A DNA stretch of 46,506 nt from the IMG/VR virus record IMGVR_UViG_3300046817_000492, positions 1 through 46,506 of that record; one strand, 5' to 3'. How positions within the stretch are numbered: position 1 is the first letter of the stretch; each line of letters starts with the position of its first letter. The notes below the pieces were generated by a model. The model was given only the letters and a program-made list of their open reading frames with translations, had not been told where the DNA came from and did not search any database. Positions 1 to 46,506 of the stretch are shown piece after piece. The position numbers and the translations under genes were made by a program. The stretch is from a virus.

Positions 1-384
1 CACATGCGCCGGTAACTCCGGTATCGGTAGCAACTTCCCGTCCGGCCCATACAAGTCACCCACATCCGCAAACGCCACCGCCCGCAAATGACGAGCCCAA
101 TTCTCGGTGCTCATCGCAGCCGCCTCAGATACCTCCCGAGCACGAGCCTCGATGATCGCCGCTACCTTCGGATGACGCACCAGCTTCCACGCCGCATAGG
201 TAACACGCTTCCCCCTATATCCTGCCTGTTCCGCCGCTAGCGTCGCGTTCTGACCGTTCGTCAGATACGCCTCCGCAAACGCCCGATACCGCGCCAGCGC
301 CGCAGCAGGGCTGTTGCCACTAATCCGCTCAACCTTCTGGTGCAGAGCCTGGCGCTCCGCCGATCGTGGCGGCCGACGCCTCAT
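1..384 (-). CDS. terS: Phage terminase small subunit (3' part missing)
   Basis: This is the N-terminal 128 residues of a terminase small subunit, the DNA-recognition part of the packaging motor; the frame is open to the window edge. Residues about 30-75 hold an HTH region (AYLTNGQNATLAAEQAGYRG, then a VRHPKVAAIIEAR helix). Near residue 105 is the VAFADVGDLYGPDGKLLPI segment typical of this family. The ATG at 384 overlaps the stop of the upstream gene (ATGA), which fixes the start. The large subunit is expected just beyond the left edge. Family assignment is by motif recognition. Confidence 0.88.
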   Translation of the reverse strand, partial: MRRRPPRSAERQALHQKVERISGNSPAAALARYRAFAEAYLTNGQNATLAAEQAGYRGKRVTYAAWKLVRHPKVAAIIEARAREVSEAAAMSTENWARHLRAVAFADVGDLYGPDGKLLPIPELPAHV

Positions 385-623
385 CGGTTGATCAGCCCGG
401 GCTGCTTCCCCAACCTCGCATCCGCCCGACGGTCAATCCCACGCTCCGTCGCTACAGACATCCGGCCAGCATTCACCGCAGCCGACGCATACGACTTCGC
501 CGCGCGCGCACGCTTCTTCGTGTCAGTCGGATAGCTGCCTCGAGCCGCACCAGGCGCGCTGCTCCGCTGCGCCTTCCCGGCCTTGGCCAACCGCTCCCGC
601 TCAGCCTTCCTCGGAGCCGCCAT
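381..623 (-). CDS. Small basic phage protein next to terS
   Basis: An 80-residue, Lys/Arg-rich protein of unknown function. Its C-terminal half (SYPTDTKKRARAAKSYAS, then NAGRMS and IDRRADARLGK) resembles short basic tails seen in many phage packaging-region proteins. The ATG at 623 follows a G-rich stretch (GGGGGTAGGG). A TTG at 686 in the same frame would add 21 residues but would overlap the preceding gene by 28 bases, so it is less likely. The stop overlaps the terS start by ATGA, so the two are probably co-translated. Confidence 0.7.
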   Translation of the reverse strand: MAAPRKAERERLAKAGKAQRSSAPGAARGSYPTDTKKRARAAKSYASAAVNAGRMSVATERGIDRRADARLGKQPGLINR

Positions 624-658
624 CCCTACCCCCGGTGCAAACTTCCCAATCCGCGGCG

Positions 659-1327
659 TCAGACATGCGGCCGCCACTCCTGCCAATTAGGCTTTCCCCT
701 GACCTGGGGCAACATCTGCTCAGCAAGCACACGCAATGGACGGTGCAACCGCCGCAACGCACCCATCTCAATCTGCCGAACCCGCTCCTTGCTCACACCA
801 ATCAATTCAGAGATCTGATCATACGTCAGCTCCTCGCCGCCGCCGATCCCATACCGTAACTCAATCACCCGCCGCTGCCGTGGTGCCAGCCTCGTTAACA
901 TCGCCTCATCAACCACAGCACGCCGCTCAATCTGCAATACATGCTCGTCCGGAGCCATCGTCTCCAGCGCCGCCATACGCTGCTCTATCTCAGCCTCAGC
1001 CATCTCAACGCACCGACGATTGCTCGCCATGAATGTCGTCCGCTGGCGATCCGTGAACATGTCGTCCGGGTGACAATACAACGCCTCAGCCAACCGCCAT
1101 ATCTGATCCCGGTAGCCGCCAGTGAACTTGTTGATCGGTGTTACACGCAGATTGACCAAATCCCCGATAGAATTAGCGGAAACACCGCTCTTCCGCGACA
1201 ACTCGGAAACAGAAGCCATCCCAGCACGACGCATCAAACCCAGAATCCGCGCGTTCCTTACCCGGATCTCTACCGAGTAATCGCTCAGGCCTTCCGTCTC
1301 AGCCGGTAGCGTCACCCCGCGTTCCAC
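659..1327 (-). CDS. HTH-sigma-70 region 4 fusion transcription regulator
   Basis: A 222-residue protein with two DNA-binding parts. Residues about 20-92 look like an XRE-type HTH (LMRRAGMASVSELSRKSGVS, then SIGDLVNL and RLAEALYCHPDDMF). Residues about 145-197 match sigma-70 region 4: LAPRQRRVIELRYGI, then LTYDQISELIGVS and the diagnostic KERVRQIEMGALRRL. Sigma region 2, which binds core polymerase and the -10 element, is absent. It is therefore not a complete sigma factor. A role in switching polymerase to packaging or late genes is inferred from its place just upstream of terS. The start is GTG at 1327 and overlaps the preceding gene by 16 bases. Confidence 0.85.
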   Translation of the reverse strand: MERGVTLPAETEGLSDYSVEIRVRNARILGLMRRAGMASVSELSRKSGVSANSIGDLVNLRVTPINKFTGGYRDQIWRLAEALYCHPDDMFTDRQRTTFMASNRRCVEMAEAEIEQRMAALETMAPDEHVLQIERRAVVDEAMLTRLAPRQRRVIELRYGIGGGEELTYDQISELIGVSKERVRQIEMGALRRLHRPLRVLAEQMLPQVRGKPNWQEWRPHV

Positions 1328-1509
1328 CCAGGCTTCCGCGCCGACCTCCAGCCACCGCCACCCTTCGGCTTCGCTACCGCCGGCAGCTTCCCGCCCTTGT
1401 CCGAAGCCTCAAACTCCTTCCCAACCTTGGCCGGGATCCCCAACGTAGACTTGCCAGCAGCCGCCGCTGCCATGGCACCACGCTGTGCCTGCGATACAGG
1501 GGGGGCCAT
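1312..1509 (-). CDS. Small Gly/Lys-rich phage protein
   Basis: A 65-residue protein beginning MAPPVSQAQRGAMAAAAAGK, with STLGIPAKVGKEF and a glycine-rich basic tail. Short proteins of this type (VSKAQ...AAAAGKSTLGIP) are common near portal and terminase genes in tailed phages, but no function is established. It starts one base after the stop of the acidic 158-residue gene and overlaps the sigma-like gene by 16 bases, so it belongs to the same leftward packaging-proximal transcript. Confidence 0.75.
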   Translation of the reverse strand: MAPPVSQAQRGAMAAAAAGKSTLGIPAKVGKEFEASDKGGKLPAVAKPKGGGGWRSARKPGWNAG

Positions 1510-1510
1510 C

Positions 1511-1987
1511 TTACGCCGCCAACCCAGGAGGATGCTTCATGCGCGTCGGACCAGCCGCAGGCGCCGGTGCCGCGCCCCCCGCAAACCCAGCCGCAAACTG
1601 GTCCTCACTGCTCCCCGGAGCACCAGCCGAATTCTCCGACTCCTGCAGGATGTCCATGGCAGCCTTAAGAGCCGCGCCCACGCTGTCCGCGTGCTGACCC
1701 GCCTCTGCACCACCGCCAGACGCCATACCCGCCCCAGCGCCCGCCCCAGCCTCGCCATTGCCCTCTGCACCCTCGTCCTCAGCGCCGCCCTCATCCTCCT
1801 CCGGCTCGTCACCGGCATACACCAGATACCCACCGGCAGGATCCCGAGCGATCGTCACCAGGACATCGCTCTCCTCGGACTCACCGGTGTCGGGAGCGGT
1901 ATCATCCCCCATGTCGGTCATGTCGGGGCCGGTATCGGCCGCAGCCGTGGGATCGGCTGCCGCTGCTGCCATCGGGGGCTGGGCCAT
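1511..1987 (-). CDS. Acidic low-complexity phage protein
   Basis: A 158-residue protein, strongly acidic and rich in Ala, Gly, Glu and Asp (EPEEDEGGAEDEGAEGNG), with a central core LVTIARDPAGGYLVYAGDE that looks like a short beta hairpin. Function unknown. It is the first gene after the leftward promoter at 2132-2160, with a plausible ribosome site (GGAGATCCTA) before ATG 1987. Position beside terminase genes suggests a head or packaging role; this is inference only. Confidence 0.7.
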   Translation of the reverse strand: MAQPPMAAAAADPTAAADTGPDMTDMGDDTAPDTGESEESDVLVTIARDPAGGYLVYAGDEPEEDEGGAEDEGAEGNGEAGAGAGAGMASGGGAEAGQHADSVGAALKAAMDILQESENSAGAPGSSEDQFAAGFAGGAAPAPAAGPTRMKHPPGLAA

Positions 1988-2017
1988 TAGGATCTCCGTG
2001 ATGCTGGTGAAGGATTC

Positions 2018-2065
2018 ATCCCGATCGCCCGGCGTCCCTGAGTGTCTGCCACAGGCAATCGGGAT
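2018..2065. other. Inverted repeat in the leader of the acidic-protein operon
   Basis: Arms 2018-2029 and 2054-2065 are complementary at 11 of 12 positions, around a 24-base loop. It lies in the roughly 140-base untranslated leader between the promoter at 2132-2160 and the start at 1987. There is no T-run, so it looks like a leader structure or operator rather than a terminator. Confidence 0.45.
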
Positions 2066-2131
2066 GTTCAGCCCGCCTTGCGGTTACATCCGACCGGGGC
2101 TGCGCTGACGCAATTACGGAACAATAGCAAC

Positions 2132-2160
2132 TTTGTATCACCCGCTGGGACAGCCGTCAA
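2132..2160 (-). promoter_or_regulatory. Leftward promoter for the packaging-proximal operon
   Basis: On the minus strand TTGACG (2155-2160) is followed after 17 bases by TACAAA (2132-2137), four of six matches to a -10. It overlaps the stop of the 104-residue gene and precedes a 144-base leader and the gene starting at 1987. Confidence 0.55.
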
Positions 2161-2471
2161 CAACCATCTCGCGCGCTCCCCCAATCAGCGCGGTGCTTCG
2201 TCCACTGTAACCCAGCCCGATCGCCCTCGCTGATGCTGCGACCCGCCATGGCATAGATGGACCGCCCTCTCATGCTGGGCGTGCCGTTCTGCGTAAGGGC
2301 CATCCATGGCTGGTCAGGCACTCCGGCGTCTCGGAGTAGCCGACAGAGCTTGCACACGGCTGAAGAGCGGGATTGTGCGCTGTAGGCGTGGCCATCGACT
2401 GTGGCGGATGCCGTATCCCAGGGCGCGGACGTGCCGCGCGCCGGGACAGTGCCGAGCTGGATGGTAATCAC
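2157..2471 (-). CDS. Hypothetical phage protein
   Basis: A 104-residue protein of unknown function (MITIQLGTVPARGTSAPWDT, then a central VCKLCRLLRDAGVPDQPW and C-terminal RSIYAMAGRSISEG). The start is GTG at 2471, overlapping the stop of the upstream HTH gene as GTGA, so translation is coupled. It closes a small leftward operon (3015 to 2157) before the next leftward promoter. Confidence 0.7.
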   Translation of the reverse strand: MITIQLGTVPARGTSAPWDTASATVDGHAYSAQSRSSAVCKLCRLLRDAGVPDQPWMALTQNGTPSMRGRSIYAMAGRSISEGDRAGLQWTKHRADWGSARDGC

Positions 2472-2710
2472 GGCGCAGCCATGGCAGACCGCGGCGGCCT
2501 GCCCGGAGGCCGCTTGACCAACGGCGGCGGCGGATCACTCCGCATCCTCTCCGCGTGCCGCTCCAGCCACGGATCGAGCCACGCAGGCGGATCGTAGCCG
2601 GCGCGGAACCAGCGGCGGACAGTGCTCTCGTCGTAGCCGATCAGCCGGGCAAAGCCGCGCTGCGTCCACCCGAGGACATCGAGGCAGGCGCGGCGCGCGG
2701 TGGGGGTCAT
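2468..2710 (-). CDS. Small HTH DNA-binding protein
   Basis: An 80-residue protein with an N-terminal HTH (ARRACLDVLGWTQRGFARLI then DESTVRRWFRAG) of the XRE or phage Cro-like type. The WTQRGFARLIG helix pair and VRRWF recognition helix are clear. The tail is Pro/Arg-rich (PPPPLVKRPPGRPPRS). ATG 2710 overlaps the stop of the Rmf-like gene (ATGA). It probably regulates transcription; its target is unknown. Confidence 0.8.
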   Translation of the reverse strand: MTPTARRACLDVLGWTQRGFARLIGYDESTVRRWFRAGYDPPAWLDPWLERHAERMRSDPPPPLVKRPPGRPPRSAMAAP

Positions 2711-2862
2711 GACTGATACGGCTCCAGGGCACGCAGGATAGCATCGCTTTCCTGCCATCCCTCACGCCAGTTACGATGCATCGGCGTTCCTTCCGCATAG
2801 GGGTTAGCGGTGGCAGGCTGCCCGTTCCTGCGAGCCTCGCGACCTTCGGTGTATGAAGGCAT
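2707..2862 (-). CDS. Rmf/CrpP-like small protein
   Basis: A 51-residue protein. It carries EGREARRNG, ANPY, EGTPMHRNWREGW and ESDAIL in that order. This matches the repeated pattern of small Rmf/CrpP-like proteins (EGR...G...NPY..GT...W..GW). The Rmf family includes the ribosome modulation factor; phage and plasmid members are mostly uncharacterised. A good ribosome site (GGAGGG) lies seven bases before ATG 2862, and the stop overlaps the next gene (ATGA). Confidence 0.7.
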   Translation of the reverse strand: MPSYTEGREARRNGQPATANPYAEGTPMHRNWREGWQESDAILRALEPYQS

Positions 2863-2865
2863 TGG

Positions 2866-3015
2866 TCAACCCTCCGCCACGATGCGACAAGGCAGACCAT
2901 GCACGTATTCCAATTCCTGCTGCGCGCCCGTAACGCCGTCAGCCAACAGAAACTGCGTGACGATAAGCTCGCCGCCGTTCCACACTTCGATGAAGTAGCG
3001 AGTTGTCTGTATCAT
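2866..3015 (-). CDS. Small hypothetical protein, first gene of operon
   Basis: A 49-residue protein (MIQTTRYFIEVWNGGELIVT, later QELEYVHGLPCRIV) of unknown function. The pattern suggests a compact alpha-beta fold. ATG 3015 is preceded by GAGGGATTACCCCG, and it is the first gene after the promoter at 3063-3091. The stop lies three bases before the start of the Rmf-like gene. Confidence 0.6.
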   Translation of the reverse strand: MIQTTRYFIEVWNGGELIVTQFLLADGVTGAQQELEYVHGLPCRIVAEG

Positions 3016-3062
3016 CGGGGTAATCCCTCATTCCGCCGGGGCCATTCCCTCGGCACGCCCAC

Positions 3063-3091
3063 CTTATGCCGCATCCAGCGGGCATTGTCAA
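3063..3091 (-). promoter_or_regulatory. Leftward promoter for the 3015-2157 operon
   Basis: Minus-strand TTGACA (3086-3091), a 17-base spacer, and CATAAG (3063-3068) with AAGGTG running on from it. The -35 is perfect; the -10 matches at four of six positions. It lies 48 bases upstream of ATG 3015 in an otherwise empty 200-base gap. Confidence 0.6.
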
Positions 3092-3216
3092 CAGCTATTT
3101 TAGGGGTGCAGCACAAAAAGGAAAATGGGACAGAAGGTGGGACGGCACCAGCCATTCCGTAACAATGGCTGATTTTTGCGGATATTAGGCGGAGGGCCCC
3201 TCCGCCATATTGCCCG

Positions 3217-3756
3217 TCACGGCAACGCCAGCACCACCGACCGGCCAGGCCGACCATCATCGAGCTGCTCGTAAACCCTCGACAGCATTGTCAGCAACGT
3301 CACCATACTTCCCTTCATCTCGCGGCGATCGACCAGCGCCAGCGCCGCCATCGCGACGAACGACATATCGTAGACCAGGAACGACACCAGCCACCCGGTT
3401 AGCACAGGGCCTAGCGCGTCGGCAACCTGCCGGTGGCGGCTGACAGCTGCCACACGTGCCAGGGCCACGTCGTGCGCATCGGCCCGGCCGGAGCGAACGG
3501 CAGCAACGCGCAGGCGCACGCCCTCGATGCCAACGAGGTAGTCTGCCGTGAAGCGCACTGCGGCCTGTTCCTCTGCATTGCCCACGGCGTTGGCCCTACG
3601 GAGCGCCTCAAGACCGCTGGAGACGCGTGCCGGTATGTGCGGTGCGGTTGATGGCTCGACCTCCTGACCGTGCTGCCAGCGCTGCGGTGGGGCTGTATCG
3701 CGTAGCGCTGCGATCGGTGGACGTGCGCGACGTTTCCGAGCCGTGGCTGTCTGCAT
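3217..3756 (-). CDS. DUF6456-like phage regulator-type protein
   Basis: A 179-residue protein with a basic N-terminus (TARKRRARPPIAALR) and a mainly helical body. The order LEALRRANAVGNAEEQAAVRF, then VADALGPVLTGWLVSFLVYD, then LVDRREMKGSMVTLLTMLSRVYEQL recalls the alphaproteobacterial DUF6456 fold (RRAG.....A..RF, then ALGPEL...LLDVCC, then ...ARSAKLVL..AL..L). The match is by pattern only. It is the sole gene between two TTGAC promoters and has direct repeats immediately upstream, so it is probably tightly regulated. Confidence 0.6.
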   Translation of the reverse strand: MQTATARKRRARPPIAALRDTAPPQRWQHGQEVEPSTAPHIPARVSSGLEALRRANAVGNAEEQAAVRFTADYLVGIEGVRLRVAAVRSGRADAHDVALARVAAVSRHRQVADALGPVLTGWLVSFLVYDMSFVAMAALALVDRREMKGSMVTLLTMLSRVYEQLDDGRPGRSVVLALP

Positions 3757-3765
3757 GGCCGGGGA

Positions 3766-3794
3766 CCTTGCGCTGGTTTGGTTGAGGCGGTCAA
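3766..3794 (-). promoter_or_regulatory. Leftward promoter with weak -10
   Basis: Minus-strand TTGACC (3789-3794), 17 bases, then GCAAGG (3766-3771), which is a poor -10. Two direct repeats abut the -35 on its upstream side, as expected for an activator-dependent promoter. It would drive the gene starting at 3756. Confidence 0.4.
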
Positions 3795-3836
3795 GAGTAT
3801 CCTGTTACCACACAATGAGTACCCTGTTACCACACT
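3795..3836. repeat. Two 20-bp direct repeats beside a promoter
   Basis: GAGTATCCTGTTACCACACA (3795-3814) and GAGTACCCTGTTACCACACT (3817-3836) match at 18 of 20 bases with a 22-bp period, about two helical turns. They sit directly upstream of the leftward -35 at 3789-3794. They probably bind a regulator on one face of the helix. Confidence 0.7.
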
Positions 3837-3874
3837 CAGTCTAAAAATAAGGATTGTCCGAAATCCGGACACCG

Positions 3875-4156
3875 TTACGCATCCGGACGAAAAGAGCCAC
3901 GGGGACGGGTTGGCCGGGGTTTTCCGAAAGTTCCGTTATGCGCGTGTACGCGCGCGCGTATAGGGAGTTCCGGCAAGGGACGGCCCTGCATTGCCCCTGT
4001 CTTTCCGGAGCAGCGTTGTTTCCAGTTTCTTTCCTGTGGGTTTTCAGCGGGTTGCGGGCAATTTCTTAACCTTTCGTCATAGATTCTTAGTGCTGTTTCC
4101 GTGCCTTTGACTAGGCCCTTTATATACGCTCCTGCAATGTATCTTCTCACATTCAT
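3875..4156 (-). CDS. Doubtful basic protein downstream of the SF3 helicase
   Basis: A possible 93-residue frame (MNVRRYIAGAYIKGLVKGTE at the start) beginning nine bases after the helicase stop. It has no convincing ribosome site, is richer in A and T at its start than its neighbours, and runs through an alternating purine-pyrimidine tract at its end. If real it is the last gene of the replication operon; if not, 3837-4164 is non-coding and holds only that tract. Confidence 0.3.
   Translation of the reverse strand: MNVRRYIAGAYIKGLVKGTETALRIYDERLRNCPQPAENPQERNWKQRCSGKTGAMQGRPLPELPIRARVHAHNGTFGKPRPTRPRGSFRPDA
3937..3962. other. 26-bp alternating pyrimidine-purine tract
   Basis: Every base from 3937 to 3962 alternates pyrimidine and purine, mostly CG steps, and includes the 14-bp palindrome TACGCGCGCGCGTA (3947-3960). 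Such tracts favour Z-DNA or cruciform structure. Confidence 0.7.
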
Positions 4157-4164
4157 TAGCTTTT

Positions 4165-5577
4165 TCAGTAAGTTTCTCTCTGTTTATCAGCTTTCAGTCC
4201 AATTCCCCGCACGACTCGCCCCCCGTCTGTCTTCATTCTCCTTACACCTTGCATTCTGTCCATTAATTCCGCAAAATCCATTGCGTTCATAGCCTCTTCC
4301 CCGCTGGCTTTTGCCCAAGCATTGAAGTCTGCGAGGAGTATTGAGGGTGCGAGCTGGAGGTGCGGGTCTAGGATGCATCTCTCGTCTATCCAGTTACGGA
4401 AACCGTCCTGTGTCTCAAAATACGATCCTGTTGCGGCTGCTACGGCTGGGCAGATCCCGAGGCCATTTGCCTTCCAGGCCCGGCACCCGTCGATCATCCA
4501 GCGGAGTATGGCGGGATATTCGGAGGCCATTTTTTCTTTGAGGTCGAGGTCAGGAGTATCGACTACGTGGCTGAATGGGATGACGCGAAGCCTGCGTTCC
4601 ATGGCTGCCGATCGGCCTTTGAGGCGAGGGGCGTGATTGCCAACGAGCACAATTTTGAATTGCGGGCGGAATGTGAATGGCTCGCCGTAGGGATGGCGGC
4701 CCGAGATGGGGGTTTCGTTTCCCGTCAGTTCTTTGATGGCCGACTCGGCCCAGGTGGTCTGGGCTTCGGTTTCGCTAGCGGTCACGAGCCGGACGCCATC
4801 CATTTTCGCCCGGTAATATTCGAGGTTGATGCGGCTCGAGGCAGTGAATACCTCGATCGGAACCGCTACCGCGTAATCACCGAGGATGCGGCTGATGGTG
4901 GAGAGCACAACGCCTTTGCCGGCACCGCCTGGGCCGTAAACAAACGTCAGGATCTCTTCGTTGACCGCGCCGGTCAGGAGATAACCGCAGAGCCGTTGGA
5001 TGAATCCTTGCAGAGCCTCGTCGCCTTGCGTAGCCTCAGTTAGGAATGCTGACCAGATTGGCGCTGGAGTGCCGGGCGGGGCGGGAACGACGGCAGTCTG
5101 CCGGCGGATGTAGGTCTGCTGAATGGCAGGGCCGTGAATGCCCGTCCGGAGATCGACGGTCCCCTCCGGCGTGCCGAGTAGCCACGGCTGGGCGTCCCAT
5201 TGGTCGGTCGTGGCGGCATGGGTGCGATCCGCGCGGGCGAGGAACTCAACCGCCTTGACGGCGCGGGCGCTCCCTACCGCCTTGGCCGCAATCGGCGATA
5301 TGATCCGCGCCGCCTCGGTGCGGCACAACTCGCGAGCGAATGACAGCACCAGATGGGTAGCATCGAATTCCCACCGCTGCCCGTTCCAATGCAGCCATTT
5401 GTCCCAGAGTTTGACGTAACGCAGCTTGTCACCGTGCCGGGCAGTGAATTTAAGCGCCAACGCTTCGTCGGCGGTTTCCGGCAATCCTCCCTGCCTGGCA
5501 TTGGGGTGCTGGATCACTTGGGCGCCCGGATGCTCGAGCGGGTCGTATTCCGGAGGCTCGTCCAAAAGCTCGCTCAT
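4165..5577 (-). CDS. D5/P4-type SF3 replicative helicase
   Basis: A 470-residue phage or plasmid DNA helicase of the poxvirus D5/P4 primase C-terminal type. The D5 N-terminal region spans about 45-200 (YVKLWDKWLHWNGQRWEFD, then GTPEGTVDLRTG). Walker A is YGPGGAGKG (about 214-222), a likely Walker B region is MDGVRLVTASETE, and the sensor-like strand is KIVLVGNHAPRL. There is no Toprim or archaeo-eukaryotic primase domain at the N-terminus, so it is probably a helicase only, acting at the phage origin. ATG 5577 overlaps the nuclease stop (ATGA). The upstream two genes are its likely partners in replication. Confidence 0.92.
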   Translation of the reverse strand: MSELLDEPPEYDPLEHPGAQVIQHPNARQGGLPETADEALALKFTARHGDKLRYVKLWDKWLHWNGQRWEFDATHLVLSFARELCRTEAARIISPIAAKAVGSARAVKAVEFLARADRTHAATTDQWDAQPWLLGTPEGTVDLRTGIHGPAIQQTYIRRQTAVVPAPPGTPAPIWSAFLTEATQGDEALQGFIQRLCGYLLTGAVNEEILTFVYGPGGAGKGVVLSTISRILGDYAVAVPIEVFTASSRINLEYYRAKMDGVRLVTASETEAQTTWAESAIKELTGNETPISGRHPYGEPFTFRPQFKIVLVGNHAPRLKGRSAAMERRLRVIPFSHVVDTPDLDLKEKMASEYPAILRWMIDGCRAWKANGLGICPAVAAATGSYFETQDGFRNWIDERCILDPHLQLAPSILLADFNAWAKASGEEAMNAMDFAELMDRMQGVRRMKTDGGRVVRGIGLKADKQRETY

Positions 5578-5885
5578 GACAGCCGCTCCAGGGCTGAGAG
5601 TGCATCGGCAGGCGAGCGCGCGAGGATATACACGCCCCCAGCGGCCTCCCAGGCGTCGCGGAAGCGCCTTTGCGATTGACGCAACGCACCACGCGGTGTC
5701 TTGCACTCGATCGCCACCGCGCGCCCATGATAGGTTCCCATAATATCCCCCGATCCAATGAGGCCGAATGTCACCCATCGCCCGCGCGCGTCGCGCAGCT
5801 TGCCAGTGTTGTTGCGGTACATCAACGAGCCAGGCAGGTTGCAGACCGCCAGCAGAACCGCATTGACAACTGCGGATTCGCTCAT
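5574..5885 (-). CDS. VRR-NUC domain nuclease
   Basis: A 103-residue stand-alone VRR-NUC protein (PD-(D/E)xK fold). Visible motifs are SGDIMG (catalytic Asp), AIECKTPRG (the ExK motif) and LRQSQRRFRDAWEAAGGVYI, the conserved Gln helix. Stand-alone phage members act on branched DNA such as Holliday junctions. ATG 5885 overlaps the helicase stop (ATGA). A longer frame to 6047 exists but lies inside the helicase gene. It sits between two helicases, which fits replication or recombination intermediates as substrates. Confidence 0.92.
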   Translation of the reverse strand: MSESAVVNAVLLAVCNLPGSLMYRNNTGKLRDARGRWVTFGLIGSGDIMGTYHGRAVAIECKTPRGALRQSQRRFRDAWEAAGGVYILARSPADALSALERLS

Positions 5886-7345
5886 CGCCGCGACGCCAAC
5901 ACGTGCCGCACCCAGTTGGGATGGTAGCCTCGTACGCGGGCAACCATGCGCAGTTTCTCCGCCGTGTCGGCGAGCGCCACGAGAGCGCGAAACTCCGCGC
6001 GCACAGCGCGGGCAGGGTCGATGCCGGACGGGCGCAGCCATAGCCATGGATCGACGACCTCGGTGAGCGTGCCATCAACCTCCTCAGGTGCGCCGGCTGA
6101 GGCGCCTGTGGCGGCCAGGATAGGGCAGTCTTCACGGTGCCAGGGTTCAGCCGCGCCCTCAGGAGGATTGCCGCATCCCTGCTCCTCGCACGCTGCTTTC
6201 GCGGTGGCGGAGGGAAATACCTGATAGCATAACTCACACGTTTTGAGAGACGGCTCCTTCGGTTTTCGCTTTTTGCCCGTCAGCGACCATGTGCGCCCCT
6301 CATCCGGCAGGCCGTGTCGCCCAACATTTCCAACGTGATCGAGGATAACGGCGCGGCCTCCATCTGGCTTTGGTCGTAGGCATCGGCCGAGCTGTTGCAG
6401 ATAGACGGACAGCGATTGCGTGGGGCGGAGCAAGATCGCCGCCGCAACTGCTGGCACGTCCACTCCCTCGGAGATGAGCGCGCAGGACGTTAGGACGTTT
6501 AACCGCCCGTTGCCGATGCCGGTCAGGCGCGTCTGCCGCTCCGATTTGTCCATGGAGCCGTCGATCGACGCGGCGTGATAGCCGGATTCTGAGAATTGCG
6601 CGGCCACGTCCTGCGCGTGTTTTACAGTTGCGCAGAATGCGATGGCGGGGCGGCCGTCGAGATGCTCGCGATAGTGGTCAATTACGTCGCCCGTGATGGT
6701 GCGCTGGTTCATGACGACCTCGAGTTCTGCGGCGTCGTAATCACCCCCCACGGTGTGGACGCCTGTTAGAATTGGTGACGCTTTCGGGGCCAGATAGGTG
6801 AACGGCGATAGAAACCCGCCCTGGATCAATTCGTACATCGACGGACCCTGCACGAGCGCATCGAACACATCTCCGAGTCCACGCCCGTCGAGCCGCTCCG
6901 GCGTGGCGGTGACGCCGAGAACCTTTGCGTCGCTCCACGCTGCGCGTATTTTCTTCCATGTCCCAGCAACCGCATGGTGGGCTTCATCGAGCACGAGCAA
7001 AGAGGGTGGCTGCAATTTATGCAGCCTGCGGCCGACGGTCTGCGCCATCCCAACCTGTACGGGGTCGTTGGTTGCGGCGTGATGGGGGGAGATGCGCCCG
7101 TGGACGACGCCTAGACTGAATAGTGCTACGCTAATCTGGTCGCATATTTCCGCTCGATGAGCGAGTATTACAACTGTATTGTTCTTCGATGCCGCGCCGT
7201 GGACAATGTAGGAAAAGATTCGTGTCTTGCCTCCGCCTGTGGGCAGCACATAAAGCGGGGCTTTGTGCCCGGCCGCGAATGCCGCGCGCAGGGCGCCGAC
7301 GCCTTCGTGCTGGTATGGTCGGAGCGTGAATGGATCGTCGGGCAC
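5882..7345 (-). CDS. DEAD/DEAH-box SF2 helicase
   Basis: A 487-residue superfamily 2 helicase. Walker A is LPTGGGKT (34-41), DEAH is at about 120-123, motif III is VTATP, and motif VI is QQLGRCLRP. After the helicase core comes a four-Cys element (CELC...CEEQGC) and a tail ending in ARVRGYHPNWVRHVLASRR, typical of phage helicases related to RadD/SSL2. It probably remodels DNA at replication forks. The start is GTG 7345 with a strong ribosome site (AGGAGG, four bases away). It overlaps the VRR-NUC gene by four bases. Confidence 0.93.
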   Translation of the reverse strand: MPDDPFTLRPYQHEGVGALRAAFAAGHKAPLYVLPTGGGKTRIFSYIVHGAASKNNTVVILAHRAEICDQISVALFSLGVVHGRISPHHAATNDPVQVGMAQTVGRRLHKLQPPSLLVLDEAHHAVAGTWKKIRAAWSDAKVLGVTATPERLDGRGLGDVFDALVQGPSMYELIQGGFLSPFTYLAPKASPILTGVHTVGGDYDAAELEVVMNQRTITGDVIDHYREHLDGRPAIAFCATVKHAQDVAAQFSESGYHAASIDGSMDKSERQTRLTGIGNGRLNVLTSCALISEGVDVPAVAAAILLRPTQSLSVYLQQLGRCLRPKPDGGRAVILDHVGNVGRHGLPDEGRTWSLTGKKRKPKEPSLKTCELCYQVFPSATAKAACEEQGCGNPPEGAAEPWHREDCPILAATGASAGAPEEVDGTLTEVVDPWLWLRPSGIDPARAVRAEFRALVALADTAEKLRMVARVRGYHPNWVRHVLASRR

Positions 7346-7384
7346 GAATCCTCCTATGCATTGACATTGCGGAGGATTTCGCTA

Positions 7385-7411
7385 CATGTGGGGCTGCAAC
7401 CTCACCACATG
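7385..7411. promoter_or_regulatory. 7-bp inverted repeat upstream of helicase
   Basis: CATGTGG (7385-7391) and CCACATG (7405-7411) are perfect complements around 13 bases. They lie 40 bases before the helicase start in the 112-base gap, so they could be an operator or leader hairpin. Confidence 0.4.
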
Positions 7412-7448
7412 CGGCTAAATCCGGTCCGCCGGCCCCGCTCCTGCTACG

Positions 7449-7471
7449 CCCCCGCCCTCACTCGGCGGGGG
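7449..7471. terminator. GC-rich hairpin at gene end
   Basis: CCCCCGCC (7449-7456) and GGCGGGGG (7464-7471) form a perfect 8-bp stem with a 7-base loop, followed on the plus strand by TTT. It overlaps the stop of the 97-residue leftward gene. In the leftward direction no T-run follows, so it may attenuate rather than stop transcription into the helicase. Confidence 0.45.
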
Positions 7472-7751
7472 TTTGCATGACAGGTCGGTGACTATCGCCC
7501 CGTTCGCGGACGCTGGCTACCCCCCGTGCGCAAACGGCGGCGTGGCGCTGATACTTTGCCAGCAGTTCCGGCGGGCATGCCTCGATCTCGCGCGCGAGCG
7601 CGGCGGCCAGCACGCGCTCGACGTCGAGCCGATCGGGTATCAGGTGGGGCGGTGGACAGGCGGTCGCCACGAGGGCGTCGAGCGCCTCGGCGAAGCCGAC
7701 GAGGTGGAGAGCTACGAACGGAGCGAAGAGACGCGCCATGGGGATGTTCAC
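7458..7751 (-). CDS. Hypothetical phage protein
   Basis: A 97-residue protein, mainly helical and Ala-rich (LVGFAEALDALVATA, then LDVERVLAAALAREI, then PPELLAKYQRHAAVCARG). Unknown function. The start is GTG 7751, overlapping the preceding stop (GTGA); ATG 7739 is an alternative. It sits two genes upstream of the helicase block. Confidence 0.6.
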   Translation of the reverse strand: MNIPMARLFAPFVALHLVGFAEALDALVATACPPPHLIPDRLDVERVLAAALAREIEACPPELLAKYQRHAAVCARGVASVRERGDSHRPVMQTPAE

Positions 7752-7984
7752 GCGTTCTCGATGCGTTCGCTTAGAGCCCCACAGATGTACCCCACCAGTT
7801 GCATGCGCGCGCGGGGATTCGACTGTGTCTTGAACACGATCGCGGCGAGCACATCCACGAGCGCCATTATAGTGGCGGTGGAGTGCCTCCCCTCGATGAT
7901 GAGCGCTATGTCCTGCGTTATCTGGTGGATTTCAGGTTCCGCTGCGGCTAACCGCAGCTTGGACATCTCCTCTGCGTTTTTCAT
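7748..7984 (-). CDS. Hypothetical helical protein
   Basis: A 78-residue protein starting MKNAEEMSKLRLAAAEPEIH, followed by a hydrophobic helix (TATIMALVDVLAAIVF) and a C-terminal LVGYICGALSERIENA. No known family recognised. ATG 7984 overlaps the lipoprotein stop (ATGA) and its own stop overlaps the next start (GTGA), so it is in a coupled chain. Confidence 0.65.
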   Translation of the reverse strand: MKNAEEMSKLRLAAAEPEIHQITQDIALIIEGRHSTATIMALVDVLAAIVFKTQSNPRARMQLVGYICGALSERIENA

Positions 7985-8235
7985 TGCGCGATGCAGCTCA
8001 CGGCGAGGGCGTTGGTGGTGCATCCGACGAAAATCGGGGATTGGTGGCGGAATCCGTTGCCAACGATGATCGCCCCAAGCATGGCATTTTCGTTGTCGAT
8101 GCGTGCCTGCTCGCGGGCGAGGTATTGCTGCTGGCATTCGTAGTTGCGTCCACATCGGCGCGCCGCGTCCTGCTCGATGGTGGTGCAGCCGCCGGCGAGG
8201 GTAACGACGAGGGCGAGGATTGCGATCTTCGACAT
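7981..8235 (-). CDS. Small phage lipoprotein
   Basis: An 84-residue protein with a classic lipoprotein signal: MSK, hydrophobic IAILALVVTL, lipobox AGGC with Cys 17 as the lipidated residue. The mature part has YECQQQYLAREQARIDNENA, a short coiled region, then a Cys-containing tail. It should be anchored in an envelope membrane facing the periplasm. A strong ribosome site (AGGAGC) precedes ATG 8235. An outer-spanin role is possible but there is no i-spanin partner beside it; envelope modification during infection is equally likely. Confidence 0.75.
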   Translation of the reverse strand: MSKIAILALVVTLAGGCTTIEQDAARRCGRNYECQQQYLAREQARIDNENAMLGAIIVGNGFRHQSPIFVGCTTNALAVSCIAQ

Positions 8236-8252
8236 TGATATTGCTCCTGAGT

Positions 8253-8522
8253 TCAGCGCGTCCGCATCAGGACGATGCGAGCTTCATTTTTTAGATTTGG
8301 CCAGCAGTGCAGAACATATCCGCTCGGCAATGATCGGCACGCACCGTGCGAGGACATAATCCATCGGACGATCTCGCGCCGGAAGCGCAGCTCGTGGGGT
8401 GCCAGCTCGACCTCGGTGCGCCAGTCGAGGCGGAGGGCCTCGAGACGCTCGAGCCAGCGAAGCCGGATGCTCTCTGGTGGCAGTTTGGCTTCCGCTAGCC
8501 AGTCGTCGTATTTCTGGGTCAC
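8253..8522 (-). CDS. Hypothetical protein coupled to gcrA-like gene
   Basis: An 89-residue protein (MTQKYDDWLAEAKLPPESIR, then LRWLERLEALRLDWRTEVEL). It is charged and helical, of unknown function. The GTG at 8522 overlaps the gcrA-like stop as GTGA. Co-translation with GcrA suggests a linked role, possibly a partner or modulator; that is inference. Confidence 0.65.
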   Translation of the reverse strand: MTQKYDDWLAEAKLPPESIRLRWLERLEALRLDWRTEVELAPHELRFRREIVRWIMSSHGACRSLPSGYVLHCWPNLKNEARIVLMRTR

Positions 8523-8989
8523 GGGCTTACGTCTCGCAGGTCTCGCATTTTGCCGAACACCCGCTTGCGGCAGACGGCGCACCATGACTGGCCGATAAGG
8601 GCCCGCGCGCCGCAGAACTGGGGATGGAGGCGATCGGCTGGGCGGTCGGCCCAGAGGGGGTATTGGCAGGTCAACGAGGCCGAGACGGTGGGGCCTGGCG
8701 GCTGGGGCTTGATGTTGGCCCGGCGATCGCGCTCGGCTGAGGCGCCGCGGCCTGAGAGCTGCGAGAACTTGGCGCGCGCCACCGTGACCGCTTGCGCCCC
8801 TGCGACGGCCCTCCCGTGGTTGCCGTTCTTGATCGGGCTGGGGCGGGCGGGAAGTCCCTCGCGGGCGCGGATACCGACGACGGCGTTCTTGCTGATGTTC
8901 AGTTCCCGCCCGATCTTGATCGTACTCATACCCGTCAGCCACAGGCGGCGCACTTCGGACTTGACGTGATCTGGGACGCGGTAGGCCAT
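8519..8989 (-). CDS. gcrA: GcrA-family cell-cycle transcription regulator
   Basis: A 156-residue GcrA-like protein. The N-terminal HTH (VRRLWLTGMSTIKIGRELNI, then SKNAVVGIRAREGLPARPSP) carries the family pattern of W...G.S...I...L..S.NAV.G...R.GL..R.SP. The C-terminus has the paired segment CQYPLW...FCGA.......WCAVCRKRVF. In Alphaproteobacteria GcrA binds RNA polymerase with sigma-70 at GANTC-methylated promoters. A phage copy may redirect host transcription. ATG 8989 has a strong ribosome site (GAGGAG). A rightward methyltransferase in the same genome may be functionally linked. Confidence 0.85.
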   Translation of the reverse strand: MAYRVPDHVKSEVRRLWLTGMSTIKIGRELNISKNAVVGIRAREGLPARPSPIKNGNHGRAVAGAQAVTVARAKFSQLSGRGASAERDRRANIKPQPPGPTVSASLTCQYPLWADRPADRLHPQFCGARALIGQSWCAVCRKRVFGKMRDLRDVSP

Positions 8990-9007
8990 GCCACTAGCTC
9001 CTCTGAA

Positions 9008-9247
9008 TTATCGCTTGGACCAATGATAGCGGATTGCCATACATGCGCCGTAGAAAAGGCATACTACGAGGACAATTCCCCCCACGCCCATCATCGCAAG
9101 GCCGGTATATTGGCGGAATACCCTAATAGGTGCGCCTCTCGTTCCGCTGTCCAAATCAGTTGCCGAACCCACACCCAGCGAGAAATTGCGGCGATAGAGT
9201 TGAAGCACTCGCCGCCGATTGATGCGGTCGGTGCTGTCCTCGGCCAT
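9008..9247 (-). CDS. Small membrane protein
   Basis: A 79-residue protein with one clear transmembrane helix near the C-terminus (YTGLAMMGVGGIVLVVCLFY) and a charged N-terminus (MAEDSTDRINRRRVLQLYRR). It has a good ribosome site (GAGGAG) before ATG 9247. It lies between the repressor gene and gcrA; its role is unknown, possibly superinfection exclusion or membrane change. Confidence 0.65.
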   Translation of the reverse strand: MAEDSTDRINRRRVLQLYRRNFSLGVGSATDLDSGTRGAPIRVFRQYTGLAMMGVGGIVLVVCLFYGACMAIRYHWSKR

Positions 9248-9378
9248 GGCTATCTCCTCGGAATTGCCTTGACGTATAGCGCGAATGAGCGCTCCTTATG
9301 GACGGGCGCTATGACCACCTCCTGGCGCCTGGCTCCGGCGTTCTTCGGCCTCGCGGCGCGCCGTTTGAGCGAAACTCT

Positions 9379-9414
9379 CCCCGGCGGTTTTCGACACGGG
9401 CCGCCGGGGTTTTT
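9379..9414 (+). terminator. Rho-independent terminator, rightward
   Basis: CCCCGGCGG (9379-9387) and CCGCCGGGG (9401-9409) form a perfect 9-bp stem with a 13-base loop, followed by five T. It overlaps the stop codon of the leftward repressor gene. There is no rightward gene just before it. Confidence 0.75.
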
Positions 9415-9625
9415 ATGACACGGCCCTTCTGCGCTGCCTGATCACCACATTCACCTCTCGCTCAAGCCCGAGTGCGGCCAGGATCGCGCCGGCGGGTGGG
9501 TAGCGGCCACGCATTACGCCGGAGACGTAGGCTGGCGAGAGGTCGTGCGCACGCGACCATGCGCGGAGCGAGCCGGCATTGCGGATGCCAGCGGCGAGTA
9601 GTTTGAGGACATCATTATTTTTCAT
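9413..9625 (-). CDS. Cro/CI-like repressor A
   Basis: A 70-residue HTH protein: LAAGIRNAGSLRAWSRAHDL, then SPAYVSGVMRGRYPPAGAILAALGL split as the recognition and scaffold helices. It resembles the second short HTH protein at 13023-13232 in the same genome (shared LSPAY.S.V..GR..P...I..ALGLER). The ATG at 9625 lies 20 bases from a divergent rightward TTGACA promoter, the usual place for a phage switch repressor. The upstream ribosome site is AAGGA, somewhat far. Confidence 0.82.
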   Translation of the reverse strand: MKNNDVLKLLAAGIRNAGSLRAWSRAHDLSPAYVSGVMRGRYPPAGAILAALGLEREVNVVIRQRRRAVS

Positions 9626-9644
9626 GGAGGCGTCATATTCCTTC

Positions 9645-9673
9645 TTGACAGGGAAATCAAGGGGGGATATTGT
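9645..9673 (+). promoter_or_regulatory. Rightward promoter opposite repressor A
   Basis: TTGACA (9645-9650), 17-base spacer, TATTGT (9668-9673; four of six). It lies between the divergent repressor start (9625) and the rightward gene at 9864, and is the best promoter in this region. Confidence 0.65.
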
Positions 9674-9717
9674 CTGGCATCGACAACACACCAGCAGGAG
9701 CTAACCCCGATCAATGG

Positions 9718-9773
9718 AGCCTGGGCTGAAGACCGTGAGCGTTCCTGCTCATACACGGTCAACGCCCAAGCCT
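9718..9773 (+). ncRNA. Long imperfect leader hairpin
   Basis: In the transcript of the rightward promoter, bases 9718-9740 pair imperfectly with 9747-9773 around a loop GTTCCT. GACCGTG/CACGGTC and AGC/GCT form the inner stem and TGGGC/GCCCA the outer one. It may be an attenuator or protected leader RNA. Confidence 0.4.
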
Positions 9774-9809
9774 ATCCCCAAGAAGTGCGGTAACTAACCG
9801 CCCGAGCCA

Positions 9810-9838
9810 CTATACAGTAACTTACTGGAACTGTATAG
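9810..9838. promoter_or_regulatory. Nested palindromes in front of the 9864 gene
   Basis: CTATACAGT (9810-9818) and ACTGTATAG (9830-9838) are perfect 9-bp arms. Nested inside is CAGTAACTTACTG, a second palindrome. TTTCTTTTT follows soon after on the plus strand. It could be an operator, or a weak terminator that reduces expression of the gene at 9864. Confidence 0.5.
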
Positions 9839-9863
9839 CGTTTCTTTTTGGGACAGGATACCC

Positions 9864-10250
9864 ATGAAAACCACACTCGCCCGAGCCCTATTGACTTCAC
9901 ATCACCCCCTGCAGCGCGTCCGCTCCGCTATTTCTAAACCTAAATTAGCGGACGCTACGATAATAGATGATGTAAGACGCTTGGCTTTCTCCATAATATC
10001 TCTGGCGTTTAAAGACGACAACAAATGGCGTTTAAACGATGGCACAGGCGCTATAAGCGCCACCATTGAAGACGCTGATTTTTTAGCGAAGGTCTACGCA
10101 AACCAGATCGCCTTTTCAAAAGGAGATATCTTGATCTGTGATGTGCGCGTCGTACAGAAGCAAGCTGAGGCAGGGTTGCGCACCGAATATACTGTTATCC
10201 GCGTTGTTGAGCTCCGGCCCGGCATAAGGCAGATACCGTTGCCGCTTTAA
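9864..10250 (+). CDS. Hypothetical protein with beta-rich C-terminal domain
   Basis: A 128-residue protein. The C-terminal part (WRLNDGTGAISATIEDADFL, then FSKGDILICDVRVVQ, then TEYTVIRVVELRPGIRQIPL) matches a beta-rich module seen at the end of many phage and plasmid accessory proteins (WRF.DG...F.A.IED.EFL ... FAKGDVL... TEY.V..V..H). The N-terminal 50 residues are helical. Function unknown. A ribosome site (AGGA) precedes ATG 9864. It is the only gene of the first rightward transcript. Base composition is richer in A and T than neighbours, suggesting transfer. Confidence 0.75.
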   Translation: MKTTLARALLTSHHPLQRVRSAISKPKLADATIIDDVRRLAFSIISLAFKDDNKWRLNDGTGAISATIEDADFLAKVYANQIAFSKGDILICDVRVVQKQAEAGLRTEYTVIRVVELRPGIRQIPLPL

Positions 10251-10264
10251 TTGTAGCGGTAGAT

Positions 10265-10440
10265 TCAGGCCGTTTCCCGCGCCTCCCATTCCTCCAGAAC
10301 CTTCACCATGTCCTCAAGCTCCCATAGCTGCTTGGTGACGCCAGCTGCCATCGCTGGGGTGCAGCGCATGGTCTGGTGAATGCGCACGAAGTTGTAGTGC
10401 ATGAAGTAGATGGCAACCGCGTGTCGGCTACCGCCTTCCT
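10265..10440 (-). pseudogene. Remnant of a transposase C-terminus
   Basis: On the minus strand the last 52 codons before TGA (10265-10267) read HAVAIYFMHYNFVRIHQT, then CTPAMAAGVTKQLWELEDMV and a Glu-rich end. This is the C-terminus of a DDE transposase type common in Alphaproteobacteria (HYNF.RIH.TL..TPAMAAGVT..LW). The frame continues only a few codons upstream (LEEGGSR) before resemblance ends, so about the last fifth of the gene survives. It marks an old IS insertion and deletion next to the switch region. Confidence 0.8.
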
Positions 10441-10740
10441 CCAAGTTCTCCGCAAGGGGAACCGGGGGGAGTGACGCCCCCGGCCTAGCCTCATTAACTT
10501 AACGCCTGACGATGGAAGATGCCGCGACAACGGCATGGGTAAAGGTGGCACATGACCATATAGCCTAGCGAACACGTCACGCGGCCTCTACGCCCTGGCC
10601 TCACGGCTCGGGCGCACGCCCATAACATGAACCGGCTAAGAGGGGAAGTCTCCTCTTATATTGACCTTTTATGCTTGACCGCACCCAGTGAGGGCGCGCC
10701 GGCTTCCCTGTAGTTGTAGAGACACACAGGGGCGAAGGAC
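10441..10740. other. Gene-free stretch beside the IS remnant
   Basis: No supported gene in these 300 bases. It holds short inverted repeats (AAGAGG/CCTCTT around 10639-10658 and CCCTGT/ACAGGG around 10707-10732) and two TTGACC hexamers without convincing -10 partners. It is probably decayed IS sequence plus the upstream region of the cargo gene at 10741. Confidence 0.4.
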
Positions 10741-11166
10741 ATGCTCATTAATCTAGTCGCGGTTGGCCAGGGCCTCAATGCGCTTAAGTCTCTCGCCGAG
10801 GCCGTGAAGACTCTCGCCTCTCTTCGGGGTGCGGCGAAGTCGAGCGAAGATGTCATCAAACTCCGTGAAAAATTGATCGCCGCCCAGATAGCTGTGACTG
10901 AGGCGCTGTCTGCCGCGCGCGATGAACAGGCGGCGTTGGTTGAGACGATACGCGGCCAAGAAGAAGAGTTGGTTCGCCTTAAAAATTGGGATGCTGACAA
11001 GCAGCGCTATACATTGACGCGGCGAGAGCCCGGCGTTCTCGTCTACGCGTTGAAGCCAGAGTACTACGGCGCCACTGCGGCGCATGCCCTTTGTGCAAAC
11101 TGCTACGAGCAGGGGAAGAAGCCGTACCTCCAGGCGACAGGCGAACAGCTTGAGCTGGATCATACC
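10741..11166 (+). pseudogene. Truncated coiled-coil/zinc-ribbon cargo gene
   Basis: About 142 recognisable residues: a helical N-terminus (LKSLAEAVKTLASLRGAAKS), a coiled coil (ALVETIRGQEEELVRLKNWD), then a beta segment (ADKQRYTLTRREPGVLVYAL) and CANCYEQGKKPYLQ. It is a paralogue of the complete protein at 23649-24137, which continues to a second CxxC and ends normally. Here homology stops right at the second Cys pair (DHTC), where the convergent leftward operon begins. The frame then runs on antisense to real genes until 11769, so the true C-terminus is lost by recombination. Confidence 0.75.
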
Positions 11167-11342
11167 TGTACCTCGTTCGTCCACACGCGGGGCGCTGGCC
11201 GCATTTCGGCGAGGCGGGCTATGGCCTGGGTGAGCATGTACCGCTCCTCCGAGGTATGGCCAGCCTGTTTGCGCAACAGTCCTAATGCGAGCGTAAGGGC
11301 GTCGACCAGGTCGATCCAGTCGCGTTCTGCGGGTGTTGTCAT
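11160..11342 (-). CDS. Small hypothetical protein, operon end
   Basis: A 60-residue helical protein (ERDWIDLVDALTLALGLLRK, then QAGHTSEERYMLTQAIARLA). Function unknown. A good ribosome site (AGGGAG, eight bases away) precedes ATG 11342. It is the last gene of the nine-gene leftward operon and its stop lies at the junction with the truncated cargo gene. Confidence 0.65.
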   Translation of the reverse strand: MTTPAERDWIDLVDALTLALGLLRKQAGHTSEERYMLTQAIARLAEMRPAPRVWTNEVQV

Positions 11343-11410
11343 TGGTGGGCTCCCTTCGCTCCACGATTGGGTTATATGCTACTATTCGATCCTTGCGGAT
11401 GGGCAGGCGG

Positions 11411-11653
11411 CTACGATGGCGGCGCCCCTCTTGCCGCCTCGATCACCGCCCGCACCGTGGGGCCAGGCGGGCGACCCAGCTTCACCGTCCAGATGCGGCG
11501 AAAGTGGTATGCGGCATCCGTCGGTGGCCCGTTGCGATACCCATGCACGCGCTGGGACCATACCGCGACGGCGACTACCCGGATGCCGGCCATCACCACG
11601 CGGTATTTGTGTTCGCCGAGCGGCACGTCCCGGCTGTGCGTGGGGGCGCTCAT
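11411..11653 (-). CDS. Small hypothetical protein
   Basis: An 80-residue protein with a beta-rich core (EHKYRVVMAGIRVVAVAVWS, then YHFRRIWTVKLGRPPGPTVR). No family recognised. ATG 11653 overlaps the HTH-protein stop (ATGA). Confidence 0.6.
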   Translation of the reverse strand: MSAPTHSRDVPLGEHKYRVVMAGIRVVAVAVWSQRVHGYRNGPPTDAAYHFRRIWTVKLGRPPGPTVRAVIEAARGAPPS

Positions 11654-12210
11654 GCCTGCTGCAACTCCTTAGCCAATCGCCGTGCCTGCGCCGCGGATAC
11701 ACCGAGTGCCGCCGCGATCAGTGGGAAGGACAGCCCCTTCTCCCGCATCTCCCGCGCGGCTTTCCGTAGCGCGCAGACACGCTCGACGTCCTCCCGCGTC
11801 CGCCCGTGCTTCAGTGCGATCTGGCGGATGCGCTCACGGCTGACACCGAATGTTGCCGCGACAGCTTTCAGCGTTTCGCCTTGTGCGAGCCGTTCCATTA
11901 CTGCGCTATGAGAATGAACCTTCGTGGGGAAGCCGGTTTTTACGCAGAAACTGCCTTTCAGCCCGGCCTGCACGGCAAGGCTGCTGACCACCGACAGGCC
12001 GACGCCCAAGCTCCGCGCGATCTGCCCGCGGCTTTCTCCTGCCCGCAATCGCGCCGCCACGTCATCGGGCGTAATTCTGTCCCGGACGAGAGTTCGCGTC
12101 TTGCGCGCGATGCCCTTAGCCAACGCCAGTTTCCGCACCAGCGTCTGCACGTCCCGCAGGTGTTGGCGGATTTCGATTATGATAGCGCTGTTGTCACGGT
12201 CGCGGCTCAT
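11650..12210 (-). CDS. Multi-HTH DNA-binding protein
   Basis: A 186-residue protein with three HTH-like units: residues about 48-80 (TPDDVAARLRAGESRGQIAR then SLGVGLSVVSSLA), 103-136 (GETLKAVAATFGVSRERIRQ) and 155-182 (GLSFPLIAAALGVSAAQARR). The middle unit resembles sigma region 4.2 (VSRERIRQIA). Three tandem readers suggest binding to an extended or repeated site. Starts at ATG 12210, overlapping the RHH gene stop (ATGA). Likely a regulator or a DNA-organising protein of this phage. Confidence 0.75.
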   Translation of the reverse strand: MSRDRDNSAIIIEIRQHLRDVQTLVRKLALAKGIARKTRTLVRDRITPDDVAARLRAGESRGQIARSLGVGLSVVSSLAVQAGLKGSFCVKTGFPTKVHSHSAVMERLAQGETLKAVAATFGVSRERIRQIALKHGRTREDVERVCALRKAAREMREKGLSFPLIAAALGVSAAQARRLAKELQQA

Positions 12211-12404
12211 GGCTGCAACGCCTTATCTAGCAGCTCGCGCACGATTACGCTAAATGGCGCTCCAGCAGCAGCCGCGCGCTTTTGTATTTCTAAAAACATC
12301 GCCCGGTTAAACTGAATGGCCACTCGCGGGTGTACCCCGCTTCTATAGCTCCCGCGAGCAGGCTGCTTGGCTACGTATTCTTTGATAGCCCGCGTCGTCT
12401 TCAT
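12207..12404 (-). CDS. Ribbon-helix-helix (Arc-like) protein
   Basis: A 65-residue protein. RVAIQFNRAMFLEIQKRAAA fits a beta strand and helix 1, and PFSVIVRELLDKAL fits helix 2 of a ribbon-helix-helix dimer. A basic N-terminal arm (MKTTRAIKEYVAKQPARGSY) precedes. It probably binds operator DNA. Stop-start overlaps on both sides (TAATG and ATGA) place it in the coupled operon. Confidence 0.72.
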   Translation of the reverse strand: MKTTRAIKEYVAKQPARGSYRSGVHPRVAIQFNRAMFLEIQKRAAAAGAPFSVIVRELLDKALQP

Positions 12405-12598
12405 TATTCCGCCTTGTTCTTCAAAAGCCGCGCAGCATATTCCGACGCACTTTCAAGCTGCGTTGCCGCAAGCAGCACATTTCCATGCGCCTGGATTATT
12501 GCCTCACGAACGGAGGGATGCTCTGCACGTTCTGCTTCGTCTGCAATATCTGCCGCCAGTATCCGCAAAGCGAGCGCGAGAGATTCGGTGTAGTTCAT
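12404..12598 (-). CDS. Small helical protein
   Basis: A 64-residue, all-helical protein (MNYTESLALALRILAADIAD, later AHGNVLLAATQLESASEYAA). Function unknown. ATG 12598 overlaps the upstream stop (ATGA), and its TAA overlaps the RHH start by one base (TAATG). Confidence 0.62.
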   Translation of the reverse strand: MNYTESLALALRILAADIADEAERAEHPSVREAIIQAHGNVLLAATQLESASEYAARLLKNKAE

Positions 12599-12756
12599 GG
12601 CACGCCTTCGCCGTTGGTCGGCATAGCCGCCACGCCGGCAGGCGCGGGGAGCGCAGCCTTCGCCTCAATTGCAGGGCGCGCTGCAGCTATCACGTCGGCT
12701 GCATCAAACGCGTCCTCTGGCAATGGGATGGTAGCGCGTATAGTGAGTTCCTTCAT
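12595..12756 (-). CDS. Small Ala-rich protein
   Basis: A 53-residue protein (MKELTIRATIPLPEDAFDAA, then DVIAAARPAIEAKAAL). The start suggests one beta strand followed by a helix, as in small DNA-associated or toxin-neutralising proteins, but no family is recognised. Overlaps on both sides (ATGA) support its reality. Confidence 0.55.
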   Translation of the reverse strand: MKELTIRATIPLPEDAFDAADVIAAARPAIEAKAALPAPAGVAAMPTNGEGVP

Positions 12757-12932
12757 TCGGTGGGTTCCTTACGTTTGTTTCTAAGGTCGTCGGCAACGCG
12801 CAGAAATACGTCCAGCTCTGCGAGGCGACGATCAATTTCCCTGATAGCGTCAAGCAACGCCGATTTTTCCCTCGCCAGCATTGTCTGCTCGATCCTGGCT
12901 CGTCTGGTATTAGCGATATCGGTGTCGGACAT
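12753..12932 (-). CDS. Small coiled-coil protein
   Basis: A 59-residue protein, charged and helical throughout (EQTMLAREKSALLDAIREID, then RRLAELDVFLRVADDLRNKR). It probably forms a coiled coil. Function unknown. ATG 12932 lies inside the end of the preceding membrane gene (23-base overlap) and its stop overlaps the next start (ATGA). Confidence 0.58.
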   Translation of the reverse strand: MSDTDIANTRRARIEQTMLAREKSALLDAIREIDRRLAELDVFLRVADDLRNKRKEPTE

Positions 12933-13026
12933 CGGGAGAGCCTCGGGTTGCCTCGAAGATAAACGTGCCGGCGAATAGTGAGACGACGATACTAAGAGCG
13001 ATCCAGATCAGGACCGCGTGGATCAC
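12910..13026 (-). CDS. 38-residue membrane peptide
   Basis: A short protein with one transmembrane helix right at the start (VLIWIALSIVVSLFAGTFIF) and a basic tail. The GTG at 13026 overlaps the repressor stop (GTGA), the coupling pattern used throughout this operon. Possible exclusion or lysis-related peptide; unproven. Confidence 0.5.
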   Translation of the reverse strand: MIHAVLIWIALSIVVSLFAGTFIFEATRGSPDVRHRYR

Positions 13027-13232
13027 GGGCGGCGCGTCCCCAGTTTGGGTTGATAATCTGCCACACGTTCTAGGCCAAGCGCATTGGCGATGGCCCTGCC
13101 TGGGCTGCGTCTGCCTTTGAGAACATCTGAAATGTAGGCCGGAGAAAGATCATGCTTGTCTGCCCACGCCAACTGCGAGCCCGCCTTAGCGCAGGCAGAG
13201 GCCAGCAGTTCGATCACTTCGCGCTCTGTCAT
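13023..13232 (-). CDS. Cro/CI-like repressor B
   Basis: A 69-residue HTH protein: REVIELLASACAKAGSQLAW, then KHDLSPAYISDVLKGRRSPG and AIANALGLERV. It is a paralogue of repressor A at 9413-9625, sharing the LSPAY.S.V..GR..P core. It heads the nine-gene leftward operon, and its ATG lies 25 bases from a divergent rightward TTGACA. It probably represses the long rightward early operon, its own operon, or both. Confidence 0.83.
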   Translation of the reverse strand: MTEREVIELLASACAKAGSQLAWADKHDLSPAYISDVLKGRRSPGRAIANALGLERVADYQPKLGTRRP

Positions 13233-13256
13233 GGCGCCGGTATATCACAATCGCGG

Positions 13257-13285
13257 TTGACAACGCAAGCGCATAGGCGTATTCG
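13257..13285 (+). promoter_or_regulatory. Rightward early promoter opposite repressor B
   Basis: TTGACA (13257-13262) and, after 17 bases, TATTCG (13280-13285), three of six. A short inverted repeat TTCG...CGAA (13282-13297) overlaps the -10 and may be the repressor site. It would drive the operon from 13328. Confidence 0.55.
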
Positions 13286-13327
13286 TCAAATAGCGAACGC
13301 GACCCGCGCGCAAAGGAGCACGGCACG

Positions 13328-13666
13328 ATGAGCACGACGCACACGCCAGGCCCGTGGCGCTTAACTGGCACGACCGTTTACGCGTTGAATGTGGACGGGA
13401 CCAATCAGTTTACTGCACGCGTTGAGGGCGGACTAATTGAGCAGAGCCAGGGTTTTGCTCGCACTTCTGAAGCAGAAGTTGTGGCCAACGCCCGCCTGAT
13501 CGCAGCGGCGCCTGATCTGCTGGCGGTGGCGATGGAAATCTATCGGTTCTCGCTTGTCATCGAAAGCGCCGTGCGCAACGGCGATCCCGCAAACGATGAT
13601 GGCGTTTTCGGGGCGCTAATGAAGGTGCGCACAGCCATCGCCAAAGCAACCGAGGAGCTGAAATAA
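13328..13666 (+). CDS. HTPGPW-type phage early protein
   Basis: A 112-residue protein of a very common phage family: N-terminal HTPGPWRL, a beta-sheet region ending in EGGLIEQSQGF, and the signature VVANARLIAAAPDLLAVAME, then a helical tail. The family has no proven function. It is first in the long rightward operon, with a ribosome site AAAGGAG ten bases before ATG 13328. Confidence 0.85.
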   Translation: MSTTHTPGPWRLTGTTVYALNVDGTNQFTARVEGGLIEQSQGFARTSEAEVVANARLIAAAPDLLAVAMEIYRFSLVIESAVRNGDPANDDGVFGALMKVRTAIAKATEELK

Positions 13667-13668
13667 CC

Positions 13669-13917
13669 ATGTTTGCCCGCATCCCCCTCGATCCGCCCGA
13701 TGACGACGCGATCCCCGTGCTGCACGTAATCGTGCGCCCCGGCTTCCTGACGTGGCTCGTGCTGTGCGACCAGTGGCTGGAGGCGCGCAGCCTGCCGGCG
13801 ATCGAGATGGCCGAGGCGGCGACGCTGTATCGCGCGGGGCTGACGATCGACGAGGTGCTGGAGCGTGCGGCTGCGCGGAAGGCAGCGCCAGCGGCAGCGC
13901 GGGAGGCAGCGCCATGA
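13669..13917 (+). CDS. Small hypothetical protein
   Basis: An 82-residue protein. The N-terminal half (IPVLHVIVRPGFLTWLVLCD) is hydrophobic; the C-terminal half is helical and Ala/Arg-rich (TIDEVLERAAARKAAPAAAR). Function unknown. It starts two bases after the previous stop and its stop overlaps the next ATG. Confidence 0.6.
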   Translation: MFARIPLDPPDDDAIPVLHVIVRPGFLTWLVLCDQWLEARSLPAIEMAEAATLYRAGLTIDEVLERAAARKAAPAAAREAAP

Positions 13918-14105
13918 ACACCAGCGTCGCTAAGGTCACCGAGTATTGGCTCGACGGCAGCGTCCACGTCTATGAGATGACGTGCGACGAGTTGCGGCTG
14001 CATTGTCCGCAACTGGGGGCGCGCCTGACCGTGATGTTTTTGCCTGGCTACACCGCGCCTCGCCCGCGCCGTCTGATGATTCGCGCCCGCACCGGAGAAG
14101 CATAA
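13914..14105 (+). CDS. Small hypothetical protein
   Basis: A 63-residue protein (VTEYWLDGSVHVYEMTCDEL, then LRLHCPQLGARLTVMFLPGY) with a beta-rich pattern and basic C-terminus (RPRRLMIRARTGEA). Function unknown. ATG 13914 overlaps the preceding stop (ATGA). A longer upstream frame exists but lies within the previous gene. Confidence 0.6.
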   Translation: MNTSVAKVTEYWLDGSVHVYEMTCDELRLHCPQLGARLTVMFLPGYTAPRPRRLMIRARTGEA

Positions 14106-14858
14106 GTGAAATGCTACATTATGGGGCTCCTTCACGGAGCCGCTGCCGATGAGCCTGTGGTGCTGGCGTGGCATTTCGTCGGGAGTGCCCTCCGCGATGG
14201 CCGGCCCATCCCGCCCGATGGCGAGGTGCTGATCCATCCCGGCTCGCTCGAAATGTGCGTCACCGGCCTGCACGCCAGCGAGCGGATCATCGACGCGCTG
14301 GGATACGCCCCCGGCGCCATGATCTGCCGCGTCGAGTGCGGGGGTAAGGTCATGCGCGATACGGACAAGATGATCTGCACTCGGCGGACAATCCTTTGGC
14401 GCGTGTCCGGCGAGGCTTTGCTGCGCGAGTTTGCTCGGGCATGCGCGCGAGATGTGCTGCATCTGTGGGATGCACCAGATGTCATCAAACAGTACCTCGA
14501 AAGTGGCGACGAGCAATTGAGGGCCGCCGCGATGGCCGCCGCGTGGGACGCGAGGGACGCCGCGTGGGACGCGAGGGACGCCGCGTGGGACGCGAGGGAC
14601 GCCGCGTGGGACGCGAGGGACGCCGCGTGGGACGCGAGGGACGCCGCGTGGGGGGACGCGAGGGACGCCGCGTGGGACGCCTCGCGGGCCGCCGCCTCGT
14701 GGACCGCCGCGTGGGCCGCCGCGTGGGACGCGAGGGCCGCCTCGCGGGACGCGAGGGACGCCGCGTGGGACGCCGCCGCGATGGCCGCCCAGAACGCGCG
14801 CCTTGAGGCGATGGTGATCGCCGCACACGAAGTGGAGGCCGCCGATGCCGTACGATAG
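14106..14858 (+). CDS. DUF7666-like protein with heptad repeats
   Basis: A 250-residue phage protein. Residues about 5-135 form a globular domain (LHASERIIDALGYAPGAMIC, then RVECGGKV, then RRTILWRVSGEALL) like DUF7666. Residues about 143-230 are seven-residue repeats of the AWDARDA type, and the end is MAAQNARLEAMVIAAHE, as in relatives. The repeats probably form a long amphipathic helix with stacked Trp. The function is unknown. The start is GTG 14106 after GGAGAAG; ATG 14121 is an alternative. The repeat number can change by slippage because the coding DNA is a 21-bp tandem array. Confidence 0.75.
   Translation: MKCYIMGLLHGAAADEPVVLAWHFVGSALRDGRPIPPDGEVLIHPGSLEMCVTGLHASERIIDALGYAPGAMICRVECGGKVMRDTDKMICTRRTILWRVSGEALLREFARACARDVLHLWDAPDVIKQYLESGDEQLRAAAMAAAWDARDAAWDARDAAWDARDAAWDARDAAWDARDAAWGDARDAAWDASRAAASWTAAWAAAWDARAASRDARDAAWDAAAMAAQNARLEAMVIAAHEVEAADAVR
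14538..14780. repeat. 21-bp tandem repeat array
   Basis: Five perfect copies of GCCGCGTGGGACGCGAGGGA+C (14538-14642), one 24-bp copy with GGG inserted (14643-14666), then degenerate copies to about 14780. It encodes the AWDARDA heptads of the DUF7666-like protein and keeps open frames on both strands as a by-product. Confidence 0.9.
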
Positions 14859-15069
14859 TCGCTGTTTCGATCTGGCCAGCGTGGTCCTGGACGAGCCGAA
14901 CGCGACGACCGAGGATGTAGAGGAACTCGCGCAGCAAATCCACGATTGCATCGCAACATTTCTTGGTTACGAATTGTCCGACCGTATCCGCGCGCGGCGT
15001 GAAGACGCCGATATGGCACGCGAGGAGGTGCGACTGCATTGGGCTGAGCGACAAGAGCCGCCGAAATGA
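14845..15069 (+). CDS. Small acidic hypothetical protein
   Basis: A 74-residue helical protein (TTEDVEELAQQIHDCIATFL, then RARREDADMAREEVRLHWAE). Unknown function. It overlaps the previous gene by 14 bases and its stop overlaps the next ATG. Confidence 0.65.
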   Translation: MPYDSRCFDLASVVLDEPNATTEDVEELAQQIHDCIATFLGYELSDRIRARREDADMAREEVRLHWAERQEPPK

Positions 15070-15344
15070 GCGACTGGCAAATCAACCTCGTGTGCTGCAC
15101 CGATGTCATTCTGCGCAGCATAGAGGCGAGGGCAACGCAGAAGCAGGTCGCAACGCTTTACGCCATGGCTATGAAATCGGAATTTGAGAAATCCGATACC
15201 CTGGATTGGCCAACGATCAACCGCGCCATCATCGAGCGGTGGAGCATGTCAGGACTGGAACGCGTGAAGAAGATGGCGCACGACCATTTCAGGAGGCCTA
15301 AAGTGAGCACCCCCGAACGCCGCCGCAGGGAGAACGAGCCATGA
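15066..15344 (+). CDS. Hypothetical protein
   Basis: A 92-residue protein (VCCTDVILRSIEARATQKQV, later DWPTINRAIIERWSMSGLER) with a basic C-terminus (VSTPERRRREN). Function unknown. ATGA overlaps on both sides. Confidence 0.65.
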   Translation: MSDWQINLVCCTDVILRSIEARATQKQVATLYAMAMKSEFEKSDTLDWPTINRAIIERWSMSGLERVKKMAHDHFRRPKVSTPERRRRENEP

Positions 15345-15541
15345 GCGAGCGCTGGCGCAACGATTACGATTTGTGGAAATTAGCCACGCCCGAGGACGAA
15401 GCGCGCGAGTGCGCGACGTGCGGCGAGTGGATGCGTTTCTCGCGCCGCTTGCGTTGGCACTGCGAGCAGTGCGATGAACGCGACGCCGATTGGCTGCGGG
15501 ACGAGCAGGAAGAGCGGCGCAGGATGGAGAACGAGCCATGA
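15341..15541 (+). CDS. Small zinc-ribbon protein
   Basis: A 66-residue protein with two Cys pairs, CATC and CEQC, 20 residues apart, around MRFSRRLRWH: a compact zinc ribbon. The tail is charged (WLRDEQEERRRMENEP). Its end (RRMENEP) resembles that of the preceding gene (RRRENEP). Probably nucleic-acid or protein binding. ATGA overlaps on both sides. Confidence 0.7.
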   Translation: MSERWRNDYDLWKLATPEDEARECATCGEWMRFSRRLRWHCEQCDERDADWLRDEQEERRRMENEP

Positions 15542-15882
15542 CCGACGCCACAAACAACAGATTCTATCGAGAACCCCCAGAACAGATGCCTCCGTGCGAT
15601 GAGCTTGGCGCAGTTCGCGATCAACTCAAGGCGCTGAAAGAACGGGAGGCCGTTCTCCGCGATCTGATGCTATCTGATCCATCGGCTCGAACGGGGAATA
15701 AGCTAATCGCAGAACTCTCAGATGTAACCACGCAAGTCGTTGATCTGAAAGAGTTGCGTGCAAACCATCCCGATCTCGTCGCCGAGTTTACATTCCCCCG
15801 CACGACGACGAAGGTGGAGTTGCGGGAGGTCGATCCGGACACCGGCGAGATCACCCGCCGCAGGAAGAAGGAACAAGCGTGA
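15538..15882 (+). CDS. Coiled-coil protein upstream of RecT-like gene
   Basis: A 114-residue protein with a coiled coil (LGAVRDQLKALKEREAVLRD) and a beta-rich tail (EFTFPRTTTKVELREVDPDT). Proteins like this often lie near phage recombination genes; its own activity is unknown. ATG 15538 overlaps the previous stop (ATGA). Confidence 0.65.
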   Translation: MTDATNNRFYREPPEQMPPCDELGAVRDQLKALKEREAVLRDLMLSDPSARTGNKLIAELSDVTTQVVDLKELRANHPDLVAEFTFPRTTTKVELREVDPDTGEITRRRKKEQA

Positions 15883-16115
15883 TGCAGCGCCCGCACAAGT
15901 TCGTTCCCGGCGAGAAAATCACGAAGGTTGAGGACGCCGTCGAGGTCATACTGATGGGCCTCTACATCTACGAGAACCACAAACCGCAGCATCCCGGATG
16001 GATGATGAGCCAACCGCTTTCGTTGATCGCGTCTTCTGCGCGTTCCGGGAAACTGCGCTATGCGGTGCTGAACGACGAACATCCCGACAATTTCAAAGAG
16101 GTGGCAGAGCCATGA
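15882..16115 (+). CDS. Hypothetical protein
   Basis: A 77-residue protein (KFVPGEKITKVEDAVEVILM, then GLYIYENHKPQHPGWMMSQP). Function unknown. The ATG at 15882 shares its A with the preceding TGA; a GTG three bases earlier is an alternative. It directly precedes, and is coupled by ATGA to, the RecT-like gene. Confidence 0.65.
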   Translation: MQRPHKFVPGEKITKVEDAVEVILMGLYIYENHKPQHPGWMMSQPLSLIASSARSGKLRYAVLNDEHPDNFKEVAEP

Positions 16116-16951
16116 ACGCACTAATCACCACGAGCGGGCCGTCGTTTTCCGAAATGGAACGGCTGGCCGAAGCTATCGCACGAAGCAATATGTTCGGTAT
16201 GAAGACCAAAGAGCAGGCGCTTGTCCTCATGGCGATCAGCCAAGCCGAGGGCCGCCATCCGGCGCTTGCGGCCCGTGATTATGATGTCATCGGGGGGCGT
16301 CCGGCAAAAAAGTCTGAGGCGATGCTGCGGGACTTCCTTGATGCCGGCGGCAAGGTTCAGTGGCACTCTCTGGATGACACCGTGGCCGATGCCACATTTT
16401 CGCACCCTGCGGGCGGCACTGTGCGCATCTCGTGGAACATGGAACGCGCCGCTAAGGCGGGGCTCGGCGGCAAAGACAACTGGAAGAAATTCCCCCGCCA
16501 GATGCTGCGGAGCCGCACTATCTCGGAAGGCGTCCGCACGGTCTATCCAATGGCGACGAGCGGGCTGTACGTTCCCGAGGAGGCGGCAGAGTTTACTGGC
16601 CCCACGCTTGAGGCGCGCGCCGAAACGGCACAGCATGACGAGAAGCCAGCGCAGCCCGGCGGGATGGTGGAGGAGGCGCTGGCGCTGCGGGCTGGACGCG
16701 ATACCCCAAAGCAAACGACACTCCGGGATGTGGGGGCGCGTTTGGTGACTGCATTCGGACAGGCACAGAGCATCGGCGGGCTCGCTGAGATTGAGGAGTT
16801 GGACGAACTGAAGAAGTTGTTCGCCAAGCATCCCGGCAGCGGCGAGGCAAACGCGGTGCGGAAAGCCCGCGACGAGGCCCGCGAGCGGCTGGCGGTGGTG
16901 GTGCAGGACGCGGCCCCGGCGGACGCGGGGGACCAGGGGTGGGAGACATGA
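16112..16951 (+). CDS. RecT/Bet-like single-strand annealing protein
   Basis: A 279-residue protein. Residues 10-160 hold SEMERLAEAIARSNMFGMKT, then LMAISQAEGRHPALAARDYD, VIGGRPAKKSEAMLRDFLDA, and FPRQMLRSRTISEGVRTVYP, then GLYVPEEAAEF. The last block corresponds to the (t)PRRMLRHKA...R..G..GIYD.DEA core of Bet/RecT annealing proteins. The C-terminus (after about 190) is acidic and helical. It probably anneals single strands during phage recombination. No exonuclease partner lies beside it; the VRR-NUC protein is encoded elsewhere. Known relatives in many phages are annotated only as hypothetical, so the assignment is inferential. Confidence 0.7.
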   Translation: MNALITTSGPSFSEMERLAEAIARSNMFGMKTKEQALVLMAISQAEGRHPALAARDYDVIGGRPAKKSEAMLRDFLDAGGKVQWHSLDDTVADATFSHPAGGTVRISWNMERAAKAGLGGKDNWKKFPRQMLRSRTISEGVRTVYPMATSGLYVPEEAAEFTGPTLEARAETAQHDEKPAQPGGMVEEALALRAGRDTPKQTTLRDVGARLVTAFGQAQSIGGLAEIEELDELKKLFAKHPGSGEANAVRKARDEARERLAVVVQDAAPADAGDQGWET

Positions 16952-17112
16952 CCCACGATCTGCCAATTCTTCTGTGTGGCCTGGTGATAGGCGTTCTGGG
17001 GGGATATTGGGCCGGATATGAACGCGCCGAACGGTCGTGGCGATCTGCGTTCGAAGAATGCAGGGAAGCTGCCTGCCGCTGGAAGGCGTACGCCACGGAG
17101 CGCGCGCCATGA
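16948..17112 (+). CDS. Small membrane-anchored protein
   Basis: A 54-residue protein: a hydrophobic start (LPILLCGLVIGVLGGYWAGY) followed by a charged, Cys-containing tail (RAERSWRSAFEECREAACRW). Likely one transmembrane helix with the tail in the cytoplasm or periplasm. ATGA overlaps on both sides. Confidence 0.6.
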   Translation: MTHDLPILLCGLVIGVLGGYWAGYERAERSWRSAFEECREAACRWKAYATERAP

Positions 17113-17342
17113 CCACAGAGGCGGTGGGAGCCGGCTTTACCATCGAGGAACTGGCGCGACTGGAAGCCGACATCTATCAGGCACTGTCCGGCAAATCGTC
17201 CCCCATGGTGGTGCAGGAGCTGGCCGACATTTTGGGCGATCTCATTGGGGACTACGGAACAGGGCTGCTTACCATAGAGAATATGATCGTTGCCGTTACG
17301 GATGACATTCGGGCACGAGCGTATGCGCGGAGGCGAGTATGA
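17109..17342 (+). CDS. Small helical protein
   Basis: A 77-residue protein (FTIEELARLEADIYQALSGK, then VVQELADILGDLIGDYGTGL) of unknown function. Its first seven codons are nearly identical to those of the next gene (ATGACCACAGAGGCGGTG versus ATGACCACAGAGGCAGTG), suggesting a duplicated translation start. ATGA overlaps on both sides. Confidence 0.62.
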   Translation: MTTEAVGAGFTIEELARLEADIYQALSGKSSPMVVQELADILGDLIGDYGTGLLTIENMIVAVTDDIRARAYARRRV

Positions 17343-17638
17343 CCACAGAGGCAGTGCTCAAAGCGCTGGAGGCGGCAATACGGGAAGGGTGTGACGCACA
17401 TTGCGCAGATCCTGACGATCTATGCACTTGGCCAGATTGCTACTGTACGCAGAAGCCGCGTAGCATTCCTGCCGCCGTCGCCGCCTTTCTCCGCGCGCTT
17501 CCGGAACGCGAAAAGGCGGCGTGGGAATACGACCCCGTGACGCGAAAGCGAGTGCCGACCAACATGACCATCCCGGCAATGATAATGCCGCACAAACTCG
17601 CCGACATTGTGGACGCTGCGGCAAAGGAGCGCCCATGA
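17339..17638 (+). CDS. Cys-containing hypothetical protein
   Basis: A 99-residue protein with a Cys-rich middle (GCDAHCADPDDLCTWPDCYC), which could bind a metal, then a helical region (PAAVAAFLRALPEREKAAWE). Function unknown. Coupled by ATGA to its neighbours. Confidence 0.62.
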   Translation: MTTEAVLKALEAAIREGCDAHCADPDDLCTWPDCYCTQKPRSIPAAVAAFLRALPEREKAAWEYDPVTRKRVPTNMTIPAMIMPHKLADIVDAAAKERP

Positions 17639-17811
17639 AGGTAGACGCAGGGGAGGTAGCGTTCCTATCCGCCTGGATCGCCATCGTGGTGGCGCTTTTG
17701 ACCGCGATTTCGGTGGGCGTTGGCATGCCGCCATTCCTCGTGATCCTAGTCGCAATCTGCGGTCTGTTTGGATCCATCGTGCTGATTGTAGATGCGGTGA
17801 GAAAGCTGTGA
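17635..17811 (+). CDS. Two-helix membrane protein
   Basis: A 58-residue protein with two transmembrane helices (VAFLSAWIAIVVALLTAISV and MPPFLVILVAICGLFGSIVL) and short charged ends. It could be a holin-like or exclusion protein, though it lies in the early operon rather than with lysis genes. ATG 17635 overlaps the preceding stop. Confidence 0.6.
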   Translation: MKVDAGEVAFLSAWIAIVVALLTAISVGVGMPPFLVILVAICGLFGSIVLIVDAVRKL

Positions 17812-17972
17812 CCCAGACCGTCCTCGGCGAGCTACGGCTCGTGATCACGCAACTGGAGCAGGAGGTGAGGATGCGGGCCGAGGCCCCCGTCGATGCGGAG
17901 GGGAATTATATACATGACTCCCTTGACAACGGCGTGGGAGTTATCTACATTCCTCCTAGCAACAGGAGATAG
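17808..17972 (+). CDS. Small hypothetical protein
   Basis: A 54-residue protein (LGELRLVITQLEQEVRMRAE, then DSLDNGVGVIYIPPSNRR). Start GTG 17808 overlaps the previous stop (GTGA). Function unknown. The DNA at its end (CAACAGGAGATAG) also supplies the ribosome site of the next gene. Confidence 0.55.
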   Translation: MTQTVLGELRLVITQLEQEVRMRAEAPVDAEGNYIHDSLDNGVGVIYIPPSNRR

Positions 17973-17976
17973 CGCC

Positions 17977-18060
17977 ATGACCGATCAAGTTCTGTTCGAC
18001 AATTTCAACGACGCGTTGATCGCCACGCACCGGCACAGCCGCAAGGATGTCGCGGCATGA
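17977..18060 (+). CDS. 27-residue peptide
   Basis: A very short frame (MTDQVLFDNFNDALIATHRH, then SRKDVAA). The clear ribosome site (CAGGAGA) and the ATGA overlap with the next gene support translation. It may be a leader that couples the next gene rather than a functional peptide. Confidence 0.5.
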   Translation: MTDQVLFDNFNDALIATHRHSRKDVAA

Positions 18061-18299
18061 CGTGCGCCAAGCGCTACTCCTGTGATCTGTGCAAGGATAC
18101 GATCGCTGAGGCGACCGACGGCATCGGCATCCGTTGGAACAGCGGTAATACAATAAATGCCGTGTTCTACGCCGATAGCGCGCATCACTTGTGCAACCGT
18201 TGCATCGAGGGACTCAAGGGCATGTTTGAGCGGCTCGCGGCGGACAAGGAAATGTACCGGAAATTGGATGCGGAAAGTGCAGCAGAAACGACGCGATGA
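18057..18299 (+). CDS. Small zinc-binding protein
   Basis: An 80-residue protein with CDLC near the start and HHLCNRC after 30 residues, a likely treble-clef or zinc-finger site, then a helix (IEGLKGMFERLAADKEMYRK). Probably nucleic-acid or protein binding. ATGA overlaps on both sides. Confidence 0.65.
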   Translation: MTCAKRYSCDLCKDTIAEATDGIGIRWNSGNTINAVFYADSAHHLCNRCIEGLKGMFERLAADKEMYRKLDAESAAETTR

Positions 18300-18673
18300 C
18301 CGGCGGGAGTTCCACAGGATCAACCGAGTTAAAGGGTCTGCTGAAGGCGTGGCAGACGAGGAAACACAAAATGAATAGCCGAGCATATCTTGTTGGTCAT
18401 TCCGTTGCCCGAGCTCTGGGGTTGACGGACAGTCAAGTCAACGCGAGCGCGGAATTTATCGGCAATACGGCATTGGCAGCGCTAGCTCAAACGACGATAC
18501 AAGACAATCTTTTAGCCGAGCTCGCAGACGCGCTGGAAGGTGTCATCGCCGACGTTGACGAGTACGAGCGCGTCAACAATCTTGCGCCTAATCCTGGACG
18601 CGAAGATTGCTGGCAATCCGTCGCTGCTGCGCGCGTTGTCCTTGGGCAGGCGAAGGAGCATTTGGGGAAGTGA
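18296..18673 (+). CDS. Hypothetical protein, start uncertain
   Basis: A 125-residue frame. ATG 18296 overlaps the previous stop (ATGA). An internal ATG at 18371 has a better ribosome site (GAGGAA, about nine bases away) and would give 100 residues beginning MNSRAYLVGHSVARALGLTD. The conserved-looking part is NALAALAQTTIQDNLLAELA style helices followed by NLAPNPGREDCWQ. Function unknown. It ends ten bases before the IS1595-type remnant. Confidence 0.6.
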   Translation: MTGGSSTGSTELKGLLKAWQTRKHKMNSRAYLVGHSVARALGLTDSQVNASAEFIGNTALAALAQTTIQDNLLAELADALEGVIADVDEYERVNNLAPNPGREDCWQSVAAARVVLGQAKEHLGK

Positions 18674-18682
18674 CAACCGTTG

Positions 18683-19201
18683 ATGATGCCTTGGGATGGG
18701 CCAGCAGCCGAGACGGCGCGCGTCTACCTCGAAAAACGCCTTTGGCCCAATGGCCCGCGCTGCCCCGTGTGCGGGCTCGGCGAGCGCATCACGGCGCGTG
18801 CTGGCGGCTTCTACCGCTGCAACCAATGCAAGAATGACTTCACGGTGCGGACGGGCACCATCTTCGAGCGCAGCCACGTCCCGCTGCACAAGTGGGTCTA
18901 TGCGATGTACCTGCTGGTCACGGTGCGCAAGGGCGTCTCCTCCATGCAACTCGCCAAAGAGATCGGCATCACCCAGAAGTCGGCATGGTTCGTGCTCCAA
19001 CGGCTCCGGGAAGCCTGCGGCGGTAGAAACCTGACCAAACTCAAGGGGATTATTGAAATTGATGAAACCTACGTTGGCGGCTTGGAGGCGAACAAGCACG
19101 AGCACAAGAAGCTCAGAGCCGGGCGCGGCCCAGTCGGCAAGACGCCAGTGTTGCGGGTAAGCGTCTCACCTATGAAGGGCTCATCCAGTGAAGGCGCCTA
19201 A
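18683..19201 (+). pseudogene. Internally deleted IS1595-family transposase
   Basis: The N-terminal half is intact in pattern: a zinc ribbon (CPVCG...YRCNQCKNDFTVRTGT), then ERSHVPLHKWVYAMYLLVT, VSSMQLAKEIGITQKSAWFV, and the first catalytic Asp region IIEIDETYVGGLE. After GRGPVGKTPVL the sequence jumps, one frame away, to GKRLTYEGLIQ and TGA at 19189-19191. That is the usual C-terminus of this family. About half of the catalytic domain is missing, including the other DDE residues. The collapsed frame then ends at 19201. It cannot transpose by itself. Confidence 0.85.
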
Positions 19202-19313
19202 GGCGCTGGACGCCATTGCCGGCGTGGTGCTGCGGTACAGGCCGAAACCCAAGAGCAAAGCCGCGCGATCACGCAAGCGGAAGGCCGCAAAAGCCGCGCG
19301 CAACCCGAAATGA
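19188..19313 (+). CDS. Short basic protein coupled to the transposase
   Basis: A 41-residue protein: MKAPKALDAIAGVVLRYRPK followed by a highly basic tail of Lys, Arg and Ala. Its GTG overlaps the ancestral transposase stop (GTGA), so it was probably co-translated with it. Similar short basic frames follow some alphaproteobacterial IS1595-type transposases, as I recall; the role is unknown. Confidence 0.5.
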   Translation: MKAPKALDAIAGVVLRYRPKPKSKAARSRKRKAAKAARNPK

Positions 19314-19699
19314 GGAGCGTCGGGAGTCATGTATATAATTCCCATGCGGAGCCGAGCGAGGACGGCCCCGTGTGGCGACACATCAAGCGCGGCACCCTCT
19401 ATCGCGAAATCGGAGCTGCATTCCTCCAGTGCTCCGAGGCGCCAGCAGACAGAGTGGCGTTGGTAATCTATCGTGGAGACGATGGCGTAATGTGGGCGCG
19501 ACCGCACGATGAATTTTACGATGGACGGTTCGAACGCGTAACCGACGCCCGCCCTTGCCCGCGCGCCGAGCACGACGTCATAGCCGCCCGCGTGGCGGCG
19601 CTGGAGCAAGAGCTTCTTCACCTCCGCGCAGCCCTAGCCACTGCGGAGCAGGAGCGCGATGCGGCGCGAGCTATCATTCAGCACGCGCTTGGCGCATGA
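19310..19699 (+). CDS. DUF1653-like protein with coiled coil
   Basis: A 129-residue protein. Residues about 22-75 (WRHIKRGTLYREIGAAFLQC, then LVIYRGDDGVMWARPHDEFY) resemble the small beta-barrel DUF1653 pattern (Y.H.KRG..Y......vvY......wvRp...F). Residues 90-125 are a coiled coil (ARVAALEQELLHLRAALATA). Function unknown. ATG 19310 overlaps the previous stop (ATGA). Confidence 0.72.
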   Translation: MRSVGSHVYNSHAEPSEDGPVWRHIKRGTLYREIGAAFLQCSEAPADRVALVIYRGDDGVMWARPHDEFYDGRFERVTDARPCPRAEHDVIAARVAALEQELLHLRAALATAEQERDAARAIIQHALGA

Positions 19700-19709
19700 C
19701 GCAGGAGGA

Positions 19710-20048
19710 ATGACATTGGTCAGTGATATAGGCGGATTCGACGTAACACACGCGCGTTTGTCAGCCGCCGCGAAAACAATCACACCGGATCAGGTGGCTG
19801 AGTTGCTTGCCATCAAGCTCGCCAATATGCACAAATCTCAAATGCCTATTGGTCCGTATCATTGGGCGCGCAGCGAACCCCTAGCTGCGCTTATGTGTGC
19901 TGGCATGATCACTGCAGAAGAGGCAGATGGCGCGTGGCGCAAGGGATGGAAGAGAGCGCGTATCACAGATTTCGGTGAGCGTGTACTGTTGCACGTGGCA
20001 GAAGACGCGATGATCGCGCAGGGCAGAATGCCTATTCCTCTGTCGTAA
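19710..20048 (+). CDS. Hypothetical phage protein
   Basis: A 112-residue protein (KTITPDQVAELLAIKLANMH, then PLAALMCAGMITAEEADGAW, then RITDFGERVLLHVAED). The second half has an HTH-like helix pattern. The AGGAGG at 19703-19708 is too close to ATG 19710 and ideally placed for TTG 19716, so a two-residue shorter form is possible. It precedes the helicase by 19 bases. Confidence 0.65.
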   Translation: MTLVSDIGGFDVTHARLSAAAKTITPDQVAELLAIKLANMHKSQMPIGPYHWARSEPLAALMCAGMITAEEADGAWRKGWKRARITDFGERVLLHVAEDAMIAQGRMPIPLS

Positions 20049-20067
20049 TAGGTCGCAGGAGAATGAT

Positions 20068-21441
20068 ATGTCAGACAATAACGAATATCGCGTATTTCTG
20101 GCAAGCAAAGCCCCCGTTGCAGCAGCGCGAGGCTTTGAGCCGTATCCCATTTCGGCAGCTCTGTTTGATTTCCAAAAGGCCGCCACTGAGTTTTGTATCC
20201 GCCGAGGCCGTGCCGCGCTGTTTTTGGATACTGGTCTCGGAAAGACAATCTGCGAGCTTGAGTTTGCGTTACAGGCCGCCGAGGCATCGAATGGCTGCGC
20301 GCTGATCTTGACGCCTCTTGCCGTTGCTCGGCAGATCGAACGTGAGGCCGTCCGATTCGGCTATGGTGCGCGAGTTGTGCGTGAGCAATCGGAAGTTCGG
20401 GCTGGCATCAATATATGCAATTACGATCGCCTTGACCGCCTCGAAGCATCAGCATTCGGCTGCGTGGTGCTGGACGAAAGCAGCATCTTGAAATCTTTCA
20501 TGGGCAAGACGACCCGCGCGCTTATCAACTCATTTGCCGATACGCCCTATCGTCTCGCTGCCACCGCAACTCCAGCCCCAAACGACCACATCGAACTTGG
20601 CACACACGCCGAGTTCCTGGGCATAATGTCGCAGGCCGAGATGCTTGTCCGGTGGTTCATTAACGATAGCAACGATACGGGCGTGTGGCGGCTTAAGGGC
20701 CATGCCATAGAGCCATTCTGGGACTGGTGCGCATCGTGGGCAGTTATGGCAGAAAGCCCGGCTGACTTAGGCTTTGACGCCTCGCGGTTCGCGCTGCCTC
20801 CGCTCAACATCGTGCGGCATCGTGCGGCAGCAACGGCGATCCCCACCGAAGGTCTGTTCGGCTTCGACGTGAGCGCAACGGCAATCCACGATCTGAAACG
20901 GCAGACCGCCGAAGCGAGGGCTGATGCCGTTGCCCGCATCATCGGCGACAGCACCGAGCCATGGCTGATCTGGTGCGACACGAACTACGAGGCTGACAGC
21001 GTGCGCGCGGCGCTTCCTGGTGTAACCGAAATCCGTGGATCAATGACTATTGACGAGAAGGAAGATGGCATCTCCGCATTCCTCTCCGGCACAGCCGCCC
21101 GGCTACTGACGAAGCAATCTATCTGCGGGTATGGGCTCAACCTGCAGTTCTGTCAAAACATGATATTCGTCGGTCGCTCGTTCTCCTACGAGGGATGGTA
21201 TCAGGCCATTCGCCGTTGCTGGCGCTTCGGGCAGACGCGGCCCGTCAATGTGCATATCGTGGTGGCAGAGGGCGAGGATCAGATTGGTCGGGTAATCGAC
21301 CGCAAGGCCGAGGATCATGCGACGATGAAGGCTGCAATGCGCAGTGCCACCCTCCGCAACTTCGCTACTGACCACGAAACGAGAGTGCCGTATAACCCCA
21401 CTTTCTCAGGGAGGCTGCCAGCATGGCTGTCCGCTGCTTGA
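20068..21441 (+). CDS. SNF2-like SF2 helicase paired with methyltransferase
   Basis: A 457-residue ATPase. Motifs: F-Q entry (FDFQKAATEFCIRRGRAALF), Walker A DTGLGKT (54-60), motif II VVLDESSIL (DES instead of DEAH), motif III ATATPAPND, and motif VI IRRCWRFGQTRPVNVH. The NHIELGTH...EFL region after motif III is typical of phage SNF2-like proteins. The RFGQ.R.V signature marks the SNF2/Rad54 branch, which translocates on double-stranded DNA. It overlaps the methyltransferase by 19 bases, so the two are made together and may form a DNA modification complex. ATG 20068 has a good ribosome site (AGGAG). Confidence 0.9.
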   Translation: MSDNNEYRVFLASKAPVAAARGFEPYPISAALFDFQKAATEFCIRRGRAALFLDTGLGKTICELEFALQAAEASNGCALILTPLAVARQIEREAVRFGYGARVVREQSEVRAGINICNYDRLDRLEASAFGCVVLDESSILKSFMGKTTRALINSFADTPYRLAATATPAPNDHIELGTHAEFLGIMSQAEMLVRWFINDSNDTGVWRLKGHAIEPFWDWCASWAVMAESPADLGFDASRFALPPLNIVRHRAAATAIPTEGLFGFDVSATAIHDLKRQTAEARADAVARIIGDSTEPWLIWCDTNYEADSVRAALPGVTEIRGSMTIDEKEDGISAFLSGTAARLLTKQSICGYGLNLQFCQNMIFVGRSFSYEGWYQAIRRCWRFGQTRPVNVHIVVAEGEDQIGRVIDRKAEDHATMKAAMRSATLRNFATDHETRVPYNPTFSGRLPAWLSAA

Positions 21442-22307
21442 ACGAGATGCACGGACGCGATTTTGTCGCGTGGTATGGCGATTGTGTTGATGTGGTCAAG
21501 CAGATGCCGGACAACAGCGTCGGCTTCTCGATCTACTCGCCTCCTTTTAGTAACCTGTTCTGCTATTCAGACAGCGAAGCCGACATGGGCAATAGCGCCA
21601 ACGACGGCGAGTTCATCCGGCATTATGGCTTCCTGCTAACTGAGATGGCGCGTGTTACTAAGCCGGGTCGCCTGTCTGCCGTCCACTGCTCCGATCTGCC
21701 ATTGCAGAAGTGGAAAGACGGTATGATCGGCATCAAGGACCTGTCGGGCGACATCATCCGCGCGCATGAGGCCGCCGGTTTCGTGCTTCATTCTCGGGTT
21801 ACGATCTGGAAGGATCCAGTGGTCGAGATGACGCGCACGAAGGCGCTCGGCCTGCTCTACAAGCAGTTGCAGAAGGACAGCACGCGCTCGCGCACAGGGA
21901 TGCCAGATTACCTGCTGGTGTTTCGTGCGCCAGGCGAGAACGTCGAGCCAGTCGGACAGGACAGCGCCAAGTTCCCCGTTGAGCGGTGGCAACAATGGGC
22001 CTCTCCGGTATGGATGGATATCCGGCAGACAAATACTCTCAACGTCGCGGTGGCGCGCGATGACAAGGACGAGCGGCACCTCTGCCCACTACAACTCGAC
22101 CTGATTACCCGCGCGCTTCTGCTATGGAGCAATCCCGGCGATGTAGTTATCTCGCCATTCATGGGCGTTGGCAGCGAAGGCGCTATGGCGCTGCAACACC
22201 GCCGCAAGTTTGTGGGCGTAGAGTTGAAAGAAGCCTACTGGCGGACGGCGTGCAAGTATCTTGCCGAGGCCGAGGCTGGTGCCGTAGACCTATTCGCTGC
22301 CGGATAG
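21423..22307 (+). CDS. N4/N6 DNA methyltransferase (beta-class)
   Basis: A 294-residue amino-methyltransferase. Catalytic motif IV is SPPF (39-42), followed by a target-recognition region. Near the C-terminus come CPLQLDLITRALLLWSNPGD and the SAM-binding motif FMGVGSEG (about 246-253), then FVGVELKEAYW. The order IV, recognition, I is beta-class. SPPF points to cytosine-N4 or adenine-N6. It has a good ribosome site (GGGAGG, eight bases). Encoded with the preceding SNF2-like helicase; no restriction nuclease is visible. Likely protects phage DNA or alters host methylation. Confidence 0.92.
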   Translation: MAVRCLNEMHGRDFVAWYGDCVDVVKQMPDNSVGFSIYSPPFSNLFCYSDSEADMGNSANDGEFIRHYGFLLTEMARVTKPGRLSAVHCSDLPLQKWKDGMIGIKDLSGDIIRAHEAAGFVLHSRVTIWKDPVVEMTRTKALGLLYKQLQKDSTRSRTGMPDYLLVFRAPGENVEPVGQDSAKFPVERWQQWASPVWMDIRQTNTLNVAVARDDKDERHLCPLQLDLITRALLLWSNPGDVVISPFMGVGSEGAMALQHRRKFVGVELKEAYWRTACKYLAEAEAGAVDLFAAG

Positions 22308-22343
22308 CCCGCCGCCACCTTCGCGGCCGCGGCGGGCTATCCG
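22301..22343. terminator. Bidirectional hairpin between convergent operons
   Basis: Perfect 15-bp arms, CGGATAGCCCGCCGC (22301-22315) and GCGGCGGGCTATCCG (22329-22343), with a 13-base loop. The methyltransferase stop TAG is inside the left arm. No T-run follows, but its place between converging genes fits termination of both. Confidence 0.75.
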
Positions 22344-22353
22344 TGGTGAACGC

Positions 22354-22824
22354 CTACGCCACCTGCCAAATTGTTACAGCGTCTGCGATAGCAGCGCCGG
22401 CCGCAACTGTTAGCACCGTCACCGCTGGTGTGGCCGTGGTTCCAGCGGGAAAAGTCACAACGCGGTTTGGCGTGCCGATCACATTGGTACCGACCTTATT
22501 GACCTCGTTGCGAGGGCCATGCGCAGTGTCCACGGTCATGCGAGAAATGCCCGTGCCACTTGCATCAAATTGTATCTCAACGTCTTTCAGGCTTTGCCCT
22601 GCCGGAGCCGTGACGGTGTATTCGCACATCCACGCATGCATTCCGACGAAGTTGCCCTGGAAGTTAATGCGATGGGGATTGCTCAGGAATATTGCAACCG
22701 AATTAGCGGGGAACGGTGCGTCGCTCATCACAACCCAGTTGCTATAGACTATACCATCTACAGTAATGCTAGCTCCGTGTAGTTTGGACATTTCCACGCT
22801 TCCGCCAGCTGGTATCGTTACCAT
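22354..22824 (-). CDS. Beta-rich hypothetical virion-type protein
   Basis: A 156-residue protein with alternating beta-strand pattern (SVEMSKLHGASITVDGIVYS, then NFVGMHAWMCEYTVTAPAG, then VTFPAGTTATPAVTVLTVAA). It could be a small capsid decoration or head-binding protein, but there is no family match. ATG 22824 is chosen because AAGGAG lies eight bases upstream; ATG 22830 is too close to it. Confidence 0.62.
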   Translation of the reverse strand: MVTIPAGGSVEMSKLHGASITVDGIVYSNWVVMSDAPFPANSVAIFLSNPHRINFQGNFVGMHAWMCEYTVTAPAGQSLKDVEIQFDASGTGISRMTVDTAHGPRNEVNKVGTNVIGTPNRVVTFPAGTTATPAVTVLTVAAGAAIADAVTIWQVA

Positions 22825-22837
22825 AACCATTACTCCT

Positions 22838-22866
22838 TAAAGGGTTGGGTCGAATCGGCACGTCAA
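22838..22866 (-). promoter_or_regulatory. Possible leftward promoter
   Basis: Minus-strand TTGACG (22861-22866), 17 bases, CCTTTA (22838-22843), a poor -10. It directly precedes the ribosome site of the gene at 22824. Confidence 0.3.
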
Positions 22867-22906
22867 CACCGCCTACTTTAAGCCGGCGGCGATGCCTTTA
22901 GTTGCA

Positions 22907-23263
22907 TTACGCTGGTTTCAGCGTCACCTGAACGGCCTTCACGCTAGCCGGATCGGTGCCAGCAGGCAGCGCTGCCCCGATGCCGCCCAGGCTGGTGCAA
23001 ACCGCATCCATCGCCGCCTTTGTGGCCCCTGTCACGTTGACGCCGAGCGCGGCGATGAATCCGGATTGCTGCAAGGCGCAGATAAGCACGCCATCCGCGA
23101 CGATCTTGGCCGCTGTCGTGGAGTTCTGAGCCGCCACCGTTCCGAGCGTAGTGGCGGCAGCGGTGGCGGTCGCTGTGAGAGCGGCTTGCTGGGCGGGAGT
23201 AACACTGGCGCAGCCTGCGAGAGCCACACACAGCACGGCAGCGATCGGAGTGAGGCGGGTCAT
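22907..23263 (-). CDS. Ala-rich lipoprotein
   Basis: A 118-residue lipoprotein precursor: MTRLTPIAAVLCVALAGCAS with Cys 18 after the lipobox ALAG. The mature part is Ala/Thr-rich (TPAQQAALTATATAAATTLG) and probably helical, ending in a beta-like VKAVQVTLKPA. It would sit in the outer membrane facing the periplasm. Phage lipoproteins of this style occur near lysis genes; an outer-spanin role is possible but not shown. ATG 23263 overlaps the upstream stop (ATGA). Confidence 0.75.
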   Translation of the reverse strand: MTRLTPIAAVLCVALAGCASVTPAQQAALTATATAAATTLGTVAAQNSTTAAKIVADGVLICALQQSGFIAALGVNVTGATKAAMDAVCTSLGGIGAALPAGTDPASVKAVQVTLKPA

Positions 23264-23397
23264 GTGTCTAGTTCCTCTATCATCCAGCGGAAGTGAGTAG
23301 GGTGCGTGAAGGTGGTAACGCCTGTTTCGTGCTCGATCCACTCCACATCCTCGTCAGGATGGAGCCGCCGGCCGAAGCGAAGCTGCCGCGGCCTGAC
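23260..23397 (-). CDS. Short coding frame with no standard start
   Basis: On the minus strand a protein-like frame reads RPRQLRFGRRLHPDEDVEWI then EHETGVTTFTHPTHFRWMIE and stops at 23260-23262, overlapping the lipoprotein ATG (ATGA), as in other coupled genes here. No ATG, GTG or TTG precedes the conserved-looking part; the frame can begin at a GTC (23397) nine bases after AAAGGGG, or at GTG 23346, giving 28 residues. A sequencing error, a rare start or a shorter product are all possible. Confidence 0.45.
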   Translation of the reverse strand, partial: VRPRQLRFGRRLHPDEDVEWIEHETGVTTFTHPTHFRWMIEELDT

Positions 23398-23527
23398 TAG
23401 TTCCCCTTTTCTTTCTCGGTCGTGAAGGCTCGGCTTTGTGCGGGCGGTGCGGAGTAGCCATGAGCTGCCGTGCGATCGCTACGGCGCGGGCTTCGGTTTC
23501 CTCCGGGGGATACTTGTCTTTGTCCAT
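23354..23527 (-). CDS. Small basic protein
   Basis: A 57-residue protein (DKYPPEETEARAVAIARQLM, then ATPHRPHKAEPSRPRKKRGT). The pattern EAR...A..AL.TPH.PHK is found in many short phage proteins of unknown function. First gene of the leftward group after the promoter at 23537-23565. Confidence 0.62.
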   Translation of the reverse strand: MDKDKYPPEETEARAVAIARQLMATPHRPHKAEPSRPRKKRGTSQAAAASLRPAAPS

Positions 23528-23536
23528 GCCAACACC

Positions 23537-23565
23537 TTAGCACCGATTCGCGGCGACTCGGTCAA
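23537..23565 (-). promoter_or_regulatory. Possible leftward promoter
   Basis: Minus-strand TTGACC (23560-23565), 17 bases, TGCTAA (23537-23542), followed by GGTG. The -35 is good and the -10 poor. The motif GTGCTAAGGTG around the -10 recurs at about 25793-25803 on the same strand. Confidence 0.4.
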
Positions 23566-23581
23566 GCCTATTATAGAGAGC

Positions 23582-23614
23582 GGGGAGGCAGCGGTTCCCG
23601 CCGACTGCCTCCCC
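23582..23614. other. 10-bp perfect hairpin ahead of the cargo gene
   Basis: GGGGAGGCAG (23582-23591) and CTGCCTCCCC (23605-23614) with a 13-base loop. It lies in the divergent gap, 35 bases before the rightward cargo gene, and could attenuate it or end opposing transcripts. Confidence 0.5.
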
Positions 23615-23627
23615 TAAGCCGACACCC

Positions 23628-23644
23628 TTGATGCAAAAGGATGC
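23628..23644. repeat. Direct repeat flanking cargo, copy 1
   Basis: TTGATGCAAAAGGATGC. It matches 24930-24946 at 16 of 17 bases. This copy also holds the ribosome site of the cargo gene at 23649. Confidence 0.55.
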
Positions 23645-23648
23645 AGCT

Positions 23649-24137
23649 ATGGCCAATTGGCTAGTGACCGTAACCGGCGCGCTTAAAGCGGCGAGCGATT
23701 CCGTCCAAAAACTGATGGAGTTGCGAGAGTTCGTCAAACACGCCGATACGCTTGGGAAGCTCCATGCTCAGATACTTGGCGCGCAGCAGGTGGCTTCGAC
23801 GGCTTATGCGCGCGAGTCTGATATGGCCGAGGAAATACGCGACCTTAAAGCAAAGATGGCAGAGCTTGAAGGTTGGAACGCAGAGAAGGAGAGGTATCGG
23901 CTCGTAGAACTTGCCCTTGGCGTCGTCGCTTACGCGCCGAAGGAAGCTGATGGCATCGGAGAGCCACATCACCTGCTTTGTCCAAACTGCTTCGCCAGTG
24001 ACAAGAAGCGCTTCCTCCAAGCGATCACGAAAGGCGAGTATTTTGACCGCTATCGCTGCAATGATTGCGGACAAGACCTTCCCGTAAACAAAGGGACTCC
24101 GCCCCCCATGCGATTTGCGCCAGGACCGCAATGGTGA
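23649..24137 (+). CDS. Coiled-coil/zinc-ribbon cargo protein
   Basis: A 162-residue protein: helical N-terminus (VTVTGALKAASDSVQKLMEL), coiled coil (MAEEIRDLKAKMAELEGWNA), a beta segment (EKERYRLVELALGVVAYAPK), then two Cys pairs, CPNC and CNDC, forming a zinc ribbon. It is the complete paralogue of the truncated gene at 10741. Members occur as scattered cargo in bacterial genomes with no known role. It is rightward inside a leftward region, starts after AAAGGA, and is richer in A and T than its neighbours: a phage cargo gene. Confidence 0.78.
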   Translation: MANWLVTVTGALKAASDSVQKLMELREFVKHADTLGKLHAQILGAQQVASTAYARESDMAEEIRDLKAKMAELEGWNAEKERYRLVELALGVVAYAPKEADGIGEPHHLLCPNCFASDKKRFLQAITKGEYFDRYRCNDCGQDLPVNKGTPPPMRFAPGPQW

Positions 24138-24159
24138 GCGGAAAGCTGATCTAGACGCC

Positions 24160-24834
24160 ATGGCCGACGCCGCATTCTCCAGTCCCAAACGTCGGATCGC
24201 GCGCGCAAAGCAGCACGTCGCGAATATCAATGCTCAGGTTTTGGCATTCTTCGATGCGGAACCCTACGCCAAGGTCGTTGAGCGTAATTCGAAGGGACTT
24301 TACGAATACAAGGTGAAGCTCACCAAATCTCTCCCCGATGAAATTACCGATCTCGCCTACGAGGCCCTTGAGGCCGATGACGCTGCGGGCTTTGAAAATG
24401 TGATGCGAGGACGGCTTAAGGCGCTGCCGGCGGACATCCTGGCGCTTCTTCGATCTCTCCAGCCGTACAAAGGAGGGAACGATCTTATTTGGGCACTGAA
24501 CCGGATTCGCCGCCAAGGTACGCACCGACTCATCGTGCCGGCGGTCACCGACGTTAGTGTCGGGAATATCCGCATGACCACAAGCAGCCCCTTCCCCCTG
24601 GACATCCCTCCCCCTGCCTGGAATAGCGAAAAAGACGAGATCGTATTCGCCGTTTCCGGTCCCCCCGGCACATTTGACTACGATGTCGAGTTCGCCTTTT
24701 TCATAGCATTCGGCCAAGTTGAGGGTGTGGCAGGCGAACCGGTGGGGGACGCCCTTGAAGATATGATCGCCGAAGTTGAACGCATCGTTCTGGCTATCAA
24801 GGCGGAGAGTCGGCGCATGGGCCTTTTCAGCTAA
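24160..24834 (+). CDS. Hypothetical cargo protein
   Basis: A 224-residue protein. The N-terminus (RIARAKQHVANINAQVLAFF) with a beta segment (LYEYKVKLTKSLPDEITDLA) and LQPYKGGNDLIWALNRIRRQ fits a widespread family of bacterial hypothetical proteins that begin ARAKEHI..L...I..F and contain a conserved L....... .LW.L..I....H R motif (here GTHRLIVP). Function unknown. It follows the zinc-ribbon gene by 22 bases and is probably co-transcribed as one cargo unit. Confidence 0.7.
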   Translation: MADAAFSSPKRRIARAKQHVANINAQVLAFFDAEPYAKVVERNSKGLYEYKVKLTKSLPDEITDLAYEALEADDAAGFENVMRGRLKALPADILALLRSLQPYKGGNDLIWALNRIRRQGTHRLIVPAVTDVSVGNIRMTTSSPFPLDIPPPAWNSEKDEIVFAVSGPPGTFDYDVEFAFFIAFGQVEGVAGEPVGDALEDMIAEVERIVLAIKAESRRMGLFS

Positions 24835-24869
24835 ACCGTCCCCTGAATCGGGCTCTTTGGGTGGCTGCT

Positions 24870-24890
24870 CGCGCGTGCGCATGCGCGCAT
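24870..24890. other. 21-bp alternating purine-pyrimidine tract with T-run
   Basis: Strict alternation from 24870 to 24890, with imperfect self-complementarity (TGCGCA, GCGCGC), followed by TTTTAT. It may act as the terminator of the cargo unit or adopt Z-form. Confidence 0.45.
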
Positions 24891-24929
24891 TTTATCGCAG
24901 AGAAGGAAAACTTGCGACTGTCTAACCCG

Positions 24930-24946
24930 TTGATACAAAAGGATGC
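24930..24946. repeat. Direct repeat flanking cargo, copy 2
   Basis: TTGATACAAAAGGATGC, one mismatch from 23628-23644, 1,302 bases away, just beyond the two rightward cargo genes. It is followed by an A/T-rich stretch containing TATAAT (24963-24968). Confidence 0.55.
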
Positions 24947-24997
24947 CGTGCTTTTTAAACTATATAATTGGGATCGGATGCCACCGCAATCCGTCGC

Positions 24998-25420
24998 TCA
25001 TGCCGCGCTCTTCGCCGCCGCCGGCACCGCCGCAACCTGGGCCGGAGATGCGCCCTTACTGAATAGCCCAGCGATCGGCGACGTCGTGACGTAGCGCATG
25101 GCGTACGTGCCGATCAGCACCAGCGCGCCGGCGATCATGCTGCACGTCGTGGCATCCCAGCCGAGGGCGTAGTGCGCCGACACCCATACCACAGCGGGCA
25201 CGACGAATGTGCCCAGCGGTGTCTTGCTGGCTACGAGGCTCTTACCCTCCAACTGCTCGGCGAGTTGTGGATCGGCCGCCTGCAGCTTGTTCACAAGGTC
25301 AGGCAGGTCGCGAGCGGCCGAGATCGCCGCCGTGACAGGGACCGTAGCGTGCGCCGCTGTGACTGCGCTGAACGGCGCGGGGCTATCGGGGATCGCGGAC
25401 GGGGCGGTCGCGGCGCTCAT
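24998..25420 (-). CDS. Putative holin-like membrane protein
   Basis: A 140-residue protein with a long soluble N-terminus (PVTAAISAARDLPDLVNKLQ) and two hydrophobic helices near the C-terminus (GTFVVPAVVWVSAHYALGW and CSMIAGALVLIGTYAMRYVT), ending in an Ala/Pro tail. This layout is seen in phage holins and related proteins of the lysis region. No endolysin is adjacent, so the assignment is tentative. ATG 25420 is preferred over an in-frame TTG at 25444. Confidence 0.55.
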   Translation of the reverse strand: MSAATAPSAIPDSPAPFSAVTAAHATVPVTAAISAARDLPDLVNKLQAADPQLAEQLEGKSLVASKTPLGTFVVPAVVWVSAHYALGWDATTCSMIAGALVLIGTYAMRYVTTSPIAGLFSKGASPAQVAAVPAAAKSAA

Positions 25421-25424
25421 CGCG

Positions 25425-25601
25425 TTACTGTCCCCGGACGACAAAGCCGAAGCTGTGCCAGCCCAGCAGGAATAGGAGGATAAAAATCAGAAGCCAACTG
25501 CCGTGGCCGTACCAGATGCGGCCCTGGTCAGTGTAGTTGCCCCACCAGCCGAAGACGAGCCAGATCACCATCAGGATCCAGAAGATTTCGCCGATACCCA
25601 T
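25425..25601 (-). CDS. Small two-helix membrane protein
   Basis: A 58-residue protein with two hydrophobic helices rich in Trp (IFWILMVIWLVFGWWGNY and WLLIFILLFLLGWHSFGFVV). Probably an inner-membrane protein of the lysis region. ATG 25601 has GGAGG at 15 bases. It ends four bases before the holin-like start. Confidence 0.6.
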   Translation of the reverse strand: MGIGEIFWILMVIWLVFGWWGNYTDQGRIWYGHGSWLLIFILLFLLGWHSFGFVVRGQ

Positions 25602-25604
25602 AGG

Positions 25605-25769
25605 TCAGAGCCTCCCCGACAATGCCAGCACCAGCAGCACGATGATGATGATCGTCAGCAGCCCGCCGCCGCCCCAGTAGGGGCCAGGATAGGACGAATG
25701 CCATCCGCCGACGTAGCCGAAACCGCCGAACAGGAGCAGGAGGATAAGTACGACGAGGATCAGGCCCAT
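25605..25769 (-). CDS. DUF3309-like membrane protein
   Basis: A 54-residue protein, two hydrophobic segments (LILVVLILLLLFGGFGYVGG and LLTIIIIVLLVLALSGRL) around a Gly/Tyr/Trp loop. The pattern resembles the short DUF3309 proteins of proteobacteria. A good ribosome site (GGAGGG) precedes ATG 25769. It ends three bases from the next gene; all three may be co-expressed. Confidence 0.62.
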   Translation of the reverse strand: MGLILVVLILLLLFGGFGYVGGWHSSYPGPYWGGGGLLTIIIIVLLVLALSGRL

Positions 25770-25809
25770 CTCAGCGCCCTCCGAGGGAATTGCCGCACCT
25801 TAGCACGGT

Positions 25810-26109
25810 TTAGCCCACAATGGCAGCATCGAATGCAGCGAGCACCTCGCGCACGTCGTCCCGATTGTCGTTCCAGCGTCCCACGGGCTCGCCGTCAAGA
25901 GCAAGCCGCAAGCGCGTATAAGCCGCCTGGAGGCCGCCCTGATCCCAGCCAGCGGCCCTGACGATGGCACCGTGCGGGCAGAACTCAGTAGCCTCGTCGC
26001 TGAGGGGATCGACCATGCGCCCGTTCCGATCACGCGCCAGCGCGCGTTGGCACCATCCGCTGTCGATCAGAGCGCGAGCCTGCGCGAGGATTTCACGGTC
26101 GCGGGTCAT
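25810..26109 (-). CDS. DUF6197-like protein
   Basis: A 99-residue protein: REILAQARALIDSGWCQRAL, then ARDRNGRMVDPLSDEATEFC, then PHGAIVRAAG, and WND...REVLAAFDAAI at the end. This matches the DUF6197 pattern (A..L...GW.QGA.A.D..G..V.......A..WC..GAL.RA...L......WND...EVL..). It is common in actinobacterial and phage genomes; function unknown. ATG 26109 overlaps the previous stop (ATGA). Confidence 0.75.
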   Translation of the reverse strand: MTRDREILAQARALIDSGWCQRALARDRNGRMVDPLSDEATEFCPHGAIVRAAGWDQGGLQAAYTRLRLALDGEPVGRWNDNRDDVREVLAAFDAAIVG

Positions 26110-26273
26110 GCTGGCTTGCCGGCTGGTGGGTGCGCCCATGTTGGCAGCTTAGGCGGCTGCTTCTGTGCCAGCTCCAGCCCCCGGATCAGCAGGAGATGTC
26201 GCAGCCCCGCCTGCGTACCCGGCTGGGGATTGGTGATCTTCGCCAACTCGGCATGGATTTCGGGGGTGTTCAC
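26106..26273 (-). CDS. Small hypothetical protein
   Basis: A 55-residue protein (TPEIHAELAKITNPQPGTQA, then GLRHLLLIRGLELAQKQPPK). Function unknown. GTG 26273 overlaps the upstream stop (GTGA) and its own stop overlaps the DUF6197-like start. Confidence 0.6.
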   Translation of the reverse strand: MNTPEIHAELAKITNPQPGTQAGLRHLLLIRGLELAQKQPPKLPTWAHPPAGKPA

Positions 26274-27343
26274 GCCGGTCCTCCATCAGGGCCACCAGGG
26301 TCGCGTCCCGGAGTGTATGTTGCGATCACCGCATTCCGCGCTACGTTCGACCAGGCGATGATCCGAGCTACATGCGTGTTGAACTGCGGATATGTGCTGT
26401 TTGGCGGGATGGCGGCCGTATAGTCCCATCCTGGGTAGCCGTCCATGCTGATCTGCTGGCTGCCGTTCCACACTTTGGCCCTGGCGTAGAATGCCATCAC
26501 CGGGGCCGCGTTGGTCGATGGGTCAAGCGCCTGCCACCAGTCTCCCCCATAATAGCCCCACAGGAACGGATAGCATCCGCTCGTCCAGCCGACCATGACA
26601 TTCGCCACCGCGAAATCAGCGGTAGCCCCGATCTGGAACCCAGCAGGGGCAGGGTGCCCCGGGCCTTCGGGCGGAACGACGCGGCGGCCAGTATGCAATG
26701 AGTAGATGCCATCCCGCCCTCCGACGAAGGCAGGCCGCAGGAACGCGCGCGTGGTCGAAGAGAACATCTTCACCAAATTCGGGTAATCCATGACGGGAAC
26801 GCCGAGGCTACTGCTCACCCATGGTTTCCAGTACCGGGTGATCGGCTGTAGCACGATTCCGTCTATGGAGGTTAGCTGCGCGCCGATGTCTGCCGGTATT
26901 TGCACGCCTGCGAATGAGCCGCCTGGTGTGGCCGTGCTAACCGTCTGCGTCATGATGTCAGCATTGATAGGGCCAATCGTTGCCTTGGCATCGGCGGTGC
27001 TGTTCATGTCGACGAACCCAGCGTGCGTGCCTCCCTCGTCATAAACACGTCCCGAGATGTCCATCTTAGCGCCGCGCGCAGCGAGAGCTTGGGCGAGGTT
27101 CATCCCTGGTGTCATGCCGGGAAGCGTCAGATACCCAACCGTGCCGTACTGGGTGACCACCGAATAGCTGGAGGCGTTCGCAGCTGGAATACCCAGCGTC
27201 TGCGACAATATGTTGAGGGCATCGATGGCGACCTGGCCAAGCGTACCGAGAGCGGCACCGATCATCCCGCCTAGCGTGGCGTTGCCGTTTACGTCCACTA
27301 CGCCAGGATTTGGTGCGCCGGATGCCGAGCCTTCGTATTCCAC
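26270..27343 (-). CDS. Hypothetical virion-associated protein
   Basis: A 357-residue protein without a recognised domain. The N-terminal third is Gly/Ala-rich with helices (MIGAALGTLGQVAIDALNIL). The C-terminal two-thirds is beta-rich and aromatic (PFLWGYYGGDWWQALDPSTN, then YARAKVWNGSQQISMDGYPG). Composition suggests an exposed or cell-surface-contacting protein, such as a small tail or lysis-related factor. The start is GTG 27343 after GAGGATATTGTAG. It is coupled to the next gene by GTGA. Confidence 0.6.
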   Translation of the reverse strand: MEYEGSASGAPNPGVVDVNGNATLGGMIGAALGTLGQVAIDALNILSQTLGIPAANASSYSVVTQYGTVGYLTLPGMTPGMNLAQALAARGAKMDISGRVYDEGGTHAGFVDMNSTADAKATIGPINADIMTQTVSTATPGGSFAGVQIPADIGAQLTSIDGIVLQPITRYWKPWVSSSLGVPVMDYPNLVKMFSSTTRAFLRPAFVGGRDGIYSLHTGRRVVPPEGPGHPAPAGFQIGATADFAVANVMVGWTSGCYPFLWGYYGGDWWQALDPSTNAAPVMAFYARAKVWNGSQQISMDGYPGWDYTAAIPPNSTYPQFNTHVARIIAWSNVARNAVIATYTPGRDPGGPDGGPA

Positions 27344-27354
27344 CTACAATATCC

Positions 27355-27825
27355 TCACAATCCCGTTCCCAGCGACGCACACAAGACTCGCCCTGAATAC
27401 CAGCACGCCCAGGAAACACCCGTCGGATTTCGCTGCGACCCCTCCGACCATGCCGATGTTGGCACCGGTCGCCAATCGTCGGGAGCACTGGGGCCGAACT
27501 GTTCCTTGCCGATCCACGCCTCATAGCCGCCGCCGGATGCGGTAGGCTGCACGATGGTCGGTCGGCAATCCGTATTCAATCCGCAACAACCGAAGCCATT
27601 CCGGTCGTACCAACTATGTACCCAATCAGCGACAGGGCCGGTGCTGCTCACGCCTGGTGGCGGCGCCGCATGAGCCAGAGCCGCCATCTCAATGATCAAG
27701 CATGTCGCCGCAATGACCGAGCACAGCGCCAGGGCAATGATCGCGAGGACGTCGGTGACATAGGGGCGCTCGCCACCAGTATCGGGGTTCAGTGTCCGGA
27801 CATGGATTAGCGGCGAGAACGCCAC
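27355..27825 (-). CDS. Secreted Cys-containing phage protein
   Basis: A 156-residue protein with a signal-like hydrophobic segment at residues 22-50 (VLAIIALALCSVIAATCLII, then EMAALAHA) and cleavage likely after AHA. The mature part has WYDRNGFGCCGLNTDCRPT and later VSWACWYSGRVLCAS. Short secreted proteins with GCC...DCRP and CWY.GRVLC are frequent in alphaproteobacterial phages and genomes. The function is unknown; periplasmic. The start codon is likely GTG 27825. Confidence 0.65.
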   Translation of the reverse strand: MAFSPLIHVRTLNPDTGGERPYVTDVLAIIALALCSVIAATCLIIEMAALAHAAPPPGVSSTGPVADWVHSWYDRNGFGCCGLNTDCRPTIVQPTASGGGYEAWIGKEQFGPSAPDDWRPVPTSAWSEGSQRNPTGVSWACWYSGRVLCASLGTGL

Positions 27826-27850
27826 AACACCGATATCGGTAGCACGGAAG

Positions 27851-28303
27851 TCATGGCCCGCGCAACCGCAATAGCACGTCTGTCAGCATCGCCGCAGTTC
27901 CAAGCCCTCCGACGATCCATGCCCAGAGCTGCCCTCTCCCCAAACCAGTCGCCTCGATCCGTCCAGTGCGATCTCCAATAATGTTGACACGATCGGCCAG
28001 CGCGTTGTGCTTCGCCTCGTATTCCTCCCGCGTCACAAAACGCTTGACCTGATCCTCCATCCGCCCGCGCCATTCATTCTGATTCTGGAGCCTCTGGTCG
28101 AGATCGTCCTGCGCCTTGGCCACTGCCTCTTTGGCGCTCCGCATGGCAGCCTCAAGAGCTTCACGCGCCGCCGCTTCCTTGCTCTCCTGTTCACGGACGT
28201 TATGATCGTGGCGCTGCTCGTAGCGCCGGTCGTTGTCGTCGATCCGTTGGCAGAGCATTTCATACAAGCTCTCGAAGTTCCAGATCGATGGTCGTTCGCT
28301 CAC
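27851..28303 (-). CDS. Coiled-coil protein with C-terminal membrane helix
   Basis: A 150-residue protein. Residues 20-100 are a long coiled coil (RYEQRHDHNVREQESKEAAA, later AKAQDDLDQRLQNQNEWRGR), then FVTREEYEAKHNALADRVNI, and a membrane helix near the end (LWAWIVGGLGTAAMLTDVLL). This layout is common in phage lysis regions, next to holins. GTG 28303 overlaps the preceding short frame (GTGA). Confidence 0.7.
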   Translation of the reverse strand: MSERPSIWNFESLYEMLCQRIDDNDRRYEQRHDHNVREQESKEAAAREALEAAMRSAKEAVAKAQDDLDQRLQNQNEWRGRMEDQVKRFVTREEYEAKHNALADRVNIIGDRTGRIEATGLGRGQLWAWIVGGLGTAAMLTDVLLRLRGP

Positions 28304-28371
28304 CCAAGTGTCCACCACGCGATGGCGCACAGCACGATCGCAGCCAGCGTGGCGGCGGTGTAGCGCATCAC
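28300..28371 (-). CDS. 23-residue membrane peptide
   Basis: A tiny frame, essentially one membrane helix (MRYTAATLAAIVLCAIAWWT). Stop and start overlap both neighbours (GTGA on each side), which argues for translation. Such peptides can be holin or antiholin parts, or couplers of translation. Confidence 0.45.
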   Translation of the reverse strand: MMRYTAATLAAIVLCAIAWWTLG

Positions 28372-28646
28372 CTACCCGCCCCGCCATGCTCGAAGGCCGA
28401 AATGCGCTCCAGCGCCCCGACGCGCTTCTGCAAATCATCCATATTCCGCATGACTACGCTCTGCCGTTCGGAAACAATCTGGAGCGCGCTGCTTCCGTTC
28501 CGCTGTAGGGCGTCAACCTGCCGCTCAAGCATGTCTTCCCGATCAACCTGGCGCCCGATCAGAAAGGCCATCGTCAGAGCTTGGCCGACGATAATGACGA
28601 TGGCCCCGATGTAGACGCTGCTTATGCGGATTTCAGATCCGGACAT
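28368..28646 (-). CDS. Membrane helix plus coiled-coil protein
   Basis: A 92-residue protein: one N-terminal transmembrane helix (VYIGAIVIIVGQALTMAFLI) and a coiled coil (REDMLERQVDALQRNGSSAL, then MRNMDDLQKRVGALERISAF). With the genes at 27851 and 28892 it forms a group of membrane/coiled-coil proteins, which could act in lysis (spanin-like i-component) or exclusion. ATG 28646. Confidence 0.65.
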   Translation of the reverse strand: MSGSEIRISSVYIGAIVIIVGQALTMAFLIGRQVDREDMLERQVDALQRNGSSALQIVSERQSVVMRNMDDLQKRVGALERISAFEHGGAGR

Positions 28647-28652
28647 GGCACG

Positions 28653-28895
28653 TTACCCTAACAGCCTCCGGTGCGGCTTGCTTGCTTGTGTCTTTGCCTC
28701 GGCCGCCAACTCCTCGGCTCGGATCGCCCCCAGGCGGTGCTCATCCCGCCGCAGGTGCTCGGCCGCATACCGCAGCTCCGCCACAGCGTCCGCGTCGGCA
28801 ATGCGCCCCGAGCGGTCGTGGCTGCGGCGCACGATCACGGCCAGCGCCTCAATGGCGCCGAGCATCGGGGGGATGTTGTCGCCGACGGTCATCAC
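28653..28895 (-). CDS. Small hypothetical helical protein
   Basis: An 80-residue protein (PPMLGAIEALAVIVRRSHDR, later YAAEHLRRDEHRLGAIRAEE). Function unknown. GTG 28895 overlaps the preceding stop (GTGA); ATG 28892 is an alternative. Confidence 0.6.
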   Translation of the reverse strand: MMTVGDNIPPMLGAIEALAVIVRRSHDRSGRIADADAVAELRYAAEHLRRDEHRLGAIRAEELAAEAKTQASKPHRRLLG

Positions 28896-29191
28896 GCCAT
28901 CCTCAGATGCTTGTCCAGCAACCGGTCGATCTTTGCCTCCAGCACATCCATCCGCCTCACCGCCTCGCGCAACTCCACTGACGCCTCCCGCAGCGCCTCA
29001 CTCCCGTGCGTTTCCAGATACACGACCCTGGCCGCCGTGGCACTGACCCGCGCCGAGAGCGTTCCGAGCCAGTAAGCTAGGCCAACCGCCTGGAGGATAA
29101 TAAGCGCGAACTGGCCAATGAGCGACCCGGCGTCGCCCACCTCATGAACGCCGAATGGTGTCGGGTAAGGATGTTCCGCGCTGAGAACCAT
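28892..29191 (-). CDS. Membrane helix plus coiled-coil protein
   Basis: A 99-residue protein with a transmembrane helix at about 25-45 (LIGQFALIILQAVGLAYWLG) and a coiled coil after it (LREASVELREAVRRMDVLEA). A second copy of the architecture seen at 28368-28646. Likely part of the lysis or envelope module. Coupled to the next gene by GTGA. Confidence 0.65.
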   Translation of the reverse strand: MVLSAEHPYPTPFGVHEVGDAGSLIGQFALIILQAVGLAYWLGTLSARVSATAARVVYLETHGSEALREASVELREAVRRMDVLEAKIDRLLDKHLRMA

Positions 29192-29202
29192 CCTTAAAGC
29201 GC

Positions 29203-29231
29203 ATAGAGGCGTCCCATGAAAAGAACGTCAA
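29203..29231 (-). promoter_or_regulatory. Possible leftward promoter for the lysis-like group
   Basis: Minus-strand TTGACG (29226-29231), 17 bases, CTCTAT (29203-29208). The -35 is good; the -10 is weak. The gap 29192-29315 also holds a 15-codon frame (29266-29313) that copies part of the gene at 28368. Confidence 0.35.
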
Positions 29232-29287
29232 CGGCTCATTAATCTGATGGTAAATCATATCGCTCTCAATACTGTGATCTCACCGTT

Positions 29288-29304
29288 CTTATGCGGATTT
29301 CAGA
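29288..29304. repeat. 17-bp exact repeat of an internal gene segment
   Basis: CTTATGCGGATTTCAGA occurs here and at 28621-28637, inside the 5' end of the membrane/coiled-coil gene at 28368-28646. Both encode SEIRI on the minus strand. Confidence 0.7.
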
Positions 29305-29315
29305 GGCCAGCATTT

Positions 29316-32189
29316 TTACGGAGGGCTTTGTTGCCGTCCGCGGGCGCGTTCCAACAAAATCTGATTGGCGGTCAGCGCTCGCATTCTGGCGGCAAATAGC
29401 CGCCCAACAGTGTCGGCTGAGGCAGGGGTTACCTTAGCCATGGCGGCGGCAGCCTTTCTTGGGTCGAGCATCAGCTCGGTGACCGCCGCTTTGAGGTTGT
29501 CCATTCGCGCTGCCTGCATCGCTGACATTGTCGATCCGGCAACATAGCCTTCTATCGGATGGCCGATAAACGCACCGCCAGTCGTGCCCATCATTTTCAG
29601 TATGATGCTTTGCAGAATGGACGACGGTCCTGCTTGCATCATCGCCGTATCCTGAGTCGTATTTGATCCGCCTGGAATTTTAGCCGCAACGATGCTGCGA
29701 TTTGCTCTCTGTATATCTGCGGCCACAGAATTCATGGCATCCATCTCAGACTCACTGAATAGGCTTGAGAGCGTCTTTCGATTGTCGGCAATAAACCGCT
29801 GGAGCGTGTCCCCTTTGATTTGCTGTAGGCCGCTCGTGCCTGCCTCTGCTGTGCTCAGCGTTTTCCCCAGCATATAATCGACAGTTGCCCTTTTCATCCC
29901 GGCGATAGCGTCAGGATTTCCTTGCAGGGCAGTTATCAGTTCTGCGAATTGTTCCGGATTTGCCAGAGCTTTCCCGGCAGCCTGCACCGGGTCTTTATCG
30001 CCCAAGAAGTGCCGCGCTGCGCTCTTCTGATATGCGGTAAGCGCATCTTTCTGTGCCGCGAGAGCGGCATCTAGCGACTGTTGTGCCGTTGCGACATTAG
30101 CAAAGTTTTCAGCGACATCAGGGAATGTACGAAGCGCGTATTGGTGGTCGCCTATCCACTTCTGATATTTGGCTGGGTCTAGTTGACCATTCCGAACTGC
30201 GGCGTTCCGGAGAGACCATGCTGCATAATCCTGCATCTGGTTCATTGTATCAGGATCACCAGCGGCAGCCTTGACAAATGCCGCGAGCCGTTCCGGCTGA
30301 TCAAACAATGCTGGAGGTACGCTCGACCCAGGCATTGTAAAACTGCCGAACGTAGGACCAGGCCGCAACACCGCGCCCACAGGTCCACGTGTGTATGTTT
30401 CCTTTTCCGCTGCCGTTCCTGCCCTCGCAGCAGCATACCGATTTGCTATGTCTTGCGAGAATTGAGTGCTTCCCGGTAAGCCCGCAGTTCCCGGAGATAA
30501 TCCAGGTCCGCCATTCGCTTGGCCTTCTCCCTTCACCCTTAGCCAAGCATTCGCTTCCGCTTGAAGCCTAGCCACCATCGGCATTGCCTGTCCCGGCGTG
30601 GACGCAATATCTCCTGCTGCATTGGCTAAGGTATTGTCCACACCGTCCAACGTAATCCCCAGTCTGCGCAAGACAGTTGGCGATCCAGTAGGAGAAAGAC
30701 GCTCAGCCCTCATAGCGTCCGTCAGCCTGCTTCGCAGCGCGACCATATCACTAAATGGGACCGTGTCGCCAAAGCGACTGATCCCGTCGTAGATCGCAGC
30801 TTCCTCTCCAGTAGGCTGCTTAGCGATACCTGGAATATTGCTCACTAGATCGGTTACACCAGATTGCAGTTCGACGGTCGGAACCGCGGCTTTCATATCT
30901 GGATCTATTGCTCGCCACAGTTCATTGGTTGCAGATTTTGCATTCTGGTGCATTGCATCAAGCGATCCGCGCAAGGCCGTGCCATAATCCGTCTTGTTAT
31001 CAAAGGCCGTTCCCCCAGCGCGACTAAGAGCATCGCCCAGAGAATCCGAGGCCGCCGCAACATTTGCAGCATGATCCAGAGTTATATCCTGCAATCTTCC
31101 TTCAATGTAGTTGCTGACTGCCGATGCTGTTGCGTTGGAATCGGCTACACCATGGAGCGCACTGAGCTGTGCAGCATTCTGTGCAGAGCGGCGCGCCGCA
31201 AACGCAGCAATGCCCGCAGGACTCGCCGCTACTCCACGTTCGTAAGCGCCAATGCCTAGGTCACCGGTAGCCTGAAATGTCGTGGGTTCAGATCCCTCTA
31301 CAAGAGGCTCAGCTACCTCTCCCGCCAAAGCGGCGCGGAACGCAGCAGGATCAGAAGCTTTGGACAGGATCAGGCGCGCTGCGCGCACTTCCGGAGGATC
31401 GAGCATTTGCCATGCATGGCTCACAACATTACGGGCTGCACCGGTAAGCCCCATAACACCAGCTACACCCAAGCCGCCAGCCAGCCCTCCGATTGCGCCA
31501 GCGGCACCTTTATAGGGCTCAGAAACTACGTCTTGGGCCAACTCATATCCGGCCCCTGACGCAGCCCCCATTGCTGCATTACTGCCAAAGCCACTGCCAC
31601 GGATAATCTCTGCCGCGGCGTGCCCTAATGAGTCTCCTTCAAGGGCGGATTTGGCTAAGACAGCTTCGGCTCCAATGCCAGGGATTGCTAGGCTACTAGC
31701 ACCCCTTCCGATCGAATAAGCCAGCTTCTCTCCCGGCGTTGTGGGAGGAGCCGCCTCTGTCGGATTAGTTCCCCCAAGCAGCTCAGGAATATATCCGAGC
31801 GCTTTTTCGATACTCTCAGAACCGCCAAATGGATGCTCGATCTGTGGAGGAGTGCCGCCAAATACGGCGGCTCCCCCTCGCATTGCCGCGTTAATGCCTG
31901 CGGTTGCCAGGTCGACTGGAGCACCGGCAACGTCCGCTATTCCTTTGGCAGTGCCAGAACCTGCATATCCAACGATGCCTAGCGACGGCGCTTGTTGTGA
32001 TGGGACGGGCGACGCAGCGGCGGGTTGTTTTCCTGCAAGTGGCATATTGTCCCACCAGTTGCCCGACGGCGACCCATTTGCCGGTGCGCCTGTTGGCGCG
32101 ACCTGTGGCGGTGGAGATGCTCCTGCCGGTCCCGCTGGCTGTTTAGCAAGCGGCATGGCGCTCCACCAATCGCCTTGATCGGGTGTCAT
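29316..32189 (-). CDS. Large internal virion protein, probable DNA-ejection
   Basis: A 957-residue protein with a repeated short N-terminal motif (GDWWSAMPLAKQP, then GNWWDNMPLAGKQP), a long Gly/Ala-rich hydrophobic stretch (about 70-270: AGSGTAKGIADVAGAPVDLA and GGAVFGG-like segments), and a mostly helical C-terminal two-thirds. Hydrophobic, Ala-rich large proteins next to a transglycosylase are typical of podovirus internal proteins ejected to form a trans-envelope channel. It follows the 629-residue protein by ATGA. No enzymatic motif was seen. Confidence 0.7.
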   Translation of the reverse strand: MTPDQGDWWSAMPLAKQPAGPAGASPPPQVAPTGAPANGSPSGNWWDNMPLAGKQPAAASPVPSQQAPSLGIVGYAGSGTAKGIADVAGAPVDLATAGINAAMRGGAAVFGGTPPQIEHPFGGSESIEKALGYIPELLGGTNPTEAAPPTTPGEKLAYSIGRGASSLAIPGIGAEAVLAKSALEGDSLGHAAAEIIRGSGFGSNAAMGAASGAGYELAQDVVSEPYKGAAGAIGGLAGGLGVAGVMGLTGAARNVVSHAWQMLDPPEVRAARLILSKASDPAAFRAALAGEVAEPLVEGSEPTTFQATGDLGIGAYERGVAASPAGIAAFAARRSAQNAAQLSALHGVADSNATASAVSNYIEGRLQDITLDHAANVAAASDSLGDALSRAGGTAFDNKTDYGTALRGSLDAMHQNAKSATNELWRAIDPDMKAAVPTVELQSGVTDLVSNIPGIAKQPTGEEAAIYDGISRFGDTVPFSDMVALRSRLTDAMRAERLSPTGSPTVLRRLGITLDGVDNTLANAAGDIASTPGQAMPMVARLQAEANAWLRVKGEGQANGGPGLSPGTAGLPGSTQFSQDIANRYAAARAGTAAEKETYTRGPVGAVLRPGPTFGSFTMPGSSVPPALFDQPERLAAFVKAAAGDPDTMNQMQDYAAWSLRNAAVRNGQLDPAKYQKWIGDHQYALRTFPDVAENFANVATAQQSLDAALAAQKDALTAYQKSAARHFLGDKDPVQAAGKALANPEQFAELITALQGNPDAIAGMKRATVDYMLGKTLSTAEAGTSGLQQIKGDTLQRFIADNRKTLSSLFSESEMDAMNSVAADIQRANRSIVAAKIPGGSNTTQDTAMMQAGPSSILQSIILKMMGTTGGAFIGHPIEGYVAGSTMSAMQAARMDNLKAAVTELMLDPRKAAAAMAKVTPASADTVGRLFAARMRALTANQILLERARGRQQSPP

Positions 32190-34075
32190 TGTGGCTGCGC
32201 GCCCATTGGCAATGGCGTGACATCCTGTTGACCGGGGATAACCCGCTCACTGCCGTCCGGGGCAATGATATGCGTCCCTGGTAGATAATTATTCATCTGT
32301 GATGGATCAGTGACTTTGAATGGCCGCACCATGCTTACTGCGCGTCGCGTATACATCTCGGGACGATATGCCTGGGCAAATGCTACATCTGAGCCAACCA
32401 TATCTCCGGCGTGCTGCCGATACCAATTTGTTGCAAAGGTATGCTGATCTGATTGCCAGCGTGCCGCCTCTAGGATGCCATTCAGCACCAGCTTGGCTCC
32501 TTGCGGCGTATTTTCGATATTTGGCACCGCAGACTGGGTGCTGGTAAGAATAGCGGCCGCCTCTCTCTGACCGCCAAAGAACGTCGATAGCACTTGCATT
32601 CCCGCGAGCTTCGTCTGCTTTGTCAGATCCTCTCCGGCTGCCAGCTTGACTGGATCAACAATGGGAGGAGCGCCCGCTGCTGCTGCTATGGAATTTAGCG
32701 TTTTTCCTACATCCAACTTCCACGCTGCTCCGGCCCCCGTGTTGTACCAATTCGGATCGCCGCTATTCAGCTGGTCAAGCTGGAGAGACATGTCTTCCAT
32801 GGCACGCTTCGTGCCTTGGGCGCTAGCGTACTGTGCGCGCGCTTTCTCGCCGAAGGCATCTGCGGCGGCGTCTTCTTGGGCTTTCTTTTCGCCCGGAGAA
32901 AGTTCGGCCGGAACTGCTGAGAGAGTCCCTGGCGGTGCCCATGACGGCACTCCTGGTCCAAGCTCTCCAGCACGACCTGGCTCCTGGATTGTATTCTGCG
33001 TGATTATCCATCTACGATGATCTGGACCAAGAATATCGCGCACGACAGGAGATTGGACAACTCCTTGTGGGGTAACGACGGCCCCTCCCTCACCACGGAT
33101 CGTCTGCGGTTTTGTCTGTTGAAGCGCATATTCTGTAGCATAATGCCTCAGATTTTCGGCCTGCTGAGTGTCGGGCGTCGCATCAATTCCGAGGAGTTGC
33201 AACTTGACGGCTCGCCGTGCATGCATATCCGCAAGCGCATTCGCTTGGTCCGGCGTCATGTAACCTTGGCTTCCCGGCAATGTAGCCGTAGAACCAGCAG
33301 GCGGGGGAGATGATGGCGCGGGCGTGGCGGTGACTGGTGTTGGTGTGCGCCCGCTAATCCCTTCCTGAACGCCCTTAACGACGTCATCAAGCGACAATTG
33401 TGGATTGGCCGCCTGCACCACCTTTGCCGCCGTTAGCATGTTCGATATGTCAACGGGTTCGTCAGGCTTTACGCCCAACGCCTTCGACATATTATCGACG
33501 GAGCCGCTAATATCTGCCTTAGGATCTGTGACCAGTTTTGCAACTATCTGCCGGGGAGTCTGCATCCCATTCGTTTTTTGGTAAGCAATTAGCTGTTGGA
33601 CATTGGAAGCTACTCCAGATGCTGCTCCCGGACTTTGCTGTGCTACTTTCTGCGCTTCAATAGGAGCGCCGCTCGTTTGCCCAGCTGGCGCAACTGAAGG
33701 CTGCGCATTTGTCGGCGGTTCTGTGATGGATTGCAAAAATTGTGGATCATTGAGTAGTTTTGCGCGGGCCTCTGCTAATGGCAGACCGTAACTCGCTAGC
33801 TTCGCCTGAATAGCCGAGGCTGCGCTCTGTGCATGCAATTCTTCAATTTGCGCGGCCTGAAGAGGAGCTTCCCGCTGTGCTTTTAGGGATTCTAGTTGTT
33901 GTGCTCCGGCTTGTTCCAGCCCAATCTCGCCCGTACGGTTCTCATGCGCAAGTTGAGACGCCAAAACAAAGCTCTGTTTCTGCAGGTCCGCGCGCTGGGC
34001 CTCGAGCCCCGCCGTGCCGGCGAACTGCGCGATGCCAGCGCCGGCTGCGCTCAGGCCGTTCAGTAGGCTAACCAT
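32186..34075 (-). CDS. Internal virion protein
   Basis: A 629-residue protein: helical N-terminus (LLNGLSAAGAGIAQFAGTAG, then GAQQLESLKAQREAPLQAAQ), a Pro/Thr-rich linker (TPTPVTATPAPSSPPPAGST), then helical regions (EDMSLQLDQLNSGDPNWYNT, then MQVLSTFFGGQREAAAILTS) and a C-terminus with YLPGTHIIAPDGSERVIPGQ. It sits between the transglycosylase and the 957-residue protein, as do the ejection proteins of short-tailed phages. The start is ATG 34075. Confidence 0.7.
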   Translation of the reverse strand: MVSLLNGLSAAGAGIAQFAGTAGLEAQRADLQKQSFVLASQLAHENRTGEIGLEQAGAQQLESLKAQREAPLQAAQIEELHAQSAASAIQAKLASYGLPLAEARAKLLNDPQFLQSITEPPTNAQPSVAPAGQTSGAPIEAQKVAQQSPGAASGVASNVQQLIAYQKTNGMQTPRQIVAKLVTDPKADISGSVDNMSKALGVKPDEPVDISNMLTAAKVVQAANPQLSLDDVVKGVQEGISGRTPTPVTATPAPSSPPPAGSTATLPGSQGYMTPDQANALADMHARRAVKLQLLGIDATPDTQQAENLRHYATEYALQQTKPQTIRGEGGAVVTPQGVVQSPVVRDILGPDHRRWIITQNTIQEPGRAGELGPGVPSWAPPGTLSAVPAELSPGEKKAQEDAAADAFGEKARAQYASAQGTKRAMEDMSLQLDQLNSGDPNWYNTGAGAAWKLDVGKTLNSIAAAAGAPPIVDPVKLAAGEDLTKQTKLAGMQVLSTFFGGQREAAAILTSTQSAVPNIENTPQGAKLVLNGILEAARWQSDQHTFATNWYRQHAGDMVGSDVAFAQAYRPEMYTRRAVSMVRPFKVTDPSQMNNYLPGTHIIAPDGSERVIPGQQDVTPLPMGAQPQ

Positions 34076-34087
34076 GGACCATCTCCA

Positions 34088-34660
34088 TTAGGCAGAACCC
34101 AAGCGCTTCATGATATCGCTGACGTATCCCTCGACCGTCTTTCCGGTGGGGTCTGCGGCGTTCCTGATCCACGGCGTCGGGCTGTTTGGCGGCGCTATAT
34201 TCCCCGGGCCGCTGAAATAGCCAACAGCCACTCGCGCCGGATCGCCTCCGCTTCTTTGCCATAGGTCAGCGATGATGCGCTGGCCGACCGCAAGGTTATC
34301 CTGTGGGTTGTCGATGTTTTCGCCGGGCTTTGCATATTGCCTGAACGTCGCCGGTTCGATCTGCATACCGCCGACCGCGCCCGTGGAAGACGTCGCAGTG
34401 TTGCTTCCCGAACTGCTTTCCTGGCCATAGATTGCCTTTTGCAGAGCGGCAATTTTAGCCTCTTCCGCCGCCGCGACTGCGGGTGCAGCCGACGCAACCT
34501 TTATCGGGGCTTCTGGAGCCGCCGCTGGAGCGGATGCTTCTGGCGCGGCGGCAGCCTCTGGTGGTGTCACAGCGCTGTTCAGCAGGGATTTCATCCCCTC
34601 CTTGCGCGCGAACTCTCCAAGGCTGCCGGCGAACGCCCCGAGTCCGTTCAGGATGGACAT
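34088..34660 (-). CDS. Virion-associated lytic transglycosylase
   Basis: A 190-residue protein. The first 75 residues are helical and Ala/Pro-rich. Residues 72-170 form an SLT domain: KAIYGQESSSGSNTATSSTG with catalytic Glu 81, then GAVGGMQIEPATFRQYA, and PARVAVGYFSGPGNIAP. It cleaves peptidoglycan to let DNA pass during entry. Its place among the internal virion proteins agrees with that, rather than with host lysis. The ATG at 34660 shares one base with the preceding stop (TGATG). Confidence 0.88.
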   Translation of the reverse strand: MSILNGLGAFAGSLGEFARKEGMKSLLNSAVTPPEAAAAPEASAPAAAPEAPIKVASAAPAVAAAEEAKIAALQKAIYGQESSSGSNTATSSTGAVGGMQIEPATFRQYAKPGENIDNPQDNLAVGQRIIADLWQRSGGDPARVAVGYFSGPGNIAPPNSPTPWIRNAADPTGKTVEGYVSDIMKRLGSA

Positions 34661-35226
34661 CAGGCCTCCGGTATCGGCGTTGCTTGGCTGGCACCAGGCG
34701 CGACAACCGATCCGAGCTTTCTGTGGATCATCTCCATGGCCTGCGGATTTTGTGTGATCTGGTGCACTCGCTGCGCCGCCTGCTGCAACATCGGCGGCGT
34801 GATGTGGAATGCCGAGAACACGCTATTTGCAAAGATATGCGTCGCACGCACGAGGTCATTCGCCCCCACCGGAGCCACCTTCGTGCGGTTGACGAAATCG
34901 AGCGCGTGCAGCATCAACGTCATCGCCGCCGGCACCATGGCCTTGAGCGGCATCACGCCCTTTGCATCACGGCGCATAATCAGCACGAGCTGCACCGCCC
35001 CCCTGGCTGCATCGCGCACCGGATCCTGGCTGTTGCGGAGTGATGCGAGAAGGCTCTTCGAGCCACCCTGCAGACCGGCAGCCATTCCGGCGACGACGAT
35101 CTTCTGATAGTTCGGCATGACCTCGGGGGCGATACCGGACTCGAGCTTCTGCTCGGCGGCTTCCAAGATCGGGCTGCTCAGCGGCTCGCGCGCATTCGGC
35201 GGCCCGGTATTGATGATGCCGCTCAT
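34660..35226 (-). CDS. Hypothetical virion protein
   Basis: A 188-residue, mostly helical protein (IVVAGMAAGLQGGSKSLLAS, then VMPLKAMVPAAMTLMLHALD, then ATHIFANSVFSAFHITPPML). Similar small helical proteins occur beside internal virion proteins in podoviruses, function unknown. The start overlaps the previous stop (ATGA). Confidence 0.65.
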   Translation of the reverse strand: MSGIINTGPPNAREPLSSPILEAAEQKLESGIAPEVMPNYQKIVVAGMAAGLQGGSKSLLASLRNSQDPVRDAARGAVQLVLIMRRDAKGVMPLKAMVPAAMTLMLHALDFVNRTKVAPVGANDLVRATHIFANSVFSAFHITPPMLQQAAQRVHQITQNPQAMEMIHRKLGSVVAPGASQATPIPEA

Positions 35227-36248
35227 GCCGGAACTCCCGTGACATTGACCCTCGGCGCGCTGTTGATCATGCCCGCCGTTGGCTGCGCTATAATTGGTTG
35301 CCCCGGATTGCCGGTCACGGGGGACAGCGTGGCGATCGGCTTCGGCTGCGCCAGGTTCGCGGTCTGCTGGGCCGTCAGGTTCGCCGCCGCCTGATTGGCA
35401 GCCGCCTGGGCATTCAGGGAATTCACCTGGGCTGGAGTGAGTGTGCTGGTCATGCCCGAAAGGAACTGTCCGCCGGCCTGCAGCGCGCCATAGGCAAGAA
35501 GAGGATTGTCCTTCACGAAACCTAAGATGCCACTAAGCGAGCTGCTGACGCCTCCGGCTTGATCAGTAGTGTTGGTTGGAATCAACGGTTGACCACCGAA
35601 AGCTCCCGTTCCGCTCTGTCCCGGGGTACCGAAAGCATTATTTGCTGGACCGAACGTGCTCTGCTCGGTAGCCGGTGCGTTTGTTTCCCCTGGGGCGGCT
35701 GTATAGACCGGAGCAGGCGTTTGATCACCGGCTCCAACATTGACGGGCTTGTTCAGATCCACGCCTTCGAGGCTGAACGCTGCATCTGCTGGCGGAGTCG
35801 CTGCTTGCGAGGCTGCGGCTGCTACATCCGTAGCCGTGGTTCCTGTCGGACCCATTGCAGCTTCGGACGCCGCCGCCGCCTGGTCGGTCAGGCTCGAACT
35901 TCCCGCTAGACTCTGGATCACATCGCCGCTGGTCGAGCCCGCCGCCGCAGCTTCTGCCGTTGGTGCAGCCGCCGCTGTCGTGTCTGCCGCGGTCTGTGCT
36001 CCACCCCAGAGTGGCTGCGTGAGCGCGCTGTCGCCAAGGACGCCGGCAGCAGACGCCAACGAGCCGATGCCGCCGACCAGGCCGAGGCCAGCACCAACGT
36101 AGGTCAACGCCTTATTGTGCGTCACCGCGCCGATCGCGCCTATCGTCGCCCCGACTGCAGCTGTTACGGTAAACGCGGTGGCGGCGATAGCGCCGGTAGC
36201 AATTCCGACATCGGCAGCAATAGCGACGCCCACAGCCACAATCGGCAT
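35223..36248 (-). CDS. Gly/Ala-rich internal virion protein
   Basis: A 341-residue protein. The N-terminus is very hydrophobic (VAVGVAIAADVGIATGAIAA, then ALTYVGAGLGLVGGIGSLAS), probably membrane-interacting. Next come Ala/Thr-rich low-complexity sequence and a Gln/Asn/Ala-rich C-terminus (SLNAQAAANQAAANLTAQQT). It fits a membrane-active ejection protein or a structural peptide of the internal core; not proven. Confidence 0.6.
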   Translation of the reverse strand: MPIVAVGVAIAADVGIATGAIAATAFTVTAAVGATIGAIGAVTHNKALTYVGAGLGLVGGIGSLASAAGVLGDSALTQPLWGGAQTAADTTAAAAPTAEAAAAGSTSGDVIQSLAGSSSLTDQAAAASEAAMGPTGTTATDVAAAASQAATPPADAAFSLEGVDLNKPVNVGAGDQTPAPVYTAAPGETNAPATEQSTFGPANNAFGTPGQSGTGAFGGQPLIPTNTTDQAGGVSSSLSGILGFVKDNPLLAYGALQAGGQFLSGMTSTLTPAQVNSLNAQAAANQAAANLTAQQTANLAQPKPIATLSPVTGNPGQPIIAQPTAGMINSAPRVNVTGVPA

Positions 36249-36647
36249 CTAACTCTCCATTTTGGAGCCGCTCGATGCAAGATGCCATCGGGGCTTGCTC
36301 ATCTTGTAGTGGACGAAAAACTCATCCTCGCCTTCACGCACAAAGCCGAGCCGCTCGTTGAAGCGCTGCTGCCGGATCTCAGTCTTCGGCGTGCGCGTCT
36401 CGATATACCCATACTTTTTGAGTATCGGGTCTACGTGGTTGCGGATTAACTGGAGCGAGAATGGCACGCGCTTGAACGTCGAGAAGTGCAACTCGGGGCC
36501 GCGGGTGACGAAAGCGCCAAGCAACTCGCCGTCACGCTCCACTGGCTCGATCGTCCAGCCCGCCAGCCCCTGCTCGAACTGCTCGCGGGTGATGAATACG
36601 TGCGGCTCGGTCTGCCTCCACATAGCCTCGATGACGGCTACGCTCAT
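36249..36647 (-). CDS. GNAT-like acyltransferase of the virion region
   Basis: A 132-residue protein with a GNAT-like pattern: LAGWTIEPVERDGELLGAFV (beta strands), a central HVDPILKKYGYIETRT, then RQQRFNERLGFVREGEDEFF, as in the last helix and strand of the fold. Small acyltransferase-like proteins occur in the virion block of T7-like and related podoviruses; substrate unknown. It starts at ATG 36647, overlapping the upstream stop (ATGA). Confidence 0.7.
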   Translation of the reverse strand: MSVAVIEAMWRQTEPHVFITREQFEQGLAGWTIEPVERDGELLGAFVTRGPELHFSTFKRVPFSLQLIRNHVDPILKKYGYIETRTPKTEIRQQRFNERLGFVREGEDEFFVHYKMSKPRWHLASSGSKMES

Positions 36648-38152
36648 CCTTGTGGCCCTTCGTTACCACCGCCGCCGCCTCCCGCAGGAGCGTTGATAGT
36701 GCCGCCGCCTCCGGTAGCCGCGGCAGGAGTAGTGATCGGAGCGGCAGCGGCAGGCGTGGCAGCAGCAGCAGCCGGGGCGGCGGCCGCCGGCGCCGCGGCA
36801 GAGGCATCAGTAAAAACAAGGTTGCTGGTAACCTGTGTGTTGCCCGCGATGCCTTGGATAGCTGAAAGTGCATCCCGCAGCGCCTGCACTTGGTTATTCA
36901 TCGCCGATGTTTGTTGTGCAGCACTCAGGTTCGGGCTGGTGATGATGTTGCTCATGTTGGTCAAGGCCTGCGCGTAGATCGCCTGGGCACCCTGCGATGT
37001 CTGGAGCAGCGCCTTGTTCGCATCCGAAAGCTGCTGAATCTGCGTGTTGATGACGCCGTTCGCCTGGATGTTGGCCATCGCAGCATCATTGGTCTGTTTG
37101 TTGACAGCGAGCGCGTTGACGTTGTTCATCTCAGCGATAACCTGCGCCGAAAGTGTCTGCTTATCAGCAACGGAGAGGCTCGTATTACGCTGGATATTCG
37201 CCAAGATTTCCGACGAGGCGTTGTTTTTGTCGGTGATATTCATCGACGTCGTGCTCTGCAGCTGCGCAATCGCCGATGATGTAGAGGCTTGGATCTCCGC
37301 AATGTTGGTCGAGCCCGCGATGGTCTGCGTGTTAACCGCGAGCGCGTTTGCGTTGTTCATCGCGGCGATAACCTGCGCCGAAAGTGTCTGCTTATCAGCG
37401 ACGTCGAGGCTCGTATTACGCTGAATATTCGCCAAGATTTCCGACGAAGCGTTGTTTTTGTCGGTGATATTCATCGACGTCGTGCTCTGCAACTGCGCAA
37501 TCGCCGCTGATGTAGAGGCTTGGATCTGCGCGATGTTGGTCGAGCCCGCGATCGACTGGGCGTTCTGGGCGAAGGTGTTGCTCGCTGCGGCCTTTTGCGC
37601 CTCCTCCGTGTTCATTGCGCCCGCGTTAAACTGGCCAGTCTGCGTCGTAAGCTGGGCGTTCTGTAGAGCTGCCGTGTTGGCCTGCGCTGTGTTGGCCGCG
37701 CTCGCTGTATTAGCCGCAGCAGCGTTGGTGAGCGCCGCCTGTTGGTAGGCTTGTGCGTCAGCCGTGGCGATTGGAGTGGCAGCGTTGTAGAGCGCGCTTT
37801 GGCCAGCGGTGATAGCTTGGCTTGAATTGATCAGCCCGCGCTGGTTCATCTGCATGTTTGCGTTGGCTTCGGCCTGCTGCATGAGCTGCGAGCCGGATGC
37901 GATGATATTGCTAATCCGGCCAGAAGCAGTCTGGTTAGGCGTCACCGTGACATCGGTCGGCTTGTAGCCCTGTGCGACGGCATTGGCTGCGGTAGCGGTG
38001 GCCGCGTTATAGCCGGCCGCTGTTGGCAGACCAGGGGAAGCCGGCGTCAGATTGGAGTTGATCAAGCCGGTGCCAGGAGTAGGCGGAGGCGCCCCCGTCA
38101 CCACAGGAGGCGTCGTGGGAGCGTTGACGCCCTGGACGAGTGAGCCGGACAT
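36644..38152 (-). CDS. Repeat-containing Ala/Gln/Asn-rich virion protein
   Basis: A 502-residue protein with long helical, Gln/Asn/Ala/Thr-rich tracts (YQQAALTNAAAANTASAANT). It has a 77-residue direct duplication (IAGSTNIAQIQASTSAAIAQ through NANALAVNTQT) and a Gly/Pro C-terminus (ATGGGGTINAPAGGGGGGNE). The composition suggests a fibrous or internal scaffold part of the virion. It overlaps the next gene by four bases. No enzyme motif. Confidence 0.6.
   Translation of the reverse strand: MSGSLVQGVNAPTTPPVVTGAPPPTPGTGLINSNLTPASPGLPTAAGYNAATATAANAVAQGYKPTDVTVTPNQTASGRISNIIASGSQLMQQAEANANMQMNQRGLINSSQAITAGQSALYNAATPIATADAQAYQQAALTNAAAANTASAANTAQANTAALQNAQLTTQTGQFNAGAMNTEEAQKAAASNTFAQNAQSIAGSTNIAQIQASTSAAIAQLQSTTSMNITDKNNASSEILANIQRNTSLDVADKQTLSAQVIAAMNNANALAVNTQTIAGSTNIAEIQASTSSAIAQLQSTTSMNITDKNNASSEILANIQRNTSLSVADKQTLSAQVIAEMNNVNALAVNKQTNDAAMANIQANGVINTQIQQLSDANKALLQTSQGAQAIYAQALTNMSNIITSPNLSAAQQTSAMNNQVQALRDALSAIQGIAGNTQVTSNLVFTDASAAAPAAAAPAAAAATPAAAAPITTPAAATGGGGTINAPAGGGGGGNEGPQG
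37091..37552. repeat. Two 231-bp tandem copies inside a virion gene
   Basis: Copy 1 is about 37091-37321 and copy 2 about 37322-37552, 231 bases (77 codons) apart and nearly identical. The frame is preserved, so the protein has a duplicated 77-residue unit. A further partial copy may precede copy 1. Confidence 0.85.
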
Positions 38153-38155
38153 TCG

Positions 38156-38791
38156 TTATACTCCCGCGACCGCGCGCCACACACCGGCCCCGCGGCTTAT
38201 ATAGAGCGTCGTGCCGATACCACCGTCTTTGCGAATATAAATACTTCCGACTGGCCTTGTAGCCGACGGAATAGGGATGTCCGTTTCAATAGTTACTTGC
38301 TGTGGAGGTGCGCCGAGGGAAATTCCATGAACAGCCAAGCTGCCCGCCAGCACTTCTCCGACTGCCGACAGAGTAGTGAAATTGCCGGTCGATGGTGTTA
38401 CATTGCCAATTTGGCCATTAAAGCTCGGTCCAGATACGTTTCCTGAAAAAGTCACTTCGCCTATGATCGTCAGAGCACCAAAATAGCCTATAAGCGCTGG
38501 GGTCGTGATTGCGGCCCCCCCAAATATATTCGCCGCAGTGATGTTGGTGAACGCGCCCGTACTTGGCACCACATTGCCGATCGGACCTGGAGATGATAGC
38601 GGCGTCGTCGTCGTTATCAGGGCGGTACCGGTTGAGTTTACGACAACGAATGCACCGGCCCGGCCAGCCAACGGCGAGGGCAACATCGAGAAGGCAGCGG
38701 AGATCGCGGCGAATTCGGCGCGGATCGGTGCCGACGCTTCCGGTGAGCCGGTGGCCGGTGTGCCCGTGGGGGTATAATATATATTCGCCAT
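38156..38791 (-). CDS. Tail fibre/adhesion-like protein
   Basis: A 211-residue protein. The N-terminus (IYYTPTGTPATGSPEASAPI) is followed by repeated beta units, including IGNVVPSTGAFTNITAANIF and IGNVTPSTGNFTTLSAVGEV, the G.G..TPSTG.F..... repeat of phage fibres. The C-terminus has PVGSIYIRKDGGIGTTLYIS, a tip-like ending. It could be a short fibre or receptor-binding accessory. It shares one base with the hub gene at 38791. Confidence 0.72.
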   Translation of the reverse strand: MANIYYTPTGTPATGSPEASAPIRAEFAAISAAFSMLPSPLAGRAGAFVVVNSTGTALITTTTPLSSPGPIGNVVPSTGAFTNITAANIFGGAAITTPALIGYFGALTIIGEVTFSGNVSGPSFNGQIGNVTPSTGNFTTLSAVGEVLAGSLAVHGISLGAPPQQVTIETDIPIPSATRPVGSIYIRKDGGIGTTLYISRGAGVWRAVAGV

Positions 38792-40932
38792 TACACCCTG
38801 ATCCCTCGGCCCATGGAGTAGTGATAAATTAAACTATTGAGCGTGAACGCTGAGACGTAGTTCGTGCTTGATGTGATGGTCACCTGGACGTTCTCGCCCC
38901 ATCCGGTCATGTCCACATCGGTTGGGGCAAGCGTCGTGCCATCCCATGTGAAGCCTGAGTCCCACGCGCCCCCACTGTCCCAGTTGCTCGGCGGTGTAAA
39001 ACCGCTCACATATCCGACCGGCACCGGCTGCCCCACGAGCGCCGAGCTATAGGCAAGCTGGTAACCGAATTGGAATTCCGCATAACCTGCACCCTGCACT
39101 TCGACCGAGCCGGCGCGAAACCGCTTCAGAATGCGCGGCGACTTGAGCGGATCCCAGGCCATCGTGATGTAGGCAGTCAGCGGTGCCCCGTCGAACGATG
39201 TGCCGCGCTCCATCTGGTAGACGTAGCCGAGGTTGTCTGACGAGCCGAAGTAGATCACCTCTTCGTCGTTCGTCGTAACGGTCTCGTCACAGCAGGAGAC
39301 AGGATTGGGGAACAGCACCGGGATGGCACCCAGGTACTGCTGATTGATTGTCGTCACCCACAGCCCGTAGCCATCGGAGAAAAACACGCGGTAGCTGGAC
39401 TTCTCCCGGAAGATACAAGACGCGGTCAGTTTGGTCCGTTCCTGCTGAATGAACGGCAAAATATTGTGCGTCAGTGTGCTGGAGGAAAAGTTGCCCCAGG
39501 TCCAGGTCGTGCGCATTGTGATGACACCAAGAGTATCGAACACAAAGACATCGGCGAGGTTCTGGACAGAGTGCATCAATGCGCCCTGGCCAGTGTTGAA
39601 GATCACGAAGTTGAACGTCGTCGGATCGGTGCCATACAGCACGCCGGTATTGCTGTGCATGTAGACGCCCAGCGCGGCGGTGGTTTGGTTGCCCGGTAGG
39701 GTCAGAAGCTCGTGGACATGATCTCCGGTTGCGATCTCGCCGCCACCGTCTACCACGGACCATTTGAATGGGGTTCCCACCCCGCAATAGATGATCGAGG
39801 ATGCCTGTCCGAGCATGAGGTAATTTTTGTGGAACGCGATGACATCTGGTGCATTCGGCACGAGGCCAGTCTCAATCGGTGCATAGGTCTCGCCATCGAA
39901 CTCAAAAGGTGGATTGACGTTATCGCAGCCGTAGATGCGTCGTGTGACCAACTGGCCAGAGAAGTTGCACTTGACGAACTCGTAATCCCCGCCCGGCACG
40001 ATGGTGATCGGCGTTTGAATGCCCGAGAGCGTGATCGCTCCTCCGCTCGATGTCGTCGCCACGCCAGCTGCGAAATTGCCTCCCGCCGGATCAGTGATGA
40101 CGAACGCCCCCGCAGCAGTATTGCCAGGCCCCGGAGCGAAAGCACCTGATTGCCACATGACGCGCTTGATCGTCGCCGTCACACCGCCTTGCGTTAGCGT
40201 GTCGCCATCAGATGGAGGGGTCACCCCGGCGGTGAAATGTATCAGGTTGAACAGCGGCACCAGCACCCAGCCTGCTGGAGACGCCTTGTGGATTGCAACG
40301 GACAGACCGTCAGCAACGGCGCGGAAGGCGTAGAGGTTATCGACGCCATCCCCCGCGCCAAAAATCATGCCTACGACGCCGAGCATAGGGCCGCTGCCAG
40401 GAACCGGGCCGATCCGAGCACGGTAAACGTCTGCCGCAGCGGCGGTGTAGATCGCCGCCGTCCTGGGGCTGACCGAGGCCGTTGGGGTCACCGCCGTGCC
40501 GACCGGCATGGGGCCTGGAGTGCTTACGTCTGAGAACGTGTTAAAGACGCCGGTCACCAGCGTGATAGCCACATAGGGGGCCGGGCTTGTCGCCACGGCT
40601 ACAATCGTTCCTGACGCACCGCTGGCGGGCTGCGCGAGGACTTCCCCCACCGACGGGATGTTGATGAAGGCATCCACCTGGACGATCTGATATGTGGCTG
40701 AACTCGGAGCCGCCTGACCGTCTGTGCGCTCGTAGCCGACGATGCGCGAATAGCCGCCAGATTGTGCGCACTCGTAATTCACGCCTGACCGCACTGCGCC
40801 AGCCTGGAGACGAAGCGAGGGGGTTACTAAGTCCAGCCCCCCAGGAAAGCTGACGCCCTGCGGAGTTTGCCCACCCCCGAGGTTCGTGAGACCGTATTTT
40901 ACGGGAGGCAGGTTGAGTTTGCGATTGCTCAT
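38791..40932 (-). CDS. Large tail hub/stabilisation-like structural protein
   Basis: A 713-residue beta-rich protein. The N-terminal region contains VKYGLTNLGGGQTPQGVSFP and GLDLVTPSLRLQAGAVRSGV; the centre has repeats with VTPPSDGDTLTQGGVTATI and PGGDYEFVKCNFSGQLVTRR, and the C-terminus DSGGAWDSGFTWDGT. The size, composition and position between the fibre and the adaptor genes fit a tail tubular B-like or gp10-like protein that closes the short tail. Overlaps the adaptor gene by four bases. Confidence 0.68.
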   Translation of the reverse strand: MSNRKLNLPPVKYGLTNLGGGQTPQGVSFPGGLDLVTPSLRLQAGAVRSGVNYECAQSGGYSRIVGYERTDGQAAPSSATYQIVQVDAFINIPSVGEVLAQPASGASGTIVAVATSPAPYVAITLVTGVFNTFSDVSTPGPMPVGTAVTPTASVSPRTAAIYTAAAADVYRARIGPVPGSGPMLGVVGMIFGAGDGVDNLYAFRAVADGLSVAIHKASPAGWVLVPLFNLIHFTAGVTPPSDGDTLTQGGVTATIKRVMWQSGAFAPGPGNTAAGAFVITDPAGGNFAAGVATTSSGGAITLSGIQTPITIVPGGDYEFVKCNFSGQLVTRRIYGCDNVNPPFEFDGETYAPIETGLVPNAPDVIAFHKNYLMLGQASSIIYCGVGTPFKWSVVDGGGEIATGDHVHELLTLPGNQTTAALGVYMHSNTGVLYGTDPTTFNFVIFNTGQGALMHSVQNLADVFVFDTLGVITMRTTWTWGNFSSSTLTHNILPFIQQERTKLTASCIFREKSSYRVFFSDGYGLWVTTINQQYLGAIPVLFPNPVSCCDETVTTNDEEVIYFGSSDNLGYVYQMERGTSFDGAPLTAYITMAWDPLKSPRILKRFRAGSVEVQGAGYAEFQFGYQLAYSSALVGQPVPVGYVSGFTPPSNWDSGGAWDSGFTWDGTTLAPTDVDMTGWGENVQVTITSSTNYVSAFTLNSLIYHYSMGRGIRV

Positions 40933-41735
40933 GCGAGCGCACCGGAGAAGCTCATCGCTGGCAATCTGCGCGCCTCAAGTTCGCGGAACATAGTGTTCCA
41001 TTCAAACTCCGCGCGCTGCAACACGTCTGCCGCGCTTTCATAGTAGCCGTATTTTTGCATCGCCCTCCAGACGACCAGAATGTGATACCGCAGCGGCAGA
41101 CCAAGCGGAACGTCGGTATCGTTCACCATCAGCGTCGGCGCGATCCAGAAGTCCCCGGTAACCGTATAGAGCCCGTTTGGTGGCGGCCCGAGGCAAAGCG
41201 ACTGATCCGGCCCAATTGCGATAGCTACAGGCCGGGTGCGAACCTTCCGCATGGCACCAAACATGTAGGCGTCGCGCCACACATCGAACGGAATGCAATC
41301 GAGGAACGTCTCGTCCGTGCCGCCTCCGCCGAAGCTGTTGCCACCAAAGGGCTGGCCAATTCCGAATAATCCGATTGGATAGCTGCCAATTCCTCCGCTC
41401 TCAAGGCCGCCGATCGCATTCATGGTGCTGTAGGTGCGGAACGTGATGAGATCCCATTTGCCGAAGCTGTCGGTGGCGACGCCGACCTGCCCGATATCCG
41501 TGCCGAGTTGAATGTTGAACTGCCCATTTCCGGGAACAACTGATATACCGGAGCCCAGGATATTGCTCGCTCGCATCCAGTCCCAGTCGTCGTGGAGGGC
41601 CTGAAGCTCGGACCAGGAATCGCTTACCCATTGCACGATCCTTCCCAGACTGCCAATCTGGCCGGATGTCGTCTGGAGGGTTCCGGACACACCGCAATTC
41701 AGCGCTGCGGATTGACAAAGCTGGAGGAAGTTCAT
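40929..41735 (-). CDS. Head-tail adaptor (tail tubular A-like) protein
   Basis: A 268-residue protein. The N-terminus (MNFLQLCQSAALNCGVSGTL, then LGRIVQWVSDSWSELQALHD, DWDWMR) matches the adaptor pattern of short-tailed phages (L..L...A.......G........W...AW..I...H.DW.WMR). The C-terminus contains LPLRYHILVVWRAMQKYGYY and ADVLQRAEFEWNTMFRELEA. It joins the portal to the tail hub. ATGA overlaps the hub gene. Its start, ATG 41735, lies inside a rightward promoter. Confidence 0.82.
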   Translation of the reverse strand: MNFLQLCQSAALNCGVSGTLQTTSGQIGSLGRIVQWVSDSWSELQALHDDWDWMRASNILGSGISVVPGNGQFNIQLGTDIGQVGVATDSFGKWDLITFRTYSTMNAIGGLESGGIGSYPIGLFGIGQPFGGNSFGGGGTDETFLDCIPFDVWRDAYMFGAMRKVRTRPVAIAIGPDQSLCLGPPPNGLYTVTGDFWIAPTLMVNDTDVPLGLPLRYHILVVWRAMQKYGYYESAADVLQRAEFEWNTMFRELEARRLPAMSFSGALA

Positions 41736-41741
41736 GACAAT
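41712..41741 (+). promoter_or_regulatory. Rightward promoter inside the adaptor gene start
   Basis: TTGACA (41712-41717), 18-base spacer, GACAAT (41736-41741; four of six). It lies in the first codons of the leftward adaptor gene and ends 22 bases before the rightward zinc-ribbon gene, so the cargo gene can be transcribed alone. Confidence 0.55.
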
Positions 41742-41763
41742 GCCCCCAACGAAGGAGCCAGAG

Positions 41764-41967
41764 ATGATCGAAGACGAATTGTGTGTAGCGGCGTGCGATC
41801 GGTGCGGGTACCGAGCCTACATGCCTGTGGCGGACGTGAAGGCGGGGCTTCACTGCTCAGAGTGTGCCGTGCCGCTGGTGGCGCTGACGGACGTGTCATT
41901 GGATGAGATCGCGCCGCATACATCACGCCACCCGGATCATAATAGCGCTGCCGTTGCGGTAGAATGA
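41764..41967 (+). CDS. Small zinc-ribbon cargo protein
   Basis: A 67-residue protein. MIEDELCVAACDRCGYRAYM then CSEC give two Cys pairs of a zinc ribbon; the C-terminus is acidic then basic. It reads rightward between two leftward virion genes, overlapping the tail-fibre gene end by 45 bases. AAGGAG lies six bases before ATG 41764; the in-frame ATG at 41734 lacks this site. A cargo gene with its own promoter. Confidence 0.68.
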   Translation: MIEDELCVAACDRCGYRAYMPVADVKAGLHCSECAVPLVALTDVSLDEIAPHTSRHPDHNSAAVAVE

Positions 41968-44900
41968 ACCCACAGCCACGCCTCCAGTGGCCGCTGCAGC
42001 GTCATCGGCGTAGCTGGCGCTCCCTTGTAGGAACGGCGAGCTGATGCCTGCCGCATCCATCGATGTGGCCACGCCCATCATCACGCTACCGCGAGCCCCG
42101 CCTGCGCCGTTTAGCGGAGTAGAGAATGTAACGCCTGGGAAGGCCGTGTAACCAGAGCCGGCGTTCGTGACGGTCACGCCTGCGCTGCCCTTTTTGACGC
42201 CCCAAAAAAGCGGCGAGATCACGAGGCCGGCACCGCCGCCGCCAGTGGTCGTCGTGGCTCCAACGGGCGGATAGACTGAGTAGCTTCCCGGCTCTAGACC
42301 TTGGAATGACGTCACGGCCCCGGAGCCATCAATTGCCGTGATTCTCCCCTGCGCGACCGTGCTATGGGTTCCCCCCACCAGCGTAAATGTACCACCTAGA
42401 GAATATCCGGAGCCACCGTTGATGATGTGTACGTCGCTAAGCCACTGCATCCCCGTAACGTCGGCGGTGGCGGTAACGCTTGGTGAGGCGTCGATTGTGG
42501 CAGTGGGGTAGTCTGGGTTGGTGTAGAAGCCAAACGTATTCACCAGGATGGCCGCTACTGTTCCGTCCGTGGCATCGATCTGATCTGTGGCTTGGATACC
42601 GCCACTGACCGACAGTTCGCCATTAACGAGAGTGTCGTTCTGCGATCTTAGGTTATATGCAAAATATTCTGGGGCATCCGTCCCGATGAGTACCGCAATC
42701 CCGGTCATATCCGCCGGCACGTGGTTCCGCCACCGTCCAGCGGTGCCATCGCTGCCATAAATCTGACCAGAGAACGTAACTCTGCTGGGGTCGGAAAAAT
42801 AGACGGCGGGGGCGTTCAGGAAGCCAACATTAATCTCCTGATTAAACAATCGCACATGAACGATATTATCACCGAGCCCGTAGAGCGCCATCGCGGCGAA
42901 ACACGACGCATCGTTGAATATGAAACGACTAAATTGGGGCACACTGAGGCCAGAGGGCGGCTGGCGATCGATGAAGACCACAAACTTCGCTCCCTCGACG
43001 TGGCACTGCAATGCGGTCAGTCCAGTCGTTTGAGCCAGCGTCGATGCGACAATAAAAAAGGCCGCCTGGTGAGCAAAATAGTAGTTGCCGCCGTGATCGT
43101 GTCCTATGCCACCGAGCATCCACACGCCATAACCGTTCGGGTGCCCGTTGACTAAGGCGACCTCACCGCGGCTACCTCCTATGAAACTTTGCGCCGTGTC
43201 TACGGGTGCGGTGATGGAAACAAAGCCCGATGCGACGTTCCATACCGACGAGTTGGTAGCATCCTCGATGCGACTAAAGGGAGCCGAGACAATTCCCCGC
43301 ACAAATCCAGGGACAATGCCTTCTGAAGCGAAGTTGTAATCCCAGGCGCAGTCCGTAAAGTTCCCTCCGAGAGAGATGTTATCGGACCCCATATAGGCGG
43401 CTACCTGAACGGTGTTGACGCGGCCGATTTGGCGCGACCACCGCGGCGGAAATGTAGGGTCGCCGACAATTTTGAAGTTGATTAGTGCCCCATTCGTGGA
43501 TCCCATCTCATCAAAAATCGGCTTGCCACTGGCGCACGAGTAGATAGCACAGTTTTGGCCGTCTATGAGATAATGGGCCATCTCAGTGAAGTTCAGCGGG
43601 CCGTTGACCAGATAGTCCCCTGTTGTGGAGAACACCAGCTTGGCGTCAGTTATCGCTCTGCCGGTGGTGTCGATGGCGCTTTGGGCGCGGATGGCATCAG
43701 ATGCGGCGTTGATGGCTGGCGCGTTGTCGGTCCCGATCACCACCGTTGGCGCGGTCCACGTCATGTTGAAGGTGACACCGCCGCCAGGGCCGGTGCAGCT
43801 AACTGGATTGGCCGGAACAACCGAATATCCACCCGGCACGGTGACAGCAGCGATCGAGGACGCCTGCCCCTGGTACCGCACCGTGTTCGCTCCCATGACG
43901 AGCGTGACTGTGGCGTCCGTCAGGCCGCTGACGTTGTTGATGTCGACGATCGGCTCTGCCGCTAGGCTAGGCGGGTTTGCCTGATAGATTCCAGCCGTCG
44001 TTGGGATGGGGGTAATGCTTGCCAGCACGCCGCCGGTGATGGTGCCAGTGAACTGGCACGGGGTGGCGGCGAGCGATGTGCATTTGAAGGTGTAGGTGCC
44101 GTCAACTCCGCCAGAGCCAACTGTGTTGATCGCCACAAGAACGACCTTGGTGGTCTGCACCGTCACCTGGGTCGGAACTACGAACGTCCCGCCCGTCAGC
44201 GTATAAACGTCGAGCGGTGTAACCAGTATTCCTGGATTACCGATCGTGGGATTGCCCGTCGCCTGATAGGCGATGTTGGCGAGTGTTGTCGACACCGTGC
44301 CGCTCAGCACGATCTGATTGCTGGCGGGGACGCTGGCAACTATCGCTTTGGCGCCGGCTGTGATTGGCACCCAGGTGCCAGCGACGGTGAGTGCTGTAGG
44401 ATCCTTAATCAGAGTATAGGTGAACGTCGAGGCGCTCGTTGGCGTGACCGCAAAGGTGCCATTGTAGGCATCAGGAGTGCAGCCCGCGATGGTCGCCTGG
44501 ATTGTCTGCCCAAGCGGGATGTTGTGTGGATCTGCGGTCGTGACCGTGACCGTCTTAGCGAGCCACGCCGCTGCGGAAATGGCCGCCGGGGCTGTCACGC
44601 CGCCGCCCAGGCCACCGAGAGGCATCACCACCAATTGCCCCGGAACGACCGCGCTCAGATCCGCACCGGCAATGGTGAGGATCGGGTTGGTTCCAGCCAG
44701 GCAAGTCAGCGCGCCGGAATATTCCTTGCGATCTCCAATTGCGCCAAAATCACCAACATTAAACGTGTCAGCAAACCGATCAGCGAGCGTGCGAGTAGCT
44801 GTCGAGCCAGGAACCAAAACTTCGACTGTCGACGTGGCATCAACGGTCGAGCCGATGACGAACCCGCTATCCAGAGTGCCGCCCGTGCCGTCGACCTTGT

Positions 44901-44973
44901 CGCCGAAGTAGCCGTCCCAATTTTGGACGGTCGGGATCTGACCGTAGAAGAAGTTCGGATCGGAGTTGGGCAT
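41923..44973 (-). CDS. Large tail fibre/tail spike protein
   Basis: A 1016-residue protein from ATG 44973. The first 60 residues (NFFYGQIPTVQNWDGYFGDK) are a virion-attachment head. The middle has repeated beta-sandwich-like units (VTVTTADPHNIPLGQTIQAT; AYNGTFAVTPTSASTFTYTL). From about residue 420 the pattern suits a beta-helix (AINAASDAIRAQSAIDTTGR; AKLVFSTTGDYLVNGPLNFT), and the end holds IINGGSGYSLGGTFTLVGGT and a trimer-like tip. It probably binds the host surface. ATG 44973 follows GGGGAACC; an upstream frame to 45033 would overlap the previous gene. Confidence 0.78.
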   Translation of the reverse strand: MPNSDPNFFYGQIPTVQNWDGYFGDKVDGTGGTLDSGFVIGSTVDATSTVEVLVPGSTATRTLADRFADTFNVGDFGAIGDRKEYSGALTCLAGTNPILTIAGADLSAVVPGQLVVMPLGGLGGGVTAPAAISAAAWLAKTVTVTTADPHNIPLGQTIQATIAGCTPDAYNGTFAVTPTSASTFTYTLIKDPTALTVAGTWVPITAGAKAIVASVPASNQIVLSGTVSTTLANIAYQATGNPTIGNPGILVTPLDVYTLTGGTFVVPTQVTVQTTKVVLVAINTVGSGGVDGTYTFKCTSLAATPCQFTGTITGGVLASITPIPTTAGIYQANPPSLAAEPIVDINNVSGLTDATVTLVMGANTVRYQGQASSIAAVTVPGGYSVVPANPVSCTGPGGGVTFNMTWTAPTVVIGTDNAPAINAASDAIRAQSAIDTTGRAITDAKLVFSTTGDYLVNGPLNFTEMAHYLIDGQNCAIYSCASGKPIFDEMGSTNGALINFKIVGDPTFPPRWSRQIGRVNTVQVAAYMGSDNISLGGNFTDCAWDYNFASEGIVPGFVRGIVSAPFSRIEDATNSSVWNVASGFVSITAPVDTAQSFIGGSRGEVALVNGHPNGYGVWMLGGIGHDHGGNYYFAHQAAFFIVASTLAQTTGLTALQCHVEGAKFVVFIDRQPPSGLSVPQFSRFIFNDASCFAAMALYGLGDNIVHVRLFNQEINVGFLNAPAVYFSDPSRVTFSGQIYGSDGTAGRWRNHVPADMTGIAVLIGTDAPEYFAYNLRSQNDTLVNGELSVSGGIQATDQIDATDGTVAAILVNTFGFYTNPDYPTATIDASPSVTATADVTGMQWLSDVHIINGGSGYSLGGTFTLVGGTHSTVAQGRITAIDGSGAVTSFQGLEPGSYSVYPPVGATTTTGGGGAGLVISPLFWGVKKGSAGVTVTNAGSGYTAFPGVTFSTPLNGAGGARGSVMMGVATSMDAAGISSPFLQGSASYADDAAAATGGVAVGSFYRNGSAIMIRVA

Positions 44974-44999
44974 CTGGCAGGGTTCCCCGATTGCGACTG

Positions 45000-45488
45000 T
45001 CAGAAGTTCCGGCGCAGCATCTCTGACAACCAAATGGCCCCACGCGGGTTCGCGTCGGAGATCACCGAGAAGGAGCGCACAGCAGATGTCTGCCGGATCT
45101 CACGGTTGAACGGATTGGCCTGAGTGGCATCGCCATGCACCGTGCGGATGGTGTCTTTCTTCGTCCTGGCGATCACCTCCACCACTTTGCGCTTGATGGT
45201 GATCACCTCTCCCACCGGGAGCCAGGTGATAGAAACCCAACGTCCATTGCGGAGCACTTCGGCACCGACGCCGTTTACCCACACCTCGAATACGTTGGGT
45301 GCATTTTGATCGCTGCTAGGCTCGAGTCGGATGACGACCGGCTCTTCCATAAAAGCCAGCTCGGCCAGATAGTCTTTGTTGGCAATGGACGGATCGGCGA
45401 TAACGACGTCACCATCACGGTCGGCCAGATTGAACGGCATCGGACGCTGGTCAATCTTAGTATCGCCGCTGTGTGTTTCCTGTGGCAT
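45000..45488 (-). CDS. Structural protein near capsid genes
   Basis: A 162-residue protein with a charged start (MPQETHSGDTKIDQRPMPFN) and a beta-rich core (VVIRLEPSSDQNAPNVFEVW, then VNGVGAEVLRNGRWVSITWL, GEVITIKRKVVEVIARTKKD), then NPFNREIRQTSAVRSFSVIS. Such proteins are found between capsid and adaptor genes in podoviruses. Function unknown; probably head-associated. Confidence 0.65.
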   Translation of the reverse strand: MPQETHSGDTKIDQRPMPFNLADRDGDVVIADPSIANKDYLAELAFMEEPVVIRLEPSSDQNAPNVFEVWVNGVGAEVLRNGRWVSITWLPVGEVITIKRKVVEVIARTKKDTIRTVHGDATQANPFNREIRQTSAVRSFSVISDANPRGAIWLSEMLRRNF

Positions 45489-45522
45489 AGTGAATTTCCT
45501 GTTTTAAGAGGAGAAGACGAGG

Positions 45523-45801
45523 ATGGCCGAAGAGCACGCGCAACAGCGCGAGGACCTGTTCCGCCAAATCCAGTTGGTGCTGGGCGGTTATCCGGAAGCT
45601 GTGGTGTTGCAGGTAATCCTGCGGACGCTGGTGGTGATCATCGGCGTTGGTGCCCCCGACTTTCATCGAGCTGAGGCGATCCTGTCCTCGCTGCCTAGCG
45701 AGTTGGAGCCAATCCTGCACGCCGAGTGGAACAAGTTGCGGGCGCACCGAGAGAAGGCCGCTGCCCTTTTCGGCAGCGGCCCCGTTGCCAATGATGCCTA
45801 G
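45523..45801 (+). CDS. Rightward helical cargo protein
   Basis: A 92-residue protein (QREDLFRQIQLVLGGYPEAV, then LQVILRTLVVIIGVGAPDFH, then AEWNKLRAHREKAAALF). It has a central hydrophobic helix, but mostly a soluble pattern. Rightward within the leftward virion block, with AGAGGAGA then GAGG before ATG 45523. Its stop shares the CTAG with the stop of the opposite gene. A cargo gene of unknown role. Confidence 0.6.
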   Translation: MAEEHAQQREDLFRQIQLVLGGYPEAVVLQVILRTLVVIIGVGAPDFHRAEAILSSLPSELEPILHAEWNKLRAHREKAAALFGSGPVANDA

Positions 45802-46334
45802 GCGATCTGCGGCCGATCGGGGAGGCCACAGATATCCTGGTAAGCGTATGTGAGGCCCGTGGGAGGCGTGCCGAAGTTGCTGGAACCGAAAATCCAGCCG
45901 GCAGCACTCGCCGTCGAGTCAGCCTTCACGATGATGTAAGCGATCGGGCAGAAATCGCCGGAACCGCCCGCACCCGGAGCCGAACCGGACGGACCGGTAC
46001 CGCCCGGCGTTGGCGCAGTGATAAACGCCCCATTCACATCCAGAGCAGACACCTGACCTTGGATTGCCTTGAACGCTCCAGCGGCATTGAAGCCAACCCA
46101 GAAGACGCTTCCTTGGCTGGGCAAGATCGGCACGAATGCCTTGCCCGTCGCCCAGTCAGTCGTCGGGGTCGCGGTGTTGGACAGCGCCGCAACCGAGTAC
46201 TGCTTGCCGCGAATTACGACGATGTTGGCGGTGGCCCCTGCTGCCAGGGTCTGGGTCAGGGTGGTCGTGGTGCCGGCAGCAACGCCGGCCTTTGTCAGTG
46301 CGCCGGTAAACGGGGCACGAGCTTGTTGGTCCAT
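45798..46334 (-). CDS. Capsid decoration-like protein
   Basis: A 178-residue beta-rich protein (LTQTLAAGATANIVVIRGKQ, then GSVFWVGFNAAGAFKAIQGQ, then CPIAYIIVKADSTASAAGWI). A Pro/Gly/Ser-rich loop divides it (APTPGGTGPSGSAPGAGGSG). Position near the right edge, where capsid genes are expected, suggests a head decoration protein. ATG 46334. Confidence 0.6.
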   Translation of the reverse strand: MDQQARAPFTGALTKAGVAAGTTTTLTQTLAAGATANIVVIRGKQYSVAALSNTATPTTDWATGKAFVPILPSQGSVFWVGFNAAGAFKAIQGQVSALDVNGAFITAPTPGGTGPSGSAPGAGGSGDFCPIAYIIVKADSTASAAGWIFGSSNFGTPPTGLTYAYQDICGLPDRPQIA

Positions 46335-46366
46335 GGTTCAGTTCTTTCGCGTGAGTTGTTGCGGAG

Positions 46367-46504
46367 TTAGCCGGTGAGAGCGGTAGCGTCGAAGGCCCCG
46401 ACAGGGTTGAAGTAGAGCGTGGTTGCAGTGCTGAGCGGAGTGGAGCCGCCGGTAAAGGCACTGGCGTAGTAGATGAGAATGAACCCAACCAGCGCCTTGT
46501 TCTT
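46367..46504 (-). CDS. C-terminus of a virion protein (5' part missing)
   Basis: Only 45 residues remain before TAA: KNKALVGFILIYYASAFTGG, then TATTLYFNPVGAFDATALTG. Beta-rich and close in composition to the adjacent decoration-like protein, probably another head protein. The product cannot be identified from this fragment. Confidence 0.6.
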   Translation of the reverse strand, partial: KNKALVGFILIYYASAFTGGSTPLSTATTLYFNPVGAFDATALTG

Positions 46505-46506
46505 CG

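Follow-up and report, generated by a model that had tools for sequence, protein, structure and literature searches.

Introduction

A sigma factor is the promoter-reading subunit of RNA polymerase. The late activators of the Ltr superfamily (ArpU, RinA and Ltr) are phage-encoded proteins that are not sigma factors, and in phage T4 gp33 and MotA/AsiA follow the principle that a phage protein takes the place of sigma region 4. T4 gp33, which shows no sequence similarity to sigma, binds the flap of the polymerase as a mimic of region 4 (PMC2988020), and the appropriation of sigma by AsiA/MotA is described in PMC6755090. Split sigma factors, with SigO-RsoA as an example, are listed in PMC10141391, as is Xpf of PBSX with its sigma-2 and sigma-4 domains.

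Here we describe a gene in a 46,506-nt stretch of viral DNA, the entire length of which is called the window below, whose product combines a Cro/C1-type helix–turn–helix (HTH) and a sigma region 4 in a single chain. Common to this protein, hereafter the regulator, and the sigma-70 family factors is a genuine region 4 (PF04545), while regions 2 and 3 are absent, region 2 also in distinction to Xpf. Unlike in gp33, region 4 is recognizable by sequence and fused to an HTH. With the Ltr superfamily the regulator shares being phage-encoded and not a sigma factor, while its family adds the Cro/C1 HTH in front. The explanation that fits best, by analogy, is that the regulator would work like Ltr/ArpU or T4 gp33/MotA, while by sequence it stands outside the Ltr families, as no match to ArpU, RinA or Ltr was obtained with Pfam at E ≤ 10 or among the best 25 of 53 NCBIfam matches.

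Domain organization and predicted structure

The open reading frame starts with GTG on the minus strand and encodes two recognizable domains:

659–1327, minus strand: HTH–sigma-4 gene, product of 222 aa (open reading frame call, Pfam, relatives)
1052–1252, minus strand: N-terminal Cro/C1 (Ner-like) HTH, residues 26–92 (HTH_26; HTH_35 in relatives; model helices)
746–898, minus strand: sigma-70 region 4 domain, residues 144–194 (PF04545; fold match to SigA domain 4)

A preceding sequence-only reading had assigned a sigma-70 region 4 to residues 145–197 behind an XRE-like HTH, and the Pfam scan recovers both domains, Sigma70_r4 (PF04545) on residues 144–194 with 55.7 bits (E 3.5e-15) and HTH_26 (Cro/C1) on residues 28–92 with 23.7 bits, above the cut-off of 22. 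Among PDB sequences, region 4 of many sigma factors aligns to residues 141–199, within which residues 545–603 of Escherichia coli RpoD align without a gap, and the NCBIfam sigma models match at their region 4 end alone (best 25 of 53 matches). Generic HTH models of Pfam also match region 4 of the regulator. Neither Sigma70_r2 nor Sigma70_r3 matched the regulator in the Pfam scan even at E ≤ 10, Pfam analysis of the relatives shows no region 2 either, and no Sigma70_r2 is encoded anywhere in the 46.5-kb record; the absence of region 2 and the classification as something other than a sigma factor, both proposed in the sequence-only reading, are borne out by this anatomy. Residues 1–13 downstream of the annotated GTG are doubtful, since the sequences of the relatives begin at D16 of the regulator and lend this part no support; translation may in fact begin downstream of the annotated GTG.

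The structural model, built from a 20-sequence alignment (pLDDT 76.5), predicts for residues 17–109 a helical HTH domain enclosed by two strands (17–22 and 104–109), with the HTH helices at 26–34, 40–47 and 51–58. Two linking helices (111–146) would lead to a region 4 fold at 149–205, which superposes on domain 4 of SigA (4g6d) with an rmsd of 1.7 (TMt 0.78); confidence in the arrangement of the two domains relative to each other is low (pTM 0.43). The best match over nearly the whole chain in the viral structure library is BFVD A0A0F7L6V6 (E 1e-9, 213 columns), an unstudied 200-aa ‘Sigma-70 region 3 domain protein’ of an uncultured marine virus. Superposed as single rigid bodies the two models agree poorly (TM 0.43–0.47, rmsd 19), which is no surprise for domains joined by a loose link, and judged from the model A0A0F7L6V6 is probably a member of the regulator family already deposited under an automatic name. 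That the N-terminus represents sigma region 3, as this name and long Foldseek alignments to SigA suggest, is rejected because Pfam finds a Cro/C1 or Ner HTH there and never Sigma70_r3, and because the long SigA alignments have an rmsd of 15–18.

Family and distribution

The sequence-only reading had proposed to look for the same pair of domains in other phages, and the full-length two-domain protein was indeed found in 34 other contigs of uncultured phages, which upon removal of near copies amount to about 13 distinct types. Identity to the regulator is mostly 22–35%; a full-length relative from the first scan (L002) is 26% identical across both halves, while the closest group, L028–L030, reaches 35% and is itself 37% identical to L068. 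An N-terminal signature, D-F/Y-x-V-x-I/V-x-V-R/K-N-x-x-L, is conserved in the relatives jointly with the C-terminal region 4, and their N-terminus matches HTH_35 (Ner/Nlp type) or HTH_26, with HTH_35 found at E ≤ 0.01 in seven of nine members and just under its cut-off in L045. In L049 (4186–4859) the gene is split across two frames by a frameshift or a sequencing error.

The scans, which used short peptide seeds or tblastn and miss distant members, revealed no protein with both domains among 50,697 named phages and, in two scans of GTDB (about 85,000 genomes of bacteria and archaea), no member of the family. The HTH plus region 4 protein constitutes one family, here found in uncultured phages only. 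Candidates set aside include two named-phage matches (L004, L005) that proved to be ordinary sigma factors, encoded on contigs of bacterial appearance, most other named-phage matches, in which little else than region 4 is matched, and a 521-aa sigma-like protein on a plasmid of Pseudomonas nitroreducens, in which the profile finds no N-terminal domain.

Genomic context

In the window, a primase/helicase block is followed by small genes, the regulator, a small open reading frame and the small terminase subunit (TerS), so that the regulator lies two genes upstream of TerS within one leftward unit:

381–686, minus strand: small open reading frame between regulator and TerS, likely start ATG near 623 (open reading frame list)
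1–384, minus strand: TerS, reaching the record's left end (phrog_51, E 8e-13)

The small open reading frame has no PHROG match. The record looks incomplete, as it has no end repeats and no large terminase gene was found from TerS to either end of the window. At 2468–2758 (minus strand) the same block encodes a 96-aa HTH protein that weakly matches HTH_31/HTH_3 and may be a second regulator. A second sigma-4-like module of this phage is located at 11650–12210 (minus strand) in a protein of 186 aa that contains three HTH-like repeats; the central repeat, GVSRERIRQIA, matches Sigma70_r4/HTH_23 (E 5e-9). Transcribed against the main direction of the phage, the stretch 20068–22307 (plus strand) encodes a helicase-like protein and then, overlapping with it, an N6/N4 DNA methylase.

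In the L002 clade, a terminator hairpin lies immediately behind the stop codon of the regulator, and TerS (phrog_309) and the large subunit TerL (phrog_38) come next; the hairpin, also reported by the terminator scan, has a z-score of −2.6 by RNA folding, calculated for L002 only among the stretches of the clade. In L040, several genes stand between the regulator and TerS further downstream. The G002 genome (L058/L059) of about 33.3–33.4 kb is probably complete, as its contig, previously classed as linear, has at its ends a direct repeat of 99 nt with 98 identical positions. It consists of two main convergent units, one early and one late, and the early unit ends with SSB, small genes, the regulator and NinG. 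Among replication genes the regulator is also found in L068 and L039; in L047 TerL is on the opposite strand, and in L047, L028–L030 and L068 the regulator does not adjoin terminase genes. The constant theme is a position of the regulator in the early/replication block or at its edge, while the terminase neighbourhood is the arrangement of one clade and, loosely, of the window.

Candidate promoters and repeats

Three leftward sites of the window were considered as possible targets:

2132–2160, minus strand: candidate promoter TTGACG-17-TACAAA, with TGA before the −10 (consensus match alone)
3063–3091, minus strand: candidate promoter TTGACA-17-CATAAG (consensus match alone)
3766–3835, minus strand: TTGACC-17-GCAAGG with two direct copies of GTGTGGTAACAGGRTACTC directly before it (candidate regulator site)

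The first is located upstream of the block which holds the regulator and TerS. Leftward promoters with a good TTGAC −35 and a weak −10 had been described in the sequence-only reading, and the TTGAC elements with 17-nt spacers are indeed present at 2160, 3091 and 3794. Their three occurrences compare with 0.42 expected (p 0.006), a figure calculated for gaps that had been picked for holding TTGAC, and the general promoter scan of the window gave no excess (5 found versus 3.9 expected), so that the description is confirmed in part only. The −10 boxes agree with TATAAT in four of six positions at 2160 (TACAAA) and 3091 (CATAAG) and in one of six at 3794 (GCAAGG). The accompanying proposal, that the regulator assists promoters whose −35 is good and whose −10 is weak, is not supported as a rule, as the third site is essentially devoid of a −10 and the likely TerS promoters of relatives show the reverse, a −10-like box without −35 consensus.

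Common to these upstream regions of TerS in L024, L025, L022 and L040 are a T-rich tail resembling a terminator, a TACATT/TATATT box and a leader, and if a 17-nt spacer is assumed, TTTCTT or CTTTTT stands at the −35 position; in the candidate TerS promoters of one clade this position falls inside the T-run of the terminator. A search for the core of the TerS promoter of L002 elsewhere in its contigs yielded the TerS site and one unrelated 8-mer alone.

The two direct 19-nt copies of the repeat, 22 nt apart at 3795–3835 (minus strand), abut TTGACC and are expected zero times by chance. The repeat had no exact match in other viral contigs, so that nothing ties it to the regulator protein, and no operator motif common to the regulator family was found. 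As a sequence feature the repeats are the best lead for a candidate operator in the window.

Conservation of region 4 residues

With the gap-free RpoD alignment as register and the lists of −35-contacting and core-binding residues of PMC4943231, 12 distinct family members were compared with E. coli sigma-70. Positions that contact the −35 element are 60% identical and 77% similar and core-binding positions 47% identical and 75% similar, compared with 34% and 53% for the remaining region 4 positions. In most members the ERxRQIE helix and the core-binding residues are better kept than the rest of the domain; in L044 and L050 the −35-contact residues have diverged. This is the pattern that a still-working sigma-4 module would be expected to show. 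Some of the conserved residues belong to the structural core shared by any sigma-4 HTH, and their conservation is therefore no proof of polymerase contact.

Possible mode of action

The joint conservation of HTH and region 4, the lack of a region 2, the residue conservation and the gene position support the reading towards which we lean, though not strongly, that the regulator activates transcription when the phage switches to its middle or late genes. Its N-terminal HTH of the Cro/C1 type would bind a site specific to the phage, and region 4 at the C-terminus, with −35-reading helix and core-docking residues kept, would sit at the −35 position and contact RNA polymerase, acting beside or instead of region 4 of the host sigma, the region 2 of which would still melt the −10. 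Activator role, target promoters and polymerase contact are in this scheme predictions from sequence. The earlier suggestion of an action on polymerase at promoters is consistent with the conserved −35 and core residues as well as the gene position, with the contact itself still putative. The comparison with Ltr-type activators is uneven: the position directly before the terminase genes is seen in the L002 clade and two genes upstream in the window, and two 19-nt repeats precede the 3794 site, while no triple or quadruple repeat was found before TerS of the relatives. Against the activator reading stand L047, L028–L030 and L068, with the regulator away from the terminase genes, as well as the lack of a common operator motif and the low inter-domain confidence of the model.

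In a sharper form of the activator reading, which we regard as tentative and on balance doubtful, the regulator by itself would replace region 4 of the host sigma on the β-flap, with the fused HTH giving the upstream address, so that the holoenzyme would use phage promoters without the host −35 and host promoters would be weakened simultaneously. The similarity of the core-binding positions, the −10-like boxes without −35 consensus upstream of TerS in relatives and the T4 precedents gp33 and AsiA/MotA speak for such an appropriation, whereby for flap binding of the gp33 kind the regulator shows the retention of core-binding residues alone. On the other hand, region 4 of the host would compete, being attached to the remainder of its sigma factor, and the location of the −35 position in a terminator T-run in one clade means that the missing consensus may reflect the terminator alone. 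That, across uncultured phages, a single chain of operator-reading HTH and functional region 4 would displace the region 4 of the host from the β-flap and rewire the holoenzyme to −35-less late promoters is a speculative and rather unlikely generalization.

Sigma-4-like domains are used as DNA-binding modules by regulators of the LuxR/GerE type. The regulator could similarly be a plain DNA-binding protein with two HTHs, activator or repressor, that does not contact the flap, a reading we hold to be unlikely. It would account for the generic HTH models that match region 4 and for the diverged −35-contact residues of L044 and L050, and the three-HTH protein of the window shows that such modules are recycled; the better conservation of the ERxRQIE helix and the core-binding residues in most members argues against it.

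Although split sigma factors exist, it is highly improbable that the regulator is the region 4 half of one, with a separate region 2 partner as in SigO-RsoA, as Sigma70_r2 is lacking from the window and from 22 contigs of relatives, most of which are incomplete records and in any of which a very divergent region 2 like that of T4 gp55 could be missed. The regulator is single-copy in 21 of these 22 contigs, with an additional weak match to region 4 only in G014. A complete sigma factor is rejected, since regions 2 and 3 are absent.

If the regulator indeed activates late genes, the fusion would represent a further layout for the late switch of phages and provide a handle for the prediction of late promoters in many uncultured phages. 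If docking to the flap proves true, the family would offer a direct test of the exchange of the region 4 module while region 2 of the host works, a question that has until now been linked chiefly to T4.
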